A model generated the notes under the pieces. It did not search any database and was not told the origin of the DNA. It saw only the letters and a program-made list of their open reading frames with translations. A DNA stretch of 64,000 nucleotides. It comes from Nereocystis luetkeana (lineage: Eukaryota > Sar > Phaeophyceae > Laminariales > Laminariaceae). The stretch is taken from assembly GCA_031213475.1 (NCBI GenBank), contig JARUPZ010000035.1, positions 4,764,953-4,828,952 on the forward strand, in the 5' to 3' direction. This document shows positions 1-64,000 of this stretch, one piece after another. The translations under genes and the position numbers were made by a program. The stretch's first letter is position 1. Every line of letters begins with the position of its first letter.

Positions 1-137
1 CCCTCGTAAAGGATCTCGGTGTCCTCGTTGATGTAGCAGTACTCCGCCTCCTCCTCCGTGGAGGTGGCGATATCCATCACCTTGAACTCCACGGTGCGCA
101 TCGCACCCCGGGTCACGAAAGTGTCCCCCTTCCGCAG
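1..137 (-). CDS. CDC48: CDC48 exon 5 (cut by window edge)
   Basis: Begins after a long T tract ending in CAG and reads [20 protein letters not shown], then an acidic stretch ([18 protein letters not shown]), as in the p97 N domain. Two decayed copies of this exon and its flanking intron lie in the upstream intron at about 255-312 and 954-1017. Confidence 0.95.
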   Translation of the reverse strand, partial: MRKGDTFVTRGAMRTVEFKVMDIATSTEEEAEYCYINEDTEILYE

Positions 138-613
138 CTGAAAAAAAAAAAACAATTTCATGCGACACATACACAGGCGGCATTGCGTCATGCAAAGGCC
201 GCATTATATCGTGCAAGGACCACACTATGTGATGACGCTCGAGGCCACGCCCTTGCATTGAACTCCATAGCGCGCATCGCACCCCCTGGCGACAAAGGTG
301 TCACTCGTTCACACCGCCAAGACGAAATAAAGATGAGACAAACGTGGCCCGAGGTTTATGTGGTACAAAGGCGACACTACTATGCGATTCGAAGGTGATT
401 CTATTTCGTCTCCCCGAATTGATTTAAAATTATATACCAGGTATATATCAATGTGATTATTATGATTGCGATTATGATGATGATGATTACGATGATGATG
501 ACAATGATGGTGATAATGATGATGAGAATGATGGTTATTGGAGTTATTTTATTATTTTATTACTTTATTCTTATTATTATTTTATTAGTTTAAAAATTTT
601 ATTATTATTTTAC

Positions 614-649
<36 letters not shown>

Positions 650-3600
650 GGTCATTATTGTTATAAACTTTCCTGACATCTCTGTTTGCCATCGTCCCCC
701 CCCCCTCGTAATCTTTTGTGTGTTTTTACAAAAAATGGCCAAATGGTTCCCTCCTTTTTCGACTCTCTACTCGAGTGTTCTTTTAGCGTGGCCCTCTCCA
801 CTTCATTTCCCCTTTTCTACCCCACGACAGAAAAAGCGGAAATACGAACCCCGGAGCTCAGTGGTTTAACCGTACTCAATAAAGAGAAAGTCGTAAGTCG
901 CTGATGTGAGGGCGGAGGCAATGCGAAGGTGACATTGAGCGATGCCAAGGTGGTGACCTTGAAGTCCACTGTGCGCATCGCACACCTGCGTCACAAGCGT
1001 ACCCCCCTTTCGCAGGAGCAAACACCGAAGGAACCATGTCGAACGAATGCGACACATAGGCGGTATTCTGCGATGCAAAGGCCACAGTACGTTGATGCTT
1101 CAAGCTCACGCTACATACTACATACAGCAGTGAGGCACCGGCGGTAACGAACATGTGGAGCTGCTGCAGACAGACATATGATAGCTGTAGAACTCAGAGG
1201 GTGTGTGTGTCCATAACACGAACAGCAACAGGGCGATTCTGCAGCAGATACACGTGTCATCATGCTTCATTGCGCGTGTCCCACACCCCCACCTCCCACC
1301 CTAGCAGCCCGGGCTACCTCCTGCGCTCATTGCTACAATCGTCCTATGCCTCTACGTATACTTCGCACTACAGGTTTACGACATTTCTTTACTCTGAAAT
1401 GTCAGGGGGGTTACTGCTGTTAATAATCCTTTTACTACGTACGTGCTGCGAAGAAAATCCCACGCAAATTCCAAGTAGTTTGCGTATTGCCTCAAAAGGT
1501 GGTTGCATGCGTGCACTTCGAAAGAGGTCACGTCGCAGTGGTAATGCAAACCACTCCGGGTGTCTGTCAATATAAGGACCGCTCTGTCTTCATAATACTG
1601 TAAAAACGCTCCATCTATTTCCGCCCAGAGCGATATGAATAAACGCCTCACCGGCTTGAACTCCCCCTCGAAGAAAGGCTGCAAAAACGTTTCGAACGTT
1701 TCCCCCGTGACCCCCTCTAGGTCCTCGGCGTACGGCAACACGTGCACCACCGTCGCGTACTTCACGTCCGGCGCCTCGTGCACCGTCACGATGTCCCCCA
1801 GCCTCAATCGCAGGTTCTTGCGCGTCACCTATTGCATTGCATCCGCCACAAACATTTCCGTTTACGTAGTTGCGAGCTTTTTGGTGTACTGTACTTGCCA
1901 TCCAAATTGGAGCGATCAGAATGAAGCAATCAAATGCGACCAATCGACTTCGACGAACCGAGAAAAAGTCGCGCGGTGCGAAAAACACGCATGTATACCT
2001 TGGACATGCGAATCGATGCGTCCTCGAGACCCTCCTCGACGAGAGCGATGCACACCGTGTCCTTGCGCTTTTTCCCCTTGAGCAGAACGGCGTCTCCGTT
2101 GAAGATGCCCAGCTGTAACAGGAACAAGCGCGCGCAACACAGAAAACACGCACAAACGGGAGCGGCGACCTTAGCCACGAGGCTTCGTCTTCAGCGCAAC
2201 ATCTCGCGATCATCGTTTTGCATGTACCAACACTGCCTGTAATAGTAGTGGTAGTATTATAGTAGCAGCAGTTAGTAGTAGTAGTAGTAGTAATAGATAG
2301 TCGTAAATATTATAGTAGCAGTAGTAGTGGTATCAACAGTCGTGGGTGTAGTAGAGGTTATAGTATTATTAATAGTAGAGGTTGAAGTAGTAGTAGTAGT
2401 AGTAGTAGTAGTACGACACTGAAAACTGACGCCCATAGCCTCGCTATGTGCTGCAGGAGGTTGGCACCAGATAGCAGAGTCACATTTCATACACGTCCTC
2501 CATTTTTTCTAGCTCGCTTGGCTTGTTGCAGTATCAACTCCTACAAATCTCCGTGTCTGTCCACGACGACCATGCCCACCATGGTTTCAAAAACATTCTC
2601 AAGACGACCATGTTTACCACGGTTTCACACAAGTTCCAAGGTTATGTTAGGTAGGATACTTACCTTTGGGTACCCGGGTATCAGGTCTGGTCGTTTTCGC
2701 CATACTCGAGTACATACCCGGGTAGTCCTTAAGTGCTACCCTACCACACACCGACGATGAATGCTCCGTCTCATAATGGCGGTATGCTACGATAAGTGTT
2801 TCGTTTATGAGACGTATACAATGTGACATCAACCATATGCCATCAATCATGTGAGCTCAACCACGTCACGCCAACCAAGTGTGACATCAACCCTGTAATA
2901 TAAACTCGCCGTCTCAACCTTGCCACATCAACAACGTAAAAATCAAACGAGAAAAAATTACCATGTGCTTCACTTTCAGCTCACCTCGTCCATCTTGGCC
3001 GCGCTCAAGCTCACTACCGTCTGCTCCACCTCCGCGCTAACGGCGTCATCAACCTGTTACATACGCATTGAACAGATCAGATGGATCAGATCATCCTTTC
3101 ATCATCTAGCTCTCTCGGGGCCTACGATAGATCCCTGAGATATACGATAAGTACGATCAAAATAAGTTTTTCTGAGTGGGATTTGTATGACACGGCTCTT
3201 GCGCACATGCATGTTTGTCTACTGTAGGATCTGTACTACACAGATCCTGTGCAGCATCTCATGACGGCAAATATAGGATCTAGATCATCTATACTACTGC
3301 TGTAGGTCACGATCTGTCCAATGCATGCGCCTGTGACACACATACACACCACCGATTCCGATCGATTTCCCTATTCAGCTACGGGAAGCCTGTCGAACTC
3401 GTCTATTACGGGGGACCATAGTTAATAGGACCAAATATTGTTATTAATAGTAGAAATGGTTAAATATATAGGTTTTTATGTTTACCACAGGTCCCATTAA
3501 CTATGGTCCCCCGTAATAGCTAGAGCTCGATATCCGCCACCACCATGATACTCACCACACACGCGTTGGGCATCGCCCGCCTAGCCTCCTCCATCTTGGC

Positions 3601-3834
3601 GACGAGGTCGATCTCTTCCTCGTCGTCTACGGGCATGGACAGCGCCGTCTTCGGTTTCTCGGCCTCCTTTTTTTTGCCGCCGGCGTCAGCCTTGTCCCCC
3701 AACCCCTTTTTCTTCCCGCCCTTCTTCGTTTTCTTCTTCTTTTTCTTGCCCGCGACACCCTCCTCAAAATCTGTCACTGCTGGCGTGGATGAGGCATGAG
3801 ATCGACACCGACGAAACACGATGACGGTTAGCAT
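1..3834 (-). CDS. CDC48: CDC48/p97 (VCP) AAA+ ATPase, N-terminal part, five exons, incomplete at left edge
   Basis: CDC48/p97 is the hexameric ATPase that extracts ubiquitinated proteins from membranes and complexes. Exons on the minus strand are 3834-3556, 3053-2985, 2112-1999, 1828-1652 and 137-1, all joined in phase 0 with GT-AG introns (donors GTGAGT, GTGAGC, GTATAC, GTGAGG). The spliced frame gives the double-psi barrel of the N domain: [81 protein letters not shown], then [20 protein letters not shown]. These match p97 in order and spacing. The D1 and D2 ATPase domains lie off the left edge. The N terminus is about 70 residues longer and far more lysine-rich than usual. The gene is divergent from the DUF1764 gene. 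Identity is certain from the sequence; only the start codon is uncertain. Confidence 0.95.
138..1651 (-). other. CDC48 intron 4 with decayed exon-5 copies and microsatellites
   Basis: The 1.5-kb intron holds an ATG/ATT-rich microsatellite tract at about 455-650 and two degenerate direct copies of exon 5: about 255-312, and about 954-1017 with intron flank resembling 159-200. The copy at 954-1017 translates to LRKGGTLVT and then loses frame; it has no AG acceptor at the matching position. No further gene was seen. Confidence 0.7.
1652..1828 (-). CDS. CDC48: CDC48 exon 4
   Basis: Fifty-nine codons from [16 protein letters not shown] to EGEFKP, covering the second half of the N-domain barrel and the [14 protein letters not shown] turn. 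The acceptor is GCAATAG and the donor CCG|GTGAGG, phase 0. The reading frame stays open past the donor, but exon 5 supplies the true continuation LRKGD. Confidence 0.95.
1999..2112 (-). CDS. CDC48: CDC48 exon 3
   Basis: Thirty-eight codons starting [18 protein letters not shown], the hallmark p97 segment around LLKGKKR, and ending DASIRMSK. The acceptor is TTACAG, the donor AAG|GTATAC, phase 0. Confidence 0.95.
2240..2425. repeat. TAG/TAT trinucleotide-rich microsatellite
   Basis: Runs of (TAG)n and related triplets with interruptions inside CDC48 intron 2. It gives short open frames of poly-Thr or poly-Ser type with no other coding signal. Confidence 0.85.
2985..3053 (-). CDS. CDC48: CDC48 exon 2
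   Basis: Twenty-three codons, [16 protein letters not shown]...AAKMDE, equivalent to the start of the p97 N domain ([22 protein letters not shown] in shape). The acceptor is GTAACAG and the donor is GAG|GTGAGC. Both ends are phase 0. Confidence 0.93.
3409..3513. mobile_element. MITE family 1 copy, complete
   Basis: About 105 bp with terminal inverted repeats beginning CGGGGGACCATAGTTAATAG and ending in the complement, flanked by TA on both sides. There is no coding capacity. It lies in CDC48 intron 1. It is the best reference copy for the family, which has members at 4031, 4786, 9497, 9535, 56103 and 59943. Confidence 0.85.
3556..3834 (-). CDS. CDC48: CDC48 exon 1, lysine-rich N-terminal extension
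   Basis: The exon encodes up to 93 residues: a basic stretch with runs of lysine and glycine ([16 protein letters not shown]), an acidic patch ([20 protein letters not shown]), then MPNACV. The last part joins VDDAVSAE of exon 2 and aligns with the RPNRLIVDEA region of ordinary p97. The donor is GTG|GTGAGT. The ATG at 3834 is the first in frame. A possible acceptor (TGACAG, exon from 3771) would mean an undetected upstream exon, so the start is tentative. Ordinary CDC48 has only about 20 residues before this point. Confidence 0.75.
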
Positions 3835-4030
3835 TAGTTGGGTTTACAGTCAAGTGCGTGCGGATATGTGCGGAGTTCTGCGTTCTATTTTAGAATCTGA
3901 CTATTTTAATAGCGCGTTCGCGGCTTGAAAATGTGTGTGTGTATTTGATGACAAAATGCTAAAATAAAGTCAGCTACGACACGACTTGGTATACTTCGCC
4001 ACTCAACCATAACTGCAGCATTACCTATAA

Positions 4031-4129
4031 CGGGGAAACGTGGTAATCAGGACCAAATAATAGTATTGAAAATAATGGAACCTACACGTTTATGTGTGTA
4101 TGACGGGTCCTGATTACTACCATCCCCCG
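4031..4129. mobile_element. MITE family 1, diverged copy
   Basis: Shares the CGGGG...GGTAATCAGGACC terminus and a complementary end (GGTCCTGATTACTA...CCCCCG) with the family, with substitutions in both ends. Confidence 0.65.
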
Positions 4130-4785
4130 TAGTAGTACACGTCAACTCCAGCCAAGGCATGCCTTTTTCACAGCCCTGACGACTACAGCATCGCCAACAC
4201 CATGCAACACCAACCTGTGGCTTAGGGGCGTGTCAATTCAGGGTCCTGGCTACGATTCAGGGGCCGACTAACTGCAGGACGGCCCTGCAAAACTAATTTT
4301 GCAAGTCGTCCACGATATCCTGGTTTACGCGAATTTTGCTGTTTAGCTGTGGCCGTTGGTGGAAACCCTCGGCTTTTTCATAGGCGGGCCATGTACTGAC
4401 GGGATCGGGGTGCGTTGGTGGACCCTGCTGGCGGCTACGCTAACTCCATACCTAGGGTCAGATTGGAGGGCTCAATTCCGGGCGAGATTAGGGCGCCAAG
4501 CGGGAGCAGGGCCTAAAACCTGCAGCGAGTTTTTTGCAACCCCGTCCTGCATTTACGTGTAGTCTCACGTACGATTCAAGGAGTTGCACAACACGCGCGC
4601 AGGATGATACCGCCAACACCGTACTCATTGTATAAGCGCGCTCACACAAGCAGTATACTCGTCGACGATTGATGAGACTGCACGTCTCATACCGGTATTT
4701 ACAGACCTGTGATTTCGCACGGCCTACTACTGTGACTCACCGACTAAGCAGTAATGATTGGTCGGACGATCGGTAATAGTTAATA

Positions 4786-4878
4786 CGGGGGACCATAGAA
4801 ATCAGGACCCATTACATATACGAAAATCTATATACGCCAGTGTTTTTAATAAGCATATTTGGTCCTGATTACTATGTT
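4786..4878. mobile_element. MITE family 1, copy with one end lost
   Basis: Starts with CGGGGGACCATAG and keeps the inner part of the other repeat (TTTGGTCCTGATTACTATG) but lacks the final CCCCCG. Confidence 0.6.
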
Positions 4879-6603
4879 TTCAGTGAAATAGCCGGTTCCT
4901 GGAGGTTCCGACGATCCGAGTTCTTGGGTTTTCGCGTGGAGGAAAGGCTGTAGAGTGTGGTGTACTTTTTTCCTTTTTGGGGGCGGGGCTCCTAGGCAGG
5001 GGAGCGCTGATGTGGCTCGCTTCCTGACTCGAGGAGTTAGTTGGCAAGTCGGTTGGCCATCAGCTGGCTTCGCCGGCCAATTTGCCGACTGAAGTCAGTT
5101 AGCTGGCTAACGGCACCTACCGATTAGTTCGGAGTCGTGACAAGCCTGCCAACTCAAACTAGGTGTTTTATCCGGATTCATAGTCGAAATAGCTGGGTCA
5201 CAATAGTGTATATACTTAGGCTCTACCCCACGTGCAGGAGTAAAGCGTGGTGGTCGTGGTCGCAACAGACCGGGCAGCAACCTCAACTCAATTGCAGCAA
5301 GCGTAGTGATTGTGGCCACTACAGACCAAGCAGCGACGGCTGCTGTACTGCTGCAGTGCGTACGCGTACCTTCTGTTGCTGCTGTGTGCGTGAACGTACA
5401 GCAGTACCTGGTACCTGGTGTATACTAATAGTAGTGCTATTAATAGTCGTGTTCATAGCCGCCGCAATGTATAACAGGAGAGCGACTTCGGGTTCGACGA
5501 GAGGAGCAACGTTCGTTCATGGCTACAGTAGCGGCAACAAGAAGGATCCCATCGAACGAGCGGCGCACAACGTTGGGCGTACAATCCAAGCTGGAGAGAA
5601 ACCCACGCAACAGCAGCACTAGCAGCACCAGCAGCAGCGGCAGCACCAGCAGCAGCAGGGAGTAACACGTGGTGGTGGTCATTCCAATAGCGCAGCACCA
5701 GGAGCCAGGTACCTCTTGTGCTACAAGCAGTACCTCAGGCAAGAAAGCTTGCTGCATACCAGGTTTATGATACCTGTGGTACCTGCTACGTATCATGCTT
5801 TTCTCCCAGCCCAGAGGCACCTGGTACGCATGGAACTTGCACTTGGTGTCAAATCAGTATCTATCAAAGAATCAACAGCAACAACACCATAGCCGCCACC
5901 ACACCTGATGCACCCCCACGAATCTCGTAAAGGCTCTCAGCGACACCCCTGCGTGCCCCTCGCCGCTCTGACCCAAGCCATCGGCTAGACGTGTCCGGAG
6001 CAGCGACCTTCCTCGAGCTGCGCGGCCCAGCGACAGCACCGCGAGCCACGCTGCTCCCCACCAACGGCCCAAAGAAGCCCGCCCCAGCGACTTCGACCGC
6101 GCAGCTCAGCCCAGCAGCCACCGCAGTGGCGGTAGCAGTCCTCGACTTCATGCTGACCGGCCGAGAGAGAGAACGGTGGCTCTCGGAGGCTGGACTTGGG
6201 ACCTCTCTCGATGGCCCCACGCTGTCTTTATGATGTCGTTATTGAACACGTGTGACCCTGGGTGACTTGACAACCAGGAACCAATGCAAACGCTCACAGA
6301 GCTTGACACCTCCTGCTGGCGGCCACCGGCGGTCGGGTGCTGCGGTACCGGGAAGGATAATCTTCTTTAGAGGAGTAAATCGCGGAAAAAGGGCTGATGT
6401 CTGTGTCGCTGTGTCGGTAGGCAGGCTGCGTCGGTGTGTTCATGTGCCTCGTTGGTGCTCTAGGCCTATGAAACTTTCCAAATACTTTCGAGGCGTTTTG
6501 TTCTAGGGGATGCTAGAGTCAGCTTATCAGGCAGACAGACCCCCAGCAGACCCCCCGCCGCACCCACCACTACCGACTGCACAGCAGCGAAAGGTGCCAC
6601 GCA

Positions 6604-6962
6604 ATGGCTCCACACAGCGACAAACGAATAAACCAACCCTCTGCAGCTGACGGACGAAAACGTGCAGCCCCTGGCGAAGAAAATCGAGATAGCCCTCCAC
6701 GCAAATCCTTGAAAAGCGAACACGTTGGCAAGGCAGACCCCGTACGATTGAGGGTCAACAGCAGCAGCAGCAAGCCTTTGAAAGAAGCACGGAACGGCAA
6801 GCCTTTGAGAGAAGGACAGAAGGCTGGAGCAAAGGGTGCGGGGCCTATGATTACCAAGCTTGGGAAAGGGAAGGCGAAAGCACGGGGGAAAGGCACGATC
6901 GACGACATATTTTCGGGCGTGAAGCGATTGAAAGAGGACAAGAAGGAGGAGGAAGTCCAGAG
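6604..6962 (+). CDS. DUF1764 gene exon 1
   Basis: Start ATG at 6604; 119 codons plus two bases, ending in GTC CAG AG before donor GTGGGT. Lysine/arginine-rich, with the IDDIFSGVKRLK motif near its end. Confidence 0.88.
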
Positions 6963-9900
6963 GTGGGTTCCGGGAGACAACTACTTGGAATTAGTGTGGG
7001 AAACTATTTTGCGGTGGTGTGCGGGTTACGAAACAACAGGTTACCGGTATGAGTCGTGCGAGTGCACGAGTACGTGAGGCGTACCAGGTACCTGGTACGT
7101 AATACGAGGACCTGCTGCTGGCTTGTATAAGCGTACAGAGCAGATGTTATTGGGAACGCTGACACCGCTACAGTAAGCAGTGCATGATGCCGGTGGGTAC
7201 GAGTACGATACGCAGAGCAGACGTACTCGTAGGCAGCAGCAGAACAATATTGCCGCCGTTTCAAATTGTGGTTCGTGGGCTCTAACATACCTGGTAGAGA
7301 GCTTGCGGGTATCCACCCACGAGCAAGACTACTGCCTGTGTACCTGACCCTGTAAGTGCTTGATGTATTAATAGTATCAGATTTTTATGTCGGTCCCGAC
7401 CCCGCTCTAAAAAGTCTACCAGTCACGCACGTAAAGTGAGAAAGTGGGATGGTGTTGGACCTCAAGAGCAACTGATTGGTACAGCAGCTGCACCACCTTT
7501 GCGTTCGTTGCGTACTCGTAGACCCGGACATCAGGACGTGTGTTTGGTGGCATTCCTTGTAAAGCCTGGTAATAAATGTGAATGTTAGAAATACCGTATC
7601 GTACAGCGTGGTATACTGGTCTCGGTGTCGGGTATCGTCACGGGTAAGACCCGAGGGCAGCACCTGACCGTACAAGCCATGCAACATACCATACCAACAT
7701 TCCACGGCATGGAACCATACTCGACATGCAAAGATATTCTATGTATGTAAACTCTACGTGAGTATACAGTTCCAGCCCTCTGAAAATGTACCGGGACTCT
7801 GGCCCAGGCTGGACATGTTCTCTTGTTCTTATTCGAGAAAGGGTGTGTTCCACACTAAATTCAGTATAACCGCTCCCCAATTTCTGATTTCCCCGGAGAA
7901 GATTAAGCTGCTTTTCGTTTTGGGGCTCTTCCTTATGCCATGCCTTATCCTGAGAGGGCTGATATTGCTGCATAATAGTATGTAATCAACTGCTCTATTA
8001 TAACCAGTACCCTGGTGTTAAATGGAGCTGTATCTGTCTATCGAGCTCTCTGTTGAGTTTTGAGTTTTGCGCTGGCTGCACTAGCACAAGGTCGATGCCG
8101 TAAACTGGAGAATATGCTCCCGAGGATGATATCCTTTGACAGCCGTCTAGCCTTCAAGCGGCCACTACCTAAGGCGTTATTCGTACTATATTATCCCAGG
8201 TACCAGGTACCTGGTGCGTGTTTAAGAAGGCGCGGTCGCGAGGAGATGCTTCGTAGCCGTCTGTCCAAGCACATGGATACGTAACCCCGGCAAGGCTGGA
8301 GCTGCTGCTGAGCCGTTAGCTTTCATGTTCTATGACGCTTGTATCACACAGCCCTCGGTGGTCGTTATGGAACACCCTGGGTGCATACATCCCTGGGTTC
8401 CTAGGTGGGTATGGATAATACGGCGGGTATAACAGATTGGAATGCTGCCGCTGCTTTGCGGCTGTAGGTCTTCGCAGACGTCAGCCACTCTGTCTCTGTC
8501 ACCTGGTGACCATCTCGCTCGACTGTTTCAGCGATGCTGGCCCTGAGCTGAGTGTGATCATCCACGTCTACTGCTGTAGGCCATATATCGCCAGTATCAA
8601 ATGGCAGGTATGCCACCGCGAATCGAGTACGCACTGACTGCTGTGCACTGGCCTCGCAAGAGTCCGAAGCACACGGCTTTTCGTAGTTGTTGCAGCGCTT
8701 GTATCCACATGGTCCTCGTGCGCATTTTTTGCTGTATGCTGTACTAGTTTCTTTGTGCGTGTTACAGTGCTATTGATCACTGTACTAAGTAATTTCTTCG
8801 TGTGCTGTATGTAATATTACCATTGATGCTATTGCTAGAGTGGCCAAGAAAAAGAAGATGAAGGAGGAGCACAAGCGAAGACAAGCGAACCCTTTCACGG
8901 GCGAGGGGGGGGCGGAAAAGCGATGGGGGTGGGCAGACGAAGTCAAGCCAGGTGAGCCTGCCCGCGCTTGGAGGAGGGCAGTAGTCCTTGGGCTGCGACG
9001 CGGCGTGTTAACTCTACGTACAGATGTGGGCTACGTCTGGTTCGATTGTTTTCGCTGAGATTATTTTTAAGCAGAGGTATTACGTATGTACGTTCACGCG
9101 ATTCGACCCCTTGATTGTCCCCCCCCCTGTATTTTCTAAAACCGGCATTTCAAGTATTACTTCGACTAGAGACCTTGACGCGTGACCGTTCTGCTAGCAC
9201 CCAAGCTTATAACCTCTTTAGGACTGCAGTCCCTATGTACGGACCAAACACTTGAATTATTCTCAGATTTAGGTGTCTGTAAAGTGCATTATTATTGCTA
9301 CGAGGGTTGATAAGCATGCGAGGAAGTACGCTGTTGCAACTGTACATAGGTCATAATGCATTCCAGCACTACCACCAATGTTCATGTTTACGTGCGTGTG
9401 ATGCTTGCCTCTGTTGGTGACTGCATTATTTTCCCCTTTATTTTCCCCATTCCATTTTTCATCTTCTTCGTCCTTCGTTCTCTCTCCCTCCTATTACGGG
9501 GGACCATAGTTGATAGGACCAAATATTGTTATTACGGGGGACCATAGTTAATACCTGGTAGGACCTATGGTATACATAGAAACATATATATTTGACCATT
9601 CTTACTAACAATATTTGGTCCTATTAACTATGGCCCCCCGTAATAGTAGAAATGCTTGAATATACACCGGTGGTGGGTTTTTGTCTATACCACGGGTCCC
9701 ATTAACTATGGTCCCCCGTAATACTAGTATTACTAGTCGTAACTCAGCTCTGGGGTCACATAGCAGACACCCCCCCCCTGATACGACTACAGACATGCAT
9801 GAGATCGAGTAAACCTCTCCTATCGAGTACACCCCTCCCCCCCACTACGATTCGTGCCTTGCATTTTCTATGACGAGAAGACTTCAGCCCTTGCTTCCCT

Positions 9901-10478
9901 GGTCTCGATTCGCGTCTAACTGCGTCATGCGGCACGCAGCATGCAGCATGCAGCATGTTGATAGTCGAGAAAGTTGATGGAGGACCGGGTAGTTGCGTAG
10001 CCGGGCGGCTGCTTTTTGTGTCGTTTTTGTGCGTATATAGCGACACTACTGAAGACACGAGCTCACTTGAAGTCGGCAGGAAAAGACAAGACAGATGGGA
10101 TTCCCCACTTGCTCTATAGCGCTATTAATAGTTGTAATTCATGTATCGTTTTTTCTTGTTTTTTGTTGGTTGTACAACACTCCACGCTCGACCTATAGAT
10201 GGTAATAGTGACATTGATACTGGTATTGCTGGCGGTATTGCTGGTGATGTTTGTTTTGGTATTGGTCGGTGTGCCTGCACCCTCTGGGCATAAACGCCTC
10301 AGTATTGTGCAATATTAATGTCTCCCTTCCCCTCCCAAACGTTTACGTGTTCCCGTGAACTTGTGCCGCAGTGCGATTCGACGACGAGGGACTTCCAATC
10401 TACACTTGGGAGTCGCTTAGAATAGGCCAGGGCGGGGGGACAGAGCTATGCCCCTTCGACTGTGACTGCTGCTTTTGA
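6604..10478 (+). CDS. DUF1764-family protein, three exons
   Basis: A eukaryote-wide family of small basic proteins of unknown function. Exons 6604-6962, 8839-8951 and 10372-10478 splice (phases 2 and 1, donors GTGGGT and GTGAGC) into about 192 residues. Residues 1-95 are basic and low complexity. A motif IDDIFSGVKRLKEDKKEEE follows, then a highly charged segment (VAKKKKMKEEHKRRQANPF). The C terminus carries the family signature: RFDDEGLPIYTWESLRIG, then GGGTELCPFDCDCCF and a stop. The cysteine-rich CPFDCDCCF end is the diagnostic DUF1764 feature. The basic N terminus suggests, but does not prove, a nuclear or nucleolar location. The start ATG at 6604 precedes the whole open frame. Confidence 0.9.
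8839..8951 (+). CDS. DUF1764 gene exon 2
   Basis: Acceptor TTGCTAG, completing an Arg codon and continuing VAKKKKMKEEHKRRQANPF...WADEVKP. Donor is G|GTGAGC (phase 1). The charged composition fits the linker between the two conserved DUF1764 blocks. Confidence 0.85.
9213..9260. mobile_element. MITE family 2, half copy
   Basis: Shares CTTTAGGACTGCAGTCCC and the downstream GGACCAAACACTTGAATTA with the complete family-2 copies at 58688 and 62055; the second end is missing. It lies in intron 2 of the DUF1764 gene. Confidence 0.55.
9497..9718. mobile_element. MITE family 1, outer element interrupted by a second copy
   Basis: The outer copy starts at the CGGGGG of 9497 and ends at the CCCCCG of 9718. 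It is split at its internal TTATTAATAG site by an inner family-1 copy (9535-9640). Comparison with the intact copy at 3409-3513 shows TA duplicated at the insertion point. Confidence 0.8.
9535..9640. mobile_element. MITE family 1, inner nested copy
   Basis: Complete terminal repeats CGGGGGACCATAG and GGCCCCCCG. Its left repeat is itself interrupted by seven extra bases that make TACCTGGTA at 9552-9560. Confidence 0.8.
10372..10478 (+). CDS. DUF1764 gene exon 3 with CPFDCDCCF end
   Basis: Acceptor GCCGCAG; reads VRFDDEGLPIYTWESL and ends ELCPFDCDCCF before TGA. Cysteines are at the spacing typical of the family's C terminus. Confidence 0.93.
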
Positions 10479-12839
10479 ATTCACGCATTGTTAGTTGTTG
10501 GTACAGTAGTAGTAGGAGGAGGATTTTGCGACGAGCTGGAAGGCGTTATGTACCCGCATGGGACAAGATTAGCCGGTGTTACTGCCGATTTTTTCAATGA
10601 CCCGATGTTGCTACGTGTGTGGCGTCATGATTTGGGCCGCATCCTACGCCTTATTGGTGTTTATATGTTGCTACTACTTGTATGGCTTCGCGGGAAGTAT
10701 GTCTCAGTGTGGCGATCGAGACAATATTTCTCGATGATGACGAGGGCAGGATGGGAGTGGGGGGAAAGTGATGGGGTGAGGATGGCGGAGATGGTGGGGG
10801 TGTTGATTTTTGTGATATGACGCTTCTCTGCCCGGTTGCGGTGTGGTGTGGGTGTCGCGCTGGAGTCTTCTTGGTTCCTTAAAAGAGTAAAATGCGCGTC
10901 AGTTCTCACCCCGTTGCCCGCAGCTTTCCGTTGGCATTCCAACGTTTTCCTTCTATCATACCATATACGGTGATGACGCATGGTGCTGTTGTACAGTTGT
11001 TGCCGTTGTTTGGCCTTGTGCTCGTATGTTGGGCGTGTCAAAGCGTGTGCTGTAATCATACCGGTGTTCCGAATCCGTACGATGTTCACTATTGATATGA
11101 TACTAATGTTAATATTAATAGCTAGAATATGTACCTTCCGCCGAGATGGTGTGATGTCTCCAGAATCACCAAGATGCATACCCGTAGCTAAGGAGAACAT
11201 CTGGGTTCCTGGTCGCCCGCATAATGCGAACCTCCAGCTTCGATGCCCGCATGAGGCGAACCTCCTGCTTCGATTCCACTTACTTCCAGCAGTATTTGGG
11301 GTACCTGGTACTGTTTGGTGGTGTACTGCCGTTACATCGCAACTGAGTTTTTTGCAGTCAAGCCACAAACAGGGGCCAGTCCAGCTGCGCTCGGCAAATA
11401 AGCACAGCCGTATTATACAGGTGGCAGCAGGCAGGCAGCTTAAGAGGTACACCCTGGTGCTGTATACACGTGGTGTATGGGTGATAGGTGCTACGTAGCA
11501 GCAAATAAAAAGCTTGATACATACTCGCAGCAAGACATACATGGGTACATGGCGTAATTTTACTTGCAAAACCACCCTGTCTGTACCGTAGTTTGTAGAC
11601 GTCCGGTCGCCCCGGTGGTCTATCAGAGTAGTAGTACTTTAATACCTGGTAGTGGTTAGCCTCCTACGCTACTGGATACGCGTACTATTAATAGCGTTGA
11701 TTTAGAGTGTTCAATCGTCCGCGTGGAGTGTTCCGTCTCGAATGACCGCACCAACTTCTAGTAACTACTACTGCCGACCGTGCCTACGCAGCGTGGGTAA
11801 AGGTCGATCTTAACGAGGGGTGTTTTTCAGTTTTTTCAGTATTTTCCCGAAGTTTCTGAAACTTGAAGTACTGAAAACACCTGGGAAACACCCTTCGTCT
11901 AAGGGCCCATCTTGTGAAGGACTTATTTTTTCAGTTTGATTTTATTGCTTTTTTCTAATTCAATTTGCATCTGGTCGGCCGAAGAGTGAATCACCAAGCC
12001 GGCATTCTCAAGGCAAATTAAAAAAAAAGGAGTGAAAAGTATTTTGGGACTTTTTTCGTGTGATTTTTTTTTAATTTCAATTTGGAATTTGGGAGTTGGT
12101 CAGCTTTGATGTAGCATGTATGTTCATGATGGGTTAGCACCCTCAGTGGAGTCTTGGTTGATTATTGGCTGTTTCGGTGACCACGATCGAGGCGATACAA
12201 AACGCCAACCTCAACGAGAGGCGACCGGAGCAATAGCCGCGCCCACGTCCACAGACCATAGCACATCGTACCCCGGCAGTGGCGCCTAAAAAAAAAGCAT
12301 GGCGGCCGCAAGCCCATTTTTCCGGCCTGCTCGATCGGCCAACCGTCACGAAAGCCGAGCAAACGAGCAAAAAAACAGAGGATTCGCTCCAGACCCCGAT
12401 AGCTGCATCACTGTTGCTGTTCCGCACGTACGTGGCGCTTGAGGGCTCCCTCCGCCCACCCAAGACACCCTGAGAGTGATAGCTTCCTACTATCCTGCGC
12501 CACCAAAAAGAAAAAGAGGCTGGCGGCGCGCACGCGACAGCGCAAACCTCCGCTCTCGTCTACGCTCGTCGCTGTGTGTCGGCTGGGCGTTCTGTGACGC
12601 GGTGCGTTATTCCACATTGTTCCGAATTCCTGTTTGTTTGACGATTAAGGGTCTGTTTTTGAGTTTTTTTTGAGTTTTTTCCCGAAATTTCGGTATTATT
12701 AAACTGTTTTTTTTTCAGTACCTTCCCGAAATTTCGGTATCGTTGAAAATGTGTTTTAGTTTTTTTTCAGTATTTTCCCGAAACTTGGGAAAAACTAAAC
12801 ACACAGTCCTCGTTAAGATCGCACACCCTAAAAAGGCTC

Positions 12840-13074
12840 ATTCTTATCGGAGAGCGTTTTTTCCCGTAGTTTCCGAAGTTTGGAAATAATCGGAGATATG
12901 TATCAGTGTACGGATGCGTTCTGTCACTATTCGTGAAATTCTCCAGAAGCAAAAAAATCAAGGTCGTTAAATTTCACACATACATTTGGAAAAAAAAAAC
13001 AGGAAAAAATGGAAGGTCAACAAATTGCGCGAAAAGCCCTGGAAAAATTGGGGAAAAAAATCTCCGATAAGAAT
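12840..13074. mobile_element. MITE family 3 copy
   Basis: About 235 bp, starting ATTCTTATCGGAGAG and ending in the complement (TCTCCGATAAGAATT). It is clearly homologous end to end with the copy at 61284-61512, and has no coding capacity. Confidence 0.75.
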
Positions 13075-13140
13075 TGACCATATTACGCCGTTTCCCGATA
13101 GGACACAAATAATATTTTTTACGAAATCAAACTAAAATTC

Positions 13141-13395
13141 ATTTTTTTTCAACATCACTTTTACTTTCCAGTCTACACAACTCGTATTAATAGGAGGTTT
13201 TACCCTCGGCGATCCCCTGGACAAGCCGTGGTCATAGGTGTCGTCCCTTCTTCCCCCCGGTACGTGCCTTTATTTTTTTGTCTCGCATAGGGTTCAGCAT
13301 TCCCACTGCTCGTCGATTTTCATCCAACGTAGCCAACTCACGCTCTCGTGCTTTCCGCTAATGATTTTTTTTATGCAAGAAAAAGCCCCTACACG
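13141..13395 (-). repeat. SINE-like body, headless copy
   Basis: Closely matches 62985-63221, including GGTTCAGCATTCCCACTGCT and ATGCAAGAAAAAGCCCCTAC. Similarity stops exactly where the other copy continues into its tRNA-like head, so this is a 5'-truncated copy when read on the minus strand. The A/T-rich tail is at 13141. Confidence 0.7.
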
Positions 13396-14159
13396 GAAAT
13401 AAAAATAACACTTCCAAATAACGAAATTTATTTAGTGTTCCGGGCCCCAAGATCGACCCTGAAGCCCAATTCGACGCGAGTCGACTAGGTACTTTAAGTG
13501 CTCTATACCCTTCTTGCGATGAAAATGTCCCCGAAAAAGGCACGATCAGTGGATGAGGGGGGGGGGAGAAAAGCCTGCTACGTGGCCTCGGATCTGAGCT
13601 ACGACTATTAACAGGGAGGGATGAAGCTGGAGAAAGAAGGTCCGAAGATAATATGTCATCCGACGTGGGGAGTGTGGAGACCGAGATCTACCTCCGATTT
13701 TCGGTCGGGAAAGCAAGTATGCTACGAGTACTGCTGTAAACTGTGTGTAAACTGTTGTGAACCTTTAGGCACAACCGTCCAACCTTTCATGACATTGTGT
13801 GGTCTGTCGTCTCTCATAATCCTTGGCGACTGTCGACAAACCGACCGGCCAACCACACCCAATCAGTGTGGAGTGCTGAGTGCTGCTGATGCCGACGGGT
13901 AAAATGTATCTATCTGTATCTACGTATCAACGATAAATCTGCGAACCGTAACATCGAAATTCATGAAACCGCCAAAAAACAAACGAAACGGCCGAATTGA
14001 AATATTTTCTCTCTTTCCCAGACGCATATCGAGGAACGAGGAATCCCCCCGCTTCCTGCTTCACGTTCACGTCTCTGCGGCGCGCTCCCGTGCTCTTATA
14101 CGAGTACTCGTATCATAGTTTAAAGTGAAGAACCGAATTGCTCCATTGGCTGGTCCGCA

Positions 14160-14315
14160 ATGGCTTTCTTCGGTCTAACCGCCCTAGGCCCGCAGAACTC
14201 CTTCGAAGTCTGCCTCCTTGATTTTAGCTACCTCGACGTGTTTACGGCTGGTGACATCCAGAAAGCGTTCGACATTGTCGACCACGAGAGACGGGGCTAT
14301 TTGAATACTGGACAG
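14160..14315 (+). CDS. EF-hand-like gene exon 1
   Basis: Fifty-two codons from MAFFGLTALG to RGYLNTGQ; contains the first part of the EF-hand helix-loop. Donor CAG|GTGGGT, phase 0. Confidence 0.75.
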
Positions 14316-17300
14316 GTGGGTTCTACTCATAGCGTAAAGTGTGCGGAATACCAGGTATAGGGGCGCCGTCAATTGCGTGCGCTTGTCTACCCGATAGCCG
14401 CATGCGTGTTGCCTTTCGATACTTCGCCTGTGGGCTGGTATTCCTCGCTGAGAGGTGTACTGTTTTCGGAGGGACGCCCCGTTTCATGAAGCGAAGAATA
14501 TACGTGCGCAAGCAGAGCAAAATAGGATAGACGAGCGCCTTGCTTTGATATCCGTGACTGTTGTGCATAGTGACATGGTGGCTTAATAATGGCTTTATGA
14601 TACAGGTAGAACACCTCACGTCCGAGTACTTGAAGCTCTGACGTATCCTCAGCACCATTTTGTGTCAGCAAAATACCTGGTACCCAACATCCAACCCTCT
14701 CCCCCTACGTGTACAAGTTCATTGGACGAACACTCACCCACTCACTCATATCCTTTCTATACCCGTCGTAGGCACAAGAAGCACGTGAGGTGTACGTAAA
14801 CGCCGTTGCAGTACTCGTACCAATACACTCATGTGTCCCATCGAATACCCAGAAACCCAACTTGTCCTCTCCCTCTACTCATACTCATAGTTTTGTGATC
14901 AGCTGCTGTACTACTGACAGTGCTACCTGGTGCTGTGGGGTACGTGATAGTCGTGATAGTTGTAATGAAGCGAGCACACACGCATACGATCACGCCAATT
15001 GTATCTTGGAGCTCAGGTCGATTTATTGCTTGGCTCTCCATCGCTTGGGCATGATATAAGGAACCTTCAGATAACTATACTGTAGTTGACTTGACGTCGA
15101 CCGCTGTCGTTTGCCTGTTTCATACCTGGTACCTGGTAATAATGATATGACCGTATTTATACTGTTTTCAACAACACAGGTTGAAGGTTTCCTTACCCAG
15201 TTGTACCACGGGAAGCCCAAGGCTTGCGACCTCGCAAGATTTCTAGGTAGAATGAAGGAGGAGGGGGAGGAGCAGGATAATGCCCGGTTCAGTTTGGACG
15301 ACATTCGATCTACAATGGACCGGCTTCAGAAGGAGGTGATATCAACGTGTCGATGTGTCGATACTGTACGTACATCCTCGTCTCAGTAGGTCGTCTGAAG
15401 AGCGTTTCACGTATCGGGTATAGCTTGCAAATCCACCAGCTGGTGTCGTCAACTACTACAGCAGTATATTTTACAGTGGATTTCATCGGAGGGGTATCGT
15501 ACTTCTTACCAGGTATGACGGTATAAGTTTGAAATCGTTTTTTTACAGAAGCCATTCTGGGTGTAGGCAGGGAAGTGCGGTCTCTGTCGCGTGTGGTGCT
15601 CGTCTCTTTTAAAACGCGGCGGCAAGCGTAGGAGTGTGTCTTCGACAACTTGTCTTCGACATGTCTGCCCAGCGTGATATTGTGAGACATATTCGAGATA
15701 CATTCAAAGCACTAACCGTTGGCCGGCCGTGCTCAACATCCGCCCACAGCCAAACCATACTCGACAATCAGGGCTCTGTTCGTCGCAAGGATCTGCTCGT
15801 ATCAACAGTCAGTCGTAGCCAGGCAAGGTTGTTTCAGTTGATTTTCGGAGTCGCTCTGACCGCAAATGTAAGGACCGTTTGATCGTGCTCAAGATAGGAT
15901 AGCTAGCGCTAGGAACTCGTGCAGCAGGATTTTTGGAACAGTCGTCTCGTCAGCTTGTGTGTGCGTAGGTGTGTATGGCAGACGGTACACGTTCTGGTTA
16001 ATATAAAGTTATGGTAACTTGATCGAAGCTGCGGAATATTTATCACAGGGAAAAAAGGGCTGCGGGCATCTCGAAAGGGGACCCTTTTTGTTTGTCACCG
16101 CCAAAATTAGAACCTCCCATTCGCTCGTAATTACTGCTGTGCGCAAATTGTCCTCACATCTGCGGACGGAATGATATTGGTCTTCCGCTGGGTGTCGTGT
16201 GGTATGCGACTGCTGTTGCTGTTTTTTTTGTTTGCTGATGCTTGCGATGTTTGCTGCACCCAGGTTGAAGAGGAAACAAACAAAACTATGTATCAACGCG
16301 GATCGGGTTCAGACTTCAACTCCAATAAACTATTCCGGGAAACAGTGAGTGGACAAGGCAGCCGTATATCCTACACGATTGGTTTCTTGTTGGTGTTAGG
16401 ATGGTTGTCTCCCGCAGTTGACCACAGCACCCCGACAGTTTCACTGTACTTCTCGCCAACGCCTGCGAGTACAGTTCAAAACGCTCCGATATTTTGATGT
16501 GTTGAGCGTTTAGTCTGGATGGTTGTACCTGCAGTACAGGTAGCTGGTCGAAGCGCGCCGCGACACGTTGCGCCGTGGTGTCGTACCAACGACCACAGTA
16601 CATCGAAAGGCGGATGAATGCTTCAGGTATCACCCTGCTTGCTCACCAACAACAACTTCAAAACGCTCATACCAGAGGGGCATCTTTGAGAGAACGCCCT
16701 GCTTTCTCACCAAGGACTATGTACATCAAAACGTTAATACACGTTAGCGTATTTCCCGCGAAGACCGGCCTATAAATGTCCAGGATTGCAGTAGGACTAC
16801 TTTATATACTCACAGCTAAAGGATGGCGTGTTGCCTGAAAAGTTTGGTCGGGTGCAGCAACGAAAAGCTCATCACCATCGCAAACTAAGGATGCCGTACG
16901 AGGGTAGTGATCCACAGACGGGCGGGTCCCCTCGCCTTGAGAAAGAGTCAACGACGAAACCCGCCTTAAGTCAGATAGCTTGCAGCAAGAGGAAGAGGTT
17001 TCGTGCTCGAAGTAGGCACGGTGGAAGCTATTAACTTATCAGTTAATTCGTGTATAATCGGGTATGGGACGGCGTTGAGGGGTTTCACCTTGTAGGTGAC
17101 CTACAGCACTTACAGGATACTACTTGGAAGAGCATTTTACCGCGTTTCGTCTTGTGGTCAAGGCGGGAGAGAGAAGAGAGAGGTCGCCCTTTTGTGCACT
17201 CGCACAAACGCGCTGTAGATCTCTTTTTTGAGACCCATCGCGAGGTCCCCGGCGCTGTTGTCGGGCCTCAGCCAAACCAGCTCAAATTGTTGGTTTGGGG

Positions 17301-18977
17301 TATTTTTTCAATGACAGCCTGCAGCCTGCAGATAGTGGGGTTTCTTCGGTATTGATCGCATACCGGAGCAGGTCCGGCATTGGTGACGTTATCGAACATA
17401 GCGTTGAAAAAATTTGAAGAGTCTCCAACCGTGTGAAAATGCCGGTGGGTGATACTTGGAGCTGATGGGGTTATACACCGAAGTACAGTAGTACAACAGT
17501 AGTAGTGCCTGGGTGCGCCGAGGGCAACCGTACCGAACTATGGAGAACCCCGAGCATCGAACCCCGAACCCCGAATCCCTTCGATGGAATACTCCCCAAT
17601 CGCTGATCGATCGTGGAAATCCCAAAACTGAGAAGCAAGACTTAATGAGGTTGAAACTGGGCCAAGGAAAAGGTTGGTTGATGCAAAATAGAGAGGGGCG
17701 AGAGGCGTTGGGTGCTAGGTGATTGGTTGGGAAATTGCCGTACCCCATGTTAGGTTGGAAAACCCCCCTTTTCTCGATCGATTCACGATGTCTGTCGAAT
17801 CAATTAGCCTCGTCTTCACGGTTCTTCCCGTCCTGACTGCGATACCCTATGAAGTACTGCTAGGGGTGCGAGTAAGCCGACTTTACGCCGCCGACGGGCT
17901 ATCAATTGGCTAGGTATGTGTTGCAGCTAGCTCCTTGCAGCAACTCGCGGATATCTAGTCGTTTTTGTATCTGACGGGCGCGTGCGTTTTTGGTCACCAC
18001 CTCTTTTCTATCGACCAAGACTACAAAGCCAGTCGACCGTCTTACCGTACTTCGCCAGTCGGCTAATGACTAGCCCACCTAGTCCAGCCAGCTCACAGCC
18101 GTGATAAAGCCAGGACCAGAGTCAAGCCAACTGCGCTAGCCAACTATCAACTATTCGCCAAAGCCAGCCAACTGACAACTCATAATCTTCAATTCAACTC
18201 AACCAACAACTAGTTGTCAATTTCAGCCAAGTCAGACCTATTCGCCAATTCCAGCCGACAAACAACTCTTCGCCAACTCCAACCAACTCTTAACTGCTTT
18301 TCGTCAATTCCGCTAATCTCACAGCCCTGCCTACTGCACACCGCATCTGTCGCATATCTTCATAAGGTCCGGCGTCACGAGTTCATCCCGAGAGGACCGC
18401 GAGAGCGCTACTCCGGAACGGTAACAGCCGCCCACGAGCAAGGGTGGCAAGATCAGTTGGAGGCTAACCGGCAGGTGAGATTGACTTGCGCCGAGGACAC
18501 CTCGCTGACCGTATTCTGCGTGCGGTACCTCTGTGACAGCAACCGGCGCGCCAGCTAAAGAAACCCTCACTGCCTGCCCAACGACGGGTCTCAGCTACGT
18601 CAATCAGTGCGGAATCCAGACTGAAGCGCGAGCATCCAACTGAAATGTGGGAACCCTAAAACAACACGCAAATTGTCGGAAAGCCTATCGCCATGAAACA
18701 CCCGTCCGTCCGCAAATACCTCAAAGCCACCAGGAAATGCCCGTTTCGATCTCGACATCTCGATTAAAAATGTCCGTAATGATCTTAACGCCTCGGCGAA
18801 ACGTCTATAATGGTATTAACACCGCGATGAAATGTCCGAAACGATCAGAAAGCCGCGATGAAGTATATACTCGAGTACGTCAACCCCACGACATGATGCC
18901 AGGTGGTCCACGGGAAGAAGAGCTGCGCGGAGACAGTATATGCGTCCGAACTGGTCAAGAGCGGAGTTTACTTTTGA
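14160..18977 (+). CDS. Small EF-hand-like, possibly ciliary protein, five exons
   Basis: Exons 14160-14315, 15180-15335, 16264-16344, 18367-18474 and 18903-18977 join in phase 0 throughout (donors GTGGGT, GTGATA, GTGAGT, GTGAGA) into 191 residues. The N terminus MAFFGLTALGPQNSF is followed by a degenerate EF-hand (AFDIVDHERRGYLNTGQVEG; loop position 12 is Gln, not Glu, so calcium binding is doubtful). A second helical block follows (DNARFSLDDIRSTMDRLQKE), then MYQRGSGSDFNSNKLFRET, HEFIPRGPRERYSGTVTAAH and a C terminus YASELVKSGVYF. Short conserved-looking motifs with R-E-R-Y and G-W resemble small axonemal microtubule-binding proteins, but I do not recognise the exact family. It converges on the dynein gene. 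The exon chain is inferred from matching phase, splice sites and protein-like composition. Confidence 0.7.
15180..15335 (+). CDS. EF-hand-like gene exon 2
   Basis: Fifty-two codons, VEGFLTQLYHGKPKACDLAR...MDRLQKE. It completes the exiting EF helix and adds a charged helical block. Acceptor AACACAG, donor GAG|GTGATA. Confidence 0.75.
16264..16344 (+). CDS. EF-hand-like gene exon 3
   Basis: Twenty-seven codons, VEEETNKTMYQRGSGSDFNS to NKLFRET. Acceptor TGCACCCAG, donor ACA|GTGAGT. Phase 0 at both ends; compositionally protein-like but short. Confidence 0.65.
17950..18330. repeat. Degenerate GCCAACTA/GTCAAC tandem repeat
   Basis: About 30-35-bp imperfect units containing AGCCAACTA, CTTCGCCA and GTCAA words. 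The same repeat type occurs at 3985-4010, 5030-5115 (inverted) and 33900-34770. Confidence 0.6.
18367..18474 (+). CDS. EF-hand-like gene exon 4
   Basis: Thirty-six codons, VRRHEFIPRGPRERYSGTVT then AAHEQGWQDQLEANRQ. The acceptor CTTCATAAG is weak; the donor CAG|GTGAGA is strong. The P-R-G-P-R-E-R-Y segment is the most motif-like part of the protein. Confidence 0.72.
18903..18977 (+). CDS. EF-hand-like gene exon 5 (terminal)
   Basis: Twenty-four codons plus stop: VVHGKKSCAETVYASELVKS then GVYF and TGA. Acceptor ATGCCAG. The conserved-looking Y-A-S-E-L-V-K-S-G-V-Y-F terminus supports a real protein end. Confidence 0.7.
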   Translation: MVHGKKSCAETVYASELVKSGVYF

Positions 18978-20391
18978 AGTACACTGTGCCCGAAGAGCGC
19001 TCTGGTTCAGCACATCTAGAGGGGCGCCACACTTTTTTAGCGCTCATATTTTCCACAACGGGGAAAAAATCGTTGCCAGAGCCGAACAGGGTGTTTCTGG
19101 AAATGTCTTGTCAACGTAGCGCGTTCCGAGATTATTTTGTTCATTTTTTTTGGCACCCTCTGCGTTGTCAAGATAAACGAGCGCCTTCTGTACATACTGT
19201 AGAAACGATCGCACCTCTGTGCGAAACGAAAGCGCTCTACTTGAAGCAGTCTACTGTAAGACATGCGATAGTATAGGGAGTACGGCGAGATACTTGGCGT
19301 TTTTTTGTCGACCGTGACTGGGGGGGGGCTCCTGCCGCTGTTGCCGAAATGTTTGTTTGTCCTGCGCGGAATACCTTGTAGCACAGCAGGTGTTTGGGAG
19401 GCAAGCTGAAATTATCAGAGCGGCAGGAATATCTTGCAGTTTATTTACAATTGCGTGCTAGCCAATCGTGTTGCAGACTGTTGGCACTGGCCGTTACGCG
19501 GACAGTTCAGAGCGCAGTGGGGTGAGATCCCCACGTAGTTTTTTCTTTTTAGGTGGCTATTGTGCTGATAAGCACACCGCCTTCTTTTCGTCGAGTCAAT
19601 GATGACAAGAGCCTCGTGGTAACGACGCAGAACATCGAGGTGGAGGCTGATTTACATCATCGATGTTTCTCCTTTATGTCGTGCTGCTGGAGGTATCCAG
19701 AGCAAACACGAATATCTATACACACACGGCCAAAGCTCACGGTACTGTACCATTCCCCGCCTGCCTCGCTGGTCAAACTTACTGCTTGCTGTACCTGACA
19801 TTTCTATTTTGTGACCAATATCTGCATGAAACCCTACTGCCGATGAAATGTCACTGGAATACGTCTCGTCTAGTGGCGAACGCCTCGCTGGCTGCGTGAA
19901 ACCCTCCTACTCCCGACGAATGCTGCCGGACCGCATCCCATCTGGTGACCGCTGAAATCAAGCTCGTCACACCGCAAAACACCAAAGGTACCAAACCTTG
20001 AGCTGGAAAACAAGTCACAGGTCATTAGAACCGGAGCCAATTACGGATAACGCGAAAGGTAAAGAAAAAGAGGAGTCATCAAACCCAGGGAGCGAGGTAG
20101 ATAGTCCTGCTCTTTCCAATCAGCTATTCCCGCACGACACCCTATATACACAACAAGCACTGCCCATCATGCTATCTGGAGTCTGGAATCTGGAAACTCG
20201 CAGACCTGCCCCTCTGTAGACGGCGAGGTTATCAAGAGCTTAATTTATCTGTCCATGCCAGTTCAGTACACATGCACCCGAAGTATAAGGGTTTCACAAG
20301 GGTTTCGTGGACAAAAATCTCGCATAGGTCGTTTTAAAAATCGATCTAGATTCCAGACTGCAGATCCAGAACTCTGAAGCGGGCTCAACGC
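18978..20391. other. Intergenic region between convergent EF-hand-like and dynein genes
   Basis: About 1.4 kb with the two 3' ends facing each other. I see no additional exon I can defend. An open segment at 19553-19660 (VAIVLISTPPSFRRVNDDKS) follows a good acceptor-like TTTTTAG but does not read like the neighbouring protein. Polyadenylation signals were not identified. Confidence 0.6.
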
Positions 20392-20559
20392 CTAATACTT
20401 GAGACTACTGAAGGCCGCCACCCCCGCCTTTACCCAAGTCTCCTGGTCTGAGCTGCCAGCGTTGTTGATGAAGTCGGCGCGGTTGGAGGGCAAGTCTATC
20501 CACATCACGAAGTTCGTTGAGTGTCCGGTGGTGGACAGGGTGCCTCTTCTTGACAAAAC
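20392..20559 (-). CDS. DNAH1: Dynein exon 36, C terminus
   Basis: Fifty-five codons plus [23 protein letters not shown] then [20 protein letters not shown] and [26 protein letters not shown] is the invariant dynein C-terminal signature. An unusual insert ([13 protein letters not shown]) lies between IDLPS and the WVKAGVA that replaces WIKRGVA. The acceptor GCTGAAG is weak. Confidence 0.96.
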   Translation of the reverse strand, partial: VLSRRGTLSTTGHSTNFVMWIDLPSNRADFINNAGSSDQETWVKAGVAAFSSLKY

Positions 20560-23500
20560 CTTCAGCGAAAAGAGAGAAAAAAAAAAAGTGCACGGATGAG
20601 TAGCATGCTTCCAGATCAGAAGGGAAATCGGCGCACCGTGTGAACTTAGGGTAGCTATCGGTCTTATGCTATTACTATAATAGTGGTACCGTTCTACTGT
20701 AAACGGCGTTCTTTCATGCAAACAACGGGGGGACAACATGCGCCAAAACTTCGAGAACAAGCCGCTGGCAATGCACTAGTTGTGCAAAGTATCATACAGT
20801 ATCATATCAATCGGAAACAAATATGGCGCGTGAGCATGGGGGGATACCTGTTCTTTTGACGGTAGTCCGTCGTGGGTTGTAACTACTATGTATTGCTATG
20901 GCCTATATATCGTAAATGTATACTTCGAAGCATGTACATATGTGTGCAGAAGAAGCACGCTAACCGATCGATCCCCTGTCCCCGTCCCTCCTAGGCACTT
21001 CGAACCTCCTCACGCCTGTCCCGCCTGTCACATTTGTCTTACCTTGTAGACCGGGCACCGGTACACCCCTTTGTCCGGGTTTTTTCGATGTTGCTCGGGG
21101 TCGAGATGGAGCACGGGCAGCGGCGTGTAGAGCTGCTTCGGCCTCGAATCGTTCAGGGAACCTTGTTCCGAGTCCCACCTTGCGCCTTCCAGGAACAGTC
21201 CTCGGATGTATGCGCCGTCCTGGACGGGGCAAGGTTCGGCAGGGGTGAAGTGGTCTATATGGATATACTGTAGGTATTCCTCGGTGAAGCAGGTAGGTTT
21301 GCATAATGCTGTGTGCGCATAGCTGCAGCCGTCGTTGGCTGCCGGGTAGTTCTGGTGGCTTGCCCACCCTCCGTGGGACGTCTTTTGCTACGCTGAAATG
21401 TTGCTACGCTAAACCGTTGTTACGTTAAAATTTTGCCACGCCGAAAATTTGTTACGCGAAAACAAAACCATCTTACTCTTGCTGCCCAATATCAGCCTAG
21501 GCTCTACGGTACATATTTTGACTTCATCACCGAGCTGTAGTCCGCCGGGTGCAATCTAGTCCACCATTGCCACCTACAGCTGCGGACGAGCGTGATGAAA
21601 CGAAATAAGTAAGAGTGCAACGTACAGGGTCGTTTCTATCCGGAAATGTTTATGGGTGATCAGCGCTGAAGCTCATGCTGCACATTGTCCGATGGCGAAC
21701 ACAATACTCTAAATAATCAGACAAGGTTGTCCCCTTCGAAGGCATTCGGATGTGGGGGTAACGCAAGGTAAACTCCGATGACGTCTCGTGCCGCCGGAAA
21801 AAACGAACGACCCACCAGCTCTTGAATTTTTTTGAAGTCTGTGCAGCTATACAGCCCAAAAACCGAATGAGCATAACGACTAGTGAAAGGAATTCGGTAA
21901 ACACATGTACTATCGCAGCGTAACACCTAGTGCAATTCAATCTACCGTTTCCACCTAATGCATGCTCACAGCTGTGGCCGAAGGCGAGGATAAATACAGT
22001 AGTAGAAGAGAAAAATAGAGGATCCTTTACCCCTGGACGGCCCTTTCTATGCAATAAGATGCGAGTCTACGATGGAAAAAGGGACTGAAGTGTTCTCTTG
22101 CGATTAATACGTAAGACACACACCATAGTGGAGAGAGGGGGATAACAGCCTGCTCTATGTGCGACCCCGGATCCGAGTTCCGCCTAGGAAGGGTGTGTGC
22201 GCAAAGATAGATAATGGGATGGGAAAGCAACAATGCCCAGAAGGGAGCCTAGGCAGCAGCCTTAACCCTTTCGTGACTGAACAAAACATCTCCGACGCAC
22301 GGCCCTAAAAACATGAAACCGCCAGCATCGAGCACATCAATCTGCCCCCTTCCCCCCACTCCGGAAGTGATCCCACACTAATTGCAAGTGATTAGTCTCC
22401 ACAAACGTGCGTGCCACAAAAAGGTACGAGTTATCTACGACCCATTGTCGCTGATAGACCCAACCCCTGCCGTGTTGTACTATACTACAGTCCGAAAACC
22501 CACTTAATGCATTTGGGAGGAGAGAGTAGAGGAGGGACAGTATACTGCTGCAATCCAGCATACTGATTGATTTTGACGACAGCATAGTCGTTACTGATAG
22601 ATCTAATCCCTGCCGTAGTCAAATGTTGTAATGCAACTGATGCTCCCCATGTGCAGCACAACGTGTTTTCCAAGTATTACGGCATATAGGCCATAGTATT
22701 ACATAGTAATACATAGTTATACATAGTATTAGATAACAATCAGAGCCCACGATGGAACCAACAACCAGGTGTCCGCCTACTGTACCATATTCGGTTCTGA
22801 TTACTATGGTTGATATGATATGTTACACCGCAATAATAATAGTGGTTTAGTATGAGTGCATCATTCTCCTATACCCTCGCCCGGCAATGTAGCGCGTTCC
22901 TTTGACGATAAGACCTTGCGCGCAACTCACAAAAAACAGGCGCTGTGCATTTTATGAGTGCGTTTTTGAGTGCAATCGGCGAGTGAAAATAAAAGCAAAA
23001 TGCTATGACTATAATAGTTTCACCTGTGGTCGCTGGACAAGCTCTTCCCACGGCGTTTGTACGACGATAAAGTTGAACTGCACGGTGTCGATGGCAAACT
23101 TCATGCGCCGGGCAAAGTTCTGCAGCGTTCCTGTCAAGAAAGCCTTTTTCGGACCGACGCGAGTCGACGACAGGTCACAACAGCAGAGACGACACCAAAA
23201 ACGTAAATTCACAACATCAGCGAAGCACGCGGACGGGCGGAGCTGTAGTATTCGCGAGAGGGGCGTTTATTTCAGTGGAGCGACTTCTCTATGCGACCAG
23301 GTGCCGCGTTGATTGCTATCGAAACAACGCTGGGGTACGAGTAGCACCCCTGGGTGAGAGTCTCCAGCTGATCACAGAAGAGAAGCCTCACCAATCTCAA
23401 ACCGTGTACGAGATAAAGCGACGACGAAAGGTAACCGGGGCAAAGTTCAAAGGCCAACGAATCGTGCGGGCAGCTGGAACTGCAGTATCTGCGTCGAAAC

Positions 23501-26500
23501 ACCTGCTGGCCATAATTTCTCATTGCAGTGACGTTGTCGATTTTTCCTCTCCCAAGGATAGCGTTGTCTCTGTGAACACGCGGGGGCAGAGCTGCTGACT
23601 GCTCATGCCTATGGCCTACAATAGTTGGGGGGGCACATTCAACTCAGGGCCAACATCGCTGAAGCGTCCGAGCGACGAGGTCACTCCTACGACACACTTG
23701 AGAGACGCGAACCACCAAAATAAAATAGAGCATGGCAATGGGAAGACCAAAAAAGAGAGAGTGGCTGCTGCCTCGCGATGTTCCCTGCAGCAAGCAAATC
23801 AGTACGTTATGTACCCGCCGCGATATCCATATCTACATAGGAAATCCGGGGGTGTATCCATGAGGTCCCCTGACGACCACAGTCCGCGTTGGTGGTCTAC
23901 TGCATGAGCGGTGTTCGAGCGTGTGAATCTCTACCGTCACTGTAATTTTTACCTGAGGGAAATAGAAGCCTGATATCCAGAATACGGCTGGAGTGCCCTT
24001 CTCGATCCAGGCCCGAATGGTGTCTATTCGATACACTAAGTCCACCACCCAGGCAGACAGCGGTTTCATCGACGGGTAAGCCTGTCAACCATGACGCGAC
24101 ATACGTGAAGCATAACAGACGACTTTTAAAGGTAATACAGGATGCGTCTCACACAACATGTCAGACCGTACAGCACGCTGCTGCACGTATCTGTGAGGGA
24201 TTGAGCACGATGAAGGCAGCATGGTTATGTCTCTGTATATTCGATGTATGGATACGAGTACAGTAGGAGGGTGCTGCAAACATAAATATTCTAGCGGCGA
24301 GACGGTTTTATGAGAAGCTCCTATCTACGACACAGACACACGCAGATGGTACTAGTGCATGGTTGACACGTTTGTGGAAGGCTGCCAGACAATCATCATC
24401 ACACCGTCTCCTGCTATAAAAAACAAACAATGTAGGTTCGTAATTTATTTCACCCGCCTATCATGGGGGGGGGGGGCGGGGTGATTTTGTTCAAATGCCG
24501 TTCCCTCAGAAAAAAAAATATACTGAACTCACACTAGCTTATAAGTTATTTCCATCCACCCACCCACATACATTTAGGGTAAGGGGGGGGGGTAAAATAA
24601 AGAATGAACTATCTCTTCCTCTTCGCTGTCCTTGGTGCACTGTCTACTTTCCTTGCTGCATCCCAATGAAGTATCTCTGTGCTGTGACCGCAGAGCTTGT
24701 ATTTCTTTAACACAGGATGGAGGATCGGCACGGACTCTGGGGGAGTTGGGTGTCGACGGATAGAAACATCGGTTTGATGTGAAGGGACGCGACACACACG
24801 GCAAACATTGTCGCCGCTACGTCGCCCACCTTGGCTTCCCAGTCCTCAGGCACAGCGTTCAGTGCGATCGCTTTACCCACGGCCTCCAGCTCCCCCGACA
24901 TGACCACCAGCCCCTTCAACGCCTTCTGCAGCTCGGGCAGGGATCGCTCCATCACGTCGATCAGCTTGTTATATCGGATGCACTCCTGCACTAGCACCTG
25001 AAATTGTCGGCGAGGGCGGGGGCGAAAGAATGTTGTAACATCGGCGTCGTAGGTTAATTCGTACCTGGTATATAGTTTAGGATCAATGAGGCCTCCTGCT
25101 GCGACCAGCCGGAGACTCTCACCCAGGGTCACTACGCCCGCGTTAATTGTCTGGCAGTCAAGGCGGCGGGACCTCGTCGCAGAGAGTAGGTACCCCGGAA
25201 AAAGAAACACTATGAATAACAAGACTGATGTCGTTGTCGACGGTACGCCTCGCTACCAACGACGGGCGGGCGGGACGGTCTGTTTTTTCCTAGCCTCTTT
25301 CTACTTTGTCGTGCTTTTGTAGAGCTGCGATATCGCTCACGGAGAGATGCTCAATCACCGTCTGCCCGTACAACAACGAGGCTTTCCCGAAAAGGGATCC
25401 ACCCTGCGGGTGTCCCCTCTTTTTCTGTTCCAGATTACTGTTGTAACATCGCGTCGTACGTTAATTCGTACCTGGAATCTAGTTTGGGATCTGCTGCGGC
25501 ATGAGATCACACCCATGTTTGTTGGCCCTTCTCTTATTTCAATGTCGTCGCTCGTGTGATGCGTATCGTTGTTGCAGGTTCCTTCTATTCATTGCTGTCC
25601 CCAAACTTGTAGCCGAGTTGATTGGGGGCTCTGCTATCGTTGGTTGTCACGTGGGAACGTCGTGTACGATTTCCCATACCCCTCCGACGGTGATAAGGCG
25701 CTGAGGTATGCGATTGCGGTGTGAGGCACCTGGAACGCGTTTACCTGGTAGTCGGCACGCGGTGTTGTGGCATGTCTCCATGCGGTTCTTCCGGAACTAA
25801 CATACGCTCGTGTCGTGCTAGAGGGGTGACTATTGGTATCATATGTACCACTTCCAAGAAGAGCTGAATGTCTTTGGGAGAAGAACTTGAGTTTCGCTGG
25901 AGCTTTCGTCGGCATGCTACATGTACGACGAATCGGGCAACCTAATGTCGCTGAAAAAAACAAATTTCTCGTCTCCGTCGGTTCTGTAAAAAAATAGAGC
26001 TTGAAAAACAGATAAGGGGTATATCTCGACAAGTCCGCGCCATGAATGAATGCCTGGCACATGTTATCGGAGGCACAGATTGAATATTGTGACACGGGTC
26101 GAACAGAGCGCTGATAAGAAAGTCACTTTTGTTCCTTTGACCGAAGTGTTGATATAATTGCTGGCAACTTGTTGGTAGACATGTGAAGCGCTTCTATAAC
26201 GCTCTGCAACATGGAAACCACCTTCGCGGTGTGCGCGGTGTCAATCCCTACAGTCTCTAGAAAATTGAACCGTACGGCTCACCACTGACATGTGGTATGA
26301 CAAGACGACGCCAAACCATATATATGTCCCGTACCGTGTTCATGCTCCGTATATATGTACCGGACCGTGTTCATGCTCCGTATATGTGTACCGTACCGTG
26401 TTCATGCTCCGTATATATGTACCGTACCGTGTTCATTCTCCGTATATATGTACCGTACCGTGTTCATGCTCCGTCTATATGTACCGTACCGCGTTCATGC

Positions 26501-29500
26501 TCCGTATATATGTCCCGTACCGTGTTCATGCTCCGTATATGTGTCCCGTACCGTGTTTATGCTCCGTATATATGTACCGTACCGTGTTCATGCTCCGTCT
26601 ATATGTACCGTACCGTGTTCATGCTCCGTATATATGTACCGTACCGTGTTCATTCTCCGTATATATGTACCGTACCGTGTTCATGCTCCGTATATATGTA
26701 CCGTACCGTGTTCATTCTCCGTATATATGTACCGTACCGTGTTCATGCTCCGTATATATGTACCGTACCGCGTTCATGCTCCGTCTATATGTACCGTACC
26801 GTGTTCATGCTCCGTATATGTGTACCGTACCGTGTTCATGCTCCGTATATATGTACCGTACCGTGTTCATGCTCCGTCTATATGTACCGTACCGTGTTCA
26901 TGCTCCGCATATATGTACCGTACCGTGTTCATGCTCCGTCTTTATGTACCGTACCGTGTCCATGCTCCGTATATATGTACCGTACCGTGTTCATGCTCCA
27001 TCTATATGTACCGTACCGTGTTCATGCTCCGTCTATATGTACCGTACCGTGTTTATGCTCCGTATATATGTACCGTACCGTGTTCATGCTCCGTATATGT
27101 GTCCCGTACCGTGTTTATGCTCCGTATATATGTACCGTACCGTGTTCATGCTCCGTATATATGTACCGTACCGTGTTCATGCTCCGTATATATGTACCGT
27201 ACCGTGTTCATGCTCCGTCTATATGTACCGTACCGTGTTCATGCTCCGCATATATGTACCGTACCGTGTTCATGCTCCGTCTTTATGTACCGTACCGTGT
27301 CCATGCTCCGTATATATGTACCGTACCGTGTTCATTCTCCGTCTATATGTACCGTACCGTGTTCATGCTCCGTCTATATGTACCGTACCGCGTTCATGCT
27401 CCGTATATGTGTACCGTACCGTGTTCATGCTCCGTATATGTGTCCCGTACCGTGTTTATGCTCCGTATATATGTACCGTACCGTGTTCATGCTCCGTATA
27501 TATGTACCGTACCGTGTTCATGCTCCGTATATATGTACCGTACCGTGTTCATGCTCCGTCTATATGTACCGTACCGTGTTCATGCTCCGTATATATGTAC
27601 CGTACCGTGTTCATGCTTTCCTCGTAGACGACGGGGTACTGCATCGTGATGGCCTCGATGTCGAACTGGCCGCCCCTCTCCTTCAGCTGATCTTCGATAG
27701 ACTTAGCCTCTGCGCCAAGCGCTGCCTCCCCCCCCGCCCCCCCGCCTCCACCACCGCCACTCTGAAGGCACGCGGCAACAAAAAAAAGACAGCAGAAAGG
27801 TATTTGGTGTCGTGGCGGAGTGCGGTGCGTCTACGCCTACTAAGCTCCTAGCCTGAGCAACTACAGCGCCCAATATCGCTGGAGTACAATCTGTGTGTTT
27901 TCGCTGTTTCGCGAATGCGCTTTCGGTCTTCTCATCAGAAGCAGGTTTTGGGCGACTCACGATAACATTATTACAGAGCGAATTGAGGGGCCTCGGGAAA
28001 ATCACAGGGAGAGGCGCATCTATCGATGGATGCATTTTCCTACCGTATCGTCTCGAGCTGTATTTATTTAGGGATACGCACCGTCATCGTCTGCAGGGTT
28101 TCCATTTGTTCAGGAGGCTGCCATCGGGTGTTCTCAAGGGGGCACCTCTTTTTGTCGAGGAGGATTAGCGTTTTCGAATGTGCGTACATGGGATAGTAGT
28201 GGCGGTTTTTCTGACAGTGCCCTATAGATCTCATTGTTTTGACTTCCGCACTCTCCGTAGAATAATAGAACACAAAGCCGTTTTCGAATGTTAGGACAGT
28301 TTCAGAGGATAAAGTTTCTACAATAGCTGGCCGTTCAGCCCAGTGGCCCATTTCGTTTTGATGAGCGTCATTCTTCGTCCAGGCAGCCGACGGACTAAAT
28401 AGTCGCTACACACCTGACGACCGGTAGACCGGTGTTGTTGCCACGATATCGTCATAACATGGCTCGAATCTAACGACACTCAACGACAACATAATATACT
28501 GCCAGGCTTCTGATGGGGGCCGTGGGCACCGTTCCCAGTTCCGGCTAAAAGTTGTTTTCGTCTAGTTCGCATATCGTCATCCTCGGATGCGGAACTTACT
28601 TCTCTTGTATTGTTGTTACGATTATTGCGTTCGTCATTGAGCTTCAACGATGATCACTCATGAACATTAGCATTCCCCGAAAGAAGAAAACGGAGGGAAA
28701 CAAGGAAAAAAAACAAAGCCTATTGATCTAGAGTAGACTAATGGACAACAATAGCCTATTGAACTACAGTAGCTTCAACGTTGAGGGTTCATGAACATCC
28801 CCCGAAAGAAGAGAACCGAGGCCAACAACGAAAAACAGATGCCAACCCATTGTACTACGTACAGAAGTTTATTGGACAACTGAAGCTTCGACGTTGATCG
28901 CTCACAAACTCTCCCCGGAAGAAGAAAACCAGGGGAACCCAATGTCTTCAATTCGTTTAACTAAACCAACTGCAACTTACACAAAGTGCTTGAAGCATAT
29001 ACCAGGTATATCCGTGGCACCGTCGGCAGGGCAGGACACTCACCTCCATGAGAAGGACGGTGTCAAATATCACGAACGTTTCCGCCAAAGCACAGGCGAT
29101 GTTGGCGTTTTCGTGGAGTCCAAACACGCCAGGCCCCGCCGTCATTGGCATGGTCTCGATGTTTTCCATGTAGCTGCGGTGCGGGTCTTCCGGGTTGTAA
29201 TTAATGCTGGGGTAGATGCCGTCTTCGTCGAAGGAGTAGTCCGTGTCGAGTACCTGGAGACGTAAGGTACGCATGATCATAAACGGCCTGCGGGTGTTAC
29301 CTCGCTGCGCCTGTCCTCGCAGGTGGTACTCGTAGTCTAAACGCTTTGGTTCTGCAGCAGGACTGCCGTTTCATACCCGCCCGCGTGCTATAAGGCTTAC
29401 CGTTGGCTGGTTAATTGATCGAGCTCTGTCACCCCGGTAGCACATGGCGGGCACAGCCTTTTGACAAAATCATAAAAAACAAACACTTAAGTCGACGAGT

Positions 29501-32500
29501 ATCTGAAACGAAAAACAAGAAACGCTTTCGACGAAACCCTGAAGAAAAGAGACGCAAGCTAATCCTCGCGTTACACGCCAAGCGCTCCAACGAGACCGCC
29601 GTGTTAGTTGTCCTTTTAAGAAATACGCGTGAGTATTGAAACGGGGTCCATCTGGGACGAGGTCTATATAAAGAGACGGTGGATTAAAAAAAACGTGCCG
29701 TCCTCACCACGTACTTTCTGTTCGTCAATGATATGCACCCGACCACAACAACTTTGTGTCTGTACGGCAAGCTAGACGAGCCGTACAACGCGGTCTGGAA
29801 GAACATACAGCGGGATCACGGTTTAAGAGCTACTGGTATCGGTTTGAGAGAGAAGTGCTGGTTTAAGAGAGGTCAAAGGGCTTGGAAAGCCATAGTAAAC
29901 GCTACCAGGTATTATTTAATACCTCCGGTTTAAGACAAGTTCGAGTTTAAGAAAGGTCATTCGACTTGACACGGGCATACTAACAGCTCTGTATCACTTA
30001 ATCCGGTTTAAGAGAGAAGTGCTGGTTTAAGAGAGGCCAAAAGGTTTTGTACGGCGATACTAAAAGTCTACTGTATATACCGGCAATAATACCCATTCCG
30101 GGTTAAGAGAAGTTCCGGTCGAAGAGAGGTCAACCAGGCCTCGCCCCCCCCCTCACTTAAACGGTGGCCTCTACTGCATACCCCTCCTTAAACCGTAACC
30201 CCTTCTTTACACCCCTATCTTAAATCGTGGCCCCCACTGCACATCCCTACCTTAAAACCGTGACCCCTCCTGTACACCCCTCTCCAAAGCGTCTGCACTG
30301 TAGTAACGCCTACTTACCCTAGGCGTATAGAACGTCCGCATCAGCACGTCGATGGTGCGAAGGTCGATGTAGTCCGTGACCCTTCCCCCGTAGTTGATGT
30401 AGCTGGTCAAGAAGTTGAGTACCCGATACGGCACCTGACATACGTGCGTTACACCATCACCGCGGGCGACAGGTTTTAGCAAGAACGGAGTACGCCCGAC
30501 ACAGCAGTAGCACTGACTCACCACCAAGAAACGCCTACGTAATCTGGGCGAGACTTAAAACCTTCCCGTGACACCATCACAGGATATTGTATAGTGATAC
30601 CTATATAGGGTTCAGAGTAGCGCTTGCCGCTGAGAACGATTCCTTAATCCAATTTTCTTAGCGTCCCCCAAAAAGTGAGCTCTAATATGTTCTTTCTCCC
30701 CTTGTTCTTATTCTTCTCAGGTTATTTCTTAGTGTTTTGGTCTATATTATATAGCATACAAGTTTCCCCTTCGGGATTGTGGTTCCATGACTTGAAACCC
30801 CGGGCGTGTCGCAAGCTGAAAAGGGAGAGATGACAAATTCCAGCGTTCGTTCGTGCCGCCAGCTATACACTGCTGCCGTACTCGTACGTAGCCACCGGGC
30901 AAGAGCGAAGAACATAAGAAAAGCTCTTGAGAGCTAAAGAAAAAATAAGTACGCGTAGCCATCCTTGAGCCATCGGGCAAGTAGCCGGGCAAGTAACACC
31001 GATCAGCCCAAAAGAGTTCATAGTTAGATGCATATATATCCTAGAAAAAAGACACGTACTCCCGACTCTAACCCTAGGCGTGCGAGTGCGAGACACGTGC
31101 CACGCTTTGTGTCAAATCGTTAAAACGGTCGACGTTTGCCTGTGGAATAACACCATCAAGCTCTAACTTACCTCTTCATAGCTGTCGAGGAAAATCTCCA
31201 GCTGCCCCTTGCTGATGTCGAGGTCTGTGTCATTGAACTCGTACGGCACGTTCCACCCCAGGGGTCCGAATTTCCGTCGCTCCTGCCGGTCACAGTCGCG
31301 TTGCGAAAAAGAAATAGGAGATGCCAGTACAAAATAGAAAGTAGGGCACGCGCTTAGGGCGAGATTTTGGGCCTCTTTCCTGAAATTACATACCGCTGAA
31401 ACTTGCGATAGGGGATGTACAGCAGTAGTATCGATATCGTCCCCCTACGAGAATACGTAAGAAGGGGAGGGTTCCAACCTATGTATGGAGGCGTTTCTAT
31501 TTAGGAGCTGTTGCCAAACCTTCAAAAACCGCATTTCCTTTCCCAGAGAACCTCGTGTGGATTTGCGAACCATTCGCGAACCGGGACCGGAAGCAAATCG
31601 AAAATATGGGGCGACCTAGAACGAGGTATCTTGACACTCTTTATCGTACCAGAGTAGTTGGGTTGCGGAAGGAAAATCGAAAACTGGGGGATAATTAGGG
31701 CGAGATACATTGACCTCCTTAGGGTAACAGGGTACGGCAGCTTCGTCGCGGAAGGGTGATCAAAACCAGAGCACGACTTGGGGCGATATGTTGAACTTCT
31801 CTACTTTTCAAAGGTAGGTAGGAGGCGAATTCGGGCGAGATGTTGGACTCCTTGGCTGGTACCAAGGGTATCTTGTCAGGAGCTTTTTCGAACACCCGCA
31901 AACAACGCGAAGTCCATTGCTTGTGCGTGGCGTTGTGTGCTCCATTTGGAAGCGTGCTATATATCGACCTATTGGGTGGGTGCTGCGACATCTTGGAACA
32001 TATTTGCTGTACCAGGGTAGCTGTCAGGAGGAGCTCTTTTTATCGCTCGCGAACAACGTGAAAATCTACAGCAAGGTGGCGTGGTGCGCCGTTCGGGAGC
32101 GCACCATCGACTGAATAGGTGAGCGCTACATGCCCCGGGTTTAATTGTAGCGACGTACAACCCCTGTTCATAGACCTCTAGAGCTTCTATTCTGGCAATC
32201 GATAACATTGTCCAGTGACATTACGTCTGCCCAGAATACTTGTGACTGACGGGGCTTAGTAAGGGCACTGAGGTATGTTTTTACAACTGTATTTTGGTGT
32301 CAACTTACAGCAGGCCATGCTATTTCTCGCCGGGGATACGCGTTCACGTTTTCTTGAAGATGGTTTCGACGGGTAGATAGAGCTTTTTAACCAAGGAGCC
32401 CCAGGAAAACTTGCAAGGGCTAATGCACCCCTCTACCGTACAGCAGGCGTTTTCGTACCTTTGTTTTGTCGTCAACGCAGGCGCGATGGAAAATCCATTC

Positions 32501-35500
32501 AAGGCGGCTCGCTCGGTGAGGTAATAGGGTCTGTGCGAGTATTCCAATGGGTAGCACAGAGGCAAAAGGTGGCGTCATGTATGTATACCTGTACGCTCGC
32601 GTGGAAGAAGCATAGCGCGAATAAGAGCTTCTTGTACACCGGAGGGTTGGAGGTGACGTCGAGCTTGCCGTTGTCCAGCTTGTAATATGCGCTCTTCAAG
32701 TTCGCCTGATTTTTTTTACAAGCGAGAAAGGGCACAGCAGGTTCGTTCAGTGCGATGGATCGGGCGGTATTGTTCAAGTACAATACTCAGCATGAAAATG
32801 TGATACGAGTGAATTACTCATGGGCTATATATATATGATAGTCTGCAGGACTACGAGGGTACTACTCCGTTAGTCGAGAGTAACGTTCTTTTAGGAATGT
32901 TCTCTAGGGCGGATACGGATAGGCCGTTAGACAAGAGTAATGCTCCTTCACGCAGATAGGGCCATGAAGTGAGGAATTCTTAGATTAGCAGAAGAACGAT
33001 CGGTAGCCAAAAGAAAGTTCTTTAGGATTTAGAAGTACATTAGATGACAGGACTTTAGGAGAGCTTATGGCGTGGGATGGGACGAGTGTACCTGGGCGTC
33101 GAGTCCCTCCCCCCTACCTCTCACTCCCCTATCTACCAGAGAACCTCCTCAGCTCTCGCCATCAATGAGTAATATCTAAATCAGAAGAAGCGAAGCACTG
33201 CTCCCCCGCTGCCAGATACACCTGCGTCCCTTACCCTTACCCTACCTCGGCCATCTCTTCACAATAGTGGACCCTGCGATAAGGGAAAACGGTATACAAG
33301 AGACCTCATTTTTTCTACCCTCACGTTTTTGCCCACTGCTGACTGAATGGGGCCGGTACCTCCAATCCTGAACGCACTACGTAATGGTTTCTTAAAAGGA
33401 GGTACCTCAGTTGAACCTCACCATTCATAAATGTTCTGACCTAAAGTTTGACACCCCAATACCTGCCGCAACACGCGTCTGGCGGCTCTATGTGTCTCGC
33501 CTTCAAGCCCTTGGGCGGTTCATTCGTCATCTTTACCCCGTTCTGGAGGATAGAAACAGGAAACTCCTTGCAAGGCATCGAGGTCAGCCACAGCCGGAAG
33601 TCCTTGTGCACCGTGTCCGGACTGAGATCTTCGCAGAGTCGCTCCAGCTCGGCCAGCCAAGAAATATACAAGTGGCAGTTTTGCAGGTACACCTGTGTGT
33701 GGTGGGTTTCCCGAAAACGAGAGGATGGTACACGGCCGGCGTAAAGCGTGGAATCGTTAGGCCGAGAAAAAGGCAAAGCCGCAGATTAGAAAAACATTGA
33801 GAATATTGCACACTTCAAATACGAGTAGTAAAATTATACTCACAACTTGACAAACAGGCCTTGCGCTAAAAACGCATAAATATGAGGGTTTGAGTGGGTT
33901 GACTACAAGTCGCGGTCAACTAGATAGTACAGCTGCCTAGGCCAACTATACGTCTACGCCGGACAGTTACTATAGTTGGCTAGTAAACAGATACAGTTAG
34001 TCGCGTGAGGTTGTATGCGAGGATATGTGTATTTGTGTCTGACTATAAAGAGCGCTTTTGTTTGCGGCTTGACGTGTGTTTCTCACAGATAAACTACTTT
34101 GGAGGGTGGTTGGCATACTTCGCCACCCGACAAATAACTAGATGTCAAGTCCAACTAACTATCGTCATTGACTACGTGGCTGTCATGTGCACCCAACTAA
34201 TAACTACTCAGCCGTCAAGCCCACCAAACTACTCACTAACAGTCAAGTTTTCACCCTGCTAATAACTTCGCCACAATACTAGTACTTAGCCGTCAAGTCC
34301 AGCCAACTAATGCCTTTGCTACCTAACTAAATATCTAGCCGTCAAACCCATCCAACCACCGGCACTAACTGGTCGTCAAGTCCATGCAGCCAATACTTTC
34401 CCGTCAAGTGAGCTGCGTCACCTATCCAATAATTAGCCGTCAAGTCCAGCCCACCAAAAGCTTCGCCACCTGTACAATATGTAGCCGAAATGTCCAGCCA
34501 ACTAGCATCTAGCCGTCAAGCCCATCAATCCACTAACTAGCCGTCAAATCCAGCCAACTAGTATCTACCAGGTACCAGGTGGCCATCAACTTCACCCAAC
34601 TGATAACTTCGCCAGTCAACTATTAACTACCCGTCAAGTTTACCCGACCAATATGTTTGCCAGCCAACTGATAACAAGCCGTCAGCTCTGCCCAATTAAT
34701 GTCTTCGCCAGCCAATTATTAACTAGTCGTCAAGTCCAACCAACTGATAACTAGCCGCCAAGGCCAGTCAAGGCACCCTTACCCACAATCCCAACATAAC
34801 CAACCATAAACTCGTTTGGGTTGGTCGGTGTTACTTGCCCGGCTACTTGCCCGGTTATGGCCACCATTCTTCTTCTCTAGCCTTCAAGAACATTAGTTTT
34901 TTATTCTGGTTTTTGTTCCTGCTCGGTCGCTACGAGTAGCTGCGGAACGTACGAAAGCCTGCTACGTTTCTTCTTTTCAGCTTTGTGACACCCCGGAGAT
35001 TTCCGGCCAACCACAATCCTGAGGGGTAACCTTGTAGATGTAAATACTGCTACCATAGCAGGTACACGGTCTGATGCTCAAGCTTAGCTTCCGGGCCTAT
35101 CGATAGGAAAACGCACGAATCTCCATCGAATATGAGACTCAAAAACAAGCCCGTGGCGCAGTATTTTCCTGTACGAACACCAAACATCCGTTTTTTGTTT
35201 TGAGTTTGTTGATTTTCTGGGTTTCTGAAATACCGCCTCCCTGTTCATGTATCGGAAATGGCTCAAATGAAGCAATCTATACACCAGCCCGTCCGAGAAC
35301 ATAGTAACCACTTGGAATCCGACATTATTGTATTCGCAGAAGATACCTGCTCCAGGCAAAATCTATTCGTTTTCGATTCCCAGCGCAGCCTGATACAAGT
35401 TGGATCATGGAAGCATGTACTGATTTCTTTGTTCTTCAAGTATCCAGATCGAGGATTTCGTCGAGCTTATATATCTATATATATATCTATATGGTACATG

Positions 35501-38500
35501 GAATTGTTCTCCTGTAGGTAAGACATCTGCTTGTAACAGACAAACGGAAGTAGACGCACCGAAATCCGGGGATACTACTCACCCAAGTCCCCTTCTGGGT
35601 GGCCTCCTCGATCAATCGCGTAGCTTTCAGACCCTGCCCCTGGCCCAGACTCAGGCCTTTGACCTTTTTGTCGAATCGTTTCTGAGCAGCGAACTGGTAG
35701 AAAGCTTTCGTAGGGTCTGCGGGGAAAGCGGGCGGGTGCGCAATAATCCATCGGAAAGCTTGAAAAGTATGCTGACGGCTGCAACAAAGCTCTGATGACG
35801 CCCAAAACAAGCACCACGGTCGACCGGCCACAAGGCCGCCAGTGGCCTGACGCCCGTAAAACGATAGCAGCATAGTTCGAAGCATAAGGGCTACAAACAT
35901 ACCAGGTATGAAAATATGTATTTTTGTGTTTTGTTTTTGGGCGACGATATTTCTGTTCGCAAGGCAATTTTGGATAAGGGAAACCCGGGGACGCAAGAAA
36001 GGCATGCCCGAAGTGACAGAGAGACTGCTGGAACACGGAGGAAGCAAGCCAACGGCAATTGCATCGTCGGTGATCTGCAGCAGCCCGAGAAAGTAGGTAC
36101 CCGACAGGGAAAAGTACGTGCTGCAGTATTTTGAAGGGCGGGCGGCGGGCGGCGGGGGTGCGGGGTTGTACTCAGTACCGTGCATGGCCACAGTCATATG
36201 ACCATAGACCCTGGCACCCCTACAATGCCGGGACGGAACACATCGGGTTTTCACCGACCAGACAGACATTGCTTGAACACTATGCGCGAAGCGCCGTGAG
36301 GTGTTCGGCAACTCGCATGAAGGGTGGGGGAGGGGTGTACTCGATCTCATGCATGGCCGTAGTCGTATGACCGTAGACTCTCGCATCCCTTCAATGCCGG
36401 GACGGAGCACGTCGGGTTTTCACCGACCAGGAAGACATTGTTTGCACACCAAGCGCGAAGCGCCGTGAAGTGTTCGGCGAGTCGCATGAAGGGTGGCCTA
36501 CATCATACTGTGAACCGCTAGTGAGGCGGACTTGCATATGGACGACAGCTTCAATGACTTCATTCAATTTCCGGTGTGGCCACTTCCAGAGACAGCAATG
36601 GGGGTACTATGTAACTGCCTCATGGGTGCCTTACCATAAACACTACGTGATGCGATCATGTGCAGACTAAAGGTTTTTCATCCCGTACAAATGATCTTTA
36701 TAGCTCGATCGCTAGCTGTGACTGACCGCCATGAAAATTAATAACGGTACCCTGGTTGTCTAGCTAGCTCACGCATTAAGCGGCATTTTTTACAGTGTTG
36801 TCGCCAACCGACGATAACCCAACCTAAATAGTAGGGGGGGAGGGGGGGGGGAAGCATTTTTATTTGTTTGTTTGTTTGTTTGTTCGTTCGTTTTTTCGGA
36901 GGCGATTTGTTTTTACGCATACCAGGGTACTAAATACTAAATTCAAGGTATTGACATACGATACATCACTCTGCAATACATCACTCTGCACCCCCCCCCC
37001 TACCGCTCACCAGACCCCTTAGAAAGTACGAAGATGAGCGGGGTGAGGACCGTCGAGTCGTCGAAGCACGATTCCAGGTCGAACGGCGGAGGTTCCACGA
37101 ACTCCTTCCCGAAGCTGTTCATGACGTAGCTGAGGATGGCGTCCGGCATCTTGTCGGCGCGAACACACCGCAGCAGGCAGAGTCGCTGCATGGCGTTCAT
37201 CTTTTCTTCCCACTCACCCGGGAAGGGAAGTGTCTGGGGCTCCATGTGGTCGTACATGTTCTGTCCACACAAAGGCGAGGGAGGCAAGGATGAGGAACAA
37301 GCGAGTACATACGTGCGCACATACATACGGGAAGCAGGCGTTCATAGCGAAACGTTGTTGAGTCGTCAAGCTTTCACACCTCAGGCAGATCATCAACTCC
37401 TACAGTCCATGGTCTGGAGACCCCCAGAAGGCAGATATATTCCTGATCCGTACGATCTGTATGGTCTGTATGATCTGTATGATCTAGCTCCTGTGATAGG
37501 GTGGGAGCCGTATAGGCTTCATAACCTAGAACATGTTTCCCGGGTTGGATCTGTACTGTACAGATCCTGCGCAACATATCATAACGGCAGGATATGATGC
37601 GATCATGATGATCTATCTGTAGATGATCTATCTGTAGATGGTCTGTCTGTGGATGGTGTATGTGTAGATCATCTATCTGTCCGACGTGCGCTAGGTTTTT
37701 CTTCGATACTTGTCCTAACCGTATACCGTAGCACAAACACGAACTGGGTTCCGTTTACTTCTCAAAGCTTTTTTTCATGTATGGCGCGTACGAATAACGG
37801 AGTGAAGGGCAGCCAGATGCATACACAGTCAAGAGAGGAGCTTCCGACACATCTGTTGGCCGTGGGAGGCCGAACTGAATGCCCGCACGTGAGACCATTA
37901 TTATCGACGCTGGAAAATCGATGGGTACGGTTCATTAATCGTTCTCACTTACTGCTGCGGTAATGGTCTTTGCTTCATTATTATTCTTGCAATATTTGAG
38001 TCCTTCCATCCGACGATGGGCAGCATGAGCTTCAACGCCGATCCCTCAAAAACGTCCAATTTCCCAGTAACAATGTTAAGAAGACCAAGGGATTGTCGCA
38101 GATGTACCGCCGCTTCGGTGTAATGCTTGGTTTTTGACGTCTTTGAGACCATAAAAAAAACATGCGTGTGGAGCAGAGTAGCGCGTCGATAGCATTACCT
38201 TAAAGTCTTGCAGAAGAGGGCCAGCAAAGCTACCCGCGAGGCCCTGGAAAGCCGACAACCCCGCCACCGCCTGAATTTCGCTCCACATACGAGCATCAAC
38301 CCATTCGGGCGCCGGGTTTTCGCCGGCCTGCACTGGCGTGTACGTCTTGCCCGAAATAAGGAAAGACCATTCGTTGTCGTCGATCAGCTTATCCCCCTAG
38401 GTCATGGCGAGGGCGAAATGTGAGCGCGCGGGGGAAGGGGGGCGGGCGGTTAAGCTCGCGGGTTCGAAGTTTGAAGCCATTTTTTTTTTCTCGTTTATAA

Positions 38501-41500
38501 AAAAAAAAACTCTTCTTCTGCAAGCTGTCGTGGTGAGTACTGGTACCTACGATGTTAGCTTTTGGTCCTTTCTTGACCGGTCGGTATCAGGAGACGCCGC
38601 GATGTTGCGTTTTATTGAAATTGCATACCGCCAAGCACACTGTCATAGAAACGATAGGGCTCCACCATTCAGCATAACTCAGGGCGGAAATGAATATCAA
38701 CATCTGACGTTGTAAGACTCATCACACGGTAGGGGTATACATCAGTTTCTGCCTTCTGAGGCAATATGTACTGACCGGTTGGGCTCCTCGAGCGAGCAAC
38801 TATTAGTATGCCAGTTACCATGACACATTTGCTACGTACGATTTTTTTTCAGGACTAGCGCACACCTGCCATAGATCTTGGGCGAGTTGCGCGAAGAACC
38901 TTCAATGGAGTCATGTTTTGGGTGAGATGCTTAGCTCCTCGTGTGAGTAGTTAGATCATAAAATAATAAGCCACCACCATTGCCGGGGCACTGCTTTTTA
39001 TACCGTATACTTCCGTTCACAGTGGTGTACAGGTACTGACGCAAACCTGGAGTACCCTGACGGTGACGAGGAAGGAGAAGAGCAACTTGTCCTTCTCAAA
39101 GAGACTCCTGCACACGTTGGTGTAGACGTAGTACGTGAAGAAGTTGTTGAGTTCCTCCAGCCGCTCGTCGAGGTCGTCGCTTTTTTCGCTCAGACGAATG
39201 CCCTGCCTCAGACGTAGAATCAATCCGGTAGCATTGACACCGGTAGCATTTAGCATCGGTGGAAATAACACCAGTAATATTTAGCACATTTACACCGATA
39301 ACGTGCCCACCGAACAAACGAAGGCCGATAACGTTTACACAGGTAACATATAAACCGATAACATTATCACCGATCGATAGCATTAGCACCGATCGACAGC
39401 ATTAACGATGAAATCCGCACCGAAAAAATTAACACCCATAACGCCAACGCCGATAGCATCAAAACCGATAACATTAACACCGATCGATCGACGAAGTCAA
39501 CACCGAAAAAAATAATACTGATGATATTCACACCGATAACATCGAAACCATTAACGCTGATTGACAACGTTAGCACCGATCGATAGCATTTGCACCGATG
39601 GAACCAACACCAACACCATTTATTTACGCAGATAACGTCCAAACCGAAAATATTAACACCGACAACTATATCACCGATAACATCAAAACCGATAATATGA
39701 ACACCGATCGACAACATTAGCACTGACAACATTAACACCGAAAATGTAAAACGCTGAGAACGTTCACGCCGATGACATCAAGAGGCAAGCGTTCAACTGA
39801 TCACCAAACGTAACGTCGAAAAAAAAGACACACGATTGTTTTTTGCGTCCCCGCTACTGGTTTGCGCAATCAATATCAGTCCCTCCTCCGGGAGTTGGCC
39901 GAAGACCAGTATCTCGCTCGCCGCCATCGTGCACCCTGTAACTCAAAAAGTGGACGAGGCTTCACCTCCATAGACTATCATACCCTCAATGTTTTATGCT
40001 CAAGAGAAAACAATGGAGTAAAATATTATTCCAGTACGACCCTTATGTCTACACAAAGGGGTTGGTGAGCCACTGCAGCGAGTACTGCCATGCCACCAAT
40101 ACATGCCGATTAAAAACGAAACGACGGGGTTGCGCCATGTTTCAACACTACCCTTCGATACCCGCACAAGGAGTTTGGCGAGCTACGGCAGCGAGTACTG
40201 TCGTCATGGCATCGTTCCACACCCGAAATGGGGGTTACACAATACTATCCCGAAGCTACCCTTCGATACCTGCACGAAGAGATTGGTGAACCACTGCAGC
40301 GAGTACTGGTACATGGGGTCGACGACATTGAAGTCTCTGACGCAGAAGTACATGATGGCACCCCGGTAAGCCACCGGCCGGTACCTTTCGCGGCTCTGGT
40401 CGATTTCTTTCTCCGTCACCTCGGCCTCCGCCACCTGTCAAAGCCCAAAATGACCATCATTGTGGAACAGAGAGGCGTGTGTGTCAGGCCTGTTCAACCT
40501 CTCTTTACCCTTGTTGTACTTAAGGATTACGATACATCTAACGTTCTCTTGCCTTGTTTGTGATCTCGGTTGAGGTCTTCTTGGAGGAGGCGAGCGTTTC
40601 GATGAGCTCGTGATCGTCCAGGATGTTTCCCGTGGAGTTGCTGAGCAAGAACAAGATGCGGTTCTCGATCTCCTGCAGCTCTTTCTTCATCTTCGCGTTT
40701 GCCACAACTGCGCGAGAAAACAGAAAAAAAACGCGCATCAAACGTTGCACACTTCGAACAGACCATCTAGATCTTTCAGGGCAGCTAGATAGATCCCTGA
40801 ACTGTATGATCTACAGCTCAAATTGCCGGGTGGGAGCCGTACAATCTGCGTGATCTACTGTAGCACATGTTCCCTCGGTCGAACCTGTACAATACAGATC
40901 CTGCGCAGCACCTCAAAACGGCAGGATAGGATCTGCTGTGCGTACATGTTCTACCGTAGATCGTGATCTGTACTAGGCGTGAAAACGTTGTGCGGAGTTT
41001 CAAGTACGCGGGTCAGGGTCAGGGACGCGGAGATGTTCATCAGATTTATATCACGAACCACACAGAAGTTCATGCAAAAAGCTGATATACAACCCGTAGC
41101 CCTAAACGGAGCTTGCCAATACGTCTCGATTTCATAGTTGGAGACGTCGTTTTAATTGAAGTTAAACCGAAGGTTTATGGTGCAGAGTTTTGGTGTCAAA
41201 TACTCTCGAGCGAAGACGACGACGCAAGCTTATTTAAAATACCGACTCCTGAGGGTTGGGCGTTTATTTCATGGCCGTGGTGGCAGCAGCAGTGGTTCTT
41301 TGCTTGCCGGAACCCTTGCCGCGTTAAACTGTGGCCAATTATCGTACTTTTCCGTTTCTGCTCAAACTAGGCTAAAACCTATGCTTGGGGTTTTTCCGTT
41401 TGCGCTCCAACAAAGCTAAATGCCGACTCAAGGCTTCGGTTGCTCTGGCCCTCTACATTAATAAATATATACCTGGTATATATATTAGTTTCCTTGTGCT

Positions 41501-44500
41501 ACACTGAGCTAAACACGAATGTGCTAAAACTAGGCTAAACACCGACCCGAGTCCTGTAACCAAAGCATGTACTTTACGTTTGTGCTGTCCCCAAAGCTTG
41601 TATTTTCCGTTTGAGCCAGGCTAAATACCGACCTAAAGTGTTCTTCTTTTCCTGCATCTCGGGCATCTCTTCAACAACCACCACCCCGAGCAGCTGATCT
41701 TCTAGGCCAGTGAAGGTGATGGCGAAGTTGAGCAGGCTAACCTTCACCGACACCTCCGGCGGGTAATGCGGATTGCTGAGCTTGGTGGTCATAAAGAATC
41801 GGAAGTGGTCGTTCCAGGGGATAGTAGAGTCTCCCACCTGGTGTAACACGCAACAAGAACAACGCAGAGCAGTGTGTCCGTGGACGATGTATAGAGGCAA
41901 CGCACGTCATGCAGGCAAACCTCAATCTTCTCTCGGGTTTGCTTTGTGGCATGTTTTCCTTTTGAAAACAATTCGCAGCAATACTATCGCATTCCGCGGT
42001 GCAAAACCTATTGTGAAGCGCACACAGCATGGTCGGAACAAAACCAACCGCGGCTGACAGGGACCTGAGACGTGCAGGACAAGACAGTTTCTTCCCTCCA
42101 ACTGCCTACTCCCGACGTTCAAAACTACGGCGGCAGCAGAAGAAAAACGTGTTTCATTCACGGTGCCCTCGCAGAAAACGCCGAGAAAAGCGACATCGTT
42201 TTCCATCATCGCCTCAACACTGCTGTGTAACGCCAGAAAAAAACATAACAAAACCGTCGCGGTGCGTTGTGAGGGGCTTGCCTTGATCATTTCCGTGCCC
42301 CCCTGCTTAAACTTCTGCTGAAGTAGGAGCGGCTCGAGTGCTGCATCCAGCGTTTCCTTCATTCGCAGTGTCAGCGCCGTGTAGCATTGCCCGCGAAGAA
42401 GGTGTGGTCAGGCATATCGCAGACCGAACCGGACATAGAAAGGAGAGGATTAGTAAAGAACGAGAACCGAATCAAGAATATTAATCCGTGGCGTGATGTA
42501 AGAGGGCGAGATGTTTCGGCATATCGCAGTCAGAACCGGCCACACAAAAGGAGAAGGCCAGGAGAGATCGGGAAAACCACACCGAACTGAGAACATCAAC
42601 TCGTGGTTTGCTGTACTGATGGGTGTTTTGTAAAAGAGAATTAGGCGTGTTTAAGGTTTGCCTCACAATGCCACCGCTGGGTAGTTTCCACGAAGAAGGT
42701 GGTGAGGCATACACTCATACATATACATGTACATTTATATATCGCATTAAGGCCCGGCTATGAAACCGGCTGGTAACAATGCCGTTCCCATGGATTGTAA
42801 CGGCTTCGGTTAGACTCTCTCGTATAGCCCCGCGATTTACTGTTGACCTCTTTCCGAGTTGTCAAGCGGAAGCATACGGTAGTGGAAGATGGGGCTGGGC
42901 GATTCACGACGTGCTCGGGAATAAATTGACATAGACGTTTGCTTTGAGTGCGCTCTGTGCCTTGCATCCTTCGATGTATCACGGTCGTCGATGTATCACT
43001 GTCGCGGTCTACAAAGTTATAGTTCCATGAGAACGGAGCACGAAACGTGTCCGACGAAAGCGGTGTAAGGCTGCTCGAAAGGGTTACTAAAGCAGCCGGC
43101 TCTTCCATTTCTGCCCGCGTTTCTGGTGGTTGAAGATGGTTGAATGACTTGAAAAAACAAACGTGCTCGGGTTGAGGTCTTGTGCTTCACCTGCACATTC
43201 TCGAGCAGCACCCAGCGCCCGAAGCGGATGCCGTTCTCGAGAGTCCTCAGGAAGTTCTTGTCTGTGAGCTTGATCACGTCGATCCCGTTAAGGGAGAAGC
43301 TCGGGTCTTTGCCCATGTTCTTGATGTAGCGATTTGCTTGACCCTGAAGTAGGGAGGTGGGCCCAATGTACGTGAGTACCGCCGTGCGGCAACAATGGAA
43401 GTACGGAAGCTGATTGCAAGCGTTTCGTCTATATAGGCGTTATGAAATAAAACAACACAAGCAGCGTCATCAACGTTCTCCTTACGTGTTTTGCCACATA
43501 AACAATAAAACCATAAGGCCAAACCCCGCATATGAGACGTGTTCATACTCATTTTTAAGTTCGAGATGTGTACCTGCGCGTACAGGGTTAATATAAGGGT
43601 AATAATAATGTTTTAAACGTTTTTGTATAGTATGGTTGGAGCTGAAAAACAATAATAGAAAGTGGTATCCAGAAGGCGTTAATACGCGTCCCCCGCGGCA
43701 GAAAAATGCCGTCCATCTTATCTTCGCCTCGCCTACGTCGTGATGAATGCCGGGCGTAAAGCTCTGGTGTACGTGTACAGCATTCGGATATTGCTGAGAA
43801 ACGGGGCCTCGACACTATTGGCCGGAAGCTGTCAAAGTTGATCACCGATACACACTCTAGCTGTGGCTCGCGACCGATGAACTATACGGGGGTGCTGGCT
43901 GTCATGAGTGCAAGGCAGACCAAAACATGATTTCGTCCCGTGAGCAGATCACCCCCGAACGTGTCCCATCCCCCTGAGACTGCCTCGAAACGCTACTACT
44001 GTAGCTAGCATGCCTGGGGATCGATGAGCAGTGGATACCGTCGCGCGAGGCTCATGAAAATTCCGTTCTCGATGGAGTGTCCGTCGCTGGGAAGGCCAAC
44101 GATCGCCCACCCTCGGATCTGACGACGCAACAACAAACGAGATAGCAGGGAGGCAAACGGGTTGTCGACCGCTGAAAGGTTTTCGCAAAAATCGCTGGTG
44201 CTCGGGTATAACCAGGGCTCTTCACGGGTCATAACGGGTTGGGTCACAGAACTTTGAAAATCTCGCGGCCGCCGACTGGATACCATCAAAGTTGGCTACT
44301 GTAGGTAAAATAGACAATACAGTCAATACAGTTAGTTGTGTACTCGTACGGTAATTTACAAGGCAGACCGTACACGACTGGCGCATTTAATTTTTGCCTC
44401 AAAACGGAATGTGACGTTTGGTCATTAAAAAGTACTGCCAGCCCTTGCCACCCTCCTGACTACAGTAAATACCCCGTGAAATGTGACAACAAGTCAAGGC

Positions 44501-47500
44501 ATGCCTTACTCACAGCCCAAAGGTGTGATGCTTTTTCTTCGCACACGACAAGGAAATCAAAACTTGCCTGCACGGGGTCGGCCAGAGTGAGGCGCACGTC
44601 ACAGCCCTCACTGTGCGGGATGTCGAGCTCCACAAGCTTCTGCTGCCAGCCTCTGACGAGCTTCTGTCGGAAGTCTGGCGTGAAGGGACCCGAGTACGCG
44701 ATCATGCCGGCCGAGACAAGGACGTCGCCGACAAGGTTGTCGTAGTCCTTCGTCAGCTGCGCCACACTCACCTAGATAAATAGTTTTTCCGGTTTTCCAA
44801 GGCAAACCGAATGTGACAGGATGCAGTCATGTTCGGAGGTGGATGCTCATCTATTGACAGCAGAAGGCAGGAGATTAACCGATGACAGCAAGGTGAACTT
44901 GCAGTGTCCAGTCGACAGGGGTGTGGGGGGGGGTGTTTGAGTACACTGAGGGGGTATCTAAAACCCTAACCCTAACTCTAACTGACGCGCGCTGCGATAA
45001 GGGGTACACCTAGGGGTGCACCCTGGGAGTACACGTAGGGGGGTGCACGTAGGGTACACCTTGGGGTACACCTAGGGGGTACACCTAGGGGTACATTTAG
45101 GGTATACTATCTAGGGGGGGTACACCTAGGGGGTACAACTATGTACACCTTGGGGGTACACCTTGCAGTAAACCTAGTAGACCTAACCCTAGCCCTAACT
45201 CTAACCGACGCGTGCTATGATAGGGGTACACCTAGGGGGTACACTTAGGGGGTACAGCTAGGGGGTACAGCTAGGGGATACAGCTAGGGGATACAGCTAG
45301 GGGGTACAGCTGGGGGATACACCTAGGGGGTACATCTAGGGGGTACATCCAGGGGGTACATCTAGGGGTACACCTAGGGGGTACACCTAGGGGGTACACC
45401 CAGGGGGTGCACCTAGGGGTGCACCTAGGGGTGCACCTAGGGGTGCGCCTAGGGGGTACACCTAGGGGGTAAACCTAGGGGTTACATCTTGGGGTACACT
45501 TAGGGGGTACACCAAAACTAGTAAGTCACCCAAAGCATAAACATCGACCGAAAATGAAAGCGCAAGCCGTCGATCAACAGTCTCATGGCCGAGATATGTG
45601 TCTACGTAATACTACTATAGCAAAACGCGTTTGGTACGTCAATGATTTTGGGTGGTAGCTCCTCAGTTGCAATGGTTGAGGAGTCCGCCAGGCATAAATA
45701 CTGCCCTGCAAGGCAAGATGTGCTACCGTATTTTATATCCCTATCTATCGTAGGGAGGCGACTCACGGTCCACCGATCCTTTTCTCCTCCGAGCCCCCCG
45801 ATAAGCTTCTGCGCGCGGTCCAGTCTGGCCCTGCACTCTTCAACGTCGTTCATCAGTTTTTCCTGCCACGAAAGCAACGCGGGGGAGATATAAAGTATTT
45901 GGGGGGGTGGTATGGCTGAAATTCAGTCATTGAATGCCTTGGAATTAGTGTTACACTTCAAAGTATGGATATTTGTTTACGAGATTCTATTAATTTTTAG
46001 TGTATCGGGTATTTGTCTTGGCCCTGATTGTTGACCGCGAATCTTGACCCCGACTATCGCGATTCTTGCGATTGTAGACCCCCCCCACACACACGACTAC
46101 GGCCATGCATGGCTTGAGTACACCCCCTCCCCACCAATCACACTCCCACGCACTCCCTCCACCCCTTTCCCCTCCAGCCCCTCCGACCTACCACACCCTA
46201 CCAGTAACTGACTTCATATCAGGTCACTGTGTTCAGCGGTACTGGTACTAAACAGTGCGTCCCAGATCTGATATCAGCGTCTGATGGCGCCAGTCCATTT
46301 CTTCACCGTTCCAATAGCAATACCAATGCATCTGCCTTCTGTACGACTGTAGAAAATACCACACGATACTGTTGGTTTCCCAGCAATGGAGTACATGCCG
46401 CAAATGCTTACAGTTACATACGTGGCTACACTAAGTACTTGCGGTGTGCTCGCGCCCTCGAAATATAAACGCTCTGGGCAATTATTGAGAATGGACTCCT
46501 TTCGCGAGCAATTTTTATGATCGTTGGGAACCATACTGGATTGCGACTATACGCGGCGTGTCTATAGCTAGCCTGAGGCAGCCCGGAGCCCTGCCATGGT
46601 GCCGCGTTTATCCCTGGGTTCCTATTAATAACGTTTTAAGCATGTCGCCGAAGTGGTACGAGTAGTGACACCATGAAAAAACAACGCCAACCTGAGAACG
46701 TATGGATCAGGCAAAAATATTAACTACGATACCATACGTATTCAGGATGTAATGTCGAACTCGTACGCTAAATCAAAACTGTGCTGTCGCCCTCTCTCGC
46801 TGTTTGGATATAGATGAGAGCGTTGTCCCCCGCTTGCGCTGATTGACGATAAATGCGAGTCATCGCACATTTTTTGTGTTGAGCATGTACCTGGAGCGGT
46901 AACCGCCACCGAGCACGTAGCTTATGTATTAATCTCGTAAAAATAAACAAAACGATACAATCCTCCATGAAATCAGCACCAAGCTCGAAACTTATTATGC
47001 ATCTCGTAAGAGACACCAGCATGATAAAACTCCTTAACCTTGTCCGTTATACCTTTTTGGTGTTGGCCTCGTCGAACTGAGCCTCGAGCGTCGCCACCTT
47101 GTCAAGAGTCTCTTTCAACGTCTCCTGTGCCTGGGCCAGCTCAGCCATGGTCACGTCTAGTTCTATCTGCAAAGTTTGACGTTTTGTTTCGGCGTGTATG
47201 AGCGCGGATTCCAGCCATGATTACGTCCAGTTCTATCTGAAAAGGTTTGATGTTTGTTTAGGTGTGTATGCCCCGCGGATTGCTCGTAGGGGTTCCAGTC
47301 ACATCCCTCCCAGCAACGTTGGTGCACTCGAAGCGACTGTATATTACGCACGACACCTCCCTCGGACCAACTATTGTACACATGTTTCGTTTCGGCCACA
47401 ATCCTGTAAACTCTCGCGGGGTGTATGCGTCGTATATGTCGTATGCTGCATTCTCTAGATACTATGTACCCTGCTTCGACGGGCGTACGCCCAACCGTGG

Positions 47501-50500
47501 ATGGTGTTGGCAACTCCGATGCAAACGCCGTATTTTTGTTTTACGCGGTAGGCCGAGAACATAGTCATCATTTGATGTTCACCATAAAAGTATGAAACGG
47601 GGATTCTATGCAATGGCATGTGTCGTGTGCCATTATCTAGATGCTGCGTGAGAGTCGCCATCATCTTTGGTGGCCATCATCTTCGGTCGCAATCGTTTCT
47701 AGTCGCCATCGTTTTCGATCTCAGTAACTTGTGGTGTCTATACACCATAGGCCACCCACCTGCTTTTCCGCCAGGAGTTTTCTCTTGGGCTCCACTTGTT
47801 TCGCCACCGTGTTGTACTTGTGCATTGCGCGCACCCACAAGCAGATCGCGGTGCAAGCCTTGGAAGCTTTCTCGATTTGCTTCGCCTCGAAGTCAGGATT
47901 GACCACAAACGGATCGATGGCCTGTTCTCACGTTCCGCGTATAGGAAAACGGTACAACCATTTGATGGTTGCAAAGGCAAGGGACGCAGCAGCGAAACGT
48001 TAGCTCTTTTGTGCCCAGCTAACGGGGTTCGCACATGTCATGCATGGCCGTAGTCGTATGATCGTAGAACCTTGCCCTCAAGCCCAGCTAAGGTGTAGGA
48101 GTGAAAAGTTGAAAGTGATCGACATCGTGGAGCTAACCGGCCACACCAGCGAGTAGACCCGGTTACCTCCAATCGTATGCTCCCATAGGGTAGGGATGAC
48201 GATGCAAGCGAGCGTGTAGCGGAGTGTCAGAAACACTGCCGTTCGGGAGCGTTGTCGTTCGTTTCGTCACCGCGCGTGCTCTGAACCGCGACAAGCTACG
48301 TACGACGGCAGTGCGGGAAGCGCGCATCCGACGAGCAAATACAAAGCACCGCGCCCTGCCTTGGGCGTATCCAAGTTACCGAACCACTTCAAAACAGGTC
48401 CTACCTCCGCAGTTTTGGGTATCGTGCCAGTTCGAGTGGATCTTACCGGGTACATGCAGGTTCGGGATCCGTGATTGTATCGCTAGCATGTTTGCCGACA
48501 CAGAAAATGTGAGTGTTCGCTGTTATACGAGTACTCAGCCGCGGTTCCTTCGCGGGTAGCAGGCCGCAGATTAAATTATCACTGAGATTACTCCGTTCGG
48601 GGTACTCCAGTAGTCTAAGCCGTGGTTTATATTCTCACCGCAATAACTTTGTCGGGGATGTTATCTTTGTCAAACTCCTGCATGTCCAGCAGCATCTTGT
48701 TGGCGTTGGAGAGGAGGGTTTTCTTCGCCGCGCCGAACCAGTCGTTCACCTGCAGACCCAGTCCGCGAGGGCAAAACGCGCGTAACTTCTATCAGCATCT
48801 TGATGGTTCGAAGGGAGGTAGGCAGGAAATTCTTCATTATGACGATACTAAGAAGGCAGGCGGCCCTTCAGTATGTCGAGGTTTCGAAAGCTGGGCGTTC
48901 TTCAATATGATGATGTTCAGAAAACAGGCAGTCCCTCAGTATGTCAAGGTTTTGAAAGCAGGCCGTTGCTGAATATACTGGTGCCTAAACGCACGTAGCT
49001 TCTATCAGCATCTTGATGGTTCGAAGGGAGGCAGGCAGGAAATTCTTCAATATGATGATGCTAAGAGACAGGCGGTCCTTCAGTATGTCGAGGTTTCGAA
49101 AGCAGGGAGTTCTTCAATATGATGATGTTCAGAAAACAGGCAATCCCTCAGTATGTCAAGGTTATGAAAACAGGCCGTTCTTGAATATATTTGTGCCTAG
49201 AAGTAGAGCAGATGTTTTAAGTGTGTCGAGGTTTCGCAAGCCGGCGGTTTCGAGGCGACCCCAGCAGCTTGGGGACGTATCGTGTACCCTACCTAACCCA
49301 GGCTCCAGAGTGTTTCCGTGACTCTGATCCGTCCTTGTTGCTCTTTATGGCGTACACTGCTGCATCGAGGACTGTCCTCCAGCCAACATGTGAAAAGACG
49401 AATGTATCCTCTGAACAATACTGTTAGCCATTGGCGCCAGCCAAACGATTTTCGTTTTCGACATACAGACTCCACGGCCGCTAAAAAGCTAACAATCAAC
49501 GACTGCTGTATATTTCAAGAAAATCGTCAAGTACGTGCCGTGGTCTCCAACAGGCCATGCTGCAGTCCTTTCAAACAACTCGTCTTGTGGGGGAGGTATA
49601 TTGGTGGTGATGTTGATCGAGTCAGTGGAGTCGCACACAAGCCGCCGAAAGCAGACTGAGCACCTTGTAGTCCCAAGGAAAAAAGAAGGAGGGACATCAT
49701 CCATTTCTGCTTTTCTTCCGTTGTGCGGGTCGATCAGTTGGTGATGAATCAGATCAATCTATACTCCTATAACAAGCGCTTTACTGCTGCCGTCACTCCG
49801 AACAAAGCTATTTATCCATTACCTTCCCGACCAAATTAATTGCTAAGCAAGAAAAAAAAACACGCATCATGTTGTTTGCCATCCCACAATATACAACATG
49901 ACCTTCATGAAGAAGAAGGAACCCCATCAAGGGAAACAAAACAACTTTATTCTACGAGTATGTGTCTCGGGTCTGGAGGGTACGTGCCCAGACCTCGAAA
50001 GCCCCTCCGTGTCATGGCGTTCGCATTAAGCTCTGTATAATACATGCATGACATGCTGCTGCACGGCATATTTACCAGCAAATATCCAATCAACCATTCG
50101 AACAACCCCACCTTTTTCCCTGGGTTGTCAGGATCGTTTATTTTCTCGGGCTTGATGCCAAACATGATGCACGTCGCTTCCATGGTAAGTTTCACCCCGT
50201 ACGGAGGCTTCCCGAGGCTCTTAACCTGTTGAACACATTGCACACGTCGGGCCGGCGGATGTGGCTCTGATCTGTACGAGAACGGTCTAGCTCATGTCGC
50301 CTGGTGGGGATCGTATAACCTGCATGCTGTTTCCTGGGTTATAGGTATGTTCTAAGTAGGTCCTGCACAGCATCACATGATGGCAGACAGAGGATCTAGA
50401 GATATACGTATTTAGAATCATAGGTGACCTAGATCATGCTCTGTCCAACATGTGATAACGTGCAATGCAACGAGCGTCAGCTGTTGTTGTACTAGAGATG

Positions 50501-53500
50501 GAACACCTTGGGGCGAGGTATCGCAGCAGCCATCGTGGTGCCATACTAAACAGTGGTTCTCGATCTTGCCCCTTTTCCCACCGCCCAACGTATCCTGCAC
50601 TAATTCGAGTAGTTTGTCCCCAGTGTGGTTGGTGCAGTTCTCAAAAGGTCAAACACAAACCATGTGCACGTGACATGCTGCCGGTCGATGATGGCTAGTC
50701 GGTTTGCCCGTGTGTGGCGTTTTATGGGCACTTCAAAAATTAACGGCTGCGGCTACGGTTATTTCGGTGACGATTGTTTCGGGTATTACGGTGAAGGATA
50801 CGGTCACAGTTGCGGTTACGGTTATTGCGGTTACATATACGGTTACAGTTGCGGTTACGACTACGGTTACGGTTACGGTTACGGTTATTACCGTTACGGA
50901 AAATACCACAAAAAATGTCAGTTACGGCTACGGCTACGTCTAGCATCCGGCCACTGCTTGGTTGGGCCAAAATACAAAATAGTGCCCGAATGATAAACAA
51001 TGAAAAAAGCCGTGTTATGCGACACTCGGACTATTGTTGACACGACCAAACATGAGCGTACGCGATGTTACTCTGTTTGCCACTATAATTTGATCAAGAC
51101 AGTTAAACGGTAAGGTTAAGTTTGCAACTTTTTAGGGAAAGCATCGGGTTTCGCCTTCGCTCTACTGCCAATAACAGGCTCTGCCCGTAGTTTTCTATCA
51201 GCACAGTTCGGGTGGCCCTCGCATAATTCGCTTGCAGGTTGCTGTGCTCCCATCCTTCTGCCAGTTTTTCACGGCTAAAAAGCTTCCACACGAGCAAAAC
51301 CTTGCCTCATCTATGTCGGACTTTTTGAGGTCCTTCAAGCATGCGACCGCCACATCCAGAGCAGGCAAGGCTTCGTCAAGATCCCTCTGGGCATCGTCGG
51401 CGATAGCCTTCGTTGCTGCGGCCTTTCCCTTAGCCACAGCCTCCTGGCTCTCAACCTGTCGCGGCATCAAGCATAGCATTCAACCGTAGCATGTCAAAAT
51501 CAGGCAGCAAAATACAGTTGCACACACACCCATCAACTGAACCATGCCAACATTGCGATTCGACACGGCATGACGAGGGGGAAAAGGCTGAAGTGTTTGT
51601 CGCGATAGAAGTGCAAGGCACAAACTGTAGTGAGGAGGGGGGGGGAGAAAACGCCTGCTGTGTGTGCGACTCCGGATCTGAGTTACACTAGGAGAGAGAG
51701 AAGGAAGGGCGGAGATAACAGGTGGGATGAAAAACAAAATCAAAAGCATCAGGCAGAAAAATACAGTTTTTCAAAAGCTATAGCCGTAGTATGCCAACAT
51801 CAGGAAACAAAATTACAGTTTCACACAGCCAATAATCACATAGTTCATCAACAGCAGGCGGCGGTAAAACACAGTTCAACACAAGCCGTCAACCGATGCA
51901 CTTCAACGGCAGGCAGCAACGCAGCTGCAGGCAACGACTTCCCAGCGGGACCACAGGCCGGCGCAGGAGGCCTCATCCAATCCAATACTTACATTAAATG
52001 ATCAACGGCATAGAGCCAGAATACTAAAGGAAATAGCGGTGCCACCTTTGCCCTACTTTTCTTTCGGCTCCCTCCCTGTCGTAACTAGTATGGCCAATTA
52101 ATTTTGGCAGGCACTGCTCTCCCCTCCCCCCTGCGGTGTGGTGCGTGCCATCGTATTTATCGCGGGAAGACTTCGGGATTTTTTTTCCCTCGCCGACTCG
52201 TATCGAACGGGGCATTCGATGCATTCACATGCTTCGTGGGTGCTCTCTGTGTCAATAGGTGCACAAGAAAAGGTTCGTCGGGGGGGCAGCTCTCGAAATC
52301 GATCTCACAGGTAGTAGTTGCGAGGTGTTCACCTCTGCACCATCGGGGAAGCTGGCGTGTAGCGGCTTGATACGGGACTTAATACGCATTTTGATTCGCA
52401 AGCCGTTCCCGAGGACGACCTCCGTGACATATCACGATCTAGATCACCTACACCGCATAGATAAATGATATATCTGCCGTTGTGATGTGTCGTGCAGGAC
52501 ATATTTATTTAGCAGATCTATCTTAGGAAACTTGTGCTAGATCATGCCGGTCATACGGTTTCCATCCCGGCAACACAATCTATACATGATACAGATCATA
52601 CACAGATCATACAGGTCAGGAATAGATATATCAGCCCCGAAATATCTAGATCATTCATCGGAGATCTGCTCAAGGTTTTTTGTGCGTACTCGCCTCCCGT
52701 TGCGTCTTCCCGGCCTCCTCCTTGTCGCTCATGATGGTGACGATCATCACTTCTACCTCGGCTTGAGTCTTGATCAGCACCGGCTCCATAGCCGTCAGTT
52801 GCTCCTGCAGCCCCCCCACTTGCTCCTGGGTCGACACTATCTTGTCTAAGCCCGCCTGTAGAGTGGAGGTTTCCACGAAAATGCTGTCAGGTGTGAATAA
52901 TCGGATTTCCATTGTAGAAGCTCTCAACATGCTCACGCCAGCCCACTACAGCACTACTATTGGTATCTCAGTGCAATAAACAAGTACCCTTAGCTCTACA
53001 AGATTGAAAGGTCAACATAGAAAAACTCATCGAAATAACTTGCCACCCTGCTACCGAGTGTCGAGAAACGCCCGCCCTCGCCCCCGAGTCGGAAGCTTTT
53101 TTTGTTTCTCTCATCCAATAAGGTGCGTGTGGTAAGGCAGTGCCTCGAGTTTGATGGTGGTGACAACATAGACAATAAGCAATCGGAAAGTAGGTCGCAC
53201 TAACATAATACATACCAGGCAATCCGTATCAGATAGGTCAGATATATCAGATAGATCAGATAGATCAGATATATCAGATATATCAGATATATCAGATAGA
53301 TATCCATTTCATGCAGGATCTATTTAGGTCAGGGCCATGTATTCGTACTCGTGGGTTCGAATCCCACGGTGGTCACCAATGTAAAGCCGATGCTCGCAGT
53401 GAGAGCCGATGATGTCGCGGAGAAGTCGCCGTGGAGAGGTCGCGAAGCGAGGGTCCCTCGTAGCCGTCCTTACGGCCGACGTAAGCCGAGCAGAGTTCTT

Positions 53501-56500
53501 TCTCGTATTTAGCAAGGAATTTCCAGACCCAAGGGGTTCAAGGTTATTAGAGTAACACCGCAGGGGGCCACAAGGACCCTACCTGATCGGGCCGGTTCTG
53601 GAGGTCCTCGTAGTCAGCTTGAGGGGAGAGGTCGGCACGGTCCATACTGCGGACCTCTAACAACCCGATATCTAGTCCGGTGGGATCTTTAATGCATGAC
53701 TTTGAGAGGTATGACATCCTTCCTTGCATGCGTGTTTCCGAGGTCTACGACCGATACGTCTTACTCTGTCCGTGACATCAGGGAAGATACATATCTACTG
53801 CACGATCTTCAGGTAGATAATGCTTTTCCCCCGGTGGGATCTGCAGGAGGCGACTCTTGCGCGCGTGTCCGCCGAGTGGGATCTACATGATACGGCTCTG
53901 GCACAACATGTCGTAAACGACAGATGTGGGATGCAGGTGATCTAAATCGTGATCTGTTTGAGCTGTCCCAAATTATCTTGATCTAAATCGATCGAGATGC
54001 CAAAAGCGACGGCATACAGCCGTAGTGCATTGTAAGGCTTAGTTTGGGTGAGTACAACCGATTAGCCCTTTAACCAGTAGCCCAGTGGACTAGAGCAACA
54101 CCTTCACGAATGGCGTCGATGGTAGGACCTTCACAGTTGCCTCATCTGTGGTCGGTCGAAACGCTATTTTAACTGTGGCCAATCTTCACATGGGGTATCG
54201 GGCGGATCTCACGCGAGGCGTGTTTACGGCCTCGCTGTTTTATAAAGCGGTACTATCAGACTATCTGGTTGATGGCAGCGTCAACAGTCTGCACCAACAG
54301 ACTTCTTTTGCATATTTGGTGGTGTTAACCACGAATGATGATGATGATGATGATGATGGTGTTCTCACGTTAGCTCACTTCCCTAAAGTCCTGCCACAAA
54401 ACAGGCTGTAACAATAACGCATCTCGATGGGAGAAAACAAACAAGTACGACATAGTGCTCACGGCAGTTTCATACCAGTCTGTAAGGGAAACGGTACTAA
54501 CCAGCTGCTGTGGTATACCATCCCGTATCACTTGCAACCAAATATCACCAGGAACACATCCTCCACCATGGTACTATGTGTACACCCGAACAAAAAAAAG
54601 GAATGCAGGAAAAAAACAACACGAAGAGGGGTAAAACACTGAAGCAAACACAAAAAAACGAAAAGAGAGAAATAAACTGAGAAGTGAAAAAAACAAAAAC
54701 GCAAAATCTGACAACGTTCTACATCCACCCCCTCCAACAACAGTCCGTACGGCACAGACTAGGACAGTTGGACACTCTTTCCTACACAGGGCAATTTAGG
54801 ACACACGAATCATCACCTGCAGCCGGTTCTTGAGAGTGCCGACCTCTAGACGCTTCATATTCAGCACGTTTCTGTACGTGCTTAGAACCTCCAGATATGA
54901 CGTAGGCGTTACGTAGTTGTAACGCCTTAGCGCGGATAAAAACTCCAGCGACTCCTTAGCCACGCTTTGGTGTAAGTGTTTTACCATCTGCGCGGCAAAG
55001 GGTGTCGTATGATTTCCGTCATGTGGAGGTGTTGAATGGTTTTGATACGCAAAGGTGTCGCATCAGTTGCCACACCGGTCCGGAACATTAGGGAGCATCC
55101 GCGTCTTTTGATACATAGAGAGGATTTTGTCGATCTAACAGCTTAGCTCATAAAGGTGCCGAGTGAATTTTCCGCGAAATATCCGTGTTCGCCAGTGCCG
55201 CTGCCCTCGCGGGGCTCGACTTTACTCGGTAGGCGCCGGACTGGTAGGAGAAGCGGTGTCGCAACCACAATGGTAATCTCCGACGCCATGCATGCAGTCG
55301 ACGCGGCAGCCGAACGTACGGTGATATAACTTCTTGTTATTGTTGTTGATGTGTTGATGTTTTCCCTCCGACAATATGTATATACAGCAGCATGATGAGC
55401 TTCAACGTCGATTACGCATAAAAGAGCGACAGAAAGAAGCAGATTGATATCAACGTTTCTCGCTCGCCCACAGCCGACATACGCCACCCGGAATTAACTC
55501 CAGTCTTGTCGAGAAGGTTAAACTGGTGCATCATCCCTCACCTCGACGACTTTGGGCTCGTTCGCACCCAGGTTTAACTTGGACTCCGCCAAGCTGCGCG
55601 TTGCCACAGACTTGAGAGCCTGCGCGTCAAAGCACGAACCACAAACACGGAAGGAGGGTTATGCTCCAGACAAGTGTCGATGAGCCGTCACGCCCATGTA
55701 TAGGAGTCAAACAGACACAGCAGTTTGTTGGTTCTGTTCAGTGTAGTTGCTGGCGTTTCCCGCGGCTGTCGGGTTATTATGTATACGTACGCTGGTCAGA
55801 AAATGCGTGCCATGGACAAGCGAAAGGGGTCACGCCACGTACGAGTAGCTGTTCCCTGTCTGGGGGGGGAAATCTAACTGCTGTAAAGCAGGGACCCGCC
55901 GGTTCGTTTCGACAACGCATGATCTATCCAAAAAAGTGAGCCTACGCCATGAATATACAGCTCTTCTAGTCGCTAAATACTGAGCCCGCACCGTAAAGTT
56001 TCAGCTCTTCTACATCGCCATTATTTTTCACTATTTCGAGGGACACACTATTAACATTAATAATACGTACCAGGTAGTAATAGATAGGAATACATAGTAT
56101 TACGGGGGACCATAGTTGATAGGACCTATGGTATACATAAAACCTATATATTTGACCATTTTTACTTACAATATTTGGTCCTATTAACTATCGCCCCCCG
56201 TAATAATACATACCTGGTAGTAATTACGTCAAAATATTCTTATTAATAGTGAAAATAGAGGAACATGTTCTTTTTCGTGTCCATCGTGAGGTTTGATTAC
56301 TATCGCCCTTGTAGTAGTCCCTCGCGTCTGGTTTTATGTGATAAGTTGGCTCCGTGTTGTACTTTCAGTTGGCTTCGCGATACTCACGACCCCCCGGCAA
56401 GCTTACGTGTGGTCCGTCCCCCGAGCCGATACACTCGACACTCTTCGCACAACGCAAGTTTAAAGAGGAGACTCGCATATCATAGCGAAATACGCCCACG

Positions 56501-59500
56501 GTTGTTATTGTACGCGTCCGCCACATATACCCGATGAAGCGATACGTACTGCAGATAGCTGAAACGGTCTCCTACAATGCGAACGCTTTCCTATTATACC
56601 CCTTGATTACCCTATAATAGGAGCACTGCATCTTCCCCCTCGAGCGTGGGGACTAAATCCATGTCTTCAGATGGCATGAAACAACTCAACTTTCCTTCCG
56701 TTGTACTTCTGTCTACAGCAGTAGCTTTGATCAAGCTCAATCAGAAAAGTTCAGTCGCTTGCGTACCTCGTCAGGCCACTCCATGAACCAGTCAATTGTG
56801 CAGCAATTGACGATGGATGGGAACATTCGAAGACGAGTCCGGAAGGCTTCTCCCAACGGGGACATGCAGAGCACGATGTGGATGTTGGTCCTCACACGGT
56901 TGATATACTGCCAAGTCAACAAAACGCGCATCATAAACGAGCAGACATGTACCGGACGCACCGGACGACACAGGTTGGGAAGGCGGGTTAAGCCTCTAGA
57001 CACATTTTAGTCGGCTACCGCGCACCCTCAGCGCACGGAAATCTTCGTACTAATCTCACATCACGAGAGTCCTTGCGTCAAAGCGCTTGTTCGTGTTTTC
57101 GAATTTGAATCGACTTCCACGAAACAATATGGTGGTATGCGCATCTCGGAAGACGATTTCTTCCAGTGACAATCGCAATGCAAACCAATAGAAGGAAATG
57201 TTTAGTACCCGAACAAGTACATTAATCCTGATCGCCTTAATACTTTTCTAGATTCAAGAGCACCGTTCGCGCAAATGCTGTGCTAATAGCCTACAGCCAG
57301 TACCTTAGCAAAAACTGTACGGTACCAGGTATCATTTTTTACGCGCCCCGCGTAGACCACCGACCTGAGCAAAGACATTGAGTTTGGTGGCCGCGATCCG
57401 TTTCTTGACGCAGATGGGTCTACAGGCGGTCATGATGCGGTCCATCTCTTCCGGGCCGTACAGGTTGGGAACATCGCCGGAGTTCAAGATGTTGTTCACG
57501 TCCTCCAACATGCCCTCGTTGATGATCTGCGAGACGAATATTAGAGGGTAGATGAGGGGCGGGTGTAGGAAGAGAAGGTCGGAGCAAAAGCGACAGGTAG
57601 AGTATCGTGTAACACGCATGATAGTACACTCCGGGGGTAGCATTTTGACCATTGGAAATGGTATCACCGGGTGTGTTCATGAGAGGGGGGGTGTATTGTT
57701 TTAAAGGGCGGAGGGCTAACGTGCGTGGTCTTCGAATTGACAACATTATCACCGGGTGTGGTCAGGTGGGGGGGGGGGGGGGGGGAGGCGTTAAGGGTGG
57801 CGGTCTAACATGGGGTACGCGTTGAAAATACATCACCAGGTGAACTCATGTGTGTGTGGGGGTGTTGTCTAAGGGTAACGGGCTACTATGCGCTACCAGG
57901 TATACGAATTGAAAATATCACCGGGTGCGCTCGTGTGTGTGGGGGGGTATTGCCTAAAATTAGGGGACCGACATGCATGCTACACGTTAAGTCGATGCAT
58001 TTCTATATGGTATTCACCTCTCTCAGCATACTCCTGTGAAATGGTCGGCAATCGGCACAAGTCAAGCTGCCATCGGAGCGAAACACGAAGCTTGCAACAA
58101 TGAGAGTTTCAACGTTGCCGTTTTTTGTTCAACTGATTTTGCGAAACCAAACACATGCACAAGCGTGACATCCACCGCCGTCCCCATTGCTTCATGCGCA
58201 TGTTTGAATCGTGAGCTGCTGCGATGGCTCTACGCGCATAACTTGATATTGCTACTCGTATCGTGGCCTACACCTTTTTTTGTGGTCGCTTTACCCTCTG
58301 TTTTGGGGACTATAATTGGCCTTATCATAACCACTTGCCCTGCTGGGTACCAGGTATTACAGCAGTAAGGGTATGGACCAAACAAGACTGCTAAGTGTCA
58401 CAGTAAGAGCCTCACTCCCTTTCGGGATCTCAGAGAAAAAAACGTCGAAAGCAAAGTGACAACAGAAAACAGAATCGGTCGTACGAAGCGGATGCACCAC
58501 CCTGGCCGGTCATGTAGTCCCCATTTGTTATCTGATACGAACATCAAACGTATACCATATTAACGGCCATAGGAAGGGCATTACAGCATCGGTCACCGGA
58601 GTGGGCAGGAAGGCGATGTAGTATATGACCCGCGCACAGCATGCATAGTGATCCTCGTGCTGCCGATACGCTTTTCCTTAGAGGTTACCCTTTTAGTTCC
58701 GCAGTCCCGTTTTGGGGACAAATCACTTGGAATTAGACTCGTTTGTCCCCAAATCGGGACTGCGGTACTAAAGGGGTTAAGGTTCAAAGCACCACACCTG
58801 ACATGCCACTTGTTTAGGCCACAGCACAATAATCGCGTCAAAGGGGTTGAGATAAGCTATGATACAAAAGTAGCACACATCAGTTTCAATTTGTCGTATG
58901 AAACTGCCGCGCTTTTGTTCTGGAGTGTTCTTCACTTTCTGTTAGTCTTTTTTTAGAAAAACACTACCTGGTACACATTGTCGGATGGCAAGCATAATGA
59001 ATAATCATAGTACCACACATGCCGTTTTTTTCTCACCTGCGTGTCGTTGAAAAGGAAGACCACGGACTTGTCGTCCACCCCGGCCTGCATGAGGCAGCTC
59101 TTCAGATCCTCGTGCCATTCCACCGTCCCGTAGTTCTTCGCGATCTCGATCTAGTCAGTCACAACACCAAAACAACGAGCGTAGTCGGGATCCAAACCAA
59201 GCGGAGGGACCCGATATCGGGAAAAACATTGTTCCAACATCTTGGACCTCGTTCTGCGCTAATGTGGCTGGAGCCCTCATCCAATCCAACACTTGCACAT
59301 TAAATACCCCGGTGTTTTGGTCTATTTCGCCTCTCAGCTGCCAAAAGAGTTACGCAGCACTCTGAGGAAGTGACTGGTATGGATAGAAGGGCCATATTAC
59401 TCTGTAGGGTGTGGGACTAATGACACGAGCATAGTGTTTGTTGTCTTTGCCGTCCAGCAATGTGCTCCAAATAGCACGAGCTCCAACATCGATTACTCAT

Positions 59501-62500
59501 CAACTTTCATTCGCAGAAAATAGAGGAGAAGAAAACCAAGGGACGCATATTTTGTCAAGAGTCAATGTACGATGTGAAGCTACTCAGTCCGCGCTGACTG
59601 AGTAGCTCAGTGGTCTATCCTTTCTAAATCGAACATGAAATGTCAGGAAAGATGCCATCGATTTGTCAATATCAAGCACTTGCAATTATATCCTGCTTAA
59701 AAAAGAACGGAGTGGTTTCATTTCTCGACGGTGAACATAGAAAAACGCTCAATGGTGGACTCCGGTACGAAAAATGCAAGGCATAAGACATATCGTGACT
59801 TACTGGCATTTGCGAGACAACAAGCTATCACGAGGTACAAGAACAACAGGGAGCACAGTATGCTGCTTCTGTCACACACACATATATATATACCTGGTAC
59901 AGTTTATATGCATATCGTTCGTATCTGTACGTGCTGTTATTACGGGGGGCCATAGTTAACAGGACCAAATAGTGTTAGTAAAAATGGTTAAATATATAGG
60001 TGTTTATGTATACCGTAGGTCCTGTTAACTACGGTCCCCCGTAATAGTATAGCTCAAGAAGGTAGAAATCGGGGGCTGTGATGCTGGTCCGGGATCATCG
60101 CGCTTTCGTCCGCAAACAAGATTTTCATACCTCGGGCAGATTTATCAATCCCTGCCTTGAGGTCAACGAATTCCACGGAAGATACATTGCTACCTATGTA
60201 TCATTATGCGATGGCAAACCGCTGACGACAGGGCCAAACGGTACGCGGTAGATATGAAGAAGATGTCGAATCCGAGAGAATACTTGAAAACGGAAGAAGT
60301 TCTTGTTTCGGAATGTTATTGTCGGACGGTTTACCGTGGACCACGCAAAGTAAGGATTGGATCGAATGAGGCCTCCTGCGCCGGCAAGGATCCTCGTCTG
60401 CTACGCCCCCCTGCGCTGGGTGCACGACACTCAGTCGGCGTATCGTATATCCAGCGCGCGGTTAGTGCCTGTAAGAGTATCCTCCAGTATTCCGTCTCTC
60501 TACCGTGGATTGTTTGACGTAAGCGTCGGATTGGATGAGGCCTCCTGGACCGGCCCGTGGTCCTGCCCGTGCTAGGCTGGTACCACTCTGTCCCTATATA
60601 GTAACCTTTTATATTGAATATTAATGGGTAAACCTTCGTTATACGTACATCGGGACAAAGTGGTATGCCGTTGGATTGTCTTCGTAGTGAACCACTTGCT
60701 GCCAGGCGCAGAGTTGTCTCACCCAAACTTCCTTACCCTTCCATCGGTCCTTACCCGCACACGCTATTAATAGTACGATTTCTGATCGGTGTGGTTTTGC
60801 TCCTGTTGCCGGGTGAGAGGCGTATCATCTGCCTGATTCAAGCGAATGCTCCCTGTGGTTTGGATCTGTACTTCACAGATCCTGCACACAACAACTCATA
60901 ACAGCGGCAGGCTAGGATCTAGATCATCTAGATTGCGGTCTGTCCTCTGCAAACCACCACGGGGCGCACGCAGCACAGTCTGCCGTCTTAAAGAGGAACG
61001 CATCACACGCATGTGTGGGCCCAGTACCGCCCGGCGTAATGGGACCTATACCTGAAAGAGCACGAACTCGGCCATAAACGCGGCCAGCCGAGTCAGAGAC
61101 TGTCTCCCTGATCCTCCCACCCCCAGCAAAAGCGCGTTTCCCATCGGTTGCCTTAATCAGTGTATCCGGAGGCGCCAACAACATGTAGCGCGGTAGAGTC
61201 ATGTGCGGGGAGTGGAGTGCTCAATGTTAGTTCAAGTTTTACCGCCGTACTGAACATTGGCATATTTTGTACCAGTAAGGTTCATTCTTATCGGAGAGCA
61301 TTTTTCCCACATTTTCCAAATCTAGGAAATATATGGGGATACGTGTCTAAATACGGAGGCGTTCTGTTATTATTCGTCAAATTCTCCTGAAGCAAAAAAT
61401 CAAGTTCGTTAAATTTCACATATGTGGAAAAAAAAAGCAGAAAAATATGGAAGATTGAAAACTTGCGCGAAACAAATGTCGAATTTATGCGAAAAAACTC
61501 TCCGACAAGAATTACCCTATAAGTCATCTTTTTTTTTTTAACGAGAGCGCAGCCCTAAAGGGGTAATTCGCATACTATTACCAAGGACGTTGGTTGGGTA
61601 CATATTGTTCGCGCAAAGCAAGAAATTACCGCGGTTCATGCCGAAGCGAACATATAAGCCGACCCGATATTCATGACGTAACTATGCCATCGATGTGATC
61701 AATGTTGATCAATGCGATCAGTTCAAGTACTACTGCTGTAGTTTGTGATCAATGCCCCCAATATCATCAATTTCATTCATGTCAATCGTTGTCATAAACG
61801 TAGTTCGCAGAATTTGTGGCGAAGTCTTGTCCACAGTAGTTTGGTGCATTGAGGTCGGTAGTGGGACTAGGTTTAGAGAAAGCTACAAGCAAGGAGCTTG
61901 CGTAATACGAGGTTGAATCGGCGAGAAAAGCTCGTACCATGCGCTATTTCAGGAAGCAGGCAAAGCTTCTACCAGAGTTCGATTCGTATACGCATAGTTG
62001 CCGAGACAAAACCCGTCTCAACTGTGCCCGGTAGCAGGTTTATCTACTCTTAATCCTTTTGGCACTGCAGTCCAATTGTGGGGACAAACCAGTCAAAATT
62101 AAGTACTTTGTCCCCACAACGGGACTGCAGTCCTAAAAAGGGTAGGCCTTGTACTGTTATATTGCAAAAGTGATTCCACACTATTTTCAAGTACCACTGC
62201 CCGAAAAACGTGCGTACAGTTGTAGAGGGTGAAGTACTGATGTTTTGCTACACTTGTTTTCGTTCGCTGATCATTTCATTCACATTTTCTTGTCAGATAT
62301 ACGAATACGATATGATGGATGGTATCAGATGATTGGATTAAGCGCTTCACATTGTCAGATAGCAAATATAACTAACATACTGTAGTACGATTAGCTTCAG
62401 TTCTCATCGTGTGTGTGTTTAATTGTTTTTCTTTTCTTTTCTTTTCTGAGATGTAGTTCCACTCCCAGAATGTTTTGGAGCCTGTCCTCCTGTTATATAT

Positions 62501-62717
62501 ACCGGACAATGTTATGGCGGCGAGTTAATATGAGACCGACAAAAGCTTCCAACGGACAGGTCACCCACCTGATGACTCGGCTTATCCTGGAGACGTGTTC
62601 AATGGCGTCCCCGAACATGACGAGGTGCATGGGCTGCTTACTTTCCCCATTGAACTCTCCCAGATACTCCTCCACAGTGCTCTGAAGGATTTCGAAGTCC
62701 TTCACCTCCTCGTACAC
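20392..62717 (-). CDS. DNAH1: Axonemal inner-arm dynein heavy chain, DNAH1 type, last 36 exons
   Basis: The heavy chain is the ATP-driven motor of an axonemal inner arm. Thirty-six exons in the window total 5289 nt (1762 residues plus stop), matching the AAA4-to-C-terminus part of dynein heavy chains. In order: AAA4 with P-loop GVGGSGRQS and Walker-B-like VVFLFNDTQ; stalk coiled coil 1; microtubule-binding domain ([20 protein letters not shown]); coiled coil 2 ([12 protein letters not shown]); AAA5 ([18 protein letters not shown]); AAA6 ([47 protein letters not shown]); C-terminal domain ending [32 protein letters not shown] and [20 protein letters not shown] match DNAH1 better than other axonemal types. 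Seven of 35 introns have GC donors, 32 are phase 0. The 5' part lies off the right edge. The DNAH1 call rests on recalled family sequence and needs a phylogeny. Confidence 0.96.
21043..21219 (-). CDS. DNAH1: Dynein exon 35
   Basis: Fifty-nine codons, [20 protein letters not shown] then [17 protein letters not shown] and [18 protein letters not shown] and CPVYK are conserved. Acceptor GTCCAG, donor AAG|GTAAGA. Confidence 0.97.
23024..23143 (-). CDS. DNAH1: Dynein exon 34
   Basis: Forty codons, [20 protein letters not shown] then [20 protein letters not shown]. The LxQRPQ ending is DNAH1-like. The acceptor CGAAAAAG is weak; donor CAG|GTGAAA. Confidence 0.95.
23953..24081 (-). CDS. DNAH1: Dynein exon 33
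   Basis: Forty-three codons, [20 protein letters not shown] then [20 protein letters not shown] and FPQ. Acceptor TTGACAG, donor CAG|GTAAAA. Confidence 0.97.
24830..24997 (-). CDS. DNAH1: Dynein exon 32
   Basis: Fifty-six codons, [20 protein letters not shown] then [20 protein letters not shown] and PEDWEAK. Acceptor TTTCAG, donor AAG|GTGGGC. Confidence 0.97.
25033..25495. repeat. Direct duplication inside dynein intron 31
   Basis: The stretch around 25033-25090 (GTAACATCGGCGTCGTAGG, TTAATTCGTACCTGG) recurs at about 25440-25495 with few changes, offset about 407 bp. No coding signal. Confidence 0.65.
26318..27618. repeat. 31-bp minisatellite, about 42 copies, built from a dynein exon-intron junction
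   Basis: The CATGCTCC-type anchor recurs from 26341 to 27612, a span of 1271 bp or exactly 41 x 31, so there are no net length changes. Read on the minus strand, each unit is GTACGGTACATATATACGGA followed by GCATGAACACG. The last 12 nt equal the 3' end of dynein exon 31 (Ser-Met-Asn-Thr codons), and the rest is the start of its intron. Variants (TCTATATG, TGTGTCCC, TCTTTATG) recur at multiples of 31 bp, for example blocks 341 bp apart, indicating higher-order duplication. Confidence 0.95.
27606..27761 (-). CDS. DNAH1: Dynein exon 31, glycine-rich, bordered by 5' splice-site minisatellite
   Basis: Fifty-two codons. It opens with serine, seven glycines, alanine and two glycines, then [20 protein letters not shown] and [11 protein letters not shown]. 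The donor is ACG|GTACGG and exon 32 resumes [11 protein letters not shown], reproducing the invariant ESMNTVLVQE string. The last 12 nt of this exon are part of the 31-bp repeat unit that fills the adjoining intron. Confidence 0.96.
28636..28925. repeat. Three imperfect tandem copies of about 115-130 bp
   Basis: Anchors GCTTCAACG/GCTTCGACG at 28641, 28772 and 28885, each followed by a GATCACTCATGAAC-like stretch and CCCCGAAAGAAGAAAAC. Relatives of the same words occur at 38030, 55395 and 59480. Confidence 0.7.
29044..29253 (-). CDS. DNAH1: Dynein exon 30
   Basis: Seventy codons, [20 protein letters not shown] then [19 protein letters not shown] and [19 protein letters not shown] is conserved. 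Acceptor CTCCAG, donor GAG|GTGAGT. Confidence 0.96.
29820..30290. repeat. GGTTTAAGAGA repeat followed by C-rich repeat, dynein intron 29
   Basis: Units with GGTTTAAGAGAGAAGTGCTG and GGTTTAAGAGAGGTC recur at about 29820-30130. A second C-rich run with CCTTAAACCGT and CCCCTCC words in the complementary sense follows at 30150-30290. The two halves could pair. Confidence 0.65.
30318..30434 (-). CDS. DNAH1: Dynein exon 29
   Basis: Thirty-nine codons, [20 protein letters not shown] then [27 protein letters not shown] is conserved. The second D of the usual DDWDRR is replaced by Y-I-D-L-R. Donor AGG|GTAAGT. Confidence 0.95.
31172..31282 (-). CDS. DNAH1: Dynein exon 28
   Basis: Thirty-seven codons, [18 protein letters not shown] then [19 protein letters not shown]. 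[14 protein letters not shown] is invariant. Acceptor CGGCAG, donor GAG|GTAAGT. Confidence 0.97.
32589..32705 (-). CDS. DNAH1: Dynein exon 27
   Basis: Thirty-nine codons, [20 protein letters not shown] then [26 protein letters not shown] is conserved. Acceptor AAATCAG, donor CAG|GTATAC. Confidence 0.95.
33501..33692 (-). CDS. DNAH1: Dynein exon 26, GC donor
   Basis: Sixty-four codons, [20 protein letters not shown] then [20 protein letters not shown] and [14 protein letters not shown]. The donor AAG|GCGAGA joins ANLKSAYYK in phase 0, as in DNAH1. The downstream GCGGCAG|GTATTG would be out of phase. Confidence 0.95.
33900..34770. repeat. Degenerate GTCAAGTCCAGCCAACTA tandem array
   Basis: About 25 imperfect units of roughly 30 bp with words GCCGTCAAGTCCA, CCAACTAATAAC and CTTCGCCA, inside dynein intron 25. 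The left part (34000-34130) also resembles 3850-4010. Confidence 0.75.
35583..35716 (-). CDS. DNAH1: Dynein exon 25, AAA6 to C-terminal domain
   Basis: [20 protein letters not shown] then [20 protein letters not shown] and QKGTW. SLGQGQG is invariant. Acceptor CCCCGCAG, donor TGG|GTGAGT. Confidence 0.97.
36150..36490. repeat. 169-bp tandem duplication of a dispersed repeat
   Basis: GCATGGCC at 36182 and 36351 mark two copies sharing ATGCCGGGACGGA, GGTTTTCACCGACCAG and AGCGCGAAGCGCCGTGA. The GCATGGCCGTAGTCGTATGA word also occurs at about 48040, and inverted at 46090 and 9780. Confidence 0.75.
37011..37260 (-). CDS. DNAH1: Dynein exon 24, AAA6
   Basis: Eighty-three codons plus one base: [54 protein letters not shown] and [11 protein letters not shown]. 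Donor G|GTGAGC is phase 1. Confidence 0.97.
37430..37690. repeat. GATC-rich dispersed repeat, one of about seven copies
   Basis: Core GATCTGTACTGTACAGATCC with CTGCGCAACATATCATAACG and a following AGGATATGATGCGATC. Related copies lie near 3190-3330, 40760-40990, 50255-50460, 52430-52630, 53820-53960 and 60820-60960. No coding frame and no clear terminal repeats were found. Confidence 0.65.
38199..38396 (-). CDS. DNAH1: Dynein exon 23, AAA6
   Basis: Sixty-six codons, [17 protein letters not shown] then [20 protein letters not shown] and [13 protein letters not shown] corresponds to the EWxFLLTGG helix. Acceptor GACCTAG, donor AAG|GTAATG. Confidence 0.95.
39047..39202 (-). CDS. DNAH1: Dynein exon 22, AAA6
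   Basis: Fifty-two codons, [20 protein letters not shown] then [20 protein letters not shown] and [12 protein letters not shown]. Acceptor GAGGCAG; the donor GTTTGC is weak but frame-consistent. Confidence 0.94.
39230..39790. repeat. Degenerate ACCGATAACATTAAC minisatellite
   Basis: About 20-22-bp units (ACACCGATAACATTA, ACCGATCGATAGCATT) fill most of dynein intron 21 on the exon 22 side. Repeating minus-strand frames rich in Met-Leu-Ser-Val are products of the repeat. Confidence 0.85.
40041..40269 (-). pseudogene. Degenerate copies of the 3' end of dynein exon 21 and its donor
   Basis: The exon end, plus-strand CTTCGATACCTGCACGAAGA through GAACCACTGCAGCGAGTACT, recurs at about 40155-40205 (CTTCGATACCCGCACAAGGA, CGGCAGCGAGTACTG) and at about 40055-40095 (GTTGGTGAGCCACTGCAGCG, AGTACTGCC). 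The copies lie downstream of the true exon in the same intron. The 40155 copy keeps a GGGTATCGAAGG stretch at the donor position. Confidence 0.75.
40270..40434 (-). CDS. DNAH1: Dynein exon 21, AAA6
   Basis: Fifty-five codons, [20 protein letters not shown] then [20 protein letters not shown] and [15 protein letters not shown]. Acceptor TTGACAG, donor CAG|GTATCG. Degenerate copies of its 3' end and donor lie downstream in the intron. Confidence 0.97.
40553..40707 (-). CDS. DNAH1: Dynein exon 20, AAA5/AAA6 link, GC donor
   Basis: [20 protein letters not shown] then [20 protein letters not shown] and EITNK. Donor AAG|GCAAGA; no GT donor lies in reach. Acceptor CGCGCAG. Confidence 0.95.
41633..41837 (-). 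CDS. DNAH1: Dynein exon 19, AAA5
   Basis: Sixty-eight codons plus one base: [20 protein letters not shown] then [20 protein letters not shown] and [13 protein letters not shown]. Donor G|GTCGGT is phase 1. Acceptor ACACCAG. Confidence 0.96.
42282..42356 (-). CDS. DNAH1: Dynein exon 18, AAA5, GC donor
   Basis: Twenty-five codons, [20 protein letters not shown] then TEMIK. Donor AAG|GCAAGC gives MIK-VGD, matching the family without an insertion. A GT donor 27 bases further would add nine unsupported residues. Confidence 0.93.
43191..43343 (-). CDS. DNAH1: Dynein exon 17, AAA5
   Basis: Fifty-one codons, [18 protein letters not shown] then [20 protein letters not shown] and [11 protein letters not shown]. 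Acceptor CTTCAG, donor CAG|GTGAAG. Confidence 0.97.
44014..44118 (-). CDS. DNAH1: Dynein exon 16, AAA5, GC donor
   Basis: Thirty-five codons, [20 protein letters not shown] then [15 protein letters not shown]. The donor must be CAG|GCATGC: a stop follows two codons later, no GT is available, and exon 17 resumes [10 protein letters not shown] as in DPQxQANKWIKNM. Confidence 0.96.
44568..44771 (-). CDS. DNAH1: Dynein exon 15, AAA5, GC donor
   Basis: Sixty-eight codons; [19 protein letters not shown], then [14 protein letters not shown] and TLADPVQ. Acceptor ATCTAG, donor CAG|GCAAGT, the perfect consensus for a GC donor. The next exon resumes [11 protein letters not shown] exactly as expected after DPVK in other dyneins. 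Confidence 0.97.
44960..45520. repeat. CTAGGGGGTACAC minisatellite with telomere-like blocks, dynein intron 14
   Basis: About 35 units of 13-16 bp (GGGGGTACACCTAG). Two blocks of AACCCTAACCCTAACTCTAA-like sequence occur at about 44970 and 45185, each followed by GACGCGYGCTRYGATA, giving a larger period near 215 bp. On the minus strand each unit reads CCCCCTAG|GTGTAC, resembling a 3' splice site. Confidence 0.85.
45767..45862 (-). CDS. DNAH1: Dynein exon 14, end of coiled coil 2
   Basis: Thirty-two codons, [20 protein letters not shown] then [12 protein letters not shown]. [12 protein letters not shown] is invariant at the stalk exit. Acceptor GTGGCAG, donor ACC|GTGAGT. Confidence 0.97.
47053..47166 (-). 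CDS. DNAH1: Dynein exon 13, stalk coiled coil 2
   Basis: Thirty-eight codons, [20 protein letters not shown]...[12 protein letters not shown], heptad-rich. Acceptor CTTTGCAG, donor AAG|GTATAA. A decoy copy of the acceptor lies 70 bp upstream. Confidence 0.93.
47214..47290 (-). pseudogene. Duplicate of dynein exon 13 acceptor junction
   Basis: The true junction (plus TTCTATCTGCAAAG at 47161) is repeated 70 bp upstream in gene sense (TTCTATCTGAAAAG at 47231), with matching exon sequence (CCATGATTACGTCCAG versus CCATGGTCACGTCTAG) and matching intron (GTTTGATGTTTGTTTAGG). The copy keeps a good acceptor, TTTTCAG followed by ATAGAACTGGACG. Confidence 0.8.
47760..47921 (-). CDS. DNAH1: Dynein exon 12, microtubule-binding domain to coiled coil 2
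   Basis: Fifty-four codons, [21 protein letters not shown] then [20 protein letters not shown] and [13 protein letters not shown]. This is the strongest DNAH1-type match. Acceptor GAACAG, donor CAG|GTGGGT. Confidence 0.97.
48639..48749 (-). CDS. DNAH1: Dynein exon 11, microtubule-binding domain
   Basis: Thirty-seven codons, [20 protein letters not shown] then [24 protein letters not shown]- and FDKDNI-like motifs are conserved. Acceptor CTGCAG, donor GCG|GTGAGA. Confidence 0.95.
48783..49200. repeat. 213-bp tandem duplication with internal sub-repeats, dynein intron 10
   Basis: ATCAGCATCTTGATGGTTCG occurs at 48791 and 49004. Inside each copy, CAGTATGTCGAGGTTTCGAA and CAGTATGTCAAGGTT-type units recur. 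Confidence 0.8.
50112..50225 (-). CDS. DNAH1: Dynein exon 10, microtubule-binding domain
   Basis: Thirty-eight codons, [19 protein letters not shown]...[27 protein letters not shown] and CIMFGIKP are the classic start of the dynein microtubule-binding domain. Acceptor CAACAG, donor AAG|GTGGGG. Confidence 0.96.
50745..50935. repeat. GGTTAC/GGTTAT hexamer microsatellite
   Basis: Imperfect (GGTTAC)n in dynein intron 9. It is responsible for Tyr-Gly, Thr-Val and Arg-Asn repeat frames on both strands. Confidence 0.85.
51306..51455 (-). CDS. DNAH1: Dynein exon 9, stalk coiled coil 1, GC donor
   Basis: Fifty codons, [16 protein letters not shown] then [20 protein letters not shown] and KKSDIDE. 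The [15 protein letters not shown] string is diagnostic. Donor GAG|GCAAGG; a GTTTTG five bases on breaks the frame with exon 10. Confidence 0.95.
52694..52855 (-). CDS. DNAH1: Dynein exon 8, stalk coiled coil 1, GC donor
   Basis: Fifty-four codons, [20 protein letters not shown]...[12 protein letters not shown]. Heptad pattern of CC1. The only donor that preserves frame with exon 9 is GAG|GCGAGT, a GC-AG intron. The nearby GT (A|GTACGC) would put a TGA at the junction. Confidence 0.93.
53228..53312. repeat. ATCAGATAG/ATATCAGAT microsatellite
   Basis: About nine copies of a 9-bp unit (CAGATAGAT, CAGATATAT) directly before the tRNA-like fragment. Confidence 0.85.
53351..53378 (+). repeat. tRNA 3'-end fragment with encoded CCA
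   Basis: A perfect T arm (GTGGG TTCGAAT CCCAC), then a seven-base acceptor strand (GGTGGTC), discriminator A and CCA. The 5' half of a tRNA is absent. Eukaryotic nuclear tRNA genes do not encode CCA, so this is best read as a retro-copied tRNA end or part of a tRNA-derived repeat. Confidence 0.55.
54817..54987 (-). CDS. DNAH1: Dynein exon 7, base of stalk
   Basis: Fifty-seven codons, [20 protein letters not shown] then [14 protein letters not shown] and [23 protein letters not shown] marks the base of the stalk. Acceptor CCGCGCAG, donor CAG|GTGATG. Confidence 0.96.
55542..55619 (-). CDS. DNAH1: Dynein exon 6, AAA4 to stalk
   Basis: Twenty-six codons, [15 protein letters not shown]...EPKVVE, following WPDE as in DNAH1 (WPAEALKSVAT). 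Acceptor GCGCAG, donor GAG|GTGAGG. Confidence 0.93.
56103..56200. mobile_element. MITE family 1 copy
   Basis: Ends CGGGGGACCATAG and GCCCCCCG, flanked by TA, about 98 bp, in dynein intron 5. A TACCAGGTA lies 27 bp to its left and a TACCTGGTA 11 bp to its right. Confidence 0.8.
56767..56907 (-). CDS. DNAH1: Dynein exon 5, AAA4
   Basis: Forty-seven codons, [20 protein letters not shown] then [26 protein letters not shown] and CTIDWF are near-invariant. Acceptor TTGGCAG, donor GAG|GTACGC. Confidence 0.97.
57365..57526 (-). CDS. DNAH1: Dynein exon 4, AAA4
   Basis: Fifty-four codons, [20 protein letters not shown] then [12 protein letters not shown]...LNVFAQ. Acceptor CTCGCAG, donor CAG|GTCGGT. 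Confidence 0.96.
57655..57990. repeat. Imperfect tandem repeat with ATCACCGGGTGTG and G runs, dynein intron 3
   Basis: Four units of about 80-105 bp, each with ATCACCGGGTG, a G-rich stretch (up to about 18 G in a row near 57767) and a GGCTAAC or GGTCTAAC word. Confidence 0.75.
58688..58776. mobile_element. MITE family 2 copy
   Basis: A near-perfect inverted repeat: CCCTTTTAGTTCCGCAGTCC to the complement GGACTGCGGTACTAAAGGGG, with TTTGTCCCC inside both arms. About 89 bp, no coding capacity. Confidence 0.8.
59037..59150 (-). CDS. DNAH1: Dynein exon 3, AAA4 Walker B region
   Basis: Thirty-eight codons, [16 protein letters not shown]...[21 protein letters not shown] corresponds to the FLFxDTQ Walker B of axonemal AAA4. 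Acceptor GACTAG, donor GTGAGA. Confidence 0.97.
59943..60041. mobile_element. MITE family 1 copy
   Basis: Ends CGGGGGGCCATAGTTAACAG and GTTAACTACGGTCCCCCG, flanked by TA, about 99 bp, in dynein intron 2. Confidence 0.8.
61052..61151 (-). CDS. DNAH1: Dynein exon 2, AAA4 P-loop
   Basis: One hundred bases: [19 protein letters not shown] then [22 protein letters not shown] is the axonemal AAA4 Walker A. Acceptor TTAAG, donor CAG|GTATAG. Confidence 0.97.
61284..61512. mobile_element. MITE family 3 copy
   Basis: About 229 bp, ATTCTTATCGGAGAGCA to CTCTCCGACAAGAATT, homologous along its length to 12840-13074. It lies in dynein intron 1. Confidence 0.75.
62055..62141. mobile_element. MITE family 2 copy
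   Basis: CCTTTTGGCACTGCAGTCC and the complement GGACTGCAGTCCTAAAAAGG, with GGGGACAAA/TTTGTCCCC in the arms; about 87 bp. It lies in dynein intron 1. Confidence 0.8.
62569..62717 (-). CDS. DNAH1: Dynein exon 1 in window (AAA3/AAA4 junction)
   Basis: Reads [20 protein letters not shown] and [16 protein letters not shown]...RVIR. Acceptor TCAAAAG; donor AG|GTGGGT splits the last Arg codon (phase 2), completed by the next exon. One of only three non-phase-0 dynein introns here. Confidence 0.93.
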
Positions 62718-62984
62718 CTTTTGAGGGATAGCGTACGCAGGTATGATACGGCGCACATATCAATGCTAAAAAAACGAGAACTGCTGAACGGTAGTGTAGA
62801 CCGCAACTATTCTCGGCCCAAACGAGAAGCCCCCACGTCAGCGGGAAACGTTTGGTCTGCGAAAAAAATGGAATCCCATCCGCCGCACGCCCCCTTTGGT
62901 CTTGGAAAATTAGGCGGGTTGAGGACAGGTCCTGCGCATTTTACAACTTGAGACACGACATTCTACCCACGTTGATACGTTTTT

Positions 62985-63300
62985 TTTTATTATCACTTTT
63001 ACTTTCCAGCCTAACTCGTAGGAGGTTTTACCCTCAACGAGCTTCTGGACAAGCCGTGGTCACAGGTGTCTACCCTTCTCCCCCTCGGTACGTGTCTTTA
63101 TTTTTTGTCGCGCATAGGGTTCAGCATTCCCACTGCTCGTCGATTTTCATCGATTGTAGCTAACTCACGCTCTCGCGCTTTCCGCCAACCAATTTTTTTA
63201 TGCAAGAAAAAGCCCCTACGAGCATGCACTCGGTGAGACTCGAACCCACGAAATTGGTATTCGTAGGCACGCGGACCACCTACCAAGCCACCGGGGACGC
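62985..63300 (-). mobile_element. tRNA-headed SINE-like element
   Basis: On the minus strand the head carries box-A-like TGGCTTGGTAGG (63290-63279) and box-B-like GGTTCGAGTCT (63246-63236). It is followed by a body of about 235 bp that recurs at 13141-13395 and ends in an A/T-rich tail. The acceptor stem of a functional tRNA is not present. It lies upstream of the first dynein exon in the window. Confidence 0.65.
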
Positions 63301-63328
63301 CGGCATTGAAAGCCAATAATTATCACAG

Positions 63329-63510
63329 ACCAACAGTTTCCAGAGCGGAAAGTCGTCAATTCACACCGGCCGACAGCTTTTAAAGAGCTAGAAATAGATA
63401 GTTCGTATTGGCCAACAGTTCCCAGCGTTAGAATTAGATACCGGTATTTCGCAACGGCCGGTACTTTCCAGACTTGAAAGTCGATGATTTGCAATGGCTG
63501 ACATTTTTCA
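63329..63510. repeat. About 42-bp tandem repeat, five units
   Basis: GGCCAACAGTTTCCAG-type starts at 63329, 63368, 63410, 63456 and 63496, each with a GAAAGTCGATGATT-like middle. Intron upstream of the dynein exons in this window. Confidence 0.7.
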
Positions 63511-64000
63511 GAGACGCGGCGCCCTGAGTGTCCCGACCCCCTATATTTATATGCCCCTTCGGATCTTGCCATCGCAAATACGTGATAACTAAGCACGGCC
63601 CAAGAGCCTAACCAAATATCCAGGTTCATTGGATGGTCTAACCCTCGATGATGTCTCGGTGCAGAGAGAAGCCGACACTTCTAGCTTTTTGGGGGATGCT
63701 TTGGACTTCGTGGACACCGTTGTTAGCCCTGTGTGGCTTCTGGTCGCGCTGCATCGCACGTTATGCTCTTGCCAACGTTTGTTCGGTGTCAATTTGTCGC
63801 GTCCTCTCGTGATCACTGCATACCCCGGCAAAGCATCACAACACAGTATCTCAACATGGGATTGCGATAACTCGTTCAATTTAGCACAAAAAGGCCGCTG
63901 CGACCCGAAAAAAACGATTGACCTCGGTGGGACCGTATTACAGAATCCAACTACAGTCGTAGGACACAAGGCCTGGCTACTGTACTTACGTACGTAAACA

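Follow-up and report, generated by a model that had tools for sequence, protein, structure and literature searches.

How does the splicing machinery find the end of an exon if the signal that marks this end appears to have been copied about 42 times into the intron behind it? This natural puzzle is posed by a dynein gene in a 64,000-nucleotide stretch of DNA from Nereocystis luetkeana (Phaeophyceae; contig JARUPZ010000035.1), referred to here as the window. The answer that we favour, and regard as fairly probable when taken as a whole, is that the array is a tolerated minisatellite of the exon-intron junction and that exon definition picks the exon-proximal donor. It builds on the established anatomy of the array, the identity of its host gene, the reading-frame outcomes, the block structure and the architecture of the gene. 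The array and its immediate surroundings are as follows.

26316..27617, minus strand: minisatellite with 42 copies of a 31-bp unit, each repeating the exon-intron junction (TRF and unit count)
27606..27761, minus strand: dynein exon of 156 nt ending in ...YEESMNT, which contributes its last 12 nt (27617..27606) to unit 1
27600..27608, minus strand: exon-proximal donor ACG/GTACGG, first intron base 27605
24998..27605, minus strand: intron of 2608 nt, half of which is the array
24830..24997, minus strand: next dynein exon, 168 nt, acceptor TTTCAG/GTG

Run on the window, TRF reports a repeat at 26319-27617 with a period of 31, 41.9 copies, 94% matches and 0% indels. Counted in register from the exon, the minus strand carries 42 gapless 31-bp units from 27617 to 26316. 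No unit has more than three mismatches to unit 1, and there are no indels between units. Unit 1 comprises the final 12 nt of the exon (AGC ATG AAC ACG) and the initial 19 nt of the intron. A preliminary description of this locus, made from the letters alone, had proposed about 42 tandem copies of a 31-bp unit derived from an exon-intron junction, spaced at exactly 31 bp with no net indel; all of this agrees with the count, and its coordinates were correct to within one or two bases. The 42 units fall into 14 types, the commonest of which is the unit 1 sequence itself (14/42). The boundary of the array is sharp and lies within the exon, at a codon boundary, and the flanks on both sides (5' of unit 1 and 3' of unit 42) do not carry the repeat on. 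No 14-mer of unit 1 occurs outside the array on either strand of the whole window, which is to say that the window holds no sign of the repeat at loci without the exon, an occurrence that had been named beforehand as evidence against an origin at this junction. Ungapped matches to the unit outside the array reach at best 20/31 on the minus strand and 19/31 on the plus strand; 20 shuffles give 18-21. Because the rest of the window matches the unit only at the level of shuffles, the array is not a product of chance.

The host gene can be followed over much of the window. Searches in three frames, in which stops were read as X, find dynein segments in collinear order, running from about 62.7 kb to 24.8 kb. 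DHC2 of 8glv is the top match in eight of ten PDB searches, the two exceptions being a DNAH7 and another chain of 8glv. DHC2 is an inner-arm dynein of Chlamydomonas. The peptide joined at ESMNT|VLVQE, searched against the PDB, matches axonemal dynein heavy chains, DHC2 of 8glv best (E 9.4e-24); the junction residues are ungapped, and the SMNT encoded by the 12 exon-derived nucleotides is present, in all three dynein alignments printed. In the Dynein_C profile, the two joined exons cover positions 24-122 and two ORFs further down cover 124-175 and 167-207, so the coding sequence continues in order past the array junction. Judged by these alignments, the host gene encodes an axonemal dynein heavy chain, in agreement with the dynein identity first described, and the ESMNT|VLVQE junction given there is correct. 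The subfamily is likely to be DHC2/DNAH1-like, rather than settled, since DNAH7 and another 8glv chain were each best in one search. The upstream part of the gene lies beyond the window, and the first segment seen matches DHC2 from about residue 2411. The label "exon 31" used earlier is thus no true exon number and at best a count within the window.

The alignments also bear on the direction of copying. The exon is the likely source of the repeat because its 12 nt encode SMNT, which is kept in the three dynein alignments; given this coding constraint, copying would have run from the exon into the array. In the exon-derived part of units 2-42 there are four variable columns, all of them residue-changing. 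This is as expected if unit 1 alone were coding, although the number of columns is small.

The array also retains a record of its growth. Units 11 apart share an identity of 0.9615, with 10 of 31 pairs exact, and shuffles of unit order match this value in 0/5000 cases at lag 11 and in 15/5000 at any lag from 1 to 21. The recurring 11-unit block noticed in the preliminary description is thereby borne out. The clearest stretch is the following.

27184..27586, minus strand: units 2-14, similar to units 13-25 (27245..26843) when displaced by 11 units, with 9 of 13 pairs identical by eye

A gene model with 23 donors and 22 acceptors was placed by eye from the dynein alignments; it omits the introns of stretch i2-i4 and the splice sites both of the upstream exons and of the exons below 24.8 kb. 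Twenty exons in it measure 75-250 nt each. The intron with the array is the longest of the 22 measured (118-2608 nt; middle values 938 and 995), and subtracting the array would leave about 1.3 kb. The 156-nt exon is in frame, so its skipping would keep the frame. Among 17 TRF rows checked in the modelled gene, a check that omitted five rows overlapping an already checked array, only the 31-bp array overlaps a model exon. Further tandem repeats inside the gene lie at 45001-45513 (period 13), 48774-49199 (period 212) and 36181-36496 (period 169), of which those with periods 13 and 169 sit in model introns. The array intron also contains, twice on its minus strand (at about 25474-25437 and 25067-25030), the sequence CAGGTACGAATTAA(C)(C/G)TACGACG...GATGTTACAACA. 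Both copies have a donor-like CAG|GTACGA in common and the second directly precedes the next exon; this is perhaps a dispersed repeat. No tRNA genes and no Rfam matches were found in the window.

As a sequence, the array is indeed the ladder of donors first described: the first donor GT is intact in 42/42 units. The statement that each unit restores ACG|GTACGG is true of 38 of the 42; the other four carry variants, with the GT kept in all. There is, in addition, a second GT 5 nt downstream of the first, intact in 37/42 units, which the earlier account of the donors had overlooked. Two further sites matter for what follows.

27567..27569, minus strand: start of the second-GT donor of unit 2, ACG/GTACAT, 36 nt past 27605
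25739..25747, minus strand: decoy CAG/GTAAAC, the highest donor-like score in the array intron and above the true donor (own-gene matrix)

What each donor would give was followed by translating first-GT donors exon to exon for 0-6, 11 and 41 extra units (9 of the 42). The exon-proximal donor is the only first-GT donor that yields ESMNT-VLVQE, and among those translated it alone is open. With one extra unit the frame is shifted and a stop occurs within the next exon. With two or more, a TGA lies inside the extension, and by construction it is retained by all later donors. Eight of the 41 later first-GT donors were translated; the remaining ones keep the same TGA and fail too, and therefore none of the 41 gives the protein. 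It had been claimed that later donors shift the frame or meet a TGA, which is the case, and that the TGA is met once three or more units are retained; it is already met at the third donor, with two extra units. Second-GT donors were translated for zero, one and two extra units. The one in unit 2 is the sole open one of the three: it adds 36 nt, or 12 codons, in frame, and its product has no stop to the end of the next exon.

By an own-gene score, the choice of the exon-proximal donor would not be one of strength. Scores were taken from a matrix of the 22 other donors of this gene, which is small, mixes GT and GC donors and is no test of splicing. On this scale the exon donor scores 2.16, as do its 37 identical copies, GCG|GTACGG (three units) 1.28, ACG|GTCCGG (one unit) -0.72, and the intact second GTs 0.34 to 0.90. 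In a leave-one-out comparison, 20 of the 22 other donors score above the exon donor (middle values 7.63 and 7.73). Within the array intron, CAG|GTAAAC at 25744 scores 8.76, and GTG|GTGAGC at 26282, directly past the array, scores 6.34. The exon-proximal donor is weak by own-gene score; provided that the protein marks the exon end correctly, strength on this scale is not what singles out the true donor. Masking of donors by RNA structure is not supported, as shuffles fold at least as well as the transcript strand itself in 199/200 and 17/20 cases. A 10-nt micro-exon in each unit (AG...GT) was considered and rejected, the unit having no pyrimidine tract (39% pyrimidine).

The account that we favour is one of position. 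The seed of the array would be a tandem duplication of 31 bp spanning the exon-intron junction of the axonemal dynein heavy chain gene, and growth to 42 units would have proceeded partly by duplication of the 11-unit block. All copies lie downstream of the original donor and would be intronic whenever the exon-proximal donor is used. A short exon between long introns would be recognised as a whole (exon definition), with the donor closest to its acceptor winning. Given the short exon and the long introns around it, the exon-proximal donor would thus be preferred, and the array would be tolerated because its copies remain intronic when donor 1 is used. It would stay free to grow, and is probably functionless. 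We infer that exon definition operates in this host and that donor 1 is used; by architecture alone, the 20 exons of 75-250 nt between long introns fit the exon-definition class.

The proximity rule itself derives from human genes, and its carry-over to this dynein gene would be by analogy. According to excerpts of PMC9225289, the upstream donor is favoured in human events in which the donors are nearly equal and the flanking introns long, and under exon definition five minigenes that carried a pair of identical strong donors spliced exclusively at the upstream one. Two further results speak against a simple carry-over. Once both identical donors had been weakened, exon skipping prevailed in the larger exon constructs, and only S and M constructs retained the upstream preference (same excerpts). 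In the human set taken without a filter for strength, about 60% of events favoured the downstream donor, exon-definition classes included (same excerpts). By the same analogy, the weak donor of the dynein gene may leave room for in-frame skipping of the 156-nt exon.

A different outcome would follow if the ladder were active, with array donors competing and being used. A set of up to 79 GT donors (42 first and 37 second) would then be open to transcripts, many of them in use and most leading to unproductive mRNA, and the length of the array would set the yield of dynein; the second GT of unit 2 could occasionally provide an in-frame isoform with a 12-residue insertion. The preservation of these 42 first and 37 second GTs is in keeping with such use, as is the weakness of the true donor, which is no stronger than 37 of its copies, and repeat units of IFI6 have been shown to be usable as donors (excerpts of PMC4526556). 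However, the exclusive upstream use in minigenes with identical strong donors (excerpts of PMC9225289) argues against an active ladder. So does the pattern of variation, which gives no sign of donor constraint beyond the similarity that all units share: variation is seen in 2 of 9 donor columns and in 9 of the 22 others, numbers too few to argue for or against constraint. We consider an active ladder unlikely.

The origin of the repeat could also be sought outside this junction, in an older intronic or dispersed satellite that met or overwrote the exon end. Other tandem repeats in introns of the dynein gene would fit such a history, but the exonic 12 nt encode the conserved SMNT, the 14-mers of unit 1 are absent elsewhere in the window, and the array ends sharply in the exon at a codon boundary; it is quite improbable that the repeat came from elsewhere. 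Long near-identical arrays are often mis-assembled, and the copy number or block structure might be partly an artefact of assembly. The units nevertheless carry patterned variants (14 types in 42) at gapless spacing, and an error of this sort could alter the number of units but not the junction unit, so we give it only a slim chance. A role of the array as a repeat that codes for protein on the antisense strand is scarcely credible. None of the three plus-strand frames has a stop within the array, the open stretches measuring 452, 462 and 516 aa from stop to stop (26261-27851), yet 1160 of 20000 shuffled units are also stop-free in all frames, and the longest plus-strand frame has no Pfam match. 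Viral contigs, which rarely hold a nuclear gene like this one, gave no match to a 43-base stretch of the array; they gave ten pattern matches to the dynein peptide, none confirmed by tblastn, which says little on relatives.

The donor array itself is real and has a precedent of its kind in the human IFI6 gene. The IFI6 minisatellite of Turri et al. (1995) reportedly has 26 copies of a 12-bp unit, starts near the exon end and keeps its later donors in frame. That work is cited for a minisatellite acting as multiple splice donors in excerpts of PMC4526556 and PMC3618361, and according to the former two downstream repeat units of IFI6 (6-16, G1P3) act as donors, giving three mRNA species; the claim in the preliminary description that no equivalent had been described does not survive this comparison. 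The dynein array likewise starts at an exon end, extends into the intron and has a donor-like sequence in each unit. It differs from IFI6 in its 31-bp units and 42 copies and in that no later first-GT donor gives the protein; moreover, use of later donors has been reported for IFI6, whereas the dynein array is known here from sequence alone.

Other systems are more distant. Polyubiquitin UBC has tandem dual-specific splice sites, one per repeat unit, seen as a ladder of RT-PCR products; its repeats are coding, with AGGT serving as donor or acceptor at 228-nt intervals and in frame (excerpts of PMC10809524). Both are tandem arrays with one splice site per unit, but the 31-bp dynein unit has no AGGT and is 39% pyrimidine, which sets it apart from the UBC type. 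Zhuo et al. (2007) are said to have described human introns that arose from tandem arrays, in which splice boundaries were multiplied in the repeats and new introns with matching ends appeared. The dynein array, in contrast, lengthened an existing intron. Internal tandem repeats in human genes include minisatellites (average unit 30 bp, four repeats) that add length to exons or introns and can switch on cryptic splice sites (excerpts of PMC2812944). Those cases were found from transcripts of human segmental duplications; the dynein array has 42 copies, belongs to another organism and is seen in genomic sequence only. By title, no dynein donor array appears among the matches listed from the open-licence literature, for queries that did not combine dynein or algae with repeats, and absence is not claimed.

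Choice between identical donors has so far been tested with two-site minigenes (excerpts of PMC9225289). The dynein array would be a natural series of 42 near-equal donors, of which the first alone gives the right protein, and would test the cross-exon proximity rule beyond two sites. Variants in array length among individuals would supply a dose series. A second lesson would be that a minisatellite at a junction can reach a large size and leave its gene intact if it expands downstream of the used donor.

A further observation concerns the other donors of the gene, 7 of 23 of which were inferred to be GC rather than GT (for example CAG|GCAAGT and AAG|GCAAGC). Their positions are given here.

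52693, 51305, 44567, 44013, 42281, 40552 and 33500, minus strand: first intron bases of the GC donors

Alternatives within 24 nt were enumerated for six of the seven, and five of these have no open-frame GT donor; the donor at 51305 has a possible GT alternative that shortens the product by one residue. GC donors make up about 1% of donors in plants and animals, and 7 of 23 is a high share.
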